Source: Dehalococcoidales bacterium (GTDB taxonomy: Bacteria > Chloroflexota > Dehalococcoidia > Lucifugimonadales > Lucifugimonadaceae). From it: a stretch of 64,000 nucleotides of DNA. Under the pieces are notes generated by a model. That model ran no database searches and had not been told where the DNA came from. It worked only from the letters and a program-made list of their open reading frames with translations. Location of the stretch: positions 55,431-119,430 of the forward strand of contig JAACCT010000015.1 of assembly GCA_009937255.1 (NCBI GenBank), given 5' to 3'. Positions 1 through 64,000 of the stretch are shown here, in pieces; within the stretch, counting starts at the first letter, position 1, and each line of letters starts with the position of its first letter. A program made the position numbers and the translations under genes.

Positions 1-717
1 GATGTATTACAAGCTCAATCTGCTGGACTTGATATTATATCTGTATTAAGTATTTCGCAGCATCCATTAAATTCAATAATGACCTTAAGAGAAAATAATA
101 TAAATTCTCCTAAAGATTTAAAAGACAAAAAAATAGGTTTTCCAGGAATACCTTCTAATAAAGCAATGCTTGAAACAGTTTTGAATAATCAAGGATTAGA
201 TATTAATGATGTAGAAACTATTGATGTAGGATTTGAGTTAGTAAAAGCTTTAATTTCTGGATCAGTTGATGCAATTATAGGTGCATATTGGACACATGAA
301 TCTATAGTTATGGAGCTACAAGGTTATGAAATTAATATAATGAGATTAGAAGAATGGGGAGTTCCAGATTACTATGAATTAATTCTAATAACTAACTCCA
401 CTTATTTAAATGAAAATAAAAATGAAGTAGAAAAAGTTGTTGAATCTATTACCAAGGGATATCAATTTGCAATAAATAATCCTGAAAAATCTATAGACAG
501 TGTAATAAGTATTGCTGGAAAAGAAATTGTAGAGGAAGATGTTGAAAGAAAAGGTATAGAGCTTTTAATACCAATGTGGGAATCTAAATCTATTCCATTT
601 GGATTTCAAGACACTAAGAAATGGGAAGATACTTATAATTGGATGAATAATAATGGTTTCTTAGATAAAGAATTGAAAATAGAAAGCCTACTTTTTACTG
701 AATTTTCAAATAATTAA
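1..717 (+). CDS. ABC transporter substrate-binding protein, NMT1/ThiY-like (5' truncated by window edge)
   Basis: The frame of ORF 79..717 is open back to base 1 (DVLQAQSAGLDIISVLSISQHPLNSIMTLRE...). DLKDKKIGFPGIPSNKAML and GSVDAIIGAYWTHE resemble NMT1/THI5-like periplasmic binding proteins. Confidence 0.75.
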   Translation, partial: DVLQAQSAGLDIISVLSISQHPLNSIMTLRENNINSPKDLKDKKIGFPGIPSNKAMLETVLNNQGLDINDVETIDVGFELVKALISGSVDAIIGAYWTHESIVMELQGYEINIMRLEEWGVPDYYELILITNSTYLNENKNEVEKVVESITKGYQFAINNPEKSIDSVISIAGKEIVEEDVERKGIELLIPMWESKSIPFGFQDTKKWEDTYNWMNNNGFLDKELKIESLLFTEFSNN

Positions 718-718
718 T

Positions 719-1594
719 TTAAGGCCATAGAAGGACTCCTCTTAAATCTGTTTCAGCTTCTAAAAGGTGTCCTGCTATGCTTGTAACGTAAATTTTATTT
801 CCTATAAAAGTACAATTTGTGGGTCTTTCACATGGAGTTTTATGATTTTGGAGTATTTTGCCGTTAATATCAAATACAGTTATGTTACCACCAGGTCCTG
901 AAATCTCCCAACCTGTTGCTGCTACTATGTATTTTTCCCCAGATTTATCTTCTGCTAAAGTCATACCATCAATTCCTCTATGAAACCCAAAATTATGTAG
1001 AATTTTCATATTACTTAAAGAACCATCCTCATTAATATCATAAGATCTAAGTTCTCTTTCTTGGTCAGCTCTATAATCAGATTGAGCAACATAAAGAATA
1101 TCCTCGTTATCATTAAATAATAATCCATTTGGCATTGATGTATCGAATGTTCTTCTTGTACTTTTATAACTTCCATCAGGCTGTTTATCTGCTGAAATGA
1201 TAGCTGAGAAATTTATACCTTGTTCAGGATTAATATCACCAACTCTATCTGAGAAATATATAGTACCTTTTTTATTAATTGCAAGATCATTTGGACTATT
1301 TATTTTTTCTCCGTTCAAAGTATCAACTATAGATCTTTTTGAACCATCTCTATAGTAAATAGATATATTTCTATTATTTCCTTCACATGCAAATAATTCT
1401 CCTTCTAAATTATAATTTAGACCATTTGCCCCTCCAGTATTTGAAGCATATTCTAAAACTTGGTTATTTGAGGGATTATAAGATAAAATTCTATTATTTG
1501 CTATATTAGAAAATAATAGGAGTTTTCCATTCCAACATGGACCTTCTGTTATAGAACCTAAATTAGGTATTACGTTTTTGAATTTCCAAGACAT
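719..1594 (-). CDS. SMP-30/gluconolactonase/LRE family protein
   Basis: ITEGPCWNGKLLLFSNI, NSPNDLAINKKGTIYFSDR and PNGLLFNDNEDILYVAQS motifs of SMP-30 beta-propellers. Confidence 0.85.
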   Translation of the reverse strand: MSWKFKNVIPNLGSITEGPCWNGKLLLFSNIANNRILSYNPSNNQVLEYASNTGGANGLNYNLEGELFACEGNNRNISIYYRDGSKRSIVDTLNGEKINSPNDLAINKKGTIYFSDRVGDINPEQGINFSAIISADKQPDGSYKSTRRTFDTSMPNGLLFNDNEDILYVAQSDYRADQERELRSYDINEDGSLSNMKILHNFGFHRGIDGMTLAEDKSGEKYIVAATGWEISGPGGNITVFDINGKILQNHKTPCERPTNCTFIGNKIYVTSIAGHLLEAETDLRGVLLWP

Positions 1595-1606
1595 TTTTAC
1601 CTCTGC

Positions 1607-1631
1607 TAGAATTGTTATTATAATAATTCTA
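1607..1631. promoter_or_regulatory. Near-perfect palindrome (candidate operator) in divergent intergenic region
   Basis: TAGAATTGTTAT-T-ATAATAATTCTA: 12-bp arms with one mismatch, centred at 1619 between divergent SMP-30 (-) and thiD (+). Confidence 0.45.
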
Positions 1632-1658
1632 TAATCTAAATCATATTAAAGTAAAATC

Positions 1659-2462
1659 ATGAAACCAGATGGAAAAATATTACCTATATGTATGACAATT
1701 GCTGGATCAGATTCAGGCGGAGGCGCTGGGATTCAAGCAGACCTTAAGACTTTTGCATCTTTAAAATGCTATGGAGTTTCTGTAATAACATCAGTAACTG
1801 CTCAAAATACTAAAGGTGTAGATGATATTCATATTATTCCTAAAAATATTATTAAAAGTCAGATAATTGCTATTAATAATGATATGAATTTTAAGGCAGT
1901 TAAAACTGGAATGCTACCTGATGAGAATACTGTTGTTACCGTTTCAAATGAACTACAAAATATTACAAAATTGATTTTAGTAGTTGATCCAGTAATTGTA
2001 GCTACGTCAGGAGATATTCTTGTTTCAAAAAATGCTATTGAATCTATAAAAACAAAATTATTGCCATTAGCATCAGTAATTACTCCAAATTTGCTAGAAG
2101 CAGAAGCACTTACTGGGGTAAAAATTAATAATAAAAACGAATTATTTGAAGCTTGTGAAATATTAAAAAGTTATGGTCCAAAATCAGTTCTTATCAAGGG
2201 AGGTCATTTTTTTGAATCGGAATTTGCAGAAGATACTCTTTATGATGGAAAAACTTTTGAATTTTTTTCAAAAAAAAGAATCAAAACCACATCAACACAC
2301 GGTACAGGATGTACCTTTTCTTCTGCAATTACTGCGTTTTTGGCAAATGATAAAAATTTAATAGATTCTGTTAATAGTGCAAAATCTTATGTTACTAATG
2401 CTATAAACAAAGCTTATAAAATAGGTGAGGGGAATGGACCCTTGAATCATTTTTATATTTAG
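1659..2462 (+). CDS. thiD: Bifunctional hydroxymethylpyrimidine kinase/phosphomethylpyrimidine kinase
   Basis: TIAGSDSGGGAGIQADLKTF, VVDPVIVATSGD, TPNLLEAEALTG, THGTGCTFSSAITAFLA. Confidence 0.95.
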   Translation: MKPDGKILPICMTIAGSDSGGGAGIQADLKTFASLKCYGVSVITSVTAQNTKGVDDIHIIPKNIIKSQIIAINNDMNFKAVKTGMLPDENTVVTVSNELQNITKLILVVDPVIVATSGDILVSKNAIESIKTKLLPLASVITPNLLEAEALTGVKINNKNELFEACEILKSYGPKSVLIKGGHFFESEFAEDTLYDGKTFEFFSKKRIKTTSTHGTGCTFSSAITAFLANDKNLIDSVNSAKSYVTNAINKAYKIGEGNGPLNHFYI

Positions 2463-2491
2463 TGATTAAAAATATCTAGGTCAATTAGTTT

Positions 2492-3727
2492 ATGAGTAAA
2501 ATTTTTCCTAATAATAAATATCTAAATAAACTTTTTAAATCAAAAAAGCCGTTGATAATTTACAAAGTTAAAAATGGGTATGATTTACTTACTGATTTTT
2601 CTCATAAAATTCAGCTTGATAATAAAAATATTGACAATTTTTTCTCAAATATATTACATCTTGATCCTGATAAAGAAATCTTTGATGGATATGTAGGATT
2701 TTTTGATTATAAACTTTTGTGTAATTTAATTGGCTTAAAAATAAATAAAAAAAAATCAGATTTTTTCAATAAAAGTATTTTTTATAAACCAGAAACAGTA
2801 ATAAAAATAAGAAAAAAGGTGAGAATCTTTAGCTCTCTTTCCATTGAATATAGAGAAAATGAATTAAACAATGAATTGAAAAATTATGAAGAAAATATTT
2901 TTTATCATAAAAAAAACTTTGATATTAACTACTCATTAGAAAATTTTAAAGAAAAATTTAATTTTGCTAAAAAGAAAATAATTGCTGGAGAAACTTATCA
3001 AATTAAAATTTCTCAAAAATATACTAATAATTCATATATCAATCCTATAGAATTTTTTATTAATTTGATGCAAGTTAATTGTTCACCAGAATCGTTTATG
3101 ATTAGAGATGAAAATTATTCTATAGTTAGTTGCTCTCCTGAAAATTTAATTTATAAAAAAGGAAGTAAAATTACGACAAAGCCCATAGCTGGAACAATAA
3201 AAAAAAATAAATTAATGGATATAACCTTGGCAAAAAAAATATTTGCTGAAAATAAAAAAGAAAACAAAGAACATAATATGATCATAGACTTAGAAAGGAA
3301 TGATTTGTCAAAAATTTGTAAACCTGGATCTGTTAAATTGAAGAATAAAAAACTGGTAGAAGAATATAAAGATCTTTTTCATTATGTTTCTGAAATTTCT
3401 GGAGAAATTAAAGAAGGGGTTGATATTAAAGAAATTATAACTGCAATGATGCCCGGGGGGTCAGTTATAGGTTGCCCAAAAATTAGTACTTTGAATATTA
3501 TTAATAATTTAGAGGATTCAAGTAGAAATATTTTTACTGGAAGCTTTGGTTACATTAAATCCAATTTGGATATGAGATTTAATGTCATTATTAGGACTAT
3601 ACTAAATTATAAAAATTCTATAGAAATTTTAGCAGCAAGTGGAGTTATTTTTGATAGTAAATATAAAAATGAATATGAAGAAAACTTTATTAAAGCTAAA
3701 TCTTTAATGGATTTATTTAAATTATGA
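2492..3727 (+). CDS. pabB: Chorismate-binding enzyme, aminodeoxychorismate synthase/anthranilate synthase component I
   Basis: KPIAGT, EHNMIIDLERNDLSKIC, MMPGGSVIGCPKISTLNIINNLE, GSFGYI. Followed by a glutamine amidotransferase and a class-IV aminotransferase. Confidence 0.8.
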   Translation: MSKIFPNNKYLNKLFKSKKPLIIYKVKNGYDLLTDFSHKIQLDNKNIDNFFSNILHLDPDKEIFDGYVGFFDYKLLCNLIGLKINKKKSDFFNKSIFYKPETVIKIRKKVRIFSSLSIEYRENELNNELKNYEENIFYHKKNFDINYSLENFKEKFNFAKKKIIAGETYQIKISQKYTNNSYINPIEFFINLMQVNCSPESFMIRDENYSIVSCSPENLIYKKGSKITTKPIAGTIKKNKLMDITLAKKIFAENKKENKEHNMIIDLERNDLSKICKPGSVKLKNKKLVEEYKDLFHYVSEISGEIKEGVDIKEIITAMMPGGSVIGCPKISTLNIINNLEDSSRNIFTGSFGYIKSNLDMRFNVIIRTILNYKNSIEILAASGVIFDSKYKNEYEENFIKAKSLMDLFKL

Positions 3728-4281
3728 TTTATGTTATCGATCATAATGACTCTTTCACATTTAATTTAGTACATTTACTAGCTCTTTATGATGATGTCGT
3801 TGTATCGAACTATAAAAAAATAGATAAATCTTATATAAAAAAATCTCATCTAGTAGTGTTTTCACCTGGACCTGGGCATCCTAAAAACTATACTGAAACA
3901 ATATCTTTGTATAAATCAATTAAAAACAATAAAAAAATACTTGGAGTTTGTCTTGGATTTCAAATAATTTTATATTCAGAAAAAGCAAAAATAATCCCTA
4001 AAAAATATATTCAGCACGGCTACAAATCTAATGTTAAAGTTAATAATTTAAGTTTAATATTTAAAAATAATACTACTTTTTCAGTCGCAAACTATAACTC
4101 TTTAAAATTATTAGAACCTTTCAAATCTGAAGAAATAAATATAACTATGAGAGATACAGAAAATAATATTGCAATGGCTCTAGAAAATATTAATAAAAAT
4201 ATATTTGGATTTCAATTTCATCCTGATTCATTTTTAACTAAAAAAGGAAAATTTCTTGTTCAAAAAATCATTTTTACATAA
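3724..4281 (+). CDS. pabA: Glutamine amidotransferase, class I (PabA/TrpG type)
   Basis: MIYVIDHNDSFTFNLVHLL, VFSPGPGHP, LGVCLGFQ, GFQFHPDS. ATGA overlap with upstream gene. Confidence 0.85.
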   Translation: MIYVIDHNDSFTFNLVHLLALYDDVVVSNYKKIDKSYIKKSHLVVFSPGPGHPKNYTETISLYKSIKNNKKILGVCLGFQIILYSEKAKIIPKKYIQHGYKSNVKVNNLSLIFKNNTTFSVANYNSLKLLEPFKSEEINITMRDTENNIAMALENINKNIFGFQFHPDSFLTKKGKFLVQKIIFT

Positions 4282-5011
4282 ATCTTTTGAAGAAATAGAA
4301 TTTAATTCTCTTTGGGAAAATAAAGGTGTATTTACTACAATGAGATTTATAAAATCAGCTAATAAGTTTTTATTTTATAAAGAACATATAAATAGAATTA
4401 ATAATTCTCTTATTAGCCTTAATATTAATTTTCAAATAGATAGTTTTTTTATAAATAAGATTGTTTCATTTATTAACTTAGATAATTGCAACTCTGATTT
4501 ATTAATAAGAGTTGCAATTAGTGAAAATATTATTTCTATTTCATCAAGAAAATTTTTAGAATCAAATAAAAACTTTACTTGCTATTTTAAAGAATATAAA
4601 CGAGAAAATCCCGAAATTAAAAATCTAAAATATAAAAAAATAATTGATTTCTTAAAAACAATAGATAATCAAAAAGAAGAAATCTTGCTAAGTGAAAAAA
4701 ATATTATTTTTGAAGGGTGTACAACAAATATTATTTTAAATAAAAGTCAAAATATATACATTCCTAGAAATAATTTTTATCGAGGAACTACTATGAGGTT
4801 TGTTTTAGATAAATTAGAAGAACCTGTAATAGAGAATGATATTTTAATTAGTGATATCAACAAATATGATGAAATATTATTAGTAGGTACTGGAAAAGGT
4901 GTTGTAAGTGTACGAAAAATAGAAAATACTTTATGGGAAAACAAGTCAAATTTTCTTTATAAAAAATTATCTAAAATTTATTATTCTAAAATAAATAAAT
5001 TAAATACATAG
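4256..5011 (+). CDS. pabC: Aminotransferase class IV (aminodeoxychorismate lyase-like)
   Basis: GVFTTMRFIKSANKFLFYKEHINRI; EGCTTNIIL; YRGTTMRFVLD. Third gene of a pab-type operon; TTG start overlapping the upstream gene. Confidence 0.75.
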   Translation: MFKKSFLHKSFEEIEFNSLWENKGVFTTMRFIKSANKFLFYKEHINRINNSLISLNINFQIDSFFINKIVSFINLDNCNSDLLIRVAISENIISISSRKFLESNKNFTCYFKEYKRENPEIKNLKYKKIIDFLKTIDNQKEEILLSEKNIIFEGCTTNIILNKSQNIYIPRNNFYRGTTMRFVLDKLEEPVIENDILISDINKYDEILLVGTGKGVVSVRKIENTLWENKSNFLYKKLSKIYYSKINKLNT

Positions 5012-5018
5012 TATGAAT

Positions 5019-5783
5019 CTACCAAACACTATATCCACCATCAACTGCTATTGATGTTCCTGTGACAAAGTCGGACAGTTCACTAGATAAAAAAACTGCT
5101 GTTCCAGCTAAGTCTTTTGGGACTCCCCATCTTTCTGCTGGTGTTCTTTCTATAATCATGGCATATCTTTCAGGAAATTTAGATTTAAATCCATCTGTCA
5201 TTTCAGTAACTATCCAGCCGGGTAAAATAGAATTAACTTGAACATTATATTTGGCCCAAGCAACTGCACAACTTTTTGTATATTGGACTACTCCACCTTT
5301 ACTAGCGGCATATGCAGATGCATATCCAGTTCCAAAAATTGACATCATTGATCCTATATTTATTATTTTGCCAGATTTATTTTTTTTCATATGAGGAAAT
5401 ATATTTGAGGTGATGTCATGAATTGAATTCAAGTTAGTGTCTAAAACATCCTTCCAATCATTTTTAGATAGCAAATGAGGTTCATCACTTCTTCTTGTAA
5501 TACCAGCATTATTAACCAAAATATCAATTTTACCGAATTTTTTTATTACAAATTCCACTAATGATTTAATTGTATCTTCATTATTTACATCAAGTTCAAA
5601 GCTTTCACATTTGCCATTTATGTCTTTTAATTTATCTAGCGCAGAAATATTTTTTGTATTGTTTCTTGCGGCTATTATTACCGTACTGCCTTGCAATGCT
5701 AAGCCTTCAGCTATTCCTAATCCAATGCCTCCATTACCTCCAGTAACAATTGATATTTTATTTTCAAGAAGAGAACTTTGCAT
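5019..5783 (-). CDS. Short-chain dehydrogenase/reductase (Rossmann, SDR)
   Basis: VTGGNGGIGLGIAEGLA, VNNAGI, YAASKGGVVQYTKS, VNSILPGWI, TGTSIAVDGGYSVW. Confidence 0.92.
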   Translation of the reverse strand: MQSSLLENKISIVTGGNGGIGLGIAEGLALQGSTVIIAARNNTKNISALDKLKDINGKCESFELDVNNEDTIKSLVEFVIKKFGKIDILVNNAGITRRSDEPHLLSKNDWKDVLDTNLNSIHDITSNIFPHMKKNKSGKIINIGSMMSIFGTGYASAYAASKGGVVQYTKSCAVAWAKYNVQVNSILPGWIVTEMTDGFKSKFPERYAMIIERTPAERWGVPKDLAGTAVFLSSELSDFVTGTSIAVDGGYSVW

Positions 5784-5791
5784 TTTAATTC

Positions 5792-6127
5792 CTAGTTTTT
5801 TTTTTTATAATATAATTCTTCTAGCTTTATTTCCTTACTTAAAAGGCTATTCTTAGAATTATTGTCAATATATGAAATAGATATGTTTAAAATACTTTTT
5901 TTTCTGATTATTTTAGAACTATCTGGCTTTGGTTTATAATTTTTAATTTTATTATTTTCTGCAAACGAAACTGATGTTTCTTCTGTAAAAATTATTTTTT
6001 GTTCCCCTAATTTACCATGTATAAACTCTAACAAATCATGTTCTGAAATTTTCCAATTTATATTTTCAATAGTAAAGTCTAATGCATCTTGAATAATTTC
6101 TTCTATATTTTGCTTTTTATTCTTCAT
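5792..6127 (-). CDS. Hypothetical protein (111 aa), overlaps the mocA-like gene start-to-stop
   Basis: Complete ORF co-oriented and overlapping the next gene by 11 nt; no recognised family. Confidence 0.5.
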   Translation of the reverse strand: MKNKKQNIEEIIQDALDFTIENINWKISEHDLLEFIHGKLGEQKIIFTEETSVSFAENNKIKNYKPKPDSSKIIRKKSILNISISYIDNNSKNSLLSKEIKLEELYYKKKN

Positions 6128-6728
6128 TTTTTTTTAGATTTAAACCTAAACTTAATTCATATGATTTTTTATCATTTAAGTCTAGATGAGTCCATTGAGA
6201 ATTTATATCTATGGTTTTTACTAGACTATTATTTTCTCTAAATATATCTTTCAAACCATTTTTATATTGATTAATTTTCAAAATATTTTTATAGAAAGTA
6301 TGATTAAAAATTACAGGATGACCTCTTTTGTTATCAAATAGTGGTGCTGAAATTATAGCTTTTTTATTAATATGAAATTGCATTATAGATTTTAAAAACC
6401 AAAGTGGACGTGGTTGATCTACAGCAATCATTAGAAGATTTTCATTTTTATTATTTATAGAATTAATTCCGGATAAAATTGATGATGATTTACCTTTTTC
6501 AAAATCTTTATTATAAATAATATTTATATCTATTTTATTAATTTTCTTTAAAATATTTTCATAATCATACCCTAAAACTAAATTTATTCTGTCACACCCA
6601 GCTTTTATTAAAGTATTAATTTGATAATTAATTAACTCTTCACCTCTCCAGTTAAGTAATGATTTTGTAGAACCCATTCTTGTTGATTTACCTGCGGCAA
6701 GAATTAAAGCATCTATAGTAGAATTCAT
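6117..6728 (-). CDS. mocA: NTP transferase family, molybdenum cofactor cytidylyltransferase-like
   Basis: DALILAAGKSTRMGSTKSLLNWRGEELI, VDQPRP, GHPVIF. Adjacent to xdhC. Confidence 0.78.
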   Translation of the reverse strand: MNSTIDALILAAGKSTRMGSTKSLLNWRGEELINYQINTLIKAGCDRINLVLGYDYENILKKINKIDINIIYNKDFEKGKSSSILSGINSINNKNENLLMIAVDQPRPLWFLKSIMQFHINKKAIISAPLFDNKRGHPVIFNHTFYKNILKINQYKNGLKDIFRENNSLVKTIDINSQWTHLDLNDKKSYELSLGLNLKKNEE

Positions 6729-6732
6729 AAAA

Positions 6733-7860
6733 TTAATTAGTTATGTTGGAAGTCTTTGATATTTTATTTCTGATTTTATCAATATATTTTTCATCTAACA
6801 TCATAGATTTTTGATCTCCACCAAGTCTAAATGATAATATTTCTGAAATTATAGACACAGCTATTTCTTCAGGTGTTCTAGCTCCAATGTTTAGACCTAC
6901 TGGAGCTCTTAACTTACTAAAAGAATCTTCATCAATTCCTTCATGAAGTAATTTTTCTATAATTAAAATAGTTTTTCTTTTTGATCCCAAAAGACCTACA
7001 TATGATGCATTCGTATCTAATGCTGCTTTAGTTGCAGCATCGTCTTGTCTATGCCCTCTAGTTGCAATAATTATAAAAGTATTTGCATTAACATTAAACT
7101 TTTTAAAACCTTCACTGTAAGAAGCAACTTTTACTTCATCAGCTTCAGGAAATCTTTCTTGATTAGCAAACTCTTTTCTATCATCAAAAATATTTAGTTC
7201 AAATCCTAAGGGTTTGGCTAGTTTTGATATTGCATTAGAAACATGCCCACCTCCTGCAATAAGTAGTTTAGGAGGCGTAGTAAAAGCTTCAATATAGATA
7301 GTTTTTCCTTCCAATTGAAGTGTTTTATTTTTACCTAAAGCCATTAGTTGTCTTGCTTCCTTAATGACTTTTTCATCAAATTTACTATCTACTAAATTAG
7401 TAGTTTTAGAACCATCTTCTCTTACTAGTATCTTTTTTCCTATTTCTAATTGTGAATCTGAATCTAGCATTTGAATTAAAGCAACAGGTTTTTCTCCATT
7501 GTATGCTTTTTTAATTTCATCCAAATAAAATTCAAATTCTGATTTATTTTCAATTGGGTCAATTAAAAAATGCATCGTTCCACCACAAACTAATCCATCT
7601 TTTGCAGCTAAATCTTCATTTAATTCATACGGTCTAACTTCAGCATTTTCTTTTCTTTTAATTTTTTCACTGGAAGCAAACCATATATCGCCTTCTACGC
7701 AACCTCCACCAAGGGTACCTACACCTGATCCATCTTCTCTTACCAAAAGCTTAGCTCCAGTTTTTTGAGGGGTAGAGCCGATCGTTCTGGTAACAGTAGA
7801 AATAACAAATTCTCTATTATTTCTAATTTCTTCTATTGCAGCTTCAAAAACATCTTTCAT
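6733..7860 (-). CDS. xdhC: XdhC/CoxI family protein (Mo-hydroxylase maturation)
   Basis: VTRTIGSTPQKTGAKLLVREDGSGVGTLGGGCVEGD; PPKLLIAGGGHVSNAI; IATRGHRQDD; YVGLLGSKRK; RAPVGLNIGARTPEEIAVSI. Confidence 0.93.
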   Translation of the reverse strand: MKDVFEAAIEEIRNNREFVISTVTRTIGSTPQKTGAKLLVREDGSGVGTLGGGCVEGDIWFASSEKIKRKENAEVRPYELNEDLAAKDGLVCGGTMHFLIDPIENKSEFEFYLDEIKKAYNGEKPVALIQMLDSDSQLEIGKKILVREDGSKTTNLVDSKFDEKVIKEARQLMALGKNKTLQLEGKTIYIEAFTTPPKLLIAGGGHVSNAISKLAKPLGFELNIFDDRKEFANQERFPEADEVKVASYSEGFKKFNVNANTFIIIATRGHRQDDAATKAALDTNASYVGLLGSKRKTILIIEKLLHEGIDEDSFSKLRAPVGLNIGARTPEEIAVSIISEILSFRLGGDQKSMMLDEKYIDKIRNKISKTSNITN

Positions 7861-7908
7861 AAAACATCTTTCATATAATTCCTCTATATATTATATAATT
7901 TCTTTGTT

Positions 7909-9006
7909 CTAAACTCTATATGGTTCAAGGTCTTTCCATTTAGGATTTAATCCAAAACCTGGTAAATCAGGAGCAAAAACATAACCATCTTTTAAAATTA
8001 ATTCATTTTCCCAAATTTTACCGTGCATGGGATTTACAGTATCTCTATAATATTCAAGTATTAAGCCATTTGGGATTGCAGAAACTAAATGAATGTGTAC
8101 CTCTTGAGCACCATGGGGAGCAATATCTAAATCATTACTTTGCGCCAATGCACATACCTTCATAAATTCAGTAACTCCACCTAAAATAAGACAATCAGGT
8201 TGTAAAATATCAGCAGCTCTATGGTTTATCATATCTCTGAAACCATATCTAGTATATTCATTCTCACCCGCTGCAATAGGAATAGAAGTAGATCTTGTAA
8301 TTTCTCCTTGTCCTATATAATCATCAGGTTCAACAGGTTCTTCAAACCAAAAAAGATCATATTTTTCAGCTTTTCTAGCAAATTCTATTGCTTCATAATG
8401 TCTATAAGCGTTATTTGCATCTACCATTAGCTTTACATCATTACCAATAACCTCTCTACAAACTTTTACTCTTTGAATATCTTCATGTATAGATAAAGCT
8501 CCAACTTTTATTTTTACAGCCTTTGCCCCTATATTTAAATTTTCTTCCATCTCATTTGCAAGTTCTTTTAATCCTTTTCCTTTTTCATAATATCCTCCAG
8601 CTATGTATGTACTCACTTTGTTAGTAAATCCTCCTAATAATTTATATACAGGCAACTTTGCAATTTTTCCTTTAATGTCCCATAGAGCTATATCAATACC
8701 AGATATTATTCTTGTAGTAATACCTCTTCTACCTACTAATTTTGGTCTCCACATCTCGTGCCATATTCTCTCATTATCTAAAGGATCTAATCCTATAATG
8801 CCTTTTTTAAAGTGCTCAACTAATTCTCTACCTACATTTGGGCTAACATCTATTCCAGCTGAAATTCCAATCCCTGTAATTTCAGGATCATCAGTTTCAA
8901 TTTCTATTATGTTAAGTATATTATGTGTATAGGTATAGAGACCATTTGTTATTGGAGTGGTCCTTTCCCATCTATATATTTTTAAGTTAATATCTGTAAT
9001 TTTCAT
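7909..9006 (-). CDS. Mandelate racemase/muconate lactonizing enzyme family (enolase superfamily)
   Basis: KIKVG, LMVDANNAY, WFEEPVEPDD, IAAGENE, ADILQPDCLILGGVTEF, APHGAQEVHIHL. Confidence 0.93.
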   Translation of the reverse strand: MKITDINLKIYRWERTTPITNGLYTYTHNILNIIEIETDDPEITGIGISAGIDVSPNVGRELVEHFKKGIIGLDPLDNERIWHEMWRPKLVGRRGITTRIISGIDIALWDIKGKIAKLPVYKLLGGFTNKVSTYIAGGYYEKGKGLKELANEMEENLNIGAKAVKIKVGALSIHEDIQRVKVCREVIGNDVKLMVDANNAYRHYEAIEFARKAEKYDLFWFEEPVEPDDYIGQGEITRSTSIPIAAGENEYTRYGFRDMINHRAADILQPDCLILGGVTEFMKVCALAQSNDLDIAPHGAQEVHIHLVSAIPNGLILEYYRDTVNPMHGKIWENELILKDGYVFAPDLPGFGLNPKWKDLEPYRV

Positions 9007-9124
9007 TTTTAGAGTCCTATTTTTGCTTTTTTATGAAATAATTATTTTAGAAAGTTTAAACCTTTTCTTCTATTACGTAAATGTGTAATATATTTTAGAT
9101 CGATAGATACATAATAAAGTATAG

Positions 9125-9200
<76 letters not shown>

Positions 9201-9215
9201 TATAAGGGGGAATAT

Positions 9216-10214
9216 ATGAAGGCAGCTCAAATAACTGGGTACAGGAAGATAGAAATTAAAGATGTACCTGATCTTGGTGAATTAGAAAATGGAAAAGTAA
9301 GATTTAAAACAGAATGCATATCTATCTGTGGATCAGATATACATGGTGCATTTGATAAAGTTTTACCTGAAGAAGACTATCCATTGCCTCCTGGTATGCC
9401 TATTCATGAAGTTGCGTCTATTGCAGTCGAATCTAAGGATGATAGATATCCTGTCGGAACGCGAGCTATTATTATTCCAAATTATAGAAATCCTGACGGA
9501 AGTATAGGAACTGGAGGAGCTGTTGAATATATAGACCAAACTCATGATAAAATCATTAAACTTCCAGATTGGGGAGATTTAGAAGATTGGATAATGCTTC
9601 AACATTCAGGAACAGTTTTATATTCTGCTAAACATTGGGGAAATATTTTTGGAAAAAAAATTGCCATTTTAGGCCAAGGTGGAATTGGCTTGTCATTTAC
9701 TATGTTCGCATCTAAACAAGGAGCTGCAGAAGTAGTTGGTATTGATAAGCATGATTATAGGCTAGATAAAAGTATTTCTTTGGGCGCAACAAAAACTATA
9801 AAATATATTTCTTTAGAAGATTTAATAGAGAAAACCGAAGATATTACTGATACTGAATTATTTGATGTAGTAGTAGATGCTTCAGGAAATGAAGCAGGTT
9901 TTAATACATGTTTAAATATTATAAAACCTCAAGGTAAATTTATAACATTTAGTATTGTAACTGCAGATATGGTTGAATTTGAGCATAGCTTAATGCTCAG
10001 AAAGAATATTGATATTCATGCAACTCAAATAGCAACTACTTCAGAACCAATTGCGGAAATTAGAGAATTAGTTTCTCTTGCTGAAAGAGGTTGGTGGGAT
10101 CCAAAGACTTTAAAATCTCATGTTTCTGATTTATCAGATTTACAAAAAAGTTATGAAGAATATGCAGATCAAAAAAATAACGTTATAACAAATGTAGTTA
10201 AATTTAATCCTTAG
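9216..10214 (+). CDS. Zinc-type alcohol dehydrogenase-like protein (MDR superfamily)
   Basis: ISICGSDIHGAF, GMPIHEVASIAV, AILGQGGIGLSFTMFA; starts 15 nt after the tRNA with a preceding AGGGGG. Confidence 0.85.
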   Translation: MKAAQITGYRKIEIKDVPDLGELENGKVRFKTECISICGSDIHGAFDKVLPEEDYPLPPGMPIHEVASIAVESKDDRYPVGTRAIIIPNYRNPDGSIGTGGAVEYIDQTHDKIIKLPDWGDLEDWIMLQHSGTVLYSAKHWGNIFGKKIAILGQGGIGLSFTMFASKQGAAEVVGIDKHDYRLDKSISLGATKTIKYISLEDLIEKTEDITDTELFDVVVDASGNEAGFNTCLNIIKPQGKFITFSIVTADMVEFEHSLMLRKNIDIHATQIATTSEPIAEIRELVSLAERGWWDPKTLKSHVSDLSDLQKSYEEYADQKNNVITNVVKFNP

Positions 10215-10906
10215 GATCCAAATCTTTCTGTATATAATTTAAAATTTAAATTCGAATCATCTATAATTTCTGAAGCCTTTTTAACAAATGAATCAGACCC
10301 ACAAATATAGATTTCATATTTTTTATTTTTGTTGAAATTTATAAAATTCTCAGCTGAAATCCTTGAATTTCCAGCTGTCCATTTTTTTTGCTTTTCACGA
10401 GTTACAAAAGGAAAGTAATTAGCTTCATTGTTTTTTTTAGAAAAATAATCATAATCTACTAAACCACTAAAATATTTTGACCAATGAAATAAAGAGAATG
10501 TCTTATTATTATTTAATAAGAATTTAGACATTGATAAAAAAGGTGCTATACCTGATCCTGATGCAATCATTATAGTATACGAGTGATCTTTTAAAATAAA
10601 TCTTTGTCCTATAGGCTTAGAAATTTTTACTAAATCTCCAACTAAAGCAAAATCATAAAAAAAAGTGGAAATCTCTCCATTAGGTATTTTTTCTAGTAAA
10701 AAACTTAAAGTTTTTTTATTTGGTTCACTAGCTATAGAATAAGGTCTTATTGCTTCATATCCGTCTTCTGATGTTAAGCATATTTCAGAATATTGACCAG
10801 GAATATGTCCATCCCAATTATCTAGTTTAAAATCAATTATACAAAGTTCATCATTGATAATTTTTTTTTTTGATATTTTAGCTATTTGAAAATTTTGTAT
10901 ATCCAT
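10211..10906 (-). CDS. FAD/NAD-binding oxidoreductase (ferredoxin-NADP reductase-like)
   Basis: GQYSEICLTSEDGYEAIRPYSIASEP, FILKDHSYTIMIASGSGIAPFLSM, YICGSDSFV. The track ORF starts at 10960, but internal ATG at 10906 (MDIQNFQIAKISKK) is preferred because it clears the upstream gene. Confidence 0.8.
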   Translation of the reverse strand: MDIQNFQIAKISKKKIINDELCIIDFKLDNWDGHIPGQYSEICLTSEDGYEAIRPYSIASEPNKKTLSFLLEKIPNGEISTFFYDFALVGDLVKISKPIGQRFILKDHSYTIMIASGSGIAPFLSMSKFLLNNNKTFSLFHWSKYFSGLVDYDYFSKKNNEANYFPFVTREKQKKWTAGNSRISAENFINFNKNKKYEIYICGSDSFVKKASEIIDDSNLNFKLYTERFGS

Positions 10907-10910
10907 TCTA

Positions 10911-11501
10911 TTAAGAATATCTTTGTTCTTTCCAAGGATCACCATACATATGATAACCATAGTTTTCCCAAAATCCTGGCTTATCTGATTCTATAAAATT
11001 TATTTTATTAAACCATTTAGCAGATTTCCAAAAATATAAATGAGGAACGATTAATCGTATAGGTCCACCATGTTCAGGTGTAATAGGTTCATCTTCATAT
11101 GAATATGAAATTATAGTATCTTCCTTTAGTAGGTCACTAGTAGGAATATTTGTTGTATATCCTGTAGATGAACCTATCATTGTCCATTCAGTGGGTGCAA
11201 TGATACCTAATGATTTTAAAATACTAGATACTTTTACTCCCTTCCATTTCATGTCAAATTTAGTCCATCTAGTTACACAATGTATATCTTTAGTGATTTC
11301 TTTACTTTCAATATCTGATAAATAATCCCAATCAATTTTTGCTAATTCTTCATCATCTTTTGTAATAGAAAGATTCCAATCTTTAATATCTAATTTTGGG
11401 GTTGGTTCTGCTGAAAGTACAGGGAACCTATTTTCTATATATTGACCAGGAGGAACTCTATCATTATTTTCTTTTTTACCAAAAAAGCCTCTTGGTACCA
11501 A
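10911..11501 (-). CDS. Sulfite oxidase-like molybdopterin oxidoreductase (YuiH-type, single Mo-pterin domain)
   Basis: PRGFFGKKENNDRVPPGQY, FPVLSAEPTP, IHCVTRWTKFDMKWKGV (Cys ligand), EHGGPIRLIVPHLYFWKSAKW. Confidence 0.87.
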   Translation of the reverse strand: MVPRGFFGKKENNDRVPPGQYIENRFPVLSAEPTPKLDIKDWNLSITKDDEELAKIDWDYLSDIESKEITKDIHCVTRWTKFDMKWKGVKVSSILKSLGIIAPTEWTMIGSSTGYTTNIPTSDLLKEDTIISYSYEDEPITPEHGGPIRLIVPHLYFWKSAKWFNKINFIESDKPGFWENYGYHMYGDPWKEQRYS

Positions 11502-12652
11502 TTTGTAAAACTACCATCCTCTCTTTTAAGTTGCGGTGAAAACCCTGTTGGATTAACTCTCATTTTTTCTGCAACATCCATATTTATTTCTACACCCAAA
11601 CCTGGAGTATCAGGACTCCAGGAATATCCATCTTTCCATTCTATCTGTTGTGGAAATAAATCTCTTGCATAAGTTCCAGGTGCTTTTGGCATTTCTTGAA
11701 CACCAACATTACTTGAAGCCATACATAAAGCTATACAAGCTGCAGCAGATACTGGCCCTAGAGGATTATGAGGTACTATATTTATGAAATGAGTTTCAGC
11801 CCAGTGTGTAATTTTTAAAGCCTCAGTAATTCCACCAACAATACATAAATCTATTCTTACATAATCAATTAATTCTTTTTCAATAACTTCTCTAAATGGC
11901 CATTTAGTAGCCCATTGCTCACCAGCAGCAATTGGAAGGTTTATTTTATTTCTAATCATCTCGTATGATCCTGGATTTTCTGATCTTATAGGATCTTCTA
12001 TAAAAAATGGTTTTAAAGATTCCATATCTCTACACATTTGAATAACTTCTGGAGGGGCTAGTCTTGTATGAACATCAAAAGTTATTTCAGGTTCATAACC
12101 GAATTGTTTTCTTACTTCACTCATAATTTCTACAGCATATTTTATAGATTTTCTTGGCTCTAAAATATCTGATTCAAAATTTTCTAATTGTGTAGGCTGA
12201 TGCCATCTTAAGAATTTCCAACCTTTATTTAAATGATCTTCACATATATTTAAAAAATCATTTAATGTTTCTCCTTGTGTATGAGGGTAGCAAATAACTT
12301 TATCTCTATAAGGGCCACCTAATAATTTATATACGGGCATATTTACTGATTTACCTTTTATATCCCAAAGAGCTATGTCTATTGCAGATATTGCACATGA
12401 ATAAACTTTATCTGCAGGGAAAAAAGAGCTTCTAAACATTACTTGCCATAATCTTTCCGTTTCCCAAGGATCAGCACCAATAACAATTTCACTTAAATGT
12501 TCTATTGCTTTGGCAATAGCCTCTCCTTGACGGGCTATACCCACTTCACCCAAACCATGTATCCCTTTATCTGTATCCACTCTTACAAAAAAATAAATTC
12601 TTCCTTCTTCATCTTGAATTGGAAGGCTTGTAATTTTAGTGATTTTCATCAA
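11435..12652 (-). CDS. Enolase superfamily sugar-acid dehydratase-like (mandelate racemase/muconate lactonizing)
   Basis: GLGEVGIARQG, LWDIKGKSVNMPVYKLLGG, FDVHTRLAPPE, FIEDPIRSE, AAGEQW, IVPHNPLGPVSAAA. Confidence 0.92.
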   Translation of the reverse strand: MMKITKITSLPIQDEEGRIYFFVRVDTDKGIHGLGEVGIARQGEAIAKAIEHLSEIVIGADPWETERLWQVMFRSSFFPADKVYSCAISAIDIALWDIKGKSVNMPVYKLLGGPYRDKVICYPHTQGETLNDFLNICEDHLNKGWKFLRWHQPTQLENFESDILEPRKSIKYAVEIMSEVRKQFGYEPEITFDVHTRLAPPEVIQMCRDMESLKPFFIEDPIRSENPGSYEMIRNKINLPIAAGEQWATKWPFREVIEKELIDYVRIDLCIVGGITEALKITHWAETHFINIVPHNPLGPVSAAACIALCMASSNVGVQEMPKAPGTYARDLFPQQIEWKDGYSWSPDTPGLGVEINMDVAEKMRVNPTGFSPQLKREDGSFTNWYQEAFLVKKKIMIEFLLVNI

Positions 12653-12664
12653 ATATCTCTCTTT

Positions 12665-13834
12665 CTAATCTTTCCAATTAACTTCGTTTTTTTCAAAATC
12701 ATGAATATATAATCCTGCACCTTTTCTTCTACCCCATGGTTTTTTAGGTGCCCTATCAATTTTTTGATTTTTTAATTCAGATAATGATTTTTCGTCAATA
12801 ACTAAACCAATTCCAGGTGTCTCATCTAGTAATAAATAACCATCTGAAATATTATCATTCCACTTAGAATAAGCTTTTTCTCTTCCAGGATCAACGACTT
12901 CCATCATCACATGATTAGGAATTGATGTAGCAATATGAGCATTATAATTTCCAATACAATTCATTGTAGTAACAGGAATCTCATATGCATGAGCTAGATT
13001 GCTTATTTGTCTTAATCCTGTAACTCCTGACTGATAAGTACTAACATTTAATATATCTGCGGCTTGGTTATCTATCAATGAATAAAAATCACCTACATTA
13101 TTTAGATTTTCTCCAGTCGATACAGCTGCTTTAATATTATCTGAAACCATCTTAAGTCCTTTATAATCCCATCTTCTAACAGGTTCTTCAGCCCAGAAAA
13201 TATCAAACTTTTCTTCAATTTTATTAATGCTTTGAATAGCTTTTTTCACAGACCAATATTCGTTTGAATCAATCATAATTCTAGGTCTTTTTGTGATTTT
13301 AGATAAGGCATCATAGACAATTCCAATTCTTCTTATATCATCCTCCAAAGAAATCCCAATTTTTACTTTAGCAGAATCAACTCCTTTATCTGCCATTTTT
13401 GAGAAAAAGGCGTAAAGTTCTTCGTCTGTAAGGTTGTATCCAATATCAGATGCATAAATTTTACATCTTGGGTCACTTGAACCTAATGTTCTCCACAAAG
13501 GTTCAGAATTTATTTTTGCTTTCAAATCCCATAGTGCGATATCTATTGCAGATAAAGCAGCATGAGCCTCTCCTTCATCTCCTCCTTTGAATACAAAATC
13601 TATCATCTTTTTCCATATTGAAAAAACTTCCCTTGGATCTCTTCCTTCAAGTAATGGAAAAAATTCTTTCACATAATCGTTTCCTATTGGTGCAATACCT
13701 GTAATACCTTCATCAGTTTGTATTTTTAATATGCTTGAATATATTAAATCTTCTCCTGAGGGTCCATTAGAATCACCCAACGGTCGATCTAAGATTTCTT
13801 TATATTTTTCTAACTTATAATCAATAATTTTCAT
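12665..13834 (-). CDS. Enolase superfamily protein (paralog of the next gene)
   Basis: LDRPLGDSNGPSGED, LWDLKAKINSEPLWRTLG, MIDSNEYW, AEEPVRRWD, STGENL, GRRKGAGLYIHDF. Confidence 0.9.
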   Translation of the reverse strand: MKIIDYKLEKYKEILDRPLGDSNGPSGEDLIYSSILKIQTDEGITGIAPIGNDYVKEFFPLLEGRDPREVFSIWKKMIDFVFKGGDEGEAHAALSAIDIALWDLKAKINSEPLWRTLGSSDPRCKIYASDIGYNLTDEELYAFFSKMADKGVDSAKVKIGISLEDDIRRIGIVYDALSKITKRPRIMIDSNEYWSVKKAIQSINKIEEKFDIFWAEEPVRRWDYKGLKMVSDNIKAAVSTGENLNNVGDFYSLIDNQAADILNVSTYQSGVTGLRQISNLAHAYEIPVTTMNCIGNYNAHIATSIPNHVMMEVVDPGREKAYSKWNDNISDGYLLLDETPGIGLVIDEKSLSELKNQKIDRAPKKPWGRRKGAGLYIHDFEKNEVNWKD

Positions 13835-15024
13835 TTTGACTGCCCCTCACTTATTTCTTCCTTGGAGGGTGGTATTTCATATAGACCAGCTCCGGGTCTT
13901 CTTCCATATGGACTAGGACCAGCTCTTTGTGAAACAGTTTTTACTTTATGCTTAGATAGTTCTTCAAAATTTATCTCTATACCTAAACCTGGTTTATTAC
14001 CCACAAATGCATATCCATCTTTAATTTTTACATCTGATGTAAAAACTTTTGTTTCGGGCTCTGAATGAGGAACTTCAAGCGTAATACAATTTGGAATAGC
14101 ATTCGCAATATGTGAATGAATAATTCCAAAAGATCCTCCTAAGGTAACAGGAATTTCTAAACCAAAAGCTGCATCAGCAATCTGAATTGCTCCTGTTATT
14201 CCAGTCATTCCATGACTAACTTGAATAATATCAGCTGATCTATGATGGAAATAAGGTAAAAAATCTCCTAGAGTATCCAAGTTTTCTCCTGCACATACTG
14301 GAGTTTGAAGAGCATCAGAAACTTTTTTTAATCCTAAGAAATCCCATCTTCTTGCTGGCTCTTCAATCCATCCAAGTGTAAATCTTTCTTCCATTTCTGA
14401 TATTTTTCTGATGGTTTGTTTTGGAGACCAATATTCATTTGAATCAATATATAAAATTGGTTCCTTTCCAGAATGCTTTAATGCGTCTTGCATCAATTGT
14501 AATCTTTTTAGATCAGAATTTTGATCTAATCCTACTTTCAACTTACCTGCATTGAAGCCATATTCAGTAGCCATTTTTAAGTACCATTGATAAAGATCAT
14601 CATCACTTATAGGTAGAGCTATATCTGAGGCATAAACGTTAATTTTTTCATTATTTCCTCCAAGAGTTTTCCAAAGAGGTTCATTATTATATTTTGATTT
14701 TAAATCCCATAATGCAACATCTAATACAGAGATAGCATCATTTGCAATTCCATCATGTCCTCCCTTAAAAAATCTGTCTACCATTCTTTTCCATAAGCTT
14801 TTAACAGCTCGAGGATCTTGACCTAACAAAACACCTTCAAATAACATTTTTATTTGAGGTATAGAACCGCCACCTCCTATAGAAATTCCACTTATACCTT
14901 CATCGGTAAATACTTCGACTAAGCAATTCCCTGCTTTTTTTCGACCTCTTGGTGAATTGGCATCACCCATAGTTCTATCAAGTGAATATTCGAAAAGTGT
15001 AGTTTTTAATTCTGTAATTTTCAT
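13831..15024 (-). CDS. Enolase superfamily protein (tandem paralog)
   Basis: LDRTMGDANSPRGRKK, LWDLKSKYNNEPLWKTLGG, YIDSNEYW, IEEPARRWD, CAGENLD, GRRPGAGLYEI. Start placed at internal ATG (MKITELKTTLFEYS) at 15024 rather than 15120. Confidence 0.9.
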   Translation of the reverse strand: MKITELKTTLFEYSLDRTMGDANSPRGRKKAGNCLVEVFTDEGISGISIGGGGSIPQIKMLFEGVLLGQDPRAVKSLWKRMVDRFFKGGHDGIANDAISVLDVALWDLKSKYNNEPLWKTLGGNNEKINVYASDIALPISDDDLYQWYLKMATEYGFNAGKLKVGLDQNSDLKRLQLMQDALKHSGKEPILYIDSNEYWSPKQTIRKISEMEERFTLGWIEEPARRWDFLGLKKVSDALQTPVCAGENLDTLGDFLPYFHHRSADIIQVSHGMTGITGAIQIADAAFGLEIPVTLGGSFGIIHSHIANAIPNCITLEVPHSEPETKVFTSDVKIKDGYAFVGNKPGLGIEINFEELSKHKVKTVSQRAGPSPYGRRPGAGLYEIPPSKEEISEGQSK

Positions 15025-15111
15025 TATATTTATAATCCTATAAAATTTTTTATTAATATCTTGAATGAAATTTTCAAGGCAATATTTATAAAAAAAGTTT
15101 ATCATTTTAAT

Positions 15112-17172
15112 ATGAAACATTCTCTAAAAAAATTATTTACTTACGATCGTCTATTTTCAAAGTTTTTAAATTATGGGATATTTAGTATTTTGATGGTCAT
15201 GATTAGTTTTGTCGCATTAGATGATTTATATGCAGAAGAAAATGATGAAAAATCTACAGTTTTTTTAGCTTATGATATCAATGCATTAAATGATGATGAT
15301 GATCTTTCAACTTCTAAAGATATACTTTTACAAATTTCTAATTATTTTTTATTAGATAGTACAAAAATAGTAGTTTTGCAAGGATATGGTCAAACTAATT
15401 TTAATCCAATAATCTTGTCACGTGAGAATCTTATGCAAGAAGTTGATAGTTTTTTTAATGCAATGATCTCTAAAAAAAATCTTGATGCTTCAAATCACTA
15501 TCTTGCTATTTCAGATGGATTTACTAATATAGCAGAAAATATTAATATATCAGATTCAGAATTTTTTTTAATTTCTCCAATTAAAATTAAAAACCTTGAC
15601 GAATCTACTCAAATAAAACTGAATAATCTTTCTGAACTATATAGTACTTCAGGAATTGAATTAAATATTATGGCTTTACCTTCTTCTCTAGTAGCAAATA
15701 GAGAAGCTTTTCGTAAAGTATCCTCAAATACAAATGGAAAATTTATAGATTTTGGCACAAATAAATCTTACACAGATTTTATTCAATTCTTTTTTACGAA
15801 TCCTAAATTATTTGTTGAAACTAATTTAGATTCTAAACCTCTTTCTAATTTTCTTAATATTCCTCCTACTGTCGAGAAATTAAAGATAGGTATTTATAGA
15901 CAAGATTTAGAAACAAAGATCTCCTTAATTAGTCCTGATGGAACTGAATTAAGGGAAGGTTCAGATTTTAATTTTTGGGAACTAGATAAAATTCTTTTTT
16001 TAGATATTATTTCTCCCGATTCTGGAACATGGACAATAATTACAACTGGTCAATCTGGTAAATTTGAAGTCTATACAGATGTATATAATCCGTTGGAACT
16101 CAAAACATTTGGAGAAAAAATTTATCCAGTATCTTCTGAAATTTTATTAGAAGTAGGTGTTTATCTAGAAAATACTTTGTCCAATATTAGTGATGCTGAA
16201 TTACAAGTTAGAATAAAAGACTTTAAAGGTACTGAAACTATTCAAATAATGAATGATATAGGAGAAAAAGGAGATAAAACGTCTTTTGATGGAATTTATA
16301 CAGCAATTCTACCGTCAGTATCTGAACAATCAATTATAGATATAGACTACACCCTTAAATGGAAAGATTTATCGACAACTGTTGAACAAAAAGATCAAAT
16401 AAAAGTAGAAAATTATCCTGAAATTTCTATTACTAAGATAAATGATGTTTCAGGTAAAGTTGGGGAAGAATTTTTAATTCTTTCTTTTGAAACTCAGGTT
16501 AATTCTTATCCGTACTTAGTTGGAGTTGAAGAATTAAATATTAGCCTAATAGATAAAAAAGATTCTCAAAATTTAATTATTAAACCCATAAAATTAAATG
16601 ATACTGAAAAATCTTATATTTTTGAAATTTATTTTGATACACAAAAGAAAATAGATGAAGTTATTTCTTTAGATTTATATTTAGAAACTACTTATTTAGA
16701 GAAAGAATTTAGAACTCCTACTATAAAAATTAACTCTCAAATAAATACAAATTTTCTATATATTTTTGGATTAAGATATTATTATTCAATTATCTTTTTA
16801 ATCATAATTATTTCTATCTTACTTGTTGTTTTGAACTATTTTAGGAAAGTTAATATTTCAGGATTTTTAACTGATATTGATAAAAATATAATTGTTGATT
16901 TTTCTAATATAAAGAGACCTATATTAGAAAAAATAATTCATCCTAAAAGAATAAATTTTAATAATATAATAAATTTACCCTATAATAGAGGGTCTTTTCA
17001 ATTTGATAATAATCAAGCTTTTATTATTATAAATCCTGTAAAAAATGATCCTAGTATTAGAATTAATTCTCTGCCTGCTGTAGGTAAAATAAAAATAACT
17101 AATAATGAATGGATAGGCTCTGCCGGTAAACAAGTAAGATTTGTTAAAGAGATTCCATATATGAATATCTAA
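15112..17172 (+). CDS. Secreted/membrane vWA-like protein with one C-terminal TM segment and a cytoplasmic tail
   Basis: N-terminal hydrophobic segment (YGIFSILMVMISFVAL), vWA-like repeat region with a degenerate MIDAS, DGTELREGSDF and GDKTSFDGIYTAILPS extracellular-domain motifs, TM YYYSIIFLIIIISILLVVLNYF. Start chosen at ATG 15112 (track uses TTG 15061). Confidence 0.6.
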   Translation: MKHSLKKLFTYDRLFSKFLNYGIFSILMVMISFVALDDLYAEENDEKSTVFLAYDINALNDDDDLSTSKDILLQISNYFLLDSTKIVVLQGYGQTNFNPIILSRENLMQEVDSFFNAMISKKNLDASNHYLAISDGFTNIAENINISDSEFFLISPIKIKNLDESTQIKLNNLSELYSTSGIELNIMALPSSLVANREAFRKVSSNTNGKFIDFGTNKSYTDFIQFFFTNPKLFVETNLDSKPLSNFLNIPPTVEKLKIGIYRQDLETKISLISPDGTELREGSDFNFWELDKILFLDIISPDSGTWTIITTGQSGKFEVYTDVYNPLELKTFGEKIYPVSSEILLEVGVYLENTLSNISDAELQVRIKDFKGTETIQIMNDIGEKGDKTSFDGIYTAILPSVSEQSIIDIDYTLKWKDLSTTVEQKDQIKVENYPEISITKINDVSGKVGEEFLILSFETQVNSYPYLVGVEELNISLIDKKDSQNLIIKPIKLNDTEKSYIFEIYFDTQKKIDEVISLDLYLETTYLEKEFRTPTIKINSQINTNFLYIFGLRYYYSIIFLIIIISILLVVLNYFRKVNISGFLTDIDKNIIVDFSNIKRPILEKIIHPKRINFNNIINLPYNRGSFQFDNNQAFIIINPVKNDPSIRINSLPAVGKIKITNNEWIGSAGKQVRFVKEIPYMNI

Positions 17173-17175
17173 ATA

Positions 17176-17817
17176 TTATTTTTCAATAATTTTTACACTA
17201 TTTATTATTGTTCCTGGAGAAGGATCACTGCTAGGTTCTCTAAGTCTAATTTTTTTTACAATATCCATACCTTTTATTACTTTTCCAAAAACTGCATGAC
17301 ATGAAACACCCATATTGGGACAATTCTTTAAGTTGTTATTTTCATCAAAAGCATCAAGCAATGGTAAAGGAGCAAATGTTATAAAAAATTGGCTTCCATT
17401 ACTATTTACTCCAGAATTTGCCATCGAAAGTATTCCTTCACTGTCATGTCTGAGATCTTTATGGAACTCATCTGCAAACCTATAGCCAGGGTTTCCTGCA
17501 CCAGTAGCGCTGGGATCACCTCCTTGAGCCATAAAATTAGGTAACACTCTATGAAAAGTTGTTTTGTCATAATAGCCAGATTTTGATAAATTAATAAAAT
17601 TTTCTACAGTGTAAGGAACTTGATCATCATAAAGTATTATTTCAAAAATACCAACTTGTGTATCAAAAACTGCAGTATAATCTTTTGATTGATCTATACT
17701 ACCACTTGGAGGAGATGGAACTCCCGAATCTATCGTATTATTTTCATTTGAACATCCTAATGAAGCTAAAGAAATTATAACTAATATAAAAAAAGTTGAT
17801 ATTTTAGAAATTTTCAT
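17176..17817 (-). CDS. Peptidyl-prolyl cis-trans isomerase (cyclophilin), predicted lipoprotein
   Basis: Lipobox SLASLGC; FHRVLPNFMAQGGDPSATGAGNPGYRFADEF; GSQFFITFAP; HAVFGKVIKGMDIV. Confidence 0.94.
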   Translation of the reverse strand: MKISKISTFFILVIISLASLGCSNENNTIDSGVPSPPSGSIDQSKDYTAVFDTQVGIFEIILYDDQVPYTVENFINLSKSGYYDKTTFHRVLPNFMAQGGDPSATGAGNPGYRFADEFHKDLRHDSEGILSMANSGVNSNGSQFFITFAPLPLLDAFDENNNLKNCPNMGVSCHAVFGKVIKGMDIVKKIRLREPSSDPSPGTIINSVKIIEK

Positions 17818-17871
17818 GATTTAAATCTCCTATAATTAAAATTAAATTTAATAATTTAATTATGATAAATT

Positions 17872-18585
17872 ATGGAAAATAAAACAAGAAATATACAGGC
17901 ACTTTTTTTAGGTAAATTAGATTATTTAAAAGCAATGCTTCTTCAAGAAGAAATAAATTTCAAATCTCAATCTGATCCCATAAATCAAAAAATTTTATTT
18001 TTGGAACATGACAATGTTATTACTTATGGATCTCAAGAAAAAATTACTAAAGAAGAAATACATAAATTAAACTCAATTGATAAAAATTTTTTTTATGTAA
18101 AGTCAAATAGGGGTGGGCAAGTTACTTTACATAATCCTGGACAATTGATTTGCTATCCAATTATTGATATTAGTAAATATTTTTCCGGTATTTTAGAATA
18201 TGTAACTTTTATTGAAGATTTAATAATAGAAACTTTAAAACATTATAATATTCATTCACATAGAGTAAAAAAAAGAAGAGGGATTTGGGTTAATGGTGAT
18301 CCGAATGAAAAATATGATAAAAATTTACTTCCAAAAGGTGAGAAAATTGCAGCTTTAGGTATAAAAGTTATTAAAAATATTTCAATGCATGGCTTTGCTT
18401 TAAACATATATAATGATCTAAAAGTCTATGAAAAAATAATACCATGTGGGATGCCAAATCTTAATGTTTCATCCGTTCAAAAGATAAGTAGTATTAAGTA
18501 TGATTTGGAAGAGGTAGCAGTTATTATTTCATCAAAATTTGAAGATATATTAGACTTAAAATTAGATTTTAAAAATATTAAATAA
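17872..18585 (+). CDS. lipB: Lipoyl(octanoyl) transferase
   Basis: LEHDNVITYGSQ, SNRGGQVTLHNPGQLICYPIIDI, GEKIAALGIKV, SMHGFALNI, IIPCGM. Confidence 0.93.
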   Translation: MENKTRNIQALFLGKLDYLKAMLLQEEINFKSQSDPINQKILFLEHDNVITYGSQEKITKEEIHKLNSIDKNFFYVKSNRGGQVTLHNPGQLICYPIIDISKYFSGILEYVTFIEDLIIETLKHYNIHSHRVKKRRGIWVNGDPNEKYDKNLLPKGEKIAALGIKVIKNISMHGFALNIYNDLKVYEKIIPCGMPNLNVSSVQKISSIKYDLEEVAVIISSKFEDILDLKLDFKNIK

Positions 18586-18603
18586 TAATTGATTTGAGGA
18601 ACT

Positions 18604-19800
18604 ATGACTAAAACACTAAGTACATTTAATTTTCTTGAGTGTTCTTTAACTGGAGAAAAATTTTCCAATGATATAGCTAGAAGATTAAGTCCAAATTCCG
18701 AAAAACCCTTGTTAGCTAGATATGATTTAGAAAAAGCAAAACAAACATTTACTAAAAATAATTTGATAAAAAGAAGAAATGATATGTGGAGATACGAAGA
18801 AATATTACCTGTATTTGAAAATGAAAACATAGTATCTTTAGGAGAAGGTAATACTCCATTAATGTCCATGAATAATATTTCAAATATATTAGACATTGAT
18901 AATTTGTATGTTAAGGACGAAAGTAATAATCCTACTGGATCATTCAGAGCTAGAGGTTTGTCAGCAGCTGTTTCTAAAGCTAAAGAATATGGGATTAAGG
19001 GAATTGTAATGCCTTCAGCAGGAAATGCTGCAGGAGCAATGTCTGCCTATGCCGCAAAATCAAAAATTACAGCAAATGTCTTTATGCCTAAAGATGCTCC
19101 TATCTCGAATAAAATGGAATGTATTGCTTTCGGAGCTAAAGTAGATTTAGTTGATGGCTATATTTCTGATGCAGGTAAAGCTTCTGCAATTGCAGCAGAA
19201 AAAAATAATCTTTTTGATATCTCAACTTTGAAAGAACCGTACAGAGTAGAAGGAAAGAAGACTATGGGAATTGAAATCATTCAACAATTAAATTGGGAAG
19301 TACCAGATGTAATCATATATCCAACTGGTGGAGGTACTGGTATTGTTGGAATTTGGCAAGCAATTGATGAACTTTCAGAGATGGGAATAATTGATAATAA
19401 GAAACCTAAAATGATCTGTGTCCAAGCTGAAGGATGTTCTCCTTTAGTTGATGCATTTGAGAAACATCAACAATTTGCAAAACCTTTTAAAAATCCAGAA
19501 ACCTTAGCAGCGGGTATGAGAGTTCCCATGGCAGTAGGTGATTTTATAATTTTTGATATTTTAAAAAAAAGTGGAGGTACAGCTATAAGAATTTCAGATG
19601 ATGAAATGCTTAATGGAGTATCATTACTTGCAAGTGAAGAAGGTATTTTTGCAGCCCCAGAAGGTGGTGCTGTAGTGTCAGCTACAATTAAATTGAGAGA
19701 AAATAATATTATACAAAAGTCAGATAAAGTTGTGATGGTAAATACAGGATCTGCATATAAATATTTGAATGCTATGCAAAAAAAATTCTGGGATGATTAG
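18604..19800 (+). CDS. thrC: Threonine synthase
   Basis: SLGEGNTPLM, VKDESNNPTGSFRARGLSAAVSKA, MPSAGNAAGAMSAYAAK, YPTGGGTGIVG. Confidence 0.9.
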   Translation: MTKTLSTFNFLECSLTGEKFSNDIARRLSPNSEKPLLARYDLEKAKQTFTKNNLIKRRNDMWRYEEILPVFENENIVSLGEGNTPLMSMNNISNILDIDNLYVKDESNNPTGSFRARGLSAAVSKAKEYGIKGIVMPSAGNAAGAMSAYAAKSKITANVFMPKDAPISNKMECIAFGAKVDLVDGYISDAGKASAIAAEKNNLFDISTLKEPYRVEGKKTMGIEIIQQLNWEVPDVIIYPTGGGTGIVGIWQAIDELSEMGIIDNKKPKMICVQAEGCSPLVDAFEKHQQFAKPFKNPETLAAGMRVPMAVGDFIIFDILKKSGGTAIRISDDEMLNGVSLLASEEGIFAAPEGGAVVSATIKLRENNIIQKSDKVVMVNTGSAYKYLNAMQKKFWDD

Positions 19801-20414
19801 ATTTTTTGCCCATCCCATTCAGTAACATGGCTTGATATCCCATCAGGATATTTACCTGTATATTCTTCAATTAATATTCCCATTACAACAGAGTTAAATC
19901 GCTGGTCATTTCTAGGTCTACTTTTTCGAAAGGTTCCTTCATGTATAAAACCAATTTTTTCAAATAACTTTACCGCATTTATATTAAATTCAGGTATATC
20001 AACCCAACATCTATACATTCCAAGATTTAAGAAACTATGTTCAAGTAAAGCTAAAGCTGCTTCAGTGCCATAGCCTTTATGCCAATATTTTTTTTCTCCA
20101 ATTAATATAGAAATTTGTGAATCACCTAATGACTCATCAATTGAAAGTTGTGCTTCTCCTATATGATTTGAATTTAAGTAAATAGAGAAAATAGATCTAT
20201 GAGGTTCATGATGGGGATCATGAAAAACTTCATTCCATTCAGCCTCAGTTGCATTAATCATATTTTTGGGCTCATATCCTAAATGTGCAGGTTCATTGTA
20301 AGTATATTTGCCAAACCAGTTTTCATAAATATCTTTATCGTCAAGCCATTTTATAATTTGGGGAATATCTTCTCTTATTACGTTTTTTAAACTTATAATA
20401 TTATTATTTTTCAT
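19797..20414 (-). CDS. GNAT family N-acetyltransferase
   Basis: HIGEAQLSIDE, ISILIGEKKYWHKGYGTEAALALLEHSF, NINAVKLFEKIGFIHEGTFRKS. Confidence 0.9.
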   Translation of the reverse strand: MKNNNIISLKNVIREDIPQIIKWLDDKDIYENWFGKYTYNEPAHLGYEPKNMINATEAEWNEVFHDPHHEPHRSIFSIYLNSNHIGEAQLSIDESLGDSQISILIGEKKYWHKGYGTEAALALLEHSFLNLGMYRCWVDIPEFNINAVKLFEKIGFIHEGTFRKSRPRNDQRFNSVVMGILIEEYTGKYPDGISSHVTEWDGQKI

Positions 20415-20521
20415 AAATTTACCTAAAATGCACTATTCATCAGTTGCATTATTAATTACCTTTTATAAGATTATAGTAGATTATAGAATAAAAATGAAAT
20501 TGAATTATAAAGGGGTCTTTT

Positions 20522-20794
20522 ATGGCAGATTGGAAAATGGAAGCAGAAATTGAATATTGTGTTCCTTGTGGTTACGCTAATTTAGCAGCATGGATGACCA
20601 GTGAACTTTTCCAAGCAGCAGGTACTGCAATAGCTATATCCTTGAAACCAGGAACTGCTGGAGCTTTTAAAGTAACAGTTGATAACGAAGTACTTTGGGA
20701 TAAGAAAAAACAGGGCAAGTCTCCAGATATTATGGAAGCTAAAGAATTAAAAGCAAAAGTTATAAATAAACTTGAGTCTCTAGCTAAAGTATAG
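20522..20794 (+). CDS. Rdx/SelT-SelW-SelH family thioredoxin-fold protein (Cys form)
   Basis: EIEYCVPCGYANLAAWM (CxxC) and FKVTVDNEVLWDKKKQGKSPD match the Rdx family. Confidence 0.85.
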   Translation: MADWKMEAEIEYCVPCGYANLAAWMTSELFQAAGTAIAISLKPGTAGAFKVTVDNEVLWDKKKQGKSPDIMEAKELKAKVINKLESLAKV

Positions 20795-20848
20795 AACATT
20801 TACATTTTGTAGAAAATTTATTGGTAAATTTCAGGAGATTTACATTCA

Positions 20849-21247
20849 ATGAATCAAAGTTACCTAACTGAATATAGTTTGCTGTTCCTTTTTGTTGTAT
20901 TATCCGTTATTGTTCCTATAGGAATGTTAGCAGCAGCAAAATTTGGAACTAGTTTTGGAGTTACTCCAAGTCGAAGTACAAAGATTAAAAAAGCCGCTTA
21001 CGAAGGAGGTCATCCTGCCTTTAGCGAAAAGCCATCTTTGTTTAGTTTTGGATATTTTTATTATGCTTTGTTATTTGTAGCATTCGATGTAGAAACAATT
21101 TTGATATTTCCTTGGGCTGTAAGTCATGGTTATATAACTAGTGTTTGGGGTGTTTTACCTTTTATTGGAGTACTTGTATTTTTAACAGTTCTTACTGTAT
21201 CTTTTGTATACGTTTGGTTAAAGGGGGCTTTAGAATGGATAAAATAG
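20849..21247 (+). CDS. nuoA: NADH-quinone oxidoreductase subunit A
   Basis: YEGGHPAF...[26 protein letters not shown]. Confidence 0.95.
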
Positions 21248-21843
21248 ATAGAATTCCTTTAGATTTATCTACAACTCAACTAGATAAGGAAGAAGGAGGG
21301 TTGATAAATTCTATGAAATCAACCCATGTTTCTCCCTTTCCTGAACCAATTATTAATAATGATGATTTAGATAAAAATGTTATGGTTTCATCTGTAGATC
21401 AATTATTAAACTGGGCACGAAAGTCAAGCTTGTTTCCTTTACAATTTGGACTAGCTTGTTGTGCATTTGAAATGATAGCAACTGCAATGAGTAGATTTGA
21501 TATTTCAAGATTTGGTATGGAAGTTTTTCGAGCAACTCCTAGGCAAGCTGATCTTATGATAGTTGCTGGTACTGTAACTTGGAAAATGGCTGTACCTTTA
21601 AGAAGACTTTATGATCAAATGGCTGAACCTAAATGGGTTATTTCTATGGGCGTTTGTGCCACGTCTGGTGGTCCTTATTACGAAAGTTACTCTGTTGTGC
21701 CAGGTGTACATCATATTGTGCCTGTAGATGTATATGTTCCAGGATGTCCTCCAAGACCAGACGCATTATTGTTTGGAATAATGCAACTTCATGAAAAGAT
21801 AAAAAAATATAGTTTGTCTGGTGTTAAAGCTGGTGGAGTATAA
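21235..21843 (+). CDS. nuoB: NADH-quinone oxidoreductase subunit B
   Basis: [61 protein letters not shown]. Start moved from 21145 to ATG 21235. Confidence 0.96.
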
Positions 21844-21846
21844 TTT

Positions 21847-22329
21847 ATGAAAACTTGGAATGGTCAATTATTATCTGAAGAAATATCTAATAATATAGAA
21901 GATAGTGTAGTAAATTTCAATGAAACAGATGTTTATATAAAAGCTGAAAAAATTTATTCAACGATGAAATTCTTAAAAGAAACATCAGGTTTTTCTTTTG
22001 ATTTATTATCATCTGTTACTGCAGTTGATTACTTCGATCATTTTGAAGTAGTTTATCAACTAAAATCTTTGATTACCCTTACTAAAGCAACAGTTAAAGT
22101 AAAACTAGGATTTGGTAGAAAAAACGAGCCTGAAATTGATAGTGTTTATTCTATTTGGAAAGGCGCAGATTTTCAAGAAAGAGAAATTTATGATTTGATG
22201 GGAATTAAATTTAATAATCATCCAAATATGAAAAGAATTCTACTATGGGATGGATTTCCTGGTCATCCTTTAAGAAAAGATTTTGTTACTAATAGCCAAT
22301 CTGTAGTTCGAGATATGAAAGAAGAATAA
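21847..22329 (+). CDS. nuoC: NADH-quinone oxidoreductase subunit C
   Basis: VDSVYSIWKGADFQEREIYDLMGIKFNNHPNMKRILLWDGFPGHPLRKDF. Confidence 0.95.
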   Translation: MKTWNGQLLSEEISNNIEDSVVNFNETDVYIKAEKIYSTMKFLKETSGFSFDLLSSVTAVDYFDHFEVVYQLKSLITLTKATVKVKLGFGRKNEPEIDSVYSIWKGADFQEREIYDLMGIKFNNHPNMKRILLWDGFPGHPLRKDFVTNSQSVVRDMKEE

Positions 22330-23441
22330 TGTCAGTTAAAAGTGAACCTATAACTATCAATCTTGGACCTCAACATCCTTCTACTCATGGTGTTTTTAGA
22401 ATGAGAGTTACTTTTGATGGCGAAACGATAATTGATCTTGAGCCAATTTTTGGCTATTTACATAGAGGTTCTGAAAAACTAGCTGAAGAAAGAACATATA
22501 CTCAAATAGTAACCCTTACAGACAGAATGGATTATGTATCTTCAATGCTAAATAATCAAGGATATATACTTGCATTAGAAAAATTAGCAAATATAGAGCC
22601 AAAACCAAGGGGAGTATGGCTTAGAATGATTGCTTCTGAGCTTCAAAGAATAGCAAGTCATTTAGTTGCAATAGGATTTTTAATTCAGGATCTAGGAGCT
22701 TGGGGAACACCGCTAACTTATGCAATGCGAGAAAGAGAAAAAATCCTACAAATGTTTGAAATGTTATGTGGAGCTAGGATTACCAATTCATACTTAAGGC
22801 CAGGAGGAGTATTTATGGATGCTCCAGTACAATTTTGGGATGCATTATCCGAATTTACTCAAAATTTTCCTTCAGAAATAGAAGAATTAGAAAAATTACT
22901 TTCATCTAATGAAATAATTTTTTCAAGAACTAAAGGAGTTGCTACGCTAACGGCTGAGCAAGCCTTAAATGCTTCAATAACTGGTCCAATACTGAGATCT
23001 ACAGGTGTAGATTGGGATCTCAGAAAATCAGACCCTTACGATTACTATGATCAAATAAAATTTAATGTCCCTACGCATACAGCAGGGGATAACTATGCTA
23101 GATATATCCTAAGAGTTCAAGAAATGAAAGAAAGTTTAAGCATAGTAAAACAATGTGTTGAAAGAATCGAACCTGGTCCTATTAGGCCTCATCATGATGA
23201 GGTTCCAAATTTAGTAAAACCTCCAATAGGTGATTGCTACTCAGCAATTGAAGGATCAAAAGGTGAATTGGGATTTTATTTAGTTTCTGATGGATCTATT
23301 TCACCATATAGATGGCATGTTAGGTCCTCTTCTCTAATTAATTTAACTTTATTGAAAGAAATGCTAGTTGGAACTTTATTTGGTGATTTGTTTGTAACTT
23401 TTGGAAGTATTGATATAAATATGGGGGAAGTAGATAGATAA
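22329..23441 (+). CDS. nuoD: NADH-quinone oxidoreductase subunit D
   Basis: NLGPQHPSTHGVFRMRVTFDGE, EPIFGYLHRGSEKLAE, VDWDLRKSDPYDYY, DINMGEVDR. Confidence 0.97.
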   Translation: MSVKSEPITINLGPQHPSTHGVFRMRVTFDGETIIDLEPIFGYLHRGSEKLAEERTYTQIVTLTDRMDYVSSMLNNQGYILALEKLANIEPKPRGVWLRMIASELQRIASHLVAIGFLIQDLGAWGTPLTYAMREREKILQMFEMLCGARITNSYLRPGGVFMDAPVQFWDALSEFTQNFPSEIEELEKLLSSNEIIFSRTKGVATLTAEQALNASITGPILRSTGVDWDLRKSDPYDYYDQIKFNVPTHTAGDNYARYILRVQEMKESLSIVKQCVERIEPGPIRPHHDEVPNLVKPPIGDCYSAIEGSKGELGFYLVSDGSISPYRWHVRSSSLINLTLLKEMLVGTLFGDLFVTFGSIDINMGEVDR

Positions 23442-24640
23442 TGTTTGAATTTATTTATGACATATTAGAGACTATTTTAAGTTTATTTATTTCTGAATTT
23501 AAATACCAAAATTATATTCTTACTTTTGTAGCAGGCTCATTGTCAGCTTTTATTGTTATAAATGCTGTTTTAGGTGGAGTTTTAGCTGCAATTTGGGGAG
23601 AAAGAAGGTTGTTAGGTAAATTTCAACAAAGAAGTGGACCTAATAGATGGGGACCACTAGGAACATTAACTTCAGTTGCTGATGCAGTAAAGGTTATGTT
23701 TAAAGAAGACATAGTACCTGAAGAAGCAGATAGGTATATTTTTAATATTGCTCCATTATTACTTGTTATCCCAGTTTTTATAATTTTTTCTGTAATTCCT
23801 TTTGGAGTAGGCTTATATGCTGTTGATATAAATGTTAGTGCTTTGTTTATACTTGCAATAACTTCTATTAGCGGTTTATCAATAATTTGTGCAGCATGGG
23901 CTTCAGCAAATAGAATAGCAATTTTTTCTGCTTTGAGATCTGTAGCTATGTTAATATCTTATGAAATTCCTGTTGGCTTATCATTAGTTGGAATACTTTT
24001 GATTTCTGAATCTATGTCAGTTATGGATATTGTTATATTTCAAAAAGTACCTTTTATACTTTTGCAACCAGTTGCAGCATTTGTTTTTTTTCTTGGATCT
24101 TTAGCAGAAATCAATAGAACTCCTTTTGACTTAACCGAAGCAGAATCAGAATTAGCAGCTGGATATCAAAATGATTATTCTGGTATGAAGTGGGGATTAT
24201 TTTATCTTGGTGAATTTGCAGCAACTATAGCTGCATCTTCAGTTTTTTCTACTCTTTTCCTCGGTGGTCCCAATGGACCTTTTTTACCAGGAATATTTTG
24301 GTTGACTATAAAAGTAGTAGCAGTATGGTTTGTCATAATTTGGATAAGAGCAACTTGGCCACGTTTTAGAATAGATCAAGTTCTTAATCTTGCTTGGAAA
24401 GGATTATTTGAGCTTACATTAATCAATATAATAGTTACTTCTGTGTCAGTTATTATTTGGACAGAATCTGATCCTAATAGATTATTATATATAGCAATAT
24501 TCAATTGGGTACTGACTGTACCATTTATATTTATAATTCTTAGATTACTTAAAACAAAAAATTATGATGAAAATGAAGAAAAACTTTCAATGTATCCTGT
24601 AGGTTCAGATTCTCCAAAATTTGAGAAAGTGAGTAAATAA
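23441..24640 (+). CDS. nuoH: NADH-quinone oxidoreductase subunit H
   Basis: GERRLLGKFQQRSGPNRWGPLGTLTSVADAVKVMFKEDIVP; EINRTPFDLTEAESELAAGYQNDYSGMKW. Confidence 0.97.
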   Translation: MFEFIYDILETILSLFISEFKYQNYILTFVAGSLSAFIVINAVLGGVLAAIWGERRLLGKFQQRSGPNRWGPLGTLTSVADAVKVMFKEDIVPEEADRYIFNIAPLLLVIPVFIIFSVIPFGVGLYAVDINVSALFILAITSISGLSIICAAWASANRIAIFSALRSVAMLISYEIPVGLSLVGILLISESMSVMDIVIFQKVPFILLQPVAAFVFFLGSLAEINRTPFDLTEAESELAAGYQNDYSGMKWGLFYLGEFAATIAASSVFSTLFLGGPNGPFLPGIFWLTIKVVAVWFVIIWIRATWPRFRIDQVLNLAWKGLFELTLINIIVTSVSVIIWTESDPNRLLYIAIFNWVLTVPFIFIILRLLKTKNYDENEEKLSMYPVGSDSPKFEKVSK

Positions 24641-25317
24641 TGTTAGGAATTGGACTTATCAAAGGTTTATCAGTAACTTTCAAAAATTTATTTACTCCTA
24701 TTTTCACAATACAATATCCAGATAAAAAAGTAGGATTATTAGCTTATTCTAAACATATTAATAAATCTATATTTCAAATTTTAAAAGAAAATCCTAAAAT
24801 ATTTTTAATGGGAATAATTGGAATGGTAACAATTCCTGTTAAAATTGATCAATTTCCTAGATTTAGAGGTAATGAATTTGTTTGGTATGATGATAGATGC
24901 ACAGCTTGCGCATCATGTGCGAAATACTGTCCATTAGGAATTATTGAGATAGTTACTCATCCTGCTGGAGAAAATATGCAGGCTGGAGAAAATTACGCTA
25001 TAGATAAATTTGATATTGATACAGGTAGGTGTATGTTTTGTGGTTTGTGTGTAGAAGCTTGTCCATATGATGCTTTGCATATGGGTACTGATTTTGAAAG
25101 AGGAAATTATTCAAGAGTTAATTTAGTACTTGATAAAGAAACATTAACATCTCAAGATAAAAACCCTAGTAGTTGGTTTAGACCTCAATTTGAATCCAAC
25201 GAATATAATCCATGGGAAGAAAGCATGTCTAATTCTAAAGATGCAGGAAGGCATGAAAAACCAAGCTATCAAAAAATAAAAGAGAAATGGGTCAACAAAA
25301 GGAAGACTGATGGATAA
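24640..25317 (+). CDS. nuoI: NADH-quinone oxidoreductase subunit I (2x 4Fe-4S)
   Basis: CTACASCAKYCPLGII and CMFCGLCVEACPYDAL. Confidence 0.95.
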   Translation: MLGIGLIKGLSVTFKNLFTPIFTIQYPDKKVGLLAYSKHINKSIFQILKENPKIFLMGIIGMVTIPVKIDQFPRFRGNEFVWYDDRCTACASCAKYCPLGIIEIVTHPAGENMQAGENYAIDKFDIDTGRCMFCGLCVEACPYDALHMGTDFERGNYSRVNLVLDKETLTSQDKNPSSWFRPQFESNEYNPWEESMSNSKDAGRHEKPSYQKIKEKWVNKRKTDG

Positions 25318-25954
25318 TTCTTTGTTAAATATTTTTCTAATAGTTGTTTCTATTGTAGGAACATTGAGTGGGTTATATGTGGTAACTCAAACAAATGTTT
25401 TTAGAGCAGCTATATGCTTAGCCTTAAGTTTTATTTGTGTTTCAATAGTTTATTTTGCAATTAATGCAGAATTTTTAGGTGCTGTACAAATACTTGTTTA
25501 TGTAGGAGCTGTTTCTGTATTAATGGCATTTTCAATATTGCTAGTGAAGGATTTACAAACTGCTTCTTCAACTACAAAGGGGTTTAGTTTTTTCTTATCT
25601 ATTGTTACATCACTTCTGATATTTATAGTACTTTCATTCGTTATATTAAATTCTGATTGGTCATCAGAAGAAAATATAAAAGATCCATTAGTAAAAGAGT
25701 TATTATTTGAAAAATATAGAGAAAATCCTATAGATCAAACTATTACCTTCGCCAATGAAGAGACTCCTGCTAATGAAGTTAGAGAAGGTTTATTCAACAA
25801 TTCAATTATTCCTTTAGGATCATTATTATCTACAAGGTATTTTATATCGCTTCAGCTAATTGGATTGATAATTGTGGCTTGTGTAGTTGGATCAATTACT
25901 ATAACTAAAAATACCATAGAAAATGATGAAGAAGGAGTTAAAGAAATAATATGA
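25310..25954 (+). CDS. nuoJ: NADH-quinone oxidoreductase subunit J
   Basis: FRAAICLALSFICVSIVYFAINAEFLGAVQILVYVGAVSVLMAFSILLV. Confidence 0.94.
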   Translation: MDNSLLNIFLIVVSIVGTLSGLYVVTQTNVFRAAICLALSFICVSIVYFAINAEFLGAVQILVYVGAVSVLMAFSILLVKDLQTASSTTKGFSFFLSIVTSLLIFIVLSFVILNSDWSSEENIKDPLVKELLFEKYRENPIDQTITFANEETPANEVREGLFNNSIIPLGSLLSTRYFISLQLIGLIIVACVVGSITITKNTIENDEEGVKEII

Positions 25955-26298
25955 CCTTAGAAATAATTTTAATTTTTTCTGCTGCACTGCTTTCTATAGG
26001 AATATTTGGTCTTCTTACTAGAAAGAATATAGTCATAACATTAATGTCTCTAGAACTTATTTTTAATTCAGTTGTTTTGGCAGCTGTAGGATTTACTAGA
26101 TATAGTATTCATGAAGATTTTATATTGCAATCATTAAGTTCTGAAAATATTTTTAATGTTTTGTCAGGTAATATACTGGGTTTATTTATTATTTCTGTTG
26201 CTGCAGGAGAGACAGCATTAGCATTAGCCTTAGTTTTAGCATTGGGTAAATTTAAGTCTACGATAGAGCTCAGTGATCTCTCAGAAATGAAAAATTAA
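25951..26298 (+). CDS. nuoK: NADH-quinone oxidoreductase subunit K
   Basis: FGLLTRKNIVITLMSLELIFNSVVLA; GLFIISVAAGETALALALVLAL. Confidence 0.94.
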   Translation: MTLEIILIFSAALLSIGIFGLLTRKNIVITLMSLELIFNSVVLAAVGFTRYSIHEDFILQSLSSENIFNVLSGNILGLFIISVAAGETALALALVLALGKFKSTIELSDLSEMKN

Positions 26299-26493
26299 AT
26301 GTGGATTGATTATAAAAAAGTAAATAATTTAACTATTGCTGAAACATGGAAAAATCTTTTAGAAGCTGAGGGGTTACCAACAAAAATTATGCCTGAAAAA
26401 GGATTATTAGATTGGTCAGAAACGTCTACTTTTAGAATTTTAGTTCCTAAAGGTCGAGAGCATGTAGCTGATGAAATAATAAGAAAAATTTAA
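26299..26493 (+). CDS. Small DUF2007-like protein (64 aa) inserted in the nuo operon
   Basis: ATG directly abuts the nuoK stop; ETWKNLLEAEGLPTKIMPE...FRILVPKGREHVADEIIRKI resembles small DUF2007-type proteins. Confidence 0.65.
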   Translation: MWIDYKKVNNLTIAETWKNLLEAEGLPTKIMPEKGLLDWSETSTFRILVPKGREHVADEIIRKI

Positions 26494-26507
26494 ATAAGGA
26501 AGCAATT

Positions 26508-28469
26508 TTGATTGAACTAATTACATTACTAATACTTTTTATTCCTTTCAGTGTATTTTTGATTAATTCTTTACTACTACGGACTATTTTAGGGTCTGAA
26601 AATGATTTATCAGGTCGTCTAAATGTAATATCTATAGGTGTCTGTTTCTTTCTATCTTTGATAGTAATATTTAATTTAAATAATGCTTCTTCAACTATAG
26701 TATTTGATTGGATAAATATTGGAGATGTTGATTTAAGTTTTTCATTTATGATAGATCCATTAACTTCAGTAATGTTAGTAGTAGTTTCTGGTATTTCTTT
26801 TTTAGTTCAAATTTATTCTATTGGATATATGCATGGTGATAAAAGTTTTAGTAGATATTTTTCTTTTATGGCACTTTTTACTGGTTCAATGCTTGGATTG
26901 GTTATGTCAAGAAATATACTTCAATTATTCATATTTTGGGAATTAGTTGGAGTTTCTTCTTATTTATTAATTGGTTTTTGGCATGAAAGAAAAGCAGCAG
27001 CTGCTGCTGCAAAAAAAGCTTTTATAATGACTAGATTAGGTGATTTTGGGTTTTTATTTTCAATCATTTATTTATTTAATATAAATCCAGATTTATTAAA
27101 TATACATTTACTTTACGATGCTATTGTGAATAATGAAATTTCAACACAAGTAGCAACAGTACTTTCTTTAGGATTTTTAATTGGTGCTATAGGTAAATCA
27201 GCTCAATTTCCTTTACATAGTTGGTTGCCCGATGCTATGGAAGGGCCTACATCAGTATCAGCGTTAATCCATTCAGCAACGATGGTTACGGCTGGAGTGT
27301 TTTTAATTGCAAGACTATTTCCTTTATTTCAAATTTCAGACATTATGATATTAGTAGCTATAATTGGAGCATCAACATCATTTATAGCCGCTACTATGGC
27401 ATTAACGACTACCGATATTAAGAGAGTTTTAGCTTACTCTACTATTTCACAATTAGGATATATGTTTATGGCCTTAGGCTTAGAAGCCTATACAGCTGCT
27501 GTATTCCATTTATTTACTCATGCTTTTTTTAAAGCTGGATTATTCTTAAGTGCTGGTTCTGTACATCACGCAAGCGGAACCTTTAATATGAAATATATGG
27601 GTGGTCTTAAATCAAAAATGAAGTATACGTATTATTCAATGCTAATATGTTCATTTTCTTTATCTGGATTATTTCCTCTATCAGGATTTTGGTCCAAAGA
27701 TGAAATAATACTTTCAGCCTATAATCAAGGAGGAAGTTTAGGATTAATTTGTATGATAATAGGATTATTAGTTGCATTCATGACTTCTTTTTATATGTTT
27801 AGGGCTATTTCTTTAACATTTCACGGAGATTTTAGAGGAGGAGGCGACAAAGAAAGAGAAGATCTTATAAAACAAAAACTACCAGTACCTGAAACTTTAG
27901 AACATGTTCATTTGGAGGAATCTCCTAAATATATGATTTATCCAATATTACTACTTTCGTTTTTTGCAATATTTATAGGTTATTTTGCTAATCCTGTATT
28001 TTCTGATTTATTATTTATAGATAAACACTTATTTGGGTTATTTTTAGAGAAAAGCCTAGAGGTTTTTCATTTTCATGGATCTCATGATTTTAACTTTTCT
28101 ATAGCTTTAGTTTCTACATTTATTTCAATAGTAGGTATTTTATTTGGCTTAAGTATTTATAATAAAAAAACAGAATTAGATAAAGGAAATTTTTTTAATA
28201 GTATAAATAATTTTTTGGATAAAAAATATTTTATTGATTATCTATATGAAAAATTTATTGTACAAAATATTTTTTATGAACTAATTTGTGCTGGTTTAGA
28301 GTGGATAGATAAAAATATTTTTGATGGTATAAATATTAATTTATCTAAACTTATAGGTCGAATAAGTTTAAGATCATTGAAATTTCAAGATGGTCAAATT
28401 CACACCTATAGTATAGCTATGGTAACAGCAGGTGTGATTTCAATTTTTATATTAATAATTTTAGGATGA
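26508..28469 (+). CDS. nuoL: NADH-quinone oxidoreductase subunit L
   Basis: FFWELVGVSSYLLIGFWHERKAAAAAAKKAFIMTRLGDFGF; HSWLPDAMEGPTSVSALIHSATMVTAGVFL. TTG start after AAGGAAG. Confidence 0.96.
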   Translation: MIELITLLILFIPFSVFLINSLLLRTILGSENDLSGRLNVISIGVCFFLSLIVIFNLNNASSTIVFDWINIGDVDLSFSFMIDPLTSVMLVVVSGISFLVQIYSIGYMHGDKSFSRYFSFMALFTGSMLGLVMSRNILQLFIFWELVGVSSYLLIGFWHERKAAAAAAKKAFIMTRLGDFGFLFSIIYLFNINPDLLNIHLLYDAIVNNEISTQVATVLSLGFLIGAIGKSAQFPLHSWLPDAMEGPTSVSALIHSATMVTAGVFLIARLFPLFQISDIMILVAIIGASTSFIAATMALTTTDIKRVLAYSTISQLGYMFMALGLEAYTAAVFHLFTHAFFKAGLFLSAGSVHHASGTFNMKYMGGLKSKMKYTYYSMLICSFSLSGLFPLSGFWSKDEIILSAYNQGGSLGLICMIIGLLVAFMTSFYMFRAISLTFHGDFRGGGDKEREDLIKQKLPVPETLEHVHLEESPKYMIYPILLLSFFAIFIGYFANPVFSDLLFIDKHLFGLFLEKSLEVFHFHGSHDFNFSIALVSTFISIVGILFGLSIYNKKTELDKGNFFNSINNFLDKKYFIDYLYEKFIVQNIFYELICAGLEWIDKNIFDGININLSKLIGRISLRSLKFQDGQIHTYSIAMVTAGVISIFILIILG

Positions 28470-28475
28470 ATTATT

Positions 28476-30011
28476 GTGTTTAATTATTTTTTAACAATAA
28501 CTGTTTTTTTCCCAGCAATTACTGCTTTGTTTTTATTAATATTTAATGATAAAAAAAGAATAGTTCAAATTTCAATTTCTTCTTCAATAATTACTTTTAT
28601 TTTAACTTTATTTCTATTTATTTCTTACGATAGAGATTTGGGAGGAATGCAATTTATTGATTATTTCCAATGGATAAATTCAATAAATATAAAATCCTCA
28701 TATTTGTTGGGAATTGACGGTTTTTCAGCACCTTTAGTTTTGTTAACAGGATTGCTTTCTATGGTCGCTTTTATGTCATCCTGGAGAATGAAATTAAGAG
28801 TTAAAGAATATTTTATATGGTTATTACTTCTTGAAACTAGTGTACTTGGAGTTTTCACATCTTTAGATTTACTTTTATTCTTTATTTTTTTTGAATTTGA
28901 ATTAATTCCTATGTATATGTTAATTGGAATTTGGGGCTCTGGTCGCAAAGAATATTCAGCTATAAAATTTGTTATATTCACTTTAGCTGGAGGAGCATTT
29001 ATGCTTATAGCAATTCTTTCTCTTTTTGCTTCAGATTCAGTAAGTACTCTAGCCATGGTTTCTATTTCTGAGATTAACTTAATAGGTATTCCAGATTTAA
29101 TTGCAGGTAAAGAGCTTATAATTCCTGCATCAATTATATTCTTATTTTTCTTTATAGCTTTTGCAGTAAAACTTCCACTATGGCCACTCCATAATTGGCT
29201 TCCAGATGCCCATACTGATGCCCCGACGGCAGTTTCTATAATGTTAGCTGGAGTTCTTCTAAAAATGGCAGGTTATGGATTATTCAGAATTAATTTAGGA
29301 TTTTTTCAAGAAACACAGGGTTTTACAATTTTTGATGTGAGTGGTTTATTAGCTCTATTGGGTACTATTTCTATAATATACGGAGCAATAATTACTTTAA
29401 GACAAACAGACTTAAAAAGGTTAATAGCTTTTTCTTCTATAAGTCATATGGGTTATGTATTATTAGGTTTTGCAGCTATTACAAGCTCAACAACTTATTC
29501 TTTATATTCTCTTAACGGATCAGCAATGCAAATGTTTACACATGGAACTATTACAGGACTATCTTTTTTAACTGTTGGTCTTATTTATGATAGAACTCAT
29601 ACAAGAGATATAAACAAGCTTGGTTCACTTGCAAAAAAAATGCCTATAATTGCTTTGTTTTTTGTAATTTCAGGTTTAGCTTCTTTAGGGCTGCCAGGTT
29701 TTTCCGGCTTTGTATCTGAAATAATGATTTTCTTAGGTACTTATAAAATTTATCCAGTTTATACGATAATTTCTGCTTTTGGTGTAGTACTAGCAGCAGG
29801 CTATATTTTGTGGATGGTACAAAGATCAATGTTTGGTACTAATAATCTAGATAAAGATGATAGCACATACGATTACAAAGATTTAAAAGATGGGAATTTT
29901 TATGATATTTTACCTGCTGTCATCATTACTATTCCTATTATTATAATTGGAATTATGCCCAGTATTTTTATAACTTTTTTCAATATGGGTATTAAGGAGA
30001 TTCTAAGATAA
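28476..30011 (+). CDS. nuoM: NADH-quinone oxidoreductase subunit M
   Basis: FFEFELIPMYMLIGIWGSGRKEYSAIKF; HNWLPDAHTDAPTAVSIMLAGVLLKMAGYG. GTG start. Confidence 0.96.
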   Translation: MFNYFLTITVFFPAITALFLLIFNDKKRIVQISISSSIITFILTLFLFISYDRDLGGMQFIDYFQWINSINIKSSYLLGIDGFSAPLVLLTGLLSMVAFMSSWRMKLRVKEYFIWLLLLETSVLGVFTSLDLLLFFIFFEFELIPMYMLIGIWGSGRKEYSAIKFVIFTLAGGAFMLIAILSLFASDSVSTLAMVSISEINLIGIPDLIAGKELIIPASIIFLFFFIAFAVKLPLWPLHNWLPDAHTDAPTAVSIMLAGVLLKMAGYGLFRINLGFFQETQGFTIFDVSGLLALLGTISIIYGAIITLRQTDLKRLIAFSSISHMGYVLLGFAAITSSTTYSLYSLNGSAMQMFTHGTITGLSFLTVGLIYDRTHTRDINKLGSLAKKMPIIALFFVISGLASLGLPGFSGFVSEIMIFLGTYKIYPVYTIISAFGVVLAAGYILWMVQRSMFGTNNLDKDDSTYDYKDLKDGNFYDILPAVIITIPIIIIGIMPSIFITFFNMGIKEILR

Positions 30012-31438
30012 TGCTATTTCAAGAATTAACATATATTTTTTCACCTATTATTTTAATAATAACCTCCTTAGTCGTTCTAATTATTGATTTTTTTGTTAAA
30101 AGAAAATCTTTGCTAGTTTTTTATACATTATTTGGGTTATTTATATCAGTACTAATTCTGATAATTCAATATCTCTCGTTTGAAAGTAATAAAAATATAT
30201 TTTTTGAAACCTTAGTATTTGACAAATTATATATTTTTATGGCAATAATTTTACTAACTCTAACCTTTTGTATTATTTTAGGTTTTTATGATTATATTGT
30301 TAATCAAATAAAATTTAAGTCTGAATTTTTAAGCTTACTTATTTTATCTTTAGTAGGTTCTTTAGTTGTAATTATGGCTACTGATTTTATTACTATTTAT
30401 TTAGCGTTGGAACTAGCATCATTACCGATTATTTCACTGGTAGCTTTTGGAAGAGGTAAATTTAGTCTAGAAGCAGCTTTTAAATACTTAATTTTAGCTT
30501 CTTTATCCACGGGAATTTTTTTGATGGGAATAGTTTATTTGTATGGAATAACAGGTTCTTTAAACTTAAATTCTTTGGATATTTTATATACTAATCCTGC
30601 TACTATTTTAGGGATAGTATTTCTATTTATTGGAATTGCGTTCAAGTTATCAATAGCTCCTTGGCATATGTGGACTCCAGATACCTATCAAGGTTCTCCT
30701 ATGCCAATTGTTACATATTTATCTACAGTATCTAAATTAGCTGGTTTTGTTCTTACTATTAGAATATTTATATATATTTTTTCGGATGGATTTGATACTC
30801 GTAACTTTATAGTTTTTCTCTCTATAGTTTCTGTTATATCTATGACTATAGGTAACTTAGGGGCTATTTTACAAAAAGATCTTAAGAGATTATTTGTATA
30901 TTCAACTGTAGCTCATGCGGGCTATATGTTAGTTGGAATAATAGCTCTCATTACAAATACATCTGCGGCTTCAACAACACTATTTTATGTAATAGGATAT
31001 GCGATAACCAGTTTATCTATTTTCTTCTGTTTACAGTACATTATTAATCTTACGTCTAATTCTTCTATTGAAGGATTAAAAGGTCTGTTTCAAGCACATC
31101 CTTTTGTATCTATAATATTTACTTTAGGTGTACTGAGCCTTCTGGGTATCCCTGCAACTGTAGGGTTTATGGGTAAAGTTCTTGTTTTTAGTGCAGCTGT
31201 AGATAATGGATTAGCATGGGTAGCAATAATAGGAGTCATAAATTCTTTTATTTCTGCATACTACTACTTAGGTTTATTAAGAAATATATACATATCAACG
31301 GATAAATTTGATCAAAAAGGCATCAGCAATAAAAATTATATTTTAGTAGCATCATTATCATCATTATTAGTTTTAATTTTAGGTGTATACCCTGATTTTG
31401 CATTATCTTTAATTGATACTGTTATATCGGGAGTATAG
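30011..31438 (+). CDS. nuoN: NADH-quinone oxidoreductase subunit N
   Basis: ALELASLPIISLVAFGRGKFSLEAAFKYLILASLSTGIFLMG; APWHMWTPDTYQGSPMPIVTYLSTVSKLAGF. Confidence 0.95.
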   Translation: MLFQELTYIFSPIILIITSLVVLIIDFFVKRKSLLVFYTLFGLFISVLILIIQYLSFESNKNIFFETLVFDKLYIFMAIILLTLTFCIILGFYDYIVNQIKFKSEFLSLLILSLVGSLVVIMATDFITIYLALELASLPIISLVAFGRGKFSLEAAFKYLILASLSTGIFLMGIVYLYGITGSLNLNSLDILYTNPATILGIVFLFIGIAFKLSIAPWHMWTPDTYQGSPMPIVTYLSTVSKLAGFVLTIRIFIYIFSDGFDTRNFIVFLSIVSVISMTIGNLGAILQKDLKRLFVYSTVAHAGYMLVGIIALITNTSAASTTLFYVIGYAITSLSIFFCLQYIINLTSNSSIEGLKGLFQAHPFVSIIFTLGVLSLLGIPATVGFMGKVLVFSAAVDNGLAWVAIIGVINSFISAYYYLGLLRNIYISTDKFDQKGISNKNYILVASLSSLLVLILGVYPDFALSLIDTVISGV

Positions 31439-31456
31439 AAAAGGCTATTTAAAGCA

Positions 31457-32278
31457 ATGTATAAAAAAATATGTGTAGTTATTAATCCAGATTCTAAAGA
31501 AGCTTTAGATCTGTATGAAGAACTTTTATCAATATTCTCCAAAAACTCTTTTCAATTATTAAATGATTTTGATTTTAAAAATATCGAAGATATGGACCTT
31601 GTTGTAGCTATAGGGGGGGATGGAACTCTTCTTAAGGCTGTATCTGTAGCTGTTAAATTTGATGTTCCTGTTATGGGAATAAATATGGGTACAGTAGGTT
31701 TTATGACAGATGTTGAGGGTAAAAAAGCTATAAGTGAATTCCAAAACTATTTAGATGGAGTAAGAATTGAGCAACGTTCAATGTTGGAAGTAGAGTTTAA
31801 AATTGATAATAAAAATCATACTTATAAAGCTCTTAACGATATTGTTATTGCACGAGGAGCTTCAGTATCTATGGTAGAAACAATAGTTGAAATAGATAAA
31901 GTTCATTTAGCTACATATCGTGGAGATGGAATTGTAATTTCATCAGCTACAGGTTCTACGGGATATGCACTTTCTCTTGGTGGTCCTGTAATTGATCCTA
32001 AATCAAACGAATATTTTTTAAAACCAATAGCTACTCATATGAGTCAATTTGGTGGAGTAATAGTCAATTCTGAATCCAAATGCGATATCACTATTTCTAC
32101 TCGAAAAGACGCTCAAATAAGTATAGATGGATTTATAGAATATAAAATAAAATCTGGAGATAAAATTAGTCTTAAAATTTCAGATACGAAAGCTAAATTC
32201 TTAAGAAAAAATCCCTCAAATTATTATTGGAGTACGATTACTGAAAAATTAGGAATTAGAAAAGGTAAATATATCTAA
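31457..32278 (+). CDS. nadK: NAD kinase
   Basis: VAIGGDGTLLKAVSVA, GINMGTVGFMTDVE, GDGIVISSATGSTGYALSLGGPVIDP. Confidence 0.96.
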   Translation: MYKKICVVINPDSKEALDLYEELLSIFSKNSFQLLNDFDFKNIEDMDLVVAIGGDGTLLKAVSVAVKFDVPVMGINMGTVGFMTDVEGKKAISEFQNYLDGVRIEQRSMLEVEFKIDNKNHTYKALNDIVIARGASVSMVETIVEIDKVHLATYRGDGIVISSATGSTGYALSLGGPVIDPKSNEYFLKPIATHMSQFGGVIVNSESKCDITISTRKDAQISIDGFIEYKIKSGDKISLKISDTKAKFLRKNPSNYYWSTITEKLGIRKGKYI

Positions 32279-32283
32279 AAAAT

Positions 32284-32790
32284 ATGGAAACAAAATTAGT
32301 TTATAAAGCTGAATCACTGGAAATAAGAAGAGATACATATGAAATGTCTAATAAACATATCATAAAAAAAGATTTTGTTGATCATCCAGGATCTGTGATG
32401 ATAATTGGTATAAGAGAAAAAAAAATTCTGTTTGTAAAACAATGGAGACAACCTATAAGGAAATATACAATTGAACTTCCTTGTGGAACTTTACATAAAT
32501 CAGAGATTTCAAAAATAGGAGCAGATAGAGAATTTAGAGAAGAAACTGGTTTTTCAGCCAAAAATTATTTTTCAATTGGAAAATTTTATTGTGCGCCAGG
32601 TTATAGTAATGAAGTTAAGGAAATTTTTATTGCTGAAGATATTTTTTTATCACCTCTTGATCCTGATGAAGATGAACAGATTGAATTACAAGATTATTCA
32701 TTAAATGAAGCTATAAAATTAATAAAAGAAAATAAAATTATAGATCAAGGGACAATATTAGCTCTTAATATCTATAAATCAATACTATAA
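32284..32790 (+). CDS. NUDIX hydrolase (ADP-ribose pyrophosphatase-like)
   Basis: FVKQWRQPIRKYTIELPCGTLHKSE...GADREFREETGFSA. Confidence 0.9.
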   Translation: METKLVYKAESLEIRRDTYEMSNKHIIKKDFVDHPGSVMIIGIREKKILFVKQWRQPIRKYTIELPCGTLHKSEISKIGADREFREETGFSAKNYFSIGKFYCAPGYSNEVKEIFIAEDIFLSPLDPDEDEQIELQDYSLNEAIKLIKENKIIDQGTILALNIYKSIL

Positions 32791-32809
32791 TTTAAATGGA
32801 GAGAATTTT

Positions 32810-34492
32810 ATGTACGATCATGATTTATTAATAATTGGTGCAGGACTAGCTGGATTGCGGTGTGCAGTTGAAGCTCAAAGATTGGGCTTAAAAGTAGCTG
32901 TAATAACTAAAGTCCATCCTGTTAGAAGCCACTCTAATGCTGCTCAAGGAGGAATTAATGCTCCTTTAACTGATAGAGGTGATGACTGGAAGGGTCATGC
33001 CTTAGATACTATCAAAGGTAGTGACTATCTAGCCGACCAGGATGCTGTTGAAATAATGAGCCAAGAAGCAGGAGAAGCTGTTTTAGAACTTGAAAGAATG
33101 GGAGTTATTTTTTCAAGAGGAGAAGATGGACGCTTAGGAACTAGAAGATTTGGTGGTCAAAAAGTTGCGAGAACTTTTTTTGTTGGGGCTATTACAGGAT
33201 CTGCTCTTTTGCATGTTTTGTACGAACAGTCTCTAAAGCTTGGATTACAAGTTTATGAAGAATGGTTTGTAACATCTTTAATTAAGCATGAGGGTGCAAT
33301 TAGAGGAGTTGTAGCTTTAGACCTTAAAACCGGAGAGTTAGAATCAATTACAGCAAAATCAGTTGTTATTGCTGCAGGTGGTGCGGGTAGAGTTTGTGAA
33401 CCATCTACTAATGCTTTGATATGTACAGGTGATGGTTTATCTTTAGCTTGGAATAATGGAGCAGGATTAATGGATATGGAAATGATTCAATATCATCCTA
33501 CTACTTTAGCAAGGACAGGTATATTACTATCAGAAGCTGCTAGAGGTGAAGGAGCTTATCTTTTAAATTCAGAAGGTGATAGATTTATGAAAAAATACGC
33601 ACCAGATTATATGTAACTTGCCTCTCGAGATGTTGTTTCTAGAGCAGAGCAAACTGAAATTAATGAAGGTAGAGGAATTGATGGAAATGTTCTTCTGGAT
33701 CTTAGGCATTTAGGAAAAGAATTTATTGAGACAAGATTAGGATACTTACAAGAAGTTTCAGTTGAATTTTTAGGCATAGATATGTCTGAAAAACCAGTTC
33801 CTATTAGGCCAGGAATGCATTACATAATGGGTGGTATAAAAACTGATGTAAATGGTGAAACAGGAGTTCCTGGATTATATGCTGCTGGTGAATGTGCAAA
33901 TGTAAGTGTACATGGTGCGAATAGACTAGGAGCTAATTCATTACTTGATACTGTAGTTTTTGGTAGAAGGTCAGCTGAAAAGGCATCAGATTATGTTAAA
34001 TCTGTTCCAAATGAAGATATTCCTACAAAATCTTATGTTGAAAGAGACCTAAAAAAAATCAAGGATATTATAGACTCAGAAGGTAATTTAAGAGTTTCTG
34101 AAGTAAGAAATGAAATGGCTAAGGCTATGACCGAAGGAATTGGTGTTTTTAGAGATCAAAAATCAATGGAATATGCAAAGTCAGTTGTAGAAAAAACTAA
34201 AATTAAATATAGAGATTCTATTAAAATACAGAATAAAGGAAAAGTTTATAATACTGACTTATTATTTGCACTTGAACTTGAGAATATGATAGATTGTGCA
34301 GAATCAATTGTACATGGAGCTCTTACGAGAAAAGAGAGCCGTGGAGCTCATTTTAGAACTGATATTACTGGTAGAAATGATAATGATTGGTTAAAACATA
34401 CACTTATATATAAAAAAGAAGATGGTGAAATTAAGATTGAAACTCCAGATGTAACCATTACGCAGTGGCAACCAGTTGAAAGAGTTTATTAG
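32810..34492 (+). pseudogene. sdhA: Succinate dehydrogenase/fumarate reductase flavoprotein subunit, interrupted by in-frame TAA at 33614..33616
   Basis: ORFs 32810..33616 and 33782..34492 are in the same frame. Bridging translation YAPDYM*LASRDVVSRAEQTEINEGRGIDGNVLLDLRHLGKEFIETRLGYLQEVSVEFLGIDMSEKPVPIRPGMHYIMGG is continuous SdhA. FAD motif HSNAAQGGINAPL present. Confidence 0.93.
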
Positions 34493-34500
34493 GAGAAAAT

Positions 34501-35457
34501 ATGGAAGTAACTTTAAATGTAAAAAGATTTGATCCAGAAAAGCCAAAAAATAATACTTGGATACAAGAATATGTAATGGATATTCATCAATCTTCTACCG
34601 TTCTTGATGCACTAATTCATGTAAGAGAAGAGATGGATGGTACTTTGGCATTAAGATGTGCTTGTAGAGCTTCTATATGTGGTTCCTGCGGTATGAAAGT
34701 TAATGGTGAGGCAAAGTTAGTTTGTAAAACAAGAGTAGAAGAACTTTCACCTAATGGAGAAAAATTATTAATTGAACCTATGGGAAACCAACCTGTAATC
34801 AAAGATTTGATTGTTGATTTAAGTGCTTTTTTTGCAAAAATGGAACAAATAAGTCCTTTTTTACAACCTAATAAAGAACCAGAGTCAGGAGAATTTATTG
34901 CTTCAAATGATTCTATGGAAAAATTACTTACTGAAATGAATTGTATAATGTGTGGTTTATGTGTTTCTGAGTGTACAGTCCTTGAAGTAGATAATACTTT
35001 TATTGGGCCAGCCGCATTAGCGAAAGCTTCTAGATTTGTTTATGATCCAAGAGATGATAAAACATCTGAAAGATTAAATTGTCTAAATGATGAAGCAGGT
35101 GGAATGTGGGATTGTACTAGATGTATGCAATGTGTTGAGGTTTGTCCTAAAGGAGTTTCTCCAATGGATAGAATTATGGATCTTAGGGAAACTGCTATTG
35201 AAATCGGAGCAAAAAAGACTCATGGTTATCATCATACTAATTCATTTGAGAAATCAGTCACAGCTAATGGAAGACTTGATGAAAGTAGATTAGCTTTGGA
35301 ATCAGCAGGAATATTTAATATTTTTAGACTTTTAGATCTTGTACCTGTTGGATTGAGAGCTCTTATTAGAGGTAAACTACCACCCTTTATTCCTCATAAA
35401 GCGAAAGACAATAAAAAGATTAAAGAACTAGCCAAAGCTATAAAGGAGAAGGAATAA
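34501..35457 (+). CDS. sdhB: Succinate dehydrogenase/fumarate reductase iron-sulfur subunit
   Basis: CRASICGSCGMKVNG; CIMCGLCVSECTV; CTRCMQCVEVCPKGVSPMDRI. Confidence 0.95.
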   Translation: MEVTLNVKRFDPEKPKNNTWIQEYVMDIHQSSTVLDALIHVREEMDGTLALRCACRASICGSCGMKVNGEAKLVCKTRVEELSPNGEKLLIEPMGNQPVIKDLIVDLSAFFAKMEQISPFLQPNKEPESGEFIASNDSMEKLLTEMNCIMCGLCVSECTVLEVDNTFIGPAALAKASRFVYDPRDDKTSERLNCLNDEAGGMWDCTRCMQCVEVCPKGVSPMDRIMDLRETAIEIGAKKTHGYHHTNSFEKSVTANGRLDESRLALESAGIFNIFRLLDLVPVGLRALIRGKLPPFIPHKAKDNKKIKELAKAIKEKE

Positions 35458-36332
35458 TGAAATATGCATTTTATCCAGGTTGTGTAGCTAGAGGAGGAAC
35501 TCCAGAACTTTTATCATCTTCAATGGCTGTATTGAAGGAATTAGATATTGAGGTTGAGGAATTAACTAAAGCTGGTTGTACTGGCGCTGGAGTTTTACAA
35601 GAAAAAAATCCATTGCTAGGAGATACTATAAATGTTAGAACTTTGGCTATGGCTGAAGAAAAAAACTTATCAATTATGACCTTATGCTCTACATGCCAAG
35701 GAGTGCTTAGCCAAGCAAATCATAAAGTAAAAAAAGATAGTAAATATTTGGCAAAAATAAATGACTTATTAAAAGAAGAAGGCTATGAATATAAAGGTAC
35801 TACAGAAGTAAAACATCTTCTGTGGATACTTGTTGAAGATTATGGTTTAGATAAACTTGAATCTCACTTTACAACAAAATTATCTAATTTAAAATTTGCC
35901 CCTTTCTATGGATGTTATATGGTAAGACCATCAGAGGCATTAGGATTTGATGAAAAGCCAGAGAGAAAAATGTACTTAGAAAAAGTAATTGAATCTGTTG
36001 GAGCTGAAGCTATAGAATTTCCAGGAAAATTTTCATGTTGTGGATTTCCTGTACTATTTATTAATCAAAAAAATTCCTTAAAAATGGTATCTAATAATAC
36101 AGGTTCGGCCAAAGATCTAGGCGCTGATGCTATGGTCACTCCTTGCCCTTTATGTCATCTTAATTTAGATGGGTATCAAGGAAAAGCTAGAAGTAATAAT
36201 AGAGGTGATAAAGCGGATCTACCCATTATACATATGCCACAAATGATAGCGCTTGCAATGGGATTAGAAAAGAAAGATATAGGCCTTGGAAGACATATTG
36301 TTTCAGCCAAAGAAGTAGTTAATAAAATTTAA
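35457..36332 (+). CDS. CCG-domain (HdrB/SdhE-like) heterodisulfide-reductase-related protein
   Basis: YPGCVARGGTPELL, CSTCQG, YGCYMVRPSEALGFDEKPERK, GKFSCCGFPVLF, VTPCPLCHLNLDGYQ. Confidence 0.9.
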   Translation: MKYAFYPGCVARGGTPELLSSSMAVLKELDIEVEELTKAGCTGAGVLQEKNPLLGDTINVRTLAMAEEKNLSIMTLCSTCQGVLSQANHKVKKDSKYLAKINDLLKEEGYEYKGTTEVKHLLWILVEDYGLDKLESHFTTKLSNLKFAPFYGCYMVRPSEALGFDEKPERKMYLEKVIESVGAEAIEFPGKFSCCGFPVLFINQKNSLKMVSNNTGSAKDLGADAMVTPCPLCHLNLDGYQGKARSNNRGDKADLPIIHMPQMIALAMGLEKKDIGLGRHIVSAKEVVNKI

Positions 36333-36336
36333 GTAC

Positions 36337-37269
36337 TTATGAATTTTTACTCATAATTTCAAGTAATTCTTTTACTGAATCTACAGAGTTTGATAATGCT
36401 TTATGTTCTTCAGGATTTAGTTCAACTTCAATAATTTCTTCAACACCATTAGCCCCTAATTTTATAGGAACTCCTGCATATACATTATTAAATCCATATT
36501 CACCATTTAATAAAACAGCACATGGTAAAATTTGTTTTTTATCAAGTAAAATAGCTTCTACCATTTGAACTATTGCTGCACTTGGAGCATAAAAAGCAGA
36601 CCCCGTTTTTAATAAAGCAACTATTTCAGCACCACCATCTCTAGTTCTTTGAACTATTGTTGCTAATTTACTTTTCTCAATCATTTTTTCTACAGGAACT
36701 CCACCTACATTTGTTGCTCCAATAACAGGAACCATAGTATCACCATGACCACCAAGAACATATGCATTGACACTTTCAACAGATACATTTAATTCTTCGG
36801 CAATAAATGTGCTAAATCTTGCTGTATCTAAAATACCTGCCATCCCAATTACTTTTTTAGAGTCTAAATTACTTATTTTATACGCGTGTTGAACCATTGC
36901 ATCAAGTGGATTTGAAACAACAATAATTATTGCATTTGGTGAATGCTTTACAACTTCTTTAGTAACACTACCAACAATTTTCATATTAGTTAATAGTAGA
37001 TCATCTCTACTCATACCAGGCTTTCTAGCAATACCTGCAGTGATAACAACAACATCAGAGTTTGCTGTTTCATCATAAGTATTTGAACCAGTAATTTTAC
37101 TATCAGTTCCTAATACAGGTCCTGATTCTAAAATATCTAAAGATTTACCTTGTGGCATATCCTCAACAACATCAACAAGTACTACATCAGCATATTTTTT
37201 TTCAAATATTCTTTGAGCTGTAGTTGCTCCAACATTTCCGGCTCCTATTACTGATACTTTAAATTTCAT
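36337..37269 (-). CDS. mdh: Malate dehydrogenase (LDH-like MDH)
   Basis: [57 protein letters not shown]. Confidence 0.96.
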
Positions 37270-37297
37270 CTTTTATCCTCCAATATTGCTATATTAT

Positions 37298-38677
37298 TTA
37301 TGAACCCCATGGATCAATTGCATTTTTTAAAGCTTTATATCCATCTAAAAATCCTGGTCTATTATCTCCATAAACTTTATCGAAAGTTTCAAGAGATTTA
37401 TCAAGCCATTTATGTAGTTCATTATTGTCAGGATTTGCATCAATATATGCATCTCTTATTAAAACAAAATGAATTCGAGGATCATAAGGTTGTTTTGAGC
37501 CTCCAACCCATTCATCTCCATCTAAAAGCCTTAGTAACATAGCGTCAGCTGATCCTAACGTTTGTTCATGAATTGGAGGACCATCCATTCTATGCATAAC
37601 AGATGTCATATCTCGCCCATTTCCAGTAGTATAGCCCATATCTGACCATACTTCTCTCATATCTATATCTTTGCCTATATGTTTAGCTACTTTATCTCCA
37701 AAAGCTCTAAGAGGATCAGAAATATCAGCAAGAAGGTCAGTTAATCTATCTCCATCAAGATCTGTTGATAAAACAATAGTATTTTGTTTTTCTATTAAAT
37801 CCCAGATTAGTAATCCATAGTTTGTATCAGCAATATGCTGCTCTATCCTACCTGACCAATTTTCCATACCGTCTTTAAAATTACTTGGTAATAATTTTAT
37901 TATTTTATCTATTCTTTCTTTATGCTCTTCATAAGGATCAACAGCATATTTTCTACCTACTTCAAATTTAGTATCTTTAAGTAACCAAGAATGAAGACCT
38001 GCATTAATACCATCTTCCATTGCTTGAGTTGGTTTTGTCGCTACTCTTCCAATAGATCCTGAGTCATTTACTAGTTTAAGAAATAATCTATTGGCATAAG
38101 CCATTTGTATGCCTGGTGTATTCATTTCAGAATGAACAATTCCTTCATCATTTACTCCAAATTTTGATTTATTTTGTGAGTAAGGAAGGCAGGGCATACT
38201 TCTAACAACTGTTATTGGACCATAAGGTCTAACATTACAAAAAACTCCTGCTTGAGTTCTTAGAGGAGCATTTCCTGATTTACCCATAACTACTACTCTA
38301 TTACCATTTCCATCATTAACATAAGCATCACCTGCAGTAGACCATTTTATAGATGTACAAGGCATATTTCCAAACCAAGCTAAAGATTCTAAACTTGTAT
38401 CATGTCTGTATTGAGACCACATTGGAACTGCATAAAAAGGAAGTCCTAAAATATCAATTGCTGCTATAGTTCCAAGAAGTGCATAAGCATCAGTGAGGGA
38501 ATGAGCAACAGGATTGATTTTTCCATCATGATTACCTCCTTGCCAAACTATGGCTTCAGGATAACCATCAGGTTTTATTTCAGACTCTATAAAAACATTA
38601 GATAATTCGGAAAATAGATCTCCATTAGCTTCAGTTTTTGCAATTCTTAATAAATCAATCATTTCATTTTTGCTCAT
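37298..38677 (-). CDS. Uncharacterised 459-aa protein
   Basis: Long, soluble-looking ORF (HDGKINPVAHSLTDAYALLG, SQYRHDTSLESLAWFGNMPC, DLDGDRLTDLLADISDP, MHRMDGPPIHEQTLGSADAMLLRLLDGDEWVGG). No family recognised. Confidence 0.75.
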   Translation of the reverse strand: MSKNEMIDLLRIAKTEANGDLFSELSNVFIESEIKPDGYPEAIVWQGGNHDGKINPVAHSLTDAYALLGTIAAIDILGLPFYAVPMWSQYRHDTSLESLAWFGNMPCTSIKWSTAGDAYVNDGNGNRVVVMGKSGNAPLRTQAGVFCNVRPYGPITVVRSMPCLPYSQNKSKFGVNDEGIVHSEMNTPGIQMAYANRLFLKLVNDSGSIGRVATKPTQAMEDGINAGLHSWLLKDTKFEVGRKYAVDPYEEHKERIDKIIKLLPSNFKDGMENWSGRIEQHIADTNYGLLIWDLIEKQNTIVLSTDLDGDRLTDLLADISDPLRAFGDKVAKHIGKDIDMREVWSDMGYTTGNGRDMTSVMHRMDGPPIHEQTLGSADAMLLRLLDGDEWVGGSKQPYDPRIHFVLIRDAYIDANPDNNELHKWLDKSLETFDKVYGDNRPGFLDGYKALKNAIDPWGS

Positions 38678-38696
38678 ATATTTTTTCTCCTTATAC

Positions 38697-40256
38697 TTAT
38701 AGAGGTATATTACCGTGTTTCTTTGGTGGGTTTTCAGAATGTTTTTTTGTAAATATATCTAGTGCATTTGCTATTTTTTTTCTTGTATCTCCAGGATCAA
38801 TAACATCATCTATATAACCTCTAGAAGCAGCTATATAAGGGGTAGAAAACTTTTCTTTATATTCTGAAATAAGTTTTTCTCTTGTAGATTCAGGATCATC
38901 AGATTCGGATATTTCTTTTCTTGATATTACATTCACTGCACCTTCAGGACCCATTACAGCAATTTCAGCTGTGGGCCAAGCTAAATTTAAGTCTGATCTT
39001 AATTCTTTAGCATTCATTACAATGTATGCTCCACCATAAGCTTTTCTTAAAATCACAGATATTTTTGGTACAGTTGCTTCAGCGTACGCATAAATAAGCT
39101 TTGCTCCATGTCTTATAATACCCTGATGTTCTTGATTAACTCCTGGCATAAACCCAGGTACATCAACAAGAGTAATAATAGGTATATTATATGCATCACA
39201 AAATCTTACAAATCTGGCAGCTTTATCAGAAGCATTGATATCAAGCATACCTGCCATATGAGCAGGTTGATTTGCGACTATACCAATACTTTTTCCTCTT
39301 ATCCTTCCAAATCCTACAACAATGTTTTGTGCAAAATTTGAATGTATCTCAAAAAAATCTTCTGAATCTACAATATTATTTATTACATCTAAAACGTTAT
39401 AAGGCTCTGTTGATTTCTCAGGTACTATAGATCTTAATTTTTCAATAGGAGAATCAATTTCTTGGTAATCTTTTACTAAAGAATTTTCTATATTATTTTG
39501 AGGTATAAAATCTAATAGTTTTTTTACAGCATTTATACATTGTGCTTCATCATCAAAAACAAAGTGAGCTACTCCAGATTTTGTAGCATGAGCTATCGAT
39601 CCACCAAGATCTTCATGACTAATTTCTTCACCAGTTACTGATTTAACAACATCTGGTCCTGTTATATACATTTGACCAACTTCTTTAACCATAAAAATAA
39701 AATCTGTGATGGCAGGTGAATAAACGGCACCACCGGCTGAAGGTCCTACTATAATACTAATTTGAGGTATTACTCCTGAATATAATGTGTTTCTAACAAA
39801 AACTTCTCCATAACCCGCAAGAGAATCTACACCCTCTTGAATTCTAGCTCCACCGGAGTCATTAAAACCAATTATTGGTGCTCCATTTTTTGAAGCTAAA
39901 TCCATAACTTTAGCAATTTTTTTACCAGCAACTAAAGAAAGTGATCCACCTAGAACAGTAAAATCTTGTGCGTAGGAAAATGTAGGTCTTCCATTAACTA
40001 ATCCATAAGCAATGACCACTGAATCTCCATCAAACACTTTTTTATCTAAACCTAAATCCTTAGATTGATGTTGGACAAAAGTATCTAATTCTTCAAATTC
40101 TGAATTATCAAAAAATAAAGATAATCTTTCTCTAGCAGTAAGTTTTCCTTTTTTCTTTTGAGATTCAATCCTTTTATCTCCTCCACCTTTAAGGGCAGAA
40201 TCTCTTTGTAGTTTGAGTTCTTCAAGAAGCTTATTATTATTATTATTTTTAGACAA
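38697..40256 (-). CDS. Acyl-CoA carboxylase beta subunit (propionyl/methylmalonyl-CoA carboxyltransferase)
   Basis: GKLTARERLSLFFD, GFNDSGGARIQEGVDSLAGYGEVF, GPSAGGAVYSPAITDF, VDVPGFMPGVNQEHQGIIRHGAKLIYAYAEATVPKISVILRKAYGGAYIVM. Confidence 0.95.
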   Translation of the reverse strand: MSKNNNNNKLLEELKLQRDSALKGGGDKRIESQKKKGKLTARERLSLFFDNSEFEELDTFVQHQSKDLGLDKKVFDGDSVVIAYGLVNGRPTFSYAQDFTVLGGSLSLVAGKKIAKVMDLASKNGAPIIGFNDSGGARIQEGVDSLAGYGEVFVRNTLYSGVIPQISIIVGPSAGGAVYSPAITDFIFMVKEVGQMYITGPDVVKSVTGEEISHEDLGGSIAHATKSGVAHFVFDDEAQCINAVKKLLDFIPQNNIENSLVKDYQEIDSPIEKLRSIVPEKSTEPYNVLDVINNIVDSEDFFEIHSNFAQNIVVGFGRIRGKSIGIVANQPAHMAGMLDINASDKAARFVRFCDAYNIPIITLVDVPGFMPGVNQEHQGIIRHGAKLIYAYAEATVPKISVILRKAYGGAYIVMNAKELRSDLNLAWPTAEIAVMGPEGAVNVISRKEISESDDPESTREKLISEYKEKFSTPYIAASRGYIDDVIDPGDTRKKIANALDIFTKKHSENPPKKHGNIPL

Positions 40257-40272
40257 TTGTAAACACTACTTT

Positions 40273-40322
40273 TTATATTTCATATTTATATTTTCAGACT
40301 TAATAATAAATATGAAATATAA
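40273..40322. repeat. Perfect 17-bp inverted repeat with 16-nt spacer in a divergent intergenic region
   Basis: TTATATTTCATATTTAT (40273..40289) and its exact reverse complement ATAAATATGAAATATAA (40306..40322). Confidence 0.9.
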
Positions 40323-40361
40323 TAATTCATAGAAGAAAATGGCTAAAAAAACGAACATCTT

Positions 40362-41192
40362 ATGAAAAATTTCTCTGTTAATACAGAATCTCTATTAATA
40401 ATGGGAATAATCAATGCAACACCTGACTCTTTTTCTGGTGATGGTATATTTTCCAAAAATAATTATAGTTTAGAAAAAGAATGTGAAAATATGATTAAAA
40501 ATGGTGTAGATATTATTGATGTTGGAGGAGAATCTACGAGGCCTAAAAAAGTTTATAAAAATGTTAAATTTGTATCAGAAGATGAAGAACTTAATAGGGT
40601 TATTCCAATAATTGAAAAAATAAATAAAAACTTTGATGTAGTAATTTCTATTGATTCTAAAAAGTATGAAGTTATAAAAGAATCAATTAAAGCAGGTGCA
40701 AAAATTGTGAATGATATTTCTATGTTGGAAGATGATAGTATTATCAATCATTTAGTAGATAGTAATGTTTATTACGTATTAAATCATTTTAGACAAAAGC
40801 AAAAACATATAGATATTGTGCCAGAAGTCCTTGAAGATTTAGCAGAAAAAATTGAGTTGCTTGTCACTTCTGGTTTTAAAAGAGAAAAAGTTATTTTGGA
40901 TCCCGGTATTGGTTTTGGAAAATCTTTTAAACATTCAAAAGATATTTTGTCTAATCTGGAAATCATGAAAAATTCTTTTAATTTACCAATAATGATTGGT
41001 ACTTCTAGAAAATCTTTTATAGGTGAATATATAGATAAAGATATAGATCAAAGAATTTTTGGAACTGCAGCTACAGTAGCCTTTAGTATCCTAAATGGAG
41101 CAAATGTTCTTAGAGTTCATGATTACTCTGAAATGATGGATGTGGTAAAAATTATAAATATATTAAATAAATCTAAAATAAAAAATGCATAG
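40362..41192 (+). CDS. folP: Dihydropteroate synthase
   Basis: MGIINATPDSFSGDGIF, IDVGGESTRP, DPGIGFGKSFKHS, IGTSRKSFIG. Confidence 0.95.
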   Translation: MKNFSVNTESLLIMGIINATPDSFSGDGIFSKNNYSLEKECENMIKNGVDIIDVGGESTRPKKVYKNVKFVSEDEELNRVIPIIEKINKNFDVVISIDSKKYEVIKESIKAGAKIVNDISMLEDDSIINHLVDSNVYYVLNHFRQKQKHIDIVPEVLEDLAEKIELLVTSGFKREKVILDPGIGFGKSFKHSKDILSNLEIMKNSFNLPIMIGTSRKSFIGEYIDKDIDQRIFGTAATVAFSILNGANVLRVHDYSEMMDVVKIINILNKSKIKNA

Positions 41193-41646
41193 TAAATCCT
41201 ATTTATCTATTGGATCAAATTTAGGTGAAAGAAAAAAAAATATAGATCTATGCCTAAAATATTTAAAAAAAATAACTAAAATAAAAAAAATTTCGTCAGT
41301 GATTGAAACTAAACCACATGGAGTTTCAATTAAGCAAAATAATTTTTTAAATTTAGTCTTACTTATTGATTATGCAAATAGTCCTCACAAACTCCTAGAT
41401 GAAATTCATGATATTGAAAAATTAATGGGTAGAAGAAGATCAAATATTATAAATGAACCTAGAGTTATTGATATAGATATAATTACATTTGGAAATATTT
41501 TTATTAAAGATGAAAATCTTGAGATTCCACATCCAAGATATACAGAAAGATTATTTGTTTTATATCCTTTATCAGAAATAGCTCCATCCTTTATTGATCC
41601 TAAAAGTAATAAAACAATAAAAGATTTATTATTAAATGCTCAATAG
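41185..41646 (+). CDS. folK: 2-amino-4-hydroxy-6-hydroxymethyldihydropteridine pyrophosphokinase
   Basis: YLSIGSNLGERKKNID, NFLNLVLLI, EPRVIDIDIITFG, IPHPRYTERLFVLYPLSEIAP. Confidence 0.94.
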   Translation: MHSKSYLSIGSNLGERKKNIDLCLKYLKKITKIKKISSVIETKPHGVSIKQNNFLNLVLLIDYANSPHKLLDEIHDIEKLMGRRRSNIINEPRVIDIDIITFGNIFIKDENLEIPHPRYTERLFVLYPLSEIAPSFIDPKSNKTIKDLLLNAQ

Positions 41647-42021
41647 ACTAGCAATTAAATATATGATCATTGATATAAATAATGATGGATTAATTTTGTT
41701 TGCTTTGGTTTGATGCCTACTATTCCAAGTTAAGAATAATACTAGAAAACTTAACAAAACTTTGGTTAGTAGTAGAATTCCTTGTGATGATGTATATCCA
41801 CCATATGTTAATCTGTCGAATGCAATTATAACTCCAGATAAAAATAAAGTTATACTCGAAACTAATAATATTGAATTGTAGTCATTTATAAAATCTAAAG
41901 ATGTAATTTTTTTATCTTTATATTTTAAAGATTTAATTAAATAAAGTATTGATCCTCCAAGCCAAACACCGGCTGACATGCTGTGAATCCATAAAAAAAA
42001 TAAGTAAAAATATTGATTCAT
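41632..42021 (-). CDS. CopD-like small integral membrane protein
   Basis: FFLWIHSMSAGVWLGGSILYL...LSGVIIAFDRL...LLTKVLLSFLVLFL; four predicted TM segments. Confidence 0.55.
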   Translation of the reverse strand: MNQYFYLFFLWIHSMSAGVWLGGSILYLIKSLKYKDKKITSLDFINDYNSILLVSSITLFLSGVIIAFDRLTYGGYTSSQGILLLTKVLLSFLVLFLTWNSRHQTKANKINPSLFISMIIYLIASLLSI

Positions 42022-42554
42022 TATTTTATTCCTATTTCAAAAATTTTTTCTGCTACTACATCTTCATCTATAATTCCTATCCATCGTTTTATTTCATTAC
42101 CTTTTTGATCATAAAGTATAGTAGTTGGGAAAACATTTATTTTTAATTGATTCATTATATTTTCATCTTCATCTGCAATAGATTTATAAGAAACTCCTTT
42201 TTTTTCCATCATTAAAAAACCATCTTCTTTTGTGTCTAAACCAAGAGCTTGAATACCCAATACATTTACTGAATCATAATTATTATCTAATCTATTTAAA
42301 ATATCTAATTCATATATGCATGGGGGACATGAAGGGAACCAGAAATTTATCAAAAGAATTTCATCATTATAAGTTTTTATGTCAAAAGATTTATTATCAA
42401 TAGAACTTTTAGGAAAAGATATTTCTTGTAAGTTTAATTTTTTATCGTCTTCTTTCTCTACATCATTTTCATCAGAACAAGCTGATAAACATAATAATAA
42501 AACTAAAATTATACTTACAATTTTTTTATTATTAAAATGATTTAAATTTATCAT
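42021..42554 (-). CDS. TlpA/ResA-like thioredoxin-domain lipoprotein
   Basis: Lipobox LLCLSAC; LINFWFPSCPPCIYELDIL; FPTTILYDQKGNEIKRWIG. Confidence 0.88.
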   Translation of the reverse strand: MINLNHFNNKKIVSIILVLLLCLSACSDENDVEKEDDKKLNLQEISFPKSSIDNKSFDIKTYNDEILLINFWFPSCPPCIYELDILNRLDNNYDSVNVLGIQALGLDTKEDGFLMMEKKGVSYKSIADEDENIMNQLKINVFPTTILYDQKGNEIKRWIGIIDEDVVAEKIFEIGIK

Positions 42555-43980
42555 TAATGGCTTCTATTAATTTATCTGAACTTACTCTAATTTGTTCCAT
42601 TGAATCTCTATCTCTAATAGTTACAGAGTTATCTTCTTCAACGCTTTCAAAGTCTATTGTAACGCAAAGAGGAGTACCGATTTCGTCTTGTCTTCTATAT
42701 CTTTTTCCTATTGATTGAGTATCATCATATTGTGTTGTAAATAATCCTTTTAAATCATCAAATATTTTTTTACTATATTCTGTTAGACTATCTTTTCTTG
42801 ATAAAGGTAATACAGCTATCTTTATAGGTGCAACATCTGGGTGTAATTTTAATAAAGTTCTTGTTTCTTTTTCTGTTTCCTCTTCACAATATGCATCACA
42901 TAAAAATGCTAAAACACTTCTATCTGCTCCCATGGCTGGCTCAATCACGAACGGTGTATATCTATTATTATTTTCTTGATCAAAATAAGATAAATCTTTA
43001 CCAGAAAATTTAGAATGAGCTTTTAAATCAAAATCAGTTCTATTTGATATAGTTTCTAATTCACCCCAGCTCCAGGGGAATAAATATTCAATATCTGAGC
43101 TTGCTTTTGAGTAATGAGGTAACTCTTCATTCTCATGCTTTCTTATCATTAAATTTTCTTCTCTTAAACCATATTTTTTGAACCAATCTAGAGAAAAATC
43201 AATCCAATATTTATGCCATTTTTCATCTTCACTTGGATTACAAAAAAATTCCATTTCCATCTGTTCAAATTCTCTTGTTCTGAATGTAAAGTTTCCAGGA
43301 GTAATTTCGTTTCTAAAAGATTTTCCCTGTTGAGCTATTCCAAATGGTATTTTTTTTCTAGATGAATTTAATACATTTAGAAAATTCACAAACATTGCTT
43401 GGGCAGTTTCTGGTCTTAGGTATACAGTAGATGAAGAATCTTCAGCTGGTCCTATAAAAGTTTTAAACATTAAGTTAAAATTTCTTGGTTCTGATAATAT
43501 TCCACCTTCAGGAGAAGGATTTTCTTTATTATTAGATTCGGCTAATGGAGTAATAGAAATAATTTTATCTTTTACTAAGTTTTTTACTTCATCTTTGTCA
43601 GAAGCCTCTATTGTAATTAATTTATTTTCTTTTTTTATTTGTATCTCTAGTATAAAAATGTGATCTTCTCTATATCTTTTACCAGTAGCAGAACATTCAA
43701 CTAATGGATCAGAAAATGAATCTAGATGTCCTGATGCTTTCCAAACATCTGGATGCATTAATATTGATGCATCAATACCAAAAATATCATCTCTCTCTGT
43801 GACAAAAGACTTCCACCAAAGATTTTTAACATTTCTCTTTATTTCTACACCTATAGGGCCATAATCCCATACTGAAGAAAGTCCTCCATAAATTTCGCTT
43901 GAGGGGAATATTATTCCTCTTCTTTTAGCTAAAGAGACAAGTTTTTCTAATTCTTTTAATTGGTAACTATTTTTACTCAA
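42532..43980 (-). CDS. glyS: Glycine--tRNA ligase (class II, homodimeric type)
   Basis: KRRGIIFPSSEIYGGLSSVWDYGPIGVEIKRNVKNLWW; YLRPETAQAMFVNF; KSFRNEITPGNFTFRTREFEQMEMEFF; VIEPAMGADRSVLAFL. Confidence 0.96.
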   Translation of the reverse strand: MSKNSYQLKELEKLVSLAKRRGIIFPSSEIYGGLSSVWDYGPIGVEIKRNVKNLWWKSFVTERDDIFGIDASILMHPDVWKASGHLDSFSDPLVECSATGKRYREDHIFILEIQIKKENKLITIEASDKDEVKNLVKDKIISITPLAESNNKENPSPEGGILSEPRNFNLMFKTFIGPAEDSSSTVYLRPETAQAMFVNFLNVLNSSRKKIPFGIAQQGKSFRNEITPGNFTFRTREFEQMEMEFFCNPSEDEKWHKYWIDFSLDWFKKYGLREENLMIRKHENEELPHYSKASSDIEYLFPWSWGELETISNRTDFDLKAHSKFSGKDLSYFDQENNNRYTPFVIEPAMGADRSVLAFLCDAYCEEETEKETRTLLKLHPDVAPIKIAVLPLSRKDSLTEYSKKIFDDLKGLFTTQYDDTQSIGKRYRRQDEIGTPLCVTIDFESVEEDNSVTIRDRDSMEQIRVSSDKLIEAINDKFKSF

Positions 43981-44228
43981 TCATAACTCCTGATATTTAT
44001 TCTTTAAGGGTAACTTAATTGTTAATATTTTGGACCTAATCATTTACTTCAAAAATCATTACATATTAAAAAAGGTTTAATTCCAAATCTTTCTAAAAGT
44101 AGACTAAAAATACAGGTAGTTATTTATGTTCACTAATTAAAACCAAGTAAATAAAATAAAATAATTTGATATTAATCTTTACTGTGCTTATACTTCTAAT
44201 AAATAAATTTCACTTATAGGGGTAATAA

Positions 44229-45056
44229 ATGGGAAATAATGATCTCGAAGGAAAAATAGCAATGATAACTGGTGCTGGAAGTGGTATTGGTGCAGGTATT
44301 GCAAAAGTACTATATGAAAGAGGTGCTACTTTAGCTCTATGTGATTTATATGGAGAATCAGTTGAAAAAACTTCAAATTCTTTATCAAAAGATGTACTAC
44401 ATGATTCTGTGGATGTAACTAATATTCAGGATATAGAAAACTTTAGAGATAAAATTTTAGATGTACACGGAACTATCGATATTTTAGTCGCTAATGCAGG
44501 AGTAATTGGAGCTAAAGGATTTTCAGAGAGAAAAAATTATTCTAAGAATGATTGGGCGGATACTTTTGATGTAAATGTAATGGGTATGGTAAATAGTGCT
44601 GATGCTATTGTAGAAGTTATGAAAGAAAAAAAATATGGAAAGATTATAAATATTGCTTCTCATGGTGGTAGAAAGCCAAGAGGATTAGGTGATATGTATA
44701 GAGGTAATGTACAAACTCCATATCTTGTATCTAAATCTGCTGCAATTCAGTATACACATCTACTAGCTATAGAGTTAGGGAGTTATAATATAAATGTAAA
44801 TGCTGTGTGTCCTGGTGTTATTTGGACACCTATTTGGGAAGCTATTGCAGTAAATCATATAGAACAGAATCCAAATTTGAAAAATATGTCTCCAAAAGAG
44901 GTTTTTGATGAGTTTGCTGTAAAAGCAAGAACACCTTTAGGAAGAGCTCAAACAGCTGAGGATATAGGTAAAACAGTAGCTTTTTTTGCTTCTGAAAATT
45001 CATCTGAAATAACAGGACAAGCTTTAAATGTTAATGGTGGAGCTTCTTTAAATTAG
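44229..45056 (+). CDS. Short-chain dehydrogenase/reductase
   Basis: ITGAGSGIGAGIAKVL, VANAGVIGAK, YLVSKSAAIQYTHLLAIEL, VNAVCPGVIWTP, TGQALNVNGG. Confidence 0.92.
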   Translation: MGNNDLEGKIAMITGAGSGIGAGIAKVLYERGATLALCDLYGESVEKTSNSLSKDVLHDSVDVTNIQDIENFRDKILDVHGTIDILVANAGVIGAKGFSERKNYSKNDWADTFDVNVMGMVNSADAIVEVMKEKKYGKIINIASHGGRKPRGLGDMYRGNVQTPYLVSKSAAIQYTHLLAIELGSYNINVNAVCPGVIWTPIWEAIAVNHIEQNPNLKNMSPKEVFDEFAVKARTPLGRAQTAEDIGKTVAFFASENSSEITGQALNVNGGASLN

Positions 45057-45070
45057 ACTAAGGAATTAAT

Positions 45071-46651
45071 TTGAAAAAAACTTTTGATTACATAATAATT
45101 GGTGCAGGATCTTCCGGTGGAGTGATTGCATCTAGATTGTCAGAAAATCCTAATAATAATGTTCTTTTAATAGAAGCAGGAAATTCTTTTGAAAATATTG
45201 ACGATATACCTGATGTAATTTTAAAAGGTATGGCAACAGGAGCTGATTGGACAGGTAATCAAGCTATAGGAACAGAATTTGATTGGCAATATAAAGCTAT
45301 ATCTAATCCTGAATTTACTGATATGGGTGTTCCAAGAGGTAAGCTTATTGGAGGAACTAGCTCAATAAATGGACAAGTTTTTCTTAGAGCTATACCTGAA
45401 GATTTTGAAAATTGGAAATCAACAGGATTGGATAATTGGTCTTTTGAAGAATGTCTAAATTATTATATAAAACTTGAAAATGATTTAGATTTTCAAAATA
45501 AATACCATGGAAATGAAGGTCCAATTCCTGTGAAAAGGCACAGCTTAGATTCCCTCCTTGAAGACCAATTAAGTTTTTATGAAACAGTCCAAGAAATGGG
45601 ATATAAATCAACAGATGATCACAACCATCCTTATTCAGAAGGAGTCGGACCATTGCCACTTAATAATCCAAATGGAATTAGGTGGAGTACTGGAATTTGT
45701 TATATTTTACCTTCCTTACAAAGAGAAAATTTTAAAATTTTATCTAATTCTATTTGTAAAAAAATATTAATTGAAAATGGTAAACAGATAGGAATAGAAC
45801 TTCAAAATGGTGAAATATATGAGTCTGGAGAAATTATTATTTCAGCTGGAGCAATAGAAAGTCCAAAATTATTAATGCTTTCAGGAATTGGAAATAAGAA
45901 TATTTTAGAGAATTCTGAAATTAAACATATTCATCAACTAGAAGGTGTTGGTGAAAACTTAAGAGATCATCCTGCGGTTGAATTAAGATGGAATGCGAGC
46001 GAACAATTAAATAATAATCTGTCAGATGTTGGAGCTCAAAAAGTTGCTTTAAGATATTCATCAGAAAACGCACTATCATCTGATAGATTAGATATGGTTT
46101 CAGTTATGAGATTTCAACCAGGAGGTATGACCGCGGATAATTTACATTTTGATAAATCAGATTTTGGAAAAACTAGAGTAGCAATCACTACTGGGCTATT
46201 TTTAGCTAAAAGTTCAGGAAATTTAACTCTAAACAAAAACAATCCGTTATCTAGACCTAAATTAAATTATAATTTTCTAAATAATAAGTCAGATTTAGAC
46301 CGAATGATTGAAGGTGTAAAATTTAATTATGAAATAGCTAGGCATAATAATTTTGATTCATTTAGAAATGAATTAATAGCTCCTATGCCTGAAGCGTTAG
46401 AAGACGAAGGATTGTTAGTTAAATGGATAAATTCTAATGTTCATACTATGCACCATATATCGGGCACTTGCAAAATGGGAAGTTTAAAAGATAACCTTTC
46501 TGTTGTCGATAAGTTCGGAAGAGTTATAGGCATTGATGGTTTAAGAGTAGCCGATTGTTCAATAATGCCTGATTGTGTAAGAGCTAATACAAATGCAACT
46601 GCGATTATGATAGGTGAAAAAATAGCTGATCATATAGAAAATGGAGACTAA
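45071..46651 (+). CDS. GMC family oxidoreductase (choline dehydrogenase-like)
   Basis: DYIIIGAGSSGGVIASRLSE, GGTSSINGQVFLRA, ISAGAIESPKLLMLSGIG, HHISGTCKMG. TTG start. Confidence 0.94.
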   Translation: MKKTFDYIIIGAGSSGGVIASRLSENPNNNVLLIEAGNSFENIDDIPDVILKGMATGADWTGNQAIGTEFDWQYKAISNPEFTDMGVPRGKLIGGTSSINGQVFLRAIPEDFENWKSTGLDNWSFEECLNYYIKLENDLDFQNKYHGNEGPIPVKRHSLDSLLEDQLSFYETVQEMGYKSTDDHNHPYSEGVGPLPLNNPNGIRWSTGICYILPSLQRENFKILSNSICKKILIENGKQIGIELQNGEIYESGEIIISAGAIESPKLLMLSGIGNKNILENSEIKHIHQLEGVGENLRDHPAVELRWNASEQLNNNLSDVGAQKVALRYSSENALSSDRLDMVSVMRFQPGGMTADNLHFDKSDFGKTRVAITTGLFLAKSSGNLTLNKNNPLSRPKLNYNFLNNKSDLDRMIEGVKFNYEIARHNNFDSFRNELIAPMPEALEDEGLLVKWINSNVHTMHHISGTCKMGSLKDNLSVVDKFGRVIGIDGLRVADCSIMPDCVRANTNATAIMIGEKIADHIENGD

Positions 46652-46653
46652 TT

Positions 46654-47436
46654 ATGAATAATATTCCATCATCATTAGATGTCAGATTGAAAGCTAGGAA
46701 TGGAAATAATTTTACTACTTCAGGATTAGCAAATAGCTTTGTTCAAACTAATGTAGTTATAATACCAAAAAAATTTGCTTATGATTTTATGTTGTATTGC
46801 CAAAGAAATCCAAAACCATGCCCTTTGATAGAAGTTTTTGATCCTGGAGAATTTTCTTCTTCCAATGCAAAAAACTCCGATATAAGAACTGATATACCAG
46901 AATATAAAATTTTTAAAAATGGTAAATTTTTAAACTTTTCTGAAAATATAATATCTTTATGGAGAGAAGATTTTGTAACCTTTTTATTAGGTTGCTCTTT
47001 TACATTTGAAAATGAATTAATTAAGAATGGAATTGATTTGCCATATTTTAAATCTGGAAAAAATGTCCCTATGTTTATAACTTCAATAGATACTATAAAT
47101 GCTGGAAAATTTTCAGGCAAAATGGTGGTAACTCAAAGGTGGATTCCTAGAGAAAAAGTAGTTAGAACAATTCAAATAACAAGTAGATTTCCTAATCAAC
47201 ATGGAACTCCTATACAAGTTGGAAATTCAGAAGAAATTGGCATATTAAATCCTCATAAACCAGACTTTGGAGATTCTTGGATTCCAGATGATAAAAATTT
47301 GGTTCCTGTGTATTGGGCCTGTGGAGTTACTCCTCAAATAGCTATACAGAATGCAAAATTAGAAATTGTGATTACTCATAGTCCTGGAAAAATGTTTATA
47401 ACTGACTTGAAAGATGAAGATATGGCAGTTATATAA
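46654..47436 (+). CDS. DUF1445/YcsI-type putative hydro-lyase (N-terminal half of D-glutamate cyclase architecture)
   Basis: YDFMLYCQRNPKPCPLIEVFDPG, FTFENELIKNGI, MVVTQRWIP, YWACGVTPQIAIQNAKLEIVITHSPGKMFITDLKDED. Confidence 0.87.
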   Translation: MNNIPSSLDVRLKARNGNNFTTSGLANSFVQTNVVIIPKKFAYDFMLYCQRNPKPCPLIEVFDPGEFSSSNAKNSDIRTDIPEYKIFKNGKFLNFSENIISLWREDFVTFLLGCSFTFENELIKNGIDLPYFKSGKNVPMFITSIDTINAGKFSGKMVVTQRWIPREKVVRTIQITSRFPNQHGTPIQVGNSEEIGILNPHKPDFGDSWIPDDKNLVPVYWACGVTPQIAIQNAKLEIVITHSPGKMFITDLKDEDMAVI

Positions 47437-48275
47437 TGGACTATTTAGATATAGAAAAAATTATTTTAGAAGATGATCAAAGAGGCATGACATCTATTTA
47501 TGAAAAAATAAATAAAGGTTACTTAGAAAGATCTGTAGATCTTATTTTAGAAAATAAAGGATTAGTTTTTATTTCAACTGGTTTTTATATTTTTTCAGCC
47601 CAATCTTCTGAAACGGATGGACCTCCTGGGGCCATAGCTTTAGGAGAAACTTTAGAAAAACTTGGTTTTGAAGTTATGTATGTCACAGATAAATTTTCTA
47701 AAAATATTATTTCAGGAATGTCTAGCGAAGAAAAAGTCATAGACTTTCCTATAACCTCACATACTGAATCCAGTAAAGTAGCTAATGATTTAATAAAAGA
47801 TTATGATCCAAAATCAATTATTGCAATAGAAAGAGCTGGTTTATCTAGTGACGGTAAATATAAAAATTTTAAAGGATTAGATTTTTCAAAGTATAATGCC
47901 AAAGTAGATTATTTATTTGAACAGCATCCTTCCACTGTTGGTATAGGTGATGGAGGTAATGAAATTGGAATGGGTAATTATAAGGATATAATTTTTCAAT
48001 TGGATAATATTAGTATCAGTCCATCTATTATCACAACAACCCAGAATATAATTGCAAGTACATCAAATTGGGGTGCATATGGTTTAATCGCTGGCATTTC
48101 AAAAAAAACTAAAATGAATTTAATTCCTTCAGTCCAAAAAGGAAAAAATTTGATTAACCTTGCATATAAACTTGGAGCAGTTGAAGGAATGTCAGGTGAA
48201 TCTAAACCTTGGGTAGATGGAAGATCTTTGGAAAAAGATAAAATTTGTTTAGAAAAACTTAATTCTTTGTTTTAG
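47436..48275 (+). CDS. DUF4392/glutamate cyclase domain protein (C-terminal half of D-glutamate cyclase architecture)
   Basis: STGFYIFSAQSSETDGPPGAIALGETLEKLGFEVMYVTD, AIERAGLSSDGKYKNFKGLDFS, VGIGDGGNEIGMGNY. TAATG coupling with the upstream gene. Confidence 0.87.
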   Translation: MDYLDIEKIILEDDQRGMTSIYEKINKGYLERSVDLILENKGLVFISTGFYIFSAQSSETDGPPGAIALGETLEKLGFEVMYVTDKFSKNIISGMSSEEKVIDFPITSHTESSKVANDLIKDYDPKSIIAIERAGLSSDGKYKNFKGLDFSKYNAKVDYLFEQHPSTVGIGDGGNEIGMGNYKDIIFQLDNISISPSIITTTQNIIASTSNWGAYGLIAGISKKTKMNLIPSVQKGKNLINLAYKLGAVEGMSGESKPWVDGRSLEKDKICLEKLNSLF

Positions 48276-49491
48276 ATTTTTTTTTATCTTTTACTAAAGT
48301 TTCTTTCACAAAAAATCTTAAAAAAATAATTCCTGTGATAGCTATAATGCCACTAGAAAAACTTGCTGTAGCTAATGAGAAACTATTCGCTACTACTCCC
48401 ATTACAGTAGGACCAGCAGCTCCACCACTATCAGAAATAAATCTCCATATTCCTAAAAATCCTCCTCGATTATTTGGTGGTGACAAATCAGATCCAAGTG
48501 TAAGGACTAGTCCACTAGAAATCCCATTTCCTACTCCTGACAAAATAGCCGCAATTATTAATGTGGCATAAGGAGTTAAAAATAATATAGGAGATCCAAC
48601 TGTGCCTATAAGTACTAAAGATGACCCTAATATTATAAAGGCAGGTATTCCTGTAAACCTTCTGCCAAATTTATCCATAATATAACCTGAAATAGGGAAC
48701 ATAAATGAATCTACAGCAAAGCTAAGAGTAGTTATATATCCAATTTCATCTTTTCTCAAATCTAAATTGTCTCCCCATAAAGGTATAACAATTTCTCTAC
48801 TTGCTCTCAAGAATTGTAGAGCTATTGCAGATATTCCTGCTGTTAAATAAACATGTTTATGATCAAAAAAGGTATTTCTTAAATCATTCAAGTATCCAAC
48901 ACTAGGTTTTTGATCACTCATTTCAAATTTTTGAGAATTTTTAAGGATAATAATCAAGGTTAGAAGCGCTACAAAGCCTTGAAAAAAGAAAGGTGATCTT
49001 ATTGATATAAATTCTGCCATTATTCCACCTATTAATGGACCTATTATAGTTGCAATTCTTCCGAATCCACCAAATAATGCTAAAGCTCTACCTCTAGATT
49101 CATTAGGAATAACTGAAGCTATGTATGCATGTCTAGAAATTGACCATAAAGCGAAACTTACACCTGCTAATATTCTTGATAGAAATAAAATAGTAAAACT
49201 TCCACTTAATCCTGCAAAAATAGAACTAACTCCAAATAAAATAACTCCAATGATCATAGTTCTGTTAAGTCCTAATCTACCAATTAACATACCTGCAGGT
49301 ATGTCAAATCCCATTGTTCCAAAATGTCTTGCAGCTATAGCTATCCCAACTAATAAATCACCTGATTGAAAAGTATCTCTAGCATATATTGGTAATACAG
49401 GAATTAGAAGGCCTTGTCCCATAGAAAGTAAAAAACTTGGAGCATAAACACTCCAAAATATAGATTTTATTGAGAAATTACTTTTATTCAA
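48259..49491 (-). CDS. MFS transporter
   Basis: 12-TM pattern; GIAIAARHFGTMGFDIPAGMLIGRLG, SRILAGVSFALWSISRHAYIASVIPNESRGRALAL. Confidence 0.9.
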   Translation of the reverse strand: MNKSNFSIKSIFWSVYAPSFLLSMGQGLLIPVLPIYARDTFQSGDLLVGIAIAARHFGTMGFDIPAGMLIGRLGLNRTMIIGVILFGVSSIFAGLSGSFTILFLSRILAGVSFALWSISRHAYIASVIPNESRGRALALFGGFGRIATIIGPLIGGIMAEFISIRSPFFFQGFVALLTLIIILKNSQKFEMSDQKPSVGYLNDLRNTFFDHKHVYLTAGISAIALQFLRASREIVIPLWGDNLDLRKDEIGYITTLSFAVDSFMFPISGYIMDKFGRRFTGIPAFIILGSSLVLIGTVGSPILFLTPYATLIIAAILSGVGNGISSGLVLTLGSDLSPPNNRGGFLGIWRFISDSGGAAGPTVMGVVANSFSLATASFSSGIIAITGIIFLRFFVKETLVKDKKKSKTKN

Positions 49492-49500
49492 AATATTTTA

Positions 49501-49938
49501 TTATGGGTTAGTAGTATATCCCCAAGCATCAACGATCCTATTAGAATGTTTACTATTATTATGACTAGCAAACTCAATAGTATTTCCATCTAAATCTTTA
49601 ATATATATAGCTTTTTGGCCATCATATCTTGTATTAGGTCCAATTGTAATTTCATACTTTGATTCTCTTAAGATTTCTACTGTTTCTTCAAAGTTTTCAA
49701 CTTCAAAGGCAACATGAAATTTTACTAAATCATTTCCAGGGCCTTCAGGAGGTTCAATTAAATGAATCATTGTTCCATCTGAAGTTTTTGACCAGATTAC
49801 ATTCTTTTCATCAACCATTGAAGGTATAATTGTCAGTCCTAGAAAATCTTTATATAAAGAAAAAGATTTTTTTCTATCATTTATAGGTATTGCCACATGA
49901 TTTATTTTTTTAATTTTGATTTTTTTAAAATCAGGCAT
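49501..49938 (-). CDS. VOC family (glyoxalase/extradiol dioxygenase-like) protein
   Basis: INHVAIPINDRKKSFSLYKDFLGL, KFHVAFEVENF, IYIKDLDGNTIEFAS. Confidence 0.9.
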   Translation of the reverse strand: MPDFKKIKIKKINHVAIPINDRKKSFSLYKDFLGLTIIPSMVDEKNVIWSKTSDGTMIHLIEPPEGPGNDLVKFHVAFEVENFEETVEILRESKYEITIGPNTRYDGQKAIYIKDLDGNTIEFASHNNSKHSNRIVDAWGYTTNP

Positions 49939-49954
49939 GATATCCTTTTATTAT

Positions 49955-50413
49955 CTATTTTACTTCAACTATTATTTCAATTTCTACGGCCATATTATTA
50001 GGCAATGAACCCATACCAACTGCGGATCTAGCATGTCTACCTTTTTCACCAAAAACTTCTACAAAAAAATCTGAACAACCGTTAATTACTTTTGGATGAT
50101 CTTTGAAATCTGAAGTTGAATTGACCATTCCTAGTACTTTTACAATTTTTTCAATTCTGTCTAAAGATCCTAAGTAAGATTTCATAACTGAAATAAGATT
50201 AATCGCAGTATTTTTAGCTAGATCATAAGCTTCATCTGCTGTGATATCTTCCCCAACTTTTCCAGTAATAAAGTTTACAGATTTATCTCTTGGTCCTTGA
50301 CCAGAAAGATATATTAGATTTCCTGTTTGGTGTACTGGAATATAGTTAGCAACTGGACTAGGTGGTGAATGTAATTCAATACCTAATTCTTTTAATTTAT
50401 CTTCAAAACTCAT
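49955..50413 (-). CDS. RidA family protein
   Basis: PVANYIPVHQTGNLIYLSGQGPRD, GKVGEDITADEAYDLAKNTAINLISVMKSYLGSLDRIEKIVKVLGMV, GKGRHARSAVGMGSLPNNMAVEIEI-like block. Confidence 0.92.
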   Translation of the reverse strand: MSFEDKLKELGIELHSPPSPVANYIPVHQTGNLIYLSGQGPRDKSVNFITGKVGEDITADEAYDLAKNTAINLISVMKSYLGSLDRIEKIVKVLGMVNSTSDFKDHPKVINGCSDFFVEVFGEKGRHARSAVGMGSLPNNMAVEIEIIVEVK

Positions 50414-50432
50414 TTTTTTCTCCTTTATTATA

Positions 50433-51818
50433 TTATTTTGGTTCAGTCATACTTAGTGGTTCTAATATTTTATCAATTTCTTTATCACTTAAGTCTGTTT
50501 CTCTTAATGTTACCTCTTTAATTGTTTCTCCACTTTTAGAAGCTATATGGGCTATGTTAGCAGCTTTATCATAACCTAGCTTTGGCGCTAATGCTGTACA
50601 GATAGCTAAACCTTGATTTACCATATTAGGACCTTTTTCAGTTGCTACTAAACCATCTATACATTGTTTAGAAAAATTTTCAGAACCTGAAGCTAATATT
50701 TCAATAGATTCAAGTAAATTATGTGCTGCAATAGGCATCATTACATTTAATTCAAAATTACCACTTTGTCCAGCTATACTTACTGTTTGATCGTTACCCA
50801 TAACTTGAGCACAAATCATAGTTACTGATTCTGCGATTACTGGATTAACTTTACCAGGCATTATTGATGATCCCGGTTGTACTTCAGGTAGGCTAATGTC
50901 ACCTATACCTGCTCTTGGTCCAGATCCCAACCATCTAATATCGTTTGCTATTTTCATTAAACTTACTGCAAAACTTCTTACACAACCTGATGCAAATACT
51001 ATCCCATCAATTGTAGATTGAGATTGAAAGTGATTTTCAGTTTCTGTAAAATTTATTCCTGTTTTATTACTAATTTTTTTTATAACTTTTACACAAAATT
51101 CTGGATCCATTACAATTCCAGTACCAACAGCAGTTCCCCCTAAAGCTAAAACAGAAAGTTCTTCTAGGGCAGAATTCACTTTACTTAAAGAATTTTTAAT
51201 TTGTCCATTATAACCCTTAAACTCCTGTCCAAGTCTTATCGGAGTTGCATCCTGTAAGTGTGTTCTTCCAGTTTTAACAATTCCCCAAAACTCTTTTGAT
51301 TTTTTTTCTAAAGATATTTTTAAAATTTCCATTGATGGAATTAAATTATCTTTTATAGATATAGCTGCTGCTATATGTATAGCAGTAGGAATAACATCAT
51401 TAGAAGATTGTCCTTTGTTTACATGATCATTTGGATGAACAGGATCTCTTGATCCAATTTCCCCCCCCATTTTTGATATTGCTACATTAGATATCACTTC
51501 ATTTACATTCATATTTGTAGATGTACCCGAACCAGTTTGAAAAATATCTACTACAAAACTTTCATCATGCTTTCCATCGATTACTTCTTGCGACGAGTTT
51601 ATGATTGATTCTGCAATTTTTTTATCTAATAAATTTAATTCTAAATTTGTTTCAGCAGCAGATTGTTTTATTAATCCTAGAGCCTTAATAAAAGACCTTC
51701 CAAAACGTAAATCAGATATAGGAAAATTTAGTTGTGCTCTTCGAGTGTTTGCCCCATATAAAGCTTTCGAAGGAACTTGTAATTCACCCATAGAATCTTT
51801 TTCTAATCTCATATTCAT
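50433..51818 (-). CDS. fumC: Fumarate hydratase class II
   Basis: DSMGELQVPSKALYGANTRRAQLNFPIS, TGSGTSTNMNVNEVI, HPNDHVNKGQSSNDVIPTAIHI, GSSIMPGKVNPVIAE. Confidence 0.96.
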   Translation of the reverse strand: MNMRLEKDSMGELQVPSKALYGANTRRAQLNFPISDLRFGRSFIKALGLIKQSAAETNLELNLLDKKIAESIINSSQEVIDGKHDESFVVDIFQTGSGTSTNMNVNEVISNVAISKMGGEIGSRDPVHPNDHVNKGQSSNDVIPTAIHIAAAISIKDNLIPSMEILKISLEKKSKEFWGIVKTGRTHLQDATPIRLGQEFKGYNGQIKNSLSKVNSALEELSVLALGGTAVGTGIVMDPEFCVKVIKKISNKTGINFTETENHFQSQSTIDGIVFASGCVRSFAVSLMKIANDIRWLGSGPRAGIGDISLPEVQPGSSIMPGKVNPVIAESVTMICAQVMGNDQTVSIAGQSGNFELNVMMPIAAHNLLESIEILASGSENFSKQCIDGLVATEKGPNMVNQGLAICTALAPKLGYDKAANIAHIASKSGETIKEVTLRETDLSDKEIDKILEPLSMTEPK

Positions 51819-51833
51819 AAATTTACTCCAAAA

Positions 51834-52214
51834 TTAGTGGCGTTTATCATATTCTTCAAATGTTTTAGCAGCAGCTGCTAATGAATTTACAGCTGTTGGA
51901 TAACCTCCATAGAAAAGCATTTGAGTTATTAATTCTACAATTTCTTCTTTGGTCCAGCCATAGTTTAAAGCACCAGTAATATGACCTGGTAATTGATTTG
52001 GTTTATCTAGAACTATTAAAGCTGCAACTGTACATAAAGATCTAATTTTACCATCAAGTTTTGGTCTCTGATAAATATGTCCAAAAAGAGTTGCGTTAAT
52101 TAGATTAAAAGCTTCTTCTGTGCTTTTTGCAACCTCTGGAGTTCCAGGATCACCATCATAGTACCATTCTCTCCATTCCTTTGCTTTTTCGAGTAATTCT
52201 TCATAACTTTTCAT
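51834..52214 (-). CDS. Carboxymuconolactone decarboxylase family protein
   Basis: DGKIRSLCTVAALIVLDKPNQLPGHITGALNYGWTKEEIVELITQMLFYGGYPTAVNSL. Confidence 0.92.
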   Translation of the reverse strand: MKSYEELLEKAKEWREWYYDGDPGTPEVAKSTEEAFNLINATLFGHIYQRPKLDGKIRSLCTVAALIVLDKPNQLPGHITGALNYGWTKEEIVELITQMLFYGGYPTAVNSLAAAAKTFEEYDKRH

Positions 52215-53388
52215 ATATTTTTTCTCCTTGAAGTTCAGTTTTAAAAGGTTTATATATTCCTACTATTAACGCTAATAAAGTTATTAATGCAGATAACCAA
52301 AATATAGCATTAATTCCATATGAGTTTACTATTAAACCTGATAGCGCAGGACCTAAAAACATCCCTATGGCGTAATAAGCTTGGTATGCTCCCATAGCTA
52401 AACCTCTTGAACTCGGTTCAAAACTTATTAGTATAAGTGTTATAGTCACTGTGTAAAGAATTCCTCTTCCAAAACCAGATATAAATTGCAATAAAGCAAT
52501 CAATGATAAGCTTTCAACATAAGAGGTAAAAATAAGACTTATTATCATACAAGATGAACCAACTATTATAGTTTTTCTTATTCCTATCTTGTTTATAAAA
52601 AATGCTGAAAGGCTCATGCCACAAAATCCTGCAACTTGAGCGAGTGTAGTTATATCACCAATATTAGTTTTAGTTCCTCCAAGATTCTCAATAATAATTG
52701 GTAAGAATCCAAAATTCACACCAAAAGTTACAAAATGAAACCCAATTGCTATTATTGATATCCTAATTAAAATTCCATTACCTAAAATTTTAAAATCAAG
52801 ATTTTTTTTATCAATTTTCCTATTACTTTCTTTTGCTGCAAAAAAAATAATCATTCCTAAAATACTCACGATTAATGAACCAATGAATGGGGCTGTATTT
52901 CCAAAATAATCTGCTAATCTTCCACTAATAAGTGTTGATATACTAATTGCAATACCGTTTATTCCCATCATGAAAGAGCTGGCATAATGCATTAATTTAT
53001 CTTCAAATTGAGATGCAAATAACAAACTTATGGCAACCCAACCTGCACCTGCAATTCCTGTTACACTTCTAGCTAGAAAAATTTGTATTGGATCAGATGC
53101 TAAGGCTAATCCTAATGAGCCTAAAGCTGAACAAAGCATCGTAATTATTGCAAATGGCTTTGTTCCCCATTTATCTACTGCTATCCCCAAAGGTATTCTA
53201 AGTATCATTTGACCGATTGCATAAGCTGCGACAATATAACCTATCATAGTTGCAGATGCACCTAATGATTGCGAATGATTAGGAAGTATTGGCACATATA
53301 AATATAAAGAAACCCAAAATAAAAAAGTTCCAACAATAACGTAGATTATTGAAGGATTATTAAAAATTTCTTTAATTAGTTGTCTCAA
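52201..53388 (-). CDS. MFS transporter
   Basis: YVPILPNHSQSLGASATMIGYIVAAYAIGQMILRIPLGIAVDKWGTKP; ISGFGRGILYTVT. Confidence 0.9.
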   Translation of the reverse strand: MRQLIKEIFNNPSIIYVIVGTFLFWVSLYLYVPILPNHSQSLGASATMIGYIVAAYAIGQMILRIPLGIAVDKWGTKPFAIITMLCSALGSLGLALASDPIQIFLARSVTGIAGAGWVAISLLFASQFEDKLMHYASSFMMGINGIAISISTLISGRLADYFGNTAPFIGSLIVSILGMIIFFAAKESNRKIDKKNLDFKILGNGILIRISIIAIGFHFVTFGVNFGFLPIIIENLGGTKTNIGDITTLAQVAGFCGMSLSAFFINKIGIRKTIIVGSSCMIISLIFTSYVESLSLIALLQFISGFGRGILYTVTITLILISFEPSSRGLAMGAYQAYYAIGMFLGPALSGLIVNSYGINAIFWLSALITLLALIVGIYKPFKTELQGEKIYEKL

Positions 53389-53477
53389 GATAGTTATTTA
53401 AAGATGTGATATATTTTTTCTTATAAAAAATAAATTACTTATTAATAATGCTAAATTCTATAATAAAGGTGGCTTAA

Positions 53478-54410
53478 ATGAAATTTTGTTATGCTAACAG
53501 AAGAATGACTTTGTATCCTAATTCAGTAGATCCTTGGGATATTGATCCTGATGACTATACTGATGAATTCCTAACTAAAGTCAAAGAAATGGGTTTTGAT
53601 GCCTTAGAAATTTCTACTGAAACTTTAGATAGAATCAGTAATACAAAAGATGGAATAAATAACTTTAATACTAAAGTAAAATCTTTTGGTTTAGAAATCG
53701 GAGCTATTAGAAGCGGAGGGACTCTTACTGAGGCTAAAAATGGACCAGAAAATATAAAAAAGATGAATAAAGCAATTGAATATGGTAAATTATGTGGATC
53801 TGAAGTCATTAATGGAGCTATTAGTGCACCACTTAGATTTCCTGGTAACCCTGTAGGTAGTTTGCCTGCATCAGGTAGTGGATGGACTAAATCACAAGAT
53901 TCATCAAAAGAAGCTAATATGTGGGTTTATGATCATTTAGCGAAAATTTATCAAGAAGCATGCGATAAAGCTATGGATAATAATATAAATTTATCAGTTG
54001 AAATTCATCAAAATTCCCCTATAGATAATTCTTGGTCTGCTGTTTATTTACATAAATTAGTATCTAGAAAAAACTTTGGAATTAATCCTGATTTAGGTAA
54101 TGTTTTATGGAATTACGATCAACCAGAGGAGACTTTTGAAGATTGTATAGATAATGTTGCATCAATATCAAATTATTGGCATTGCAAAAATCTTCAGACT
54201 GTCTATCATCCTGAAAATCAACGATCTGTATTTATTAGAGTTCCATTACCAGATGGAGAAATTGATTATAGATATGCTATAACTTCTCTAACTAATGCTG
54301 GTTATGAGGGCTATATGTCTATTGAAGGGACTCAAAATGGAGATCAATTTTATAAAGATTTTCAAAGTATTAATTATGCAAAAAGTATAATTAAATCACT
54401 AGATATCTAG
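53478..54410 (+). CDS. Sugar phosphate isomerase/epimerase (xylose isomerase-like TIM barrel)
   Basis: VKEMGFDALEIS, VEIHQNSPIDNSWSAVYLHKLVSRKNFGINPDLGN, YWHCKNLQ, GYEGYMSIEGTQNGD. Confidence 0.85.
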   Translation: MKFCYANRRMTLYPNSVDPWDIDPDDYTDEFLTKVKEMGFDALEISTETLDRISNTKDGINNFNTKVKSFGLEIGAIRSGGTLTEAKNGPENIKKMNKAIEYGKLCGSEVINGAISAPLRFPGNPVGSLPASGSGWTKSQDSSKEANMWVYDHLAKIYQEACDKAMDNNINLSVEIHQNSPIDNSWSAVYLHKLVSRKNFGINPDLGNVLWNYDQPEETFEDCIDNVASISNYWHCKNLQTVYHPENQRSVFIRVPLPDGEIDYRYAITSLTNAGYEGYMSIEGTQNGDQFYKDFQSINYAKSIIKSLDI

Positions 54411-55634
54411 TGATTTTGGAGCTTTACCAAATTTAGAAACCCAAACTAATATAATCGAAAAAATAAATAGTATTGAAAATCCAAAAAATGCATTTCTGTA
54501 TGACCCAGTTTGGTCATGGGTTATACCTGCAATTAGTGGTCCAATAGCCATTGGAATTGCTGTTAAAAAAGCATTTATACCCATCATTGTGCCAAGGTTT
54601 TTTAAACCAAATTGTTCAACCAAAACTAGAGCAATAAGTGCTCCAAATGCACCAAATCCTAATCCGTAAATGAAACATCCTATCCACAAAATTATTAAAT
54701 TATTGCCAATACATAAAACCATCACACCTATAGTTTGAAAAAACAGACTTAATATAAGAGTTTTTCTTGCTGTATATTTTTCACTAGCTCTTCCAAAAGA
54801 TAATTTACCAATAACTCCCATTACTGCAATCATCATTAAGCAAGCAGTTGAAATACTTTCTGTCATTCCCTCATCTTCTAAATACTGAGTTAATTGAGTA
54901 AGTATACCTTGATATGTTAAAACTCCTATCATTATAGATATATTTATGGCCCAAAACCTAAAAGATTTTAAAGCTTCTATTAAATCAAAGCCCCATTTAG
55001 ATTGTTTTTTTACTAAATCAAGATCTTCAAGATTTCTATTAGTTCTTATAGATTCTTTTTCAATTAAATCGGTTGATTCAGACATAATAAAATAAGCTGC
55101 AATAGCAAGCATTAACATAATTAATCCAAAAATCAAATAGGCAGATTGCCAATTAGAAAATGATATAACTGAAGCTGCTAGTGCTGGCATTGTAAATCCT
55201 CCAAAATTATTTCCAGAAGTTACAGCACCCATTACTCTTCCTCTAGTTTTAGGAAACCAAAGTGGAACAATCTTACCAGATGTTATTTGAGTTGCACCTG
55301 GAAATCCAGCATATACCAAAGCACTATATAAATACCATTGCCAAAGACTTGAAATTGTGGGCCTAAGTAAAAACCCTAAACTAATAATTAATAAAGATAT
55401 TAACAAAACATATTTAATTCCATATTTATCAGCAGCTTTCCCAAGAATGGGTCCTGTAATTCCTGATACAAATGCTAATGAAAGAGCTCCATTTAATGGT
55501 GTTTTACTCCATCCAAATTCATTCTGCAACGGTGTAGCAAATTGTCCAAAAGCATACTGAGACATCCCAATAGATAAACCTGTAGATAAAAATGCTATTA
55601 ATGCTATTTGATAACCTCTGTAAGGTGTTTTCAT
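54399..55634 (-). CDS. MFS transporter (OFA/monocarboxylate type)
   Basis: YAFGQFATPLQNEFGWSKTPLNGALSLAFVSGITGPILGKAADKYG. Confidence 0.9.
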   Translation of the reverse strand: MKTPYRGYQIALIAFLSTGLSIGMSQYAFGQFATPLQNEFGWSKTPLNGALSLAFVSGITGPILGKAADKYGIKYVLLISLLIISLGFLLRPTISSLWQWYLYSALVYAGFPGATQITSGKIVPLWFPKTRGRVMGAVTSGNNFGGFTMPALAASVISFSNWQSAYLIFGLIMLMLAIAAYFIMSESTDLIEKESIRTNRNLEDLDLVKKQSKWGFDLIEALKSFRFWAINISIMIGVLTYQGILTQLTQYLEDEGMTESISTACLMMIAVMGVIGKLSFGRASEKYTARKTLILSLFFQTIGVMVLCIGNNLIILWIGCFIYGLGFGAFGALIALVLVEQFGLKNLGTMMGINAFLTAIPMAIGPLIAGITHDQTGSYRNAFFGFSILFIFSIILVWVSKFGKAPKSLDI

Positions 55635-55717
55635 AGGAATACCCAGTAAAATGTACTTTAGTAGAAAATAATGAATTTATTTCATGTTATAGCTTCATTA
55701 AATATAATCAAACATCT

Positions 55718-55747
55718 ATTATTACTGAAAATAGAGATTATTACTGA
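55718..55747. repeat. 11-bp direct repeat ATTATTACTGA x2, 19-nt start-to-start spacing, just upstream of the NHL gene cluster
   Basis: ATTATTACTGA at 55718..55728 and 55737..55747. Confidence 0.85.
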
Positions 55748-55755
55748 GAGGGAAA

Positions 55756-56703
55756 ATGATGACAATTAATAATTTATTATATGAGCCTGTAGAAAATTGG
55801 GCTAAAGTTCCTATGGGGATTTCTTTTTATGGTGACTGTGGAGGGGTTGCAGTTGATTCAAAAGATAATGTTTATGTTTTCAACAGAGGAACAGATCCTG
55901 TTTGCGTTTTTGATGAATCAGGAAATTTCTTAAGATCTTTTGGTCATGGAGAATTTGATAGACCTCATGGAATAGAAATAGATAGTGAAGATAATATTTA
56001 TCTTGTAGATGATGGTCCTGGTAATTTTATACAAAAAAGAAAAAACGATGGAGAAATAGTTTTTACAGTTGGAGAAAGAGGTAAGGAAGCTCCTTGGCAA
56101 GAAGGAGGTATGTTTAACCGACCTACAGACATTGCAATACATCCAGAAACAGGAGAGTTATTTATATCCGATGGTTATGGAAATTCTAGAGTTCATAAGT
56201 TAACTCCTGATGGGAAACATATTAAAAGCTGGGGAGTACCTGGGACTGGTAATGGAGAATTTTCATTACCTCATAATATTTCAATGATAGGTAATGATAA
56301 AGTAATCGTAGCTGATAGAGAAAATTTTAGGCTACAAATATTTGATTTAGATGGTAATTATTTAGATCAATGGCATTTACATCATCCAATGTCAGTTACA
56401 GAAGGTAAAAATGGGGATGATAATTTATATATTGGAGAAATGGGTCCTCCTGACGTTCAAATAGGTGTTCCTGGACTCGGTAATAGAATAGTAGTTTTAT
56501 CACCATCAGGAGAAAAAATTACTCATTTTGGAGAAGGCTTGCCAGGTCAAAATGCAGATCAATTTGTTGCCCCTCATGGAGTAACTACAGATTCAAAAGG
56601 AAATGTATATGTAGGTGAAGTTGCGTGGACATTTTGGGGATCTAAACAAGATCCACAACCTCTTGGAGAATTGATTTCATTAAGAAAATGGATAAAAAAA
56701 TAA
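55756..56703 (+). CDS. NHL-repeat beta-propeller protein (peptidylglycine alpha-amidating lyase-like)
   Basis: GGVAVDSKDNVYVFNRGTDPVCVFDESGNFLRSFGHGEFDRPHGIEID; YGNSRVHKLTPDGKHIKSWGVPGTGNGEFSLPHNI. The track ORF starts 55756 with ATGATG; the second ATG is 55759. Confidence 0.88.
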   Translation: MMTINNLLYEPVENWAKVPMGISFYGDCGGVAVDSKDNVYVFNRGTDPVCVFDESGNFLRSFGHGEFDRPHGIEIDSEDNIYLVDDGPGNFIQKRKNDGEIVFTVGERGKEAPWQEGGMFNRPTDIAIHPETGELFISDGYGNSRVHKLTPDGKHIKSWGVPGTGNGEFSLPHNISMIGNDKVIVADRENFRLQIFDLDGNYLDQWHLHHPMSVTEGKNGDDNLYIGEMGPPDVQIGVPGLGNRIVVLSPSGEKITHFGEGLPGQNADQFVAPHGVTTDSKGNVYVGEVAWTFWGSKQDPQPLGELISLRKWIKK

Positions 56704-56718
56704 TTTAAAGGAAATCTT

Positions 56719-57645
56719 ATGAATAAAAATAATAGTTATACTCCAGAACCTTTATGGGCTAAACTTCCTCATCCTATGAGGTTTCAAGAAGCAACTAGTG
56801 TTGCTACTGATTCGAATGATGACGTTTATGTTTTTAATAGAGGTGCATATCCTTTGATAATTTTTGATAAAAAAGGAAATTATAAGAATCATTGGGGGGT
56901 AGGTGAATTTGATAGACCTCACGGTATAAGGATTGATAAAAATGATGATTTATTTCTTATTGATGATATAGGTCATATAGTTCAGAAGAGAAAAAAAAAT
57001 GGGGAAGTAATTTTTACAATTGGTGAAAAAGGAAAGCCGGCCAAATGGCAAGGAGGGGATTATTTTAATAGACCTACGGATGTAGCCATAGATAATGAAA
57101 CAGGAAATATTTTTGTTTCAGATGGATATGGTAATTCTAGAATACATAAATTTGATTCATCTGGGAAACATATTAAGAGTTGGGGTAAGCCGGGATCAGA
57201 AAATGGTGAATTTTCACTCCCTCATAATATAAGTATTTTTGATACAAATAAAATTGCTTTGTGTGACAGAGAAAATTTTAGAGTACAGATTTTTGATCTT
57301 GATGGTAATTATCTTGATCAGTGGCATTTTCATAGGCCTATAGCTATTTATTCTGATCAATATTCTAAAGAAATATTTGTGGCTGAAGCTGGAGCTCCTG
57401 ATGTTCAAGAAGGAGTACCTAATTTAGGATTAAGAGTCGTAGTTGTTAATGAAAATGGAGAAATGCTTTCTTCATTTGGTAAAGGAACTTTAGGAGAACA
57501 GCCAGATCAATTGATAGGACCTCACGGTATATCTGTTGATTCAGAAGGATCTGTATATATAGCTGAAGTATCATTTACCGCTTATGGATCTAAGCAAGAT
57601 CTCCCAAGAGAAGTTGTTTCACTACGAAAATGGATAAGGAGCTAA
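56719..57645 (+). CDS. NHL-repeat beta-propeller protein (paralog 2)
   Basis: SVATDSNDDVYVFNRGAYPLIIFDKKGNYKNHWGVGEFDRPHGIRID; YGNSRIHKFDSSGKHIKSWGKPGSENGEFSLPHNI. Confidence 0.88.
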   Translation: MNKNNSYTPEPLWAKLPHPMRFQEATSVATDSNDDVYVFNRGAYPLIIFDKKGNYKNHWGVGEFDRPHGIRIDKNDDLFLIDDIGHIVQKRKKNGEVIFTIGEKGKPAKWQGGDYFNRPTDVAIDNETGNIFVSDGYGNSRIHKFDSSGKHIKSWGKPGSENGEFSLPHNISIFDTNKIALCDRENFRVQIFDLDGNYLDQWHFHRPIAIYSDQYSKEIFVAEAGAPDVQEGVPNLGLRVVVVNENGEMLSSFGKGTLGEQPDQLIGPHGISVDSEGSVYIAEVSFTAYGSKQDLPREVVSLRKWIRS

Positions 57646-57648
57646 ATA

Positions 57649-58542
57649 ATGATAGTTGGAGAAGGTAAATTTAAGTATGAATTAGATAATAGCTGGCCAA
57701 AATCTATTCCTGAATATTGGAATTTAGGCCAATGTGCAGATATTGATATTGATAAAAATGATGATGCTTGGGTTTTTTCTAGAGGATTACACCCTGTAAC
57801 CAAATGGTCAAATGATGGTAATTTTGTAGGTTCTTGGGGCTATAAGGGTGATCAAAAGGGAGAGTTTAAAATTGCTCATGGATTAAATATTGATAATGAA
57901 GGATTTATATGGCTTACAGATCATCAAACTCATCAAGTTACTAAGCATAAACCAAATGGAGAATGTGTATTAGAATTAGGAGAATTTGGATTTGCTAATT
58001 TTACTCTTACAACAGATGGTACTCTTGGAAATCCATTCAATATGCCGACAGGATCAAGTATTGCTCCAGATGGTAAAATTTTTGTTAGTGATGGATATGG
58101 AAATAGGAGAGTTCATAGATTTTCCAAAGAAGGGGAGCATGAAATTTCTTGGGGAGAGCATGGAACATCTGAAGGTAAATTCTCAATTGTTCATAAATTA
58201 GGAGTTTCAGAGGATAACAGGGTATTTGTGTGTGACAGAGAAAACGATAGGATTCAAATTTTTTCTAGAGAAGGAGAATTATTAGAAATATGGACTAATG
58301 GATTAGCTGGTCCTGGTGATATTTATTTCCAAGATGACATTGTTTATGTTGTAGAACAGGGCGGTGGAAATGGCATGTCTATCTGGAACCTAAACGGAGA
58401 CTTGATCACTAGATGGAGAGGTGTTCCAGAAGTATGTGAAGCAGCACATGGATGTGCTGTTGACTCCAAAGGTAACATTTTTATAGCTGAAATTGGCGAA
58501 GGTTCTGTTGGCCAAAGAATTAGAAAGCTTAATAAAATTTAA
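57649..58542 (+). CDS. NHL-repeat beta-propeller protein (paralog 3, more divergent)
   Basis: DIDIDKNDDAWVFSRGLHPVTKWSNDGNFVGSWGYKGDQKGEFKIAHGLNID; VSDGYGNRRVHRFSKEGEHEISWGEHGTSEGKFSIVHKLGV. Confidence 0.88.
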   Translation: MIVGEGKFKYELDNSWPKSIPEYWNLGQCADIDIDKNDDAWVFSRGLHPVTKWSNDGNFVGSWGYKGDQKGEFKIAHGLNIDNEGFIWLTDHQTHQVTKHKPNGECVLELGEFGFANFTLTTDGTLGNPFNMPTGSSIAPDGKIFVSDGYGNRRVHRFSKEGEHEISWGEHGTSEGKFSIVHKLGVSEDNRVFVCDRENDRIQIFSREGELLEIWTNGLAGPGDIYFQDDIVYVVEQGGGNGMSIWNLNGDLITRWRGVPEVCEAAHGCAVDSKGNIFIAEIGEGSVGQRIRKLNKI

Positions 58543-60202
58543 AAAGCATCTTTTTCATTTGCTATATCATCTAAATCTTTTCTTGAATATGAACCTAGTG
58601 ATCTGAAATTAAATTCAGTATAATTTTTTATCCATTGCATGGCTATCTTAGAAGAATCTTCATATTTATTTATTTGATCATCTGAAGCATTTTCACCTAG
58701 CAATTTAATAATATCTTTAGTTTCATCTAAGATTATTTCTTTTACTAATTTGTAAGAGTGCTCTTGTTCAGTGTCTTCAGAAAATGATTTATGTATAATT
58801 CTTTGAGCAATTTGTCCTGTAGAAATTCTAGCAGTTGCTAAATCTTCCATCAAAGCAGGCCTTTTACCTGGCTTACCAGCCAACCTGTCTATTCCTTTAG
58901 CACCTCTTCCATTTAACCATCCTTCAATATATTCTAGTAAAGTTCTAATATTTTGCCTTGTACCTTCTTTTGTTAATGTACCGTTTAGATTATCAATTTT
59001 TACTGGATAATTATCAGGATTTTTCATTTCGTCTGTAGGTTCCCATCCTGATTCTCTTAATTTTTTAAAGGGTTCTGAAGCTGGATCCATGTGGTAAATA
59101 TGAGCTACCCATGCTCTAATAAATCCTTGATTAGCTTCCCATTCTTTATCAGCTTTTATTGATTTAGCAGCTTCAATATTTACTTCTTCATCTTTAGACG
59201 GTAGAGCTGTTGCCATACCTCCAATCGGTACTGCATTATGTTTTAGACAAACTGCTACTAATCTTCTGAATATGTTAGACATAAATTCAGTATTTTGAAT
59301 AGTTACATCAAATCTATCTGGCCAAACAAATTCTTTATCATGCATTACATATTCTAAAATACTTGCTTTCAGATCCCATCTTGCTGCATTTAATCCAGCA
59401 GCATAATCTCCTAGTGCAAAAAGCATTTCTTCCATTTGAAATACAGCTGGCAAAGATTCTATTAGAATAATTGCTTTTATATTAATGTTAGAAATTTCAG
59501 GGACAGAATTCTTAATTTCAGTAAATAAATTATTATAAAATTTTGTCTCCCTAGCTGATTCAGTTTTAGGTATATAGAAATAAACACCATCTCCTTTTTT
59601 ATGTTGTTCTCTTCCACCAAAAAAAGAGTTAAAGCTGTTCCTAAAATAGTTGCTGCGATTGGAGATCCATCTATTTTTACCATAGGCTCATCTAAGTGCA
59701 AACCTCTTTCTCTATGCATAAAAAAAGGAATTTTTCCTGTTTGTAGCTCATAGTGTTTACCTGTTTTAGGATTGTCGAAAGAGAGTGTTCCTAAAGTTGC
59801 TTGCATTCTATTTCTTGCTGCTAATATGGAATCTTCAAGTGTATGTCCAGCTGCATCTTCATCATCATCTAAATCACCTTCAGCTCTTACTCCTCCTGGT
59901 CCAGGATTTAAGGCATTTATTAACATAGAAGCTATACTTGCAGGTCCAGATATTTCTATTCCTGGGGTTCTAAGATCTTCTGGAAGATCTTTTATCTCCC
60001 ATTCACCATTTGCGTCAGATTTAGCAAGAGGTGAAGGCATGGTACCATTTCTAGCTTTTTCTTGGTTTGCTAGCCTATCTTTTCTTATTTCTTTAACTTC
60101 ATTATTGAATTTATCATGTAAATTGACTAATAAATTTTTAAAGTCTTCAGTAAAAATATCATTACATTCTATATTAGATTGGTAGTATAATCTGTTTGTC
60201 AA
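58539..60202 (-). pseudogene. aceB: Malate synthase (AceB type), frameshifted at a homopolymer (59619..59625)
   Basis: N-terminal ORF 59477..60202 and C-terminal ORF 58539..59453 are both malate synthase. Adding one T to the T7 run gives ...ATILGTALTLFFGGREQHKKGDGVYFYIPKTESARETKFYNNLFTEIKNSVPEISNINIKAIILIESLPAVFQMEEMLFALGDYAAGLNAARWD. Confidence 0.92.
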
Positions 60203-60273
60203 AGTTATTGCTCCTATTAATACTTTTCTAAAAAAAGGATACTATTTTTTTCTGTTAAATCTACTTTGGAAAA

Positions 60274-61788
60274 CTATGAAATAAGTTCTTTCAAATCAGA
60301 AACATCTCTGTCAGATCTTAGTCTTCCAAGAGCCTTTCTTTCTATTTGACGAATTCTCTCTCGCGTAAGACTTAGATCTCTTCCAATTTCTTCAAGAGTT
60401 CTAGGTTTTCCATCTGTTATTCCAAATCGTAATTCGAGTACTTTTCTTTCTCTATCATTCAATTGACTTAAGACTGCATCAATATGACTTCTCATAGATG
60501 ATTGAGCAGCAACTTCAGGAGGAGTAGGAGTGGAATCATCTTCAATTAAGTCTCCAAGCTCATTTTCTCCTTCTTCTCCAATAGGAGTTTCAAGCGAAAC
60601 AGGTTCCTGGGCCATCTTTAAAATTTCTGCAACTTTATTAGGTTGCATTTCTAATCTATCGGATAATTCTTGAATAGAAGGTTCTCTATTATATTCTTGA
60701 GCAAGCTCTCTTCTTGATCGCATGATTTTATTTAAAGTTTCTACTACATGAACTGGTATTCTGATAGTCCTTGCTTGATCTGCAATAGCTCTAGTGATTC
60801 CTTGTCTAATCCACCAAGTTGCATAAGTGGAAAATTTAAACCCTTTTCTGAAATCAAATTTTTCAATAGCTCTCATTAATCCTATGTTTCCTTCTTGGAT
60901 TAAATCTAGCATTGATAATCCTCTATTCAGATGTTTTTTTGCTACTGATACAACAAGTCTAAGATTAGCTTCTCCTAAATGTTTTCTAGCTTTTTCACCT
61001 TCTTCTTTTAAAATCTGTAAATGTTGTTTTAAATTATTAGAATTTACTTTAGATAGTATTTCACCAAAGTTCTTAATAGGTTTTTCTATAATTAATTTTG
61101 AATCATTAGTGAACTTTTCCGGTATCAGTCTTCTTACTATAGATCACTCAATTAATTTTTCTTGAGTTTCTTCTAGTGGAATTCCTGTACTATCAGAAAC
61201 ATATTTAGCGGCTTGTAAGAAAATCTCATCAACTTTTTGTCCATCAATTATTTCTCTTATACCTTCATCATTAGTTAAATCTGATAGTAAAATTGATTCT
61301 TTAATATTTAGAAATTTTTTCAAAGATTTTATTACTTCAGAAAGATTAGAAATATTTTCTAATGATTTTTCTATAATAAATAAATTTAAATCTTTATTTA
61401 AATAAAAATCATTAGTGTAATCAAGTTCTTCTTCAGAAAAATCTGATGGTAAAACTAAAATCTTTTTTAAATAAATAGAACTTTCTATTGATCTTGCTAA
61501 AATAACTTCATCTTTTGCAGATAGTAAGCTTACTTTTCCTATTTCTTTAAGATACATCCTTACAGTATCATTACTTAATTCAGAATCATCTTTAGCTTTT
61601 TTTGTATCTCTATTTGATTCTCTTTCTTGTTCCCAACTTGTTAATTCTGAGCTTGAGAAAGATTTAAGATCTTGTTCTTCTTCGTTAGCTTCATCTTCTA
61701 AGCCTGATTTACCTGATCTGTGTATTTTTTCTTCATCATCAAAATCTTCTTCTAAGCCATTTTCTTCTTCGTTTGATTTTTCAACCAA
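60274..61788 (-). pseudogene. rpoD: RNA polymerase primary sigma factor (sigma-70/RpoD type), interrupted by in-frame TGA at 61144..61146
   Basis: Both ORFs lie in one frame. N part has region 1.2 (DTVRMYLKEIGKVSLLSAKDEVILARSIE). Between the ORFs the frame reads [91 protein letters not shown] part has regions 2-4 ([48 protein letters not shown]). Confidence 0.92.
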
Positions 61789-61833
61789 TTGTTCTCTCCT
61801 TTTTTTCCCTCAAAAGTATATGTTATTTCATTT

Positions 61834-61877
61834 CAAGCAAAAAAAGAACCTATATTTAATACAGGTTTTTTAGCTTG
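61834..61877. repeat. Imperfect long inverted repeat/hairpin between sigma factor gene and aminotransferase
   Basis: CAAGC-AAAAAAAGAACCT-atatttaatac-AGGTTTTTTA-GCTTG. Confidence 0.7.
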
Positions 61878-61939
61878 CCTCTTCTTTGTTATGAATGTAA
61901 TCTAAAAAAAATATATTTTTTGTATAAAGAGGACTATAA

Positions 61940-63142
61940 ATGAGTAAATTTAATTTTGATAATCTGTGGTCAGAAAAATCCACTGATGCACAAAGAATCA
62001 TTACTGATCATGCTAAATATGATTTTGCTGTTGCATATCCACCTTTTGAGGGAGTTCCTTTAGATGGGCTTATAGATGGTCTAAGAACTAAAGTTGATGC
62101 AGATTCACAAAAAGTTGCAATTGAAATGGCATACTATCCACATGTTCAAGGAGATGAATCACTTAGAGAATTTACATCTAAAAAACTTTTGGATGACAGG
62201 GGAATAAAATGTGATAAAGAATCACTAGTCTTATGTAATGGTTCTGGTGAGGCTATTGGATTACTTATCCAAGCTTTAATAGACCCTGATGACTATGTTA
62301 TTACAGAGCAATTTGTTTATATGGGAACAACAAAACAATTAACTTACTTTAATGCAAATATTGTTGGTTCTCCAACCGATGAAAAAGGTTTAATCCCAGA
62401 AAAATTAGAAGAAACTATTTTAGATATTAAGAATAAACATGGTGTAAATCCAAAAATGCTTTATACAATACCGGAAAGTCAAAACCCTACAGGGTCGACT
62501 TTACCAAAGCAGAGAAGAATAGAAATAATTGAAATTTGTAAAAAATATGGAATTCCAATTTTAGAAGATGATTGTTATGTAGATAACAGATTTGCAGGAG
62601 AGCCTGAACCAGCTTTTGCATCACTTGATGATTCAGGAATGGTAATTTATGTAGGTTCTTTTTCAAAATTAATAGCCCCTGGTTTAAGAATGGGATATTT
62701 TACAGCTAGTGAAGAAGTGATTGATAGAGCTTTATCAGTAAAGATTGGATCTGGTCCCAATCAGTTTACTTCCTATGCTATTGATGGATTCTTAAGAAGT
62801 AATTTAGAATCACATAGAAATGAATATAATAGATTACTAAAAGGTAAGAAAGAATCAATGGAAAAAGGTTTGATAGAAGCTTTTTCAAATACAAAAGTAA
62901 AATGGTCCTCACCTGAAGGAGGTTGTTATACTTGGCTTGAGATGACAGATGGGACTAATCTTTCTGAAATTAGAGATGAAGTTTTCACTAGAGGAGTAGG
63001 TTATATTAGTGGAGACAATTTTGCTCCTAACGGTGATGGTCAAAATATGGCTAGATTGTGTTTTGCATTTGAAACTGTTGAAAAAAATTATGAAGGAATA
63101 AAGGAATTTGCATCAATACTTAAAGATCTTAAGGCAATTTAA
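61940..63142 (+). CDS. PLP-dependent aminotransferase class I/II (2-aminoadipate aminotransferase/MocR-domain-like)
   Basis: LVLCNGSGEAIGLLIQALIDPDDYVITEQF, YTIPESQNPTGSTLPKQRR, LEDDCYVDNRF, VGSFSKLIAPGLRMGYF. Confidence 0.92.
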   Translation: MSKFNFDNLWSEKSTDAQRIITDHAKYDFAVAYPPFEGVPLDGLIDGLRTKVDADSQKVAIEMAYYPHVQGDESLREFTSKKLLDDRGIKCDKESLVLCNGSGEAIGLLIQALIDPDDYVITEQFVYMGTTKQLTYFNANIVGSPTDEKGLIPEKLEETILDIKNKHGVNPKMLYTIPESQNPTGSTLPKQRRIEIIEICKKYGIPILEDDCYVDNRFAGEPEPAFASLDDSGMVIYVGSFSKLIAPGLRMGYFTASEEVIDRALSVKIGSGPNQFTSYAIDGFLRSNLESHRNEYNRLLKGKKESMEKGLIEAFSNTKVKWSSPEGGCYTWLEMTDGTNLSEIRDEVFTRGVGYISGDNFAPNGDGQNMARLCFAFETVEKNYEGIKEFASILKDLKAI

Positions 63143-64000
63143 GAATTTTTATAAATTTCAATTTCTTCATTATTGCCAATATAAAGTCCAACTCTTTGGT
63201 GAAGATCTAAAGGCTGTATATCTAATATTTTTTCATTACCGTCAGTTGCATTCCCCTCAGTATTCTGGGCTATAAATGCTAATGGGTTACATTCATAAAT
63301 TAATCTTAATCTTCCTATGCCAGTAGTTGAATCTACAGGATAAGCAAAAACTCCACCTTTCAATAAATTTCTATGAAAGTCAGCAACTAATGATCCTACG
63401 TATCTTGATGTATATTTTCCTAAATCTCCAGATTTTAATTTACTAATCCATCTTTTATCTTTGTCCGTAAATTTATTCCAATTAGATTCGTTTACTGAAT
63501 AAACTTTTGAATTACCATGATTAATATGTTCATTTGTTAAAATTTCTAATCCATTATTATCAAATGAAAACATAGAAGTATTAGATTTTTTTGAAAGACA
63601 CATTACAGTTGATGAGCCATAAACTGTGTAACCTGCAAGTATTATATTTTTCCCTTTTTGCAGTAGATTTGCTTTATCAGTTTCGTCAGAATTTACTTTT
63701 TTGTAAATTGCAAAAATCGTACCTATTGTTACTGCAACATCTATATTTGATGATCCATCTAAAGGGTCAAAAACAACTATATATTTTGCTTCTTGGTTAT
63801 TAGTTTTTACAGATATTATAGTTTCGTTTTCTTCAGAACCCATAGCAAAAACATTGCCTGTTTTCGAAAGATTAGATACTAACAAATTATTTGCAAATTC
63901 ATCTAGTTTTTCGACATGTTCTCCTTGGATATTGATTTCCCCAGTTTTGCCAATTAAATTATTTTTCCCAGATTCTCTAATAGCTTGAGAAATTTCGTAA
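63139..64000 (-). CDS. fbp: Fructose-1,6-bisphosphatase class I (N-terminus beyond window end)
   Basis: The frame is open past the listed ORF start to base 64000 (YEISQAIRESGKNNLIGKTGEINIQGEHVEKLDEFANNLLVSNLSKTGNVFAMGSEENE). VFDPLDGSSNIDVAVTIGTIFAIY; YVGSLVADFHRNLLKGGVFAYP. Confidence 0.95.
   Translation of the reverse strand, partial: YEISQAIRESGKNNLIGKTGEINIQGEHVEKLDEFANNLLVSNLSKTGNVFAMGSEENETIISVKTNNQEAKYIVVFDPLDGSSNIDVAVTIGTIFAIYKKVNSDETDKANLLQKGKNIILAGYTVYGSSTVMCLSKKSNTSMFSFDNNGLEILTNEHINHGNSKVYSVNESNWNKFTDKDKRWISKLKSGDLGKYTSRYVGSLVADFHRNLLKGGVFAYPVDSTTGIGRLRLIYECNPLAFIAQNTEGNATDGNEKILDIQPLDLHQRVGLYIGNNEEIEIYKNS

Follow-up and report, generated by a model that had tools for sequence, protein, structure and literature searches.

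The 64,000-nucleotide stretch of DNA analysed here (the window) comes from a SAR202-clade Dehalococcoidia bacterium and carries adjoining genes for DUF1445 and DUF4392, the two domain families that are fused in a vertebrate protein reported to have D-glutamate cyclase activity (PMC5339696). The question raised by this locus is whether the two bacterial proteins are subunits of a single D-glutamate cyclase, as the first-pass annotation suggested, or two enzymes that work separately. We consider an obligate heteromer less likely than a pair of enzymes that fold separately and belong to the same D-glutamate/5-oxoproline pathway. In this reading, to which we give a probability of about one half, the two proteins would correspond, in bacteria, to the DGLUCY halves. 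The features of the locus are:

44229-45056, + strand: SDR oxidoreductase, upstream of the pair; arrangement kept only in the genus
45071-46651, + strand: GMC oxidoreductase, separated by 2 nt from the start of DUF1445; arrangement kept only in the genus
46654-47436, + strand: DUF1445/UPF0317 protein, 260 aa; PF07286 'D-Glu_cyclase', NCBIfam PRK05463 'putative hydro-lyase'
47434-47438, + strand: TAATG junction; stop TAA at 47434-47436 and ATG at 47436-47438, one base common to both genes
47436-48275, + strand: DUF4392 protein, 279 aa; PF14336 'GLUCM-like_C', six TON_0340 metal ligands kept
48259-49491, - strand: MFS transporter, convergent; its 3' end overlaps the end of the DUF4392 gene

The gene pair and its known relatives

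Both open reading frames match their families far above the curated Pfam cut-offs. The frame at 46654-47436 scores 178.6 bits against PF07286 (cut-off 25, E=8e-53) and the frame at 47436-48275 scores 220.3 bits against PF14336 (cut-off 27.9, E=5e-65), which confirms the two domains named in the first-pass annotation. The DUF1445 protein also passes the PRK05463 equivalog cut-off (340.8 bits vs 324). The one-base TAATG overlap is seen in the sequence as described earlier, and the gene order is indeed that of the DGLUCY fusion, DUF1445 then DUF4392. The two frames are separate and in different reading frames, i.e., they do not form one polypeptide.

All the neighbours named earlier (SDR, GMC, MFS, VOC and RidA) are present, the last three downstream of the pair on the opposite strand. 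The MFS, RidA and fumarase/aspartase-like neighbours are conserved more widely than the SDR and GMC genes, which were rejected as components of the system because they are conserved next to the pair only at the genus level. The MFS gene is a frequent neighbour of the pair in the family and is possibly an importer.

Compared with DGLUCY (also GLUCM; the vertebrate mitochondrial protein C14orf159, mouse 9030617O03Rik), the window has the same domain families in the same order (PMC5339696, PMC5132392), but in two genes instead of one polypeptide, and the predicted packing of the two domains is not confident. The relation between fused and split forms is already noted in the literature. PMC5132392 proposed that the two families are fused in animals, perhaps to serve functions linked in sequence, and PMC11580864 lists six gut-bacterial homologues of the human protein (GLUCM_HUMAN) that are split. 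The pair in the window, from marine SAR202, shows the same two-gene split as this gut-bacterial set, a likeness in the kind of split and not a sequence-by-sequence one.

Among solved structures, the closest in sequence are 3db9 (Atu3911) and 2pif (PSPTO_5379) of the UPF0317/PRK05463 family, with which the window DUF1445 aligns over most of the chain, and for DUF4392 the Thermococcus onnurineus protein TON_0340 (4fc5/5gl4; E=4.9e-27). Foldseek searches with the modelled pair from Ca. L. marina match the same structures, 2pif/3db9 and TON_0340, so that both proteins are predicted to have the folds of these relatives. TON_0340 is archaeal, and according to its paper archaea have no DUF1445 homologues (PMC5132392). 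Its six acidic metal ligands are all found in the window DUF4392, as E59, D61, E132, D172, E176 and D261. They are nearly invariant over 122 classified DUF4392 copies, paired as well as solitary; one paired copy has V at the E176 position.

Arrangement of the pair in other genomes

PF14336 and PF07286 are each found in 37 of 40 relatives from the order and are missing from the same three (G028, G036 and G037). According to the coordinates, the two genes are side by side on the same strand in 36 of the 37 relatives with both families, the exception being G035, and this adjacency is therefore not due to chance. The relatives with named records include SAR202 MAGs and Ca. Lucifugimonas marina (L049, CP046147.1). 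Among 80 loci from named genomes, DUF1445 is directly upstream of DUF4392 within 300 nt in about 60, and six further loci have it 690-2634 nt upstream. The pair is thus not special to the window; it is a conserved arrangement, of a kind already recognised.

The details of the junction vary more. In only 18 of 76 distinct pairs are the upstream stop and the downstream start no more than 4 nt apart, the remainder being 8-287 nt apart, so translational coupling was rejected as a general, defining trait, and the one-base overlap is a local feature of this pair. The order of the genes is not essential either, as DUF4392 precedes DUF1445 in one Chloroflexota family (L181-L185, L199). No natural bacterial DUF1445-DUF4392 fusion was seen among the open frames of the loci examined, and each family is also found alone in many genomes. 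At L046:5502-5990, a HEPN/AbiU2-like gene is located between the two. Two genomes, G295 and G279 (L158, L163, L173, L177), contain several DUF4392 copies, some of them in tandem, with no adjoining DUF1445 in the loci examined.

To model the two domains together, AlphaFold2 was run in monomer mode on the natural read-through of the in-frame Ca. L. marina pair, including the natural linker. With 10 paired rows the model reached pLDDT 80.2 and pTM 0.53; with 101 rows, i.e., after adding unpaired halves to the 10 paired rows, pLDDT rose to 93.7 and pTM was 0.58. This would indicate that both domains fold well and that their relative position is not fixed, but the packing result is weak evidence because few rows are paired, the mode is monomeric and the linker is natural.

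These observations bear on the proposal that DUF1445 and DUF4392 assemble into an obligate heteromer of two subunits, a D-glutamate cyclase that would correspond to the fused DGLUCY. It agrees with the reported activity of the vertebrate fusion (PMC5339696), the adjacency in 36 of 37 relatives from the order and the one-base overlap in this genome. However, the families also occur alone, the order can be reversed, pxp genes intervene between the two in some operons (see below), the packing in the read-through models is not confident, and in gel filtration TON_0340 behaved as a homodimer (PMC5132392). We consider an obligate heteromer unlikely, and the two-subunit enzyme suggested in the first-pass annotation is not supported by these observations.

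Gene context and a proposed D-glutamate/5-oxoproline pathway

The link of the pair to D-glutamate/5-oxoproline metabolism is supported by gene context in other organisms from several phyla. PxpA, PxpB and PxpC genes are located between DUF1445 and DUF4392 in Dehalococcoidia (L085, L090, L094), and a Lachnospiraceae locus (L118) has the order PxpB-PxpC-DUF1445-PxpA-DUF4392; the pxp assignments were confirmed by Pfam for L090 and L118. Three Pseudoalteromonas plasmids share the order GH3-DUF1445-PxpA-DUF4392-class IV aminotransferase. In L201, the aminotransferase scores 247.8 bits against the D-amino-acid transaminase model, below but close to the cut-off of 277.45, and the GH3 protein reaches 190.9 bits with the beta-N-acetylhexosaminidase model, likewise below but close to the cut-off of 207.

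DUF1445 has similar neighbours where DUF4392 is lacking. It is found beside PxpA in Lactiplantibacillus and Gemmobacter (L206, L208); in Sulfitobacter and Acidovorax (L209, L210) it precedes TRAP transporter and hydantoinase B/oxoprolinase genes, and in Azospirillum it adjoins RidA and gamma-glutamyltransferase genes. No neighbour of these kinds was seen at the Rhizobium locus L207. B. subtilis YcsI is presumably also a member of UPF0317/PRK05463, judging from a control match. Its gene is located in the pxpABC operon (PMC10448178), and several members of the family that lack DUF4392 adjoin pxp or oxoprolinase genes.

In Omnitrophota (L117:5974-9712), DUF4392 is followed by a MurL-like epimerase and then a MurD-like Mur ligase with 4-nt overlaps, where the MurL-like protein scores 200 bits against a MurL cut-off of 700. 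Relatives of both genes are in the same locus as DUF4392 in Rokubacteria (L092). Among the neighbours of solitary DUF4392 genes are also an arylmalonate-decarboxylase-like gene and a molybdopterin dehydrogenase gene in L119, and UbiD and aspartate/glutamate racemase family genes in L202. As distant solitary copies sit among other catabolic genes, the function of DUF4392 is not uniform. MR_MLE genes, of the mandelate-racemase-like enolase superfamily, are found near DUF1445 or DUF4392 in L190, L197 and L027. Enolase expansions are a known trait of SAR202 group I (PMC6946804), and these neighbours may for that reason be there by chance.

From the activity reported for the vertebrate protein (PMC5339696) and the gene context, we infer a D-glutamate/5-oxoproline chemistry in which DUF4392, with its Mn/Mg site, would act on D-glutamate, DUF1445 would act at the 5-oxoproline step, and PxpABC would turn 5-oxoproline back into glutamate. 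Of the chemistry proposed in the first-pass annotation, the pathway link stands through gene context in several phyla, and the activity is a prediction. Known 5-oxoprolinases use the L form; if the product were of the D form, a racemase would be required, which this analysis did not identify. A literature search for D-pyroglutamate operons gave nothing usable among the results listed.

A different view is that the pair salvages 5-oxoproline arising spontaneously from glutamine and glutamate, D-glutamate not being the main natural substrate. The DUF1445 genes linked to pxp genes without DUF4392, including ycsI (PMC10448178), are consistent with this, as is the near-universal presence of the pair in an order where a peptidoglycan D-glutamate route was not found (see below). 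However, the vertebrate fusion is reported to act on D-glutamate (PMC5339696), and the D-amino-acid-transaminase-like, GH3, MurL-like and MurD-like neighbours in other organisms are related to D-glutamate; we consider this view unlikely. That DUF4392 is a metal-dependent phosphatase or other hydrolase unrelated to D-glutamate, its pairing reflecting another pathway, is highly unlikely. In its favour, TON_0340, a solitary DUF4392 with neither D-glutamate nor 5-oxoproline among its listed substrates, is reported to be a weak Mn-dependent phosphatase (PMC5132392), the metal ligands are almost invariant and solitary copies lie beside sugar and 2-hydroxyacid enzymes. Against it, the phosphatase has a low kcat/KM of 190 per M per s with AMP, and the association of paired copies with pxp genes is repeated in Chloroflexota, Bacillota and Pseudomonadota.

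D-glutamate supply and the Pxp genes in SAR202

PxpABC is present in all 15 SAR202 loci examined, including one from this genome. Here, it is on another contig (C28) than the pair (C35); PxpABC in cis with the pair was not found, and the separate contigs count against the pathway reading.

Neither the glutamate racemase MurI (TIGR00067) nor MurD (TIGR01087) was found above cut-off in any of 40 genomes of the order, and control genomes matched both models. MurL gave no match in 40 SAR202 genomes either, but the controls also lacked a match, so that no absence can be concluded from this. SAR202 is reported to be without peptidoglycan biosynthesis (PMC10444878, PMC11994032). Since MurI and MurD were not found and SAR202 makes no peptidoglycan, any D-glutamate in the order would probably be scavenged from outside the cell, which makes the external source suggested earlier plausible.

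The most novel lead of the analysis is the linkage of the Pxp operon to sodium-pump subunits: in SAR202, Pxp genes are often accompanied by genes for a biotin carrier, for OadB and, in part, for OadG. By coordinates, 24 of the 29 SAR202 genomes with both genes have OadB no more than about 5 kb from PxpA. The order PxpA-PxpB-PxpC-OadG-BCCP-OadB is seen in L132 (5744-10268) and L135, and this genome has PxpA-PxpB-PxpC-OadG-BCCP running to the contig end (L128:17-3018). With 459 bits, the OadB-like protein exceeds the cut-off (190.6) of a model for the beta subunit of sodium-translocating decarboxylases. The biotin carrier in L132 has an ESMKME motif. In L142, PxpABC is likewise linked to OadG-like, biotin carrier and OadB genes. 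PYC_OADA had no match in several genomes with the Pxp-OadB linkage; G031, a relative from the order, has 13 such matches. Among the results listed by a literature search, none usable dealt with 5-oxoprolinase together with oxaloacetate decarboxylase. It can be speculated, as quite a long shot, that the pair feeds scavenged D-glutamate/5-oxoproline into a biotin-dependent, sodium-coupled Pxp module in the peptidoglycan-less SAR202. If true, a sodium gradient would power the lactam step or be fed by it, and ATP would not be the sole driver.

For the vertebrate enzyme, the reported activity is that of the fusion. As the bacterial genes are separate, also in a cultured SAR202 strain, each DGLUCY domain could be assayed alone. 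The near-universality of the pair in a wall-less marine order raises the question whether D-glutamate left by other bacteria is scavenged, or whether 5-oxoproline is the real substrate.
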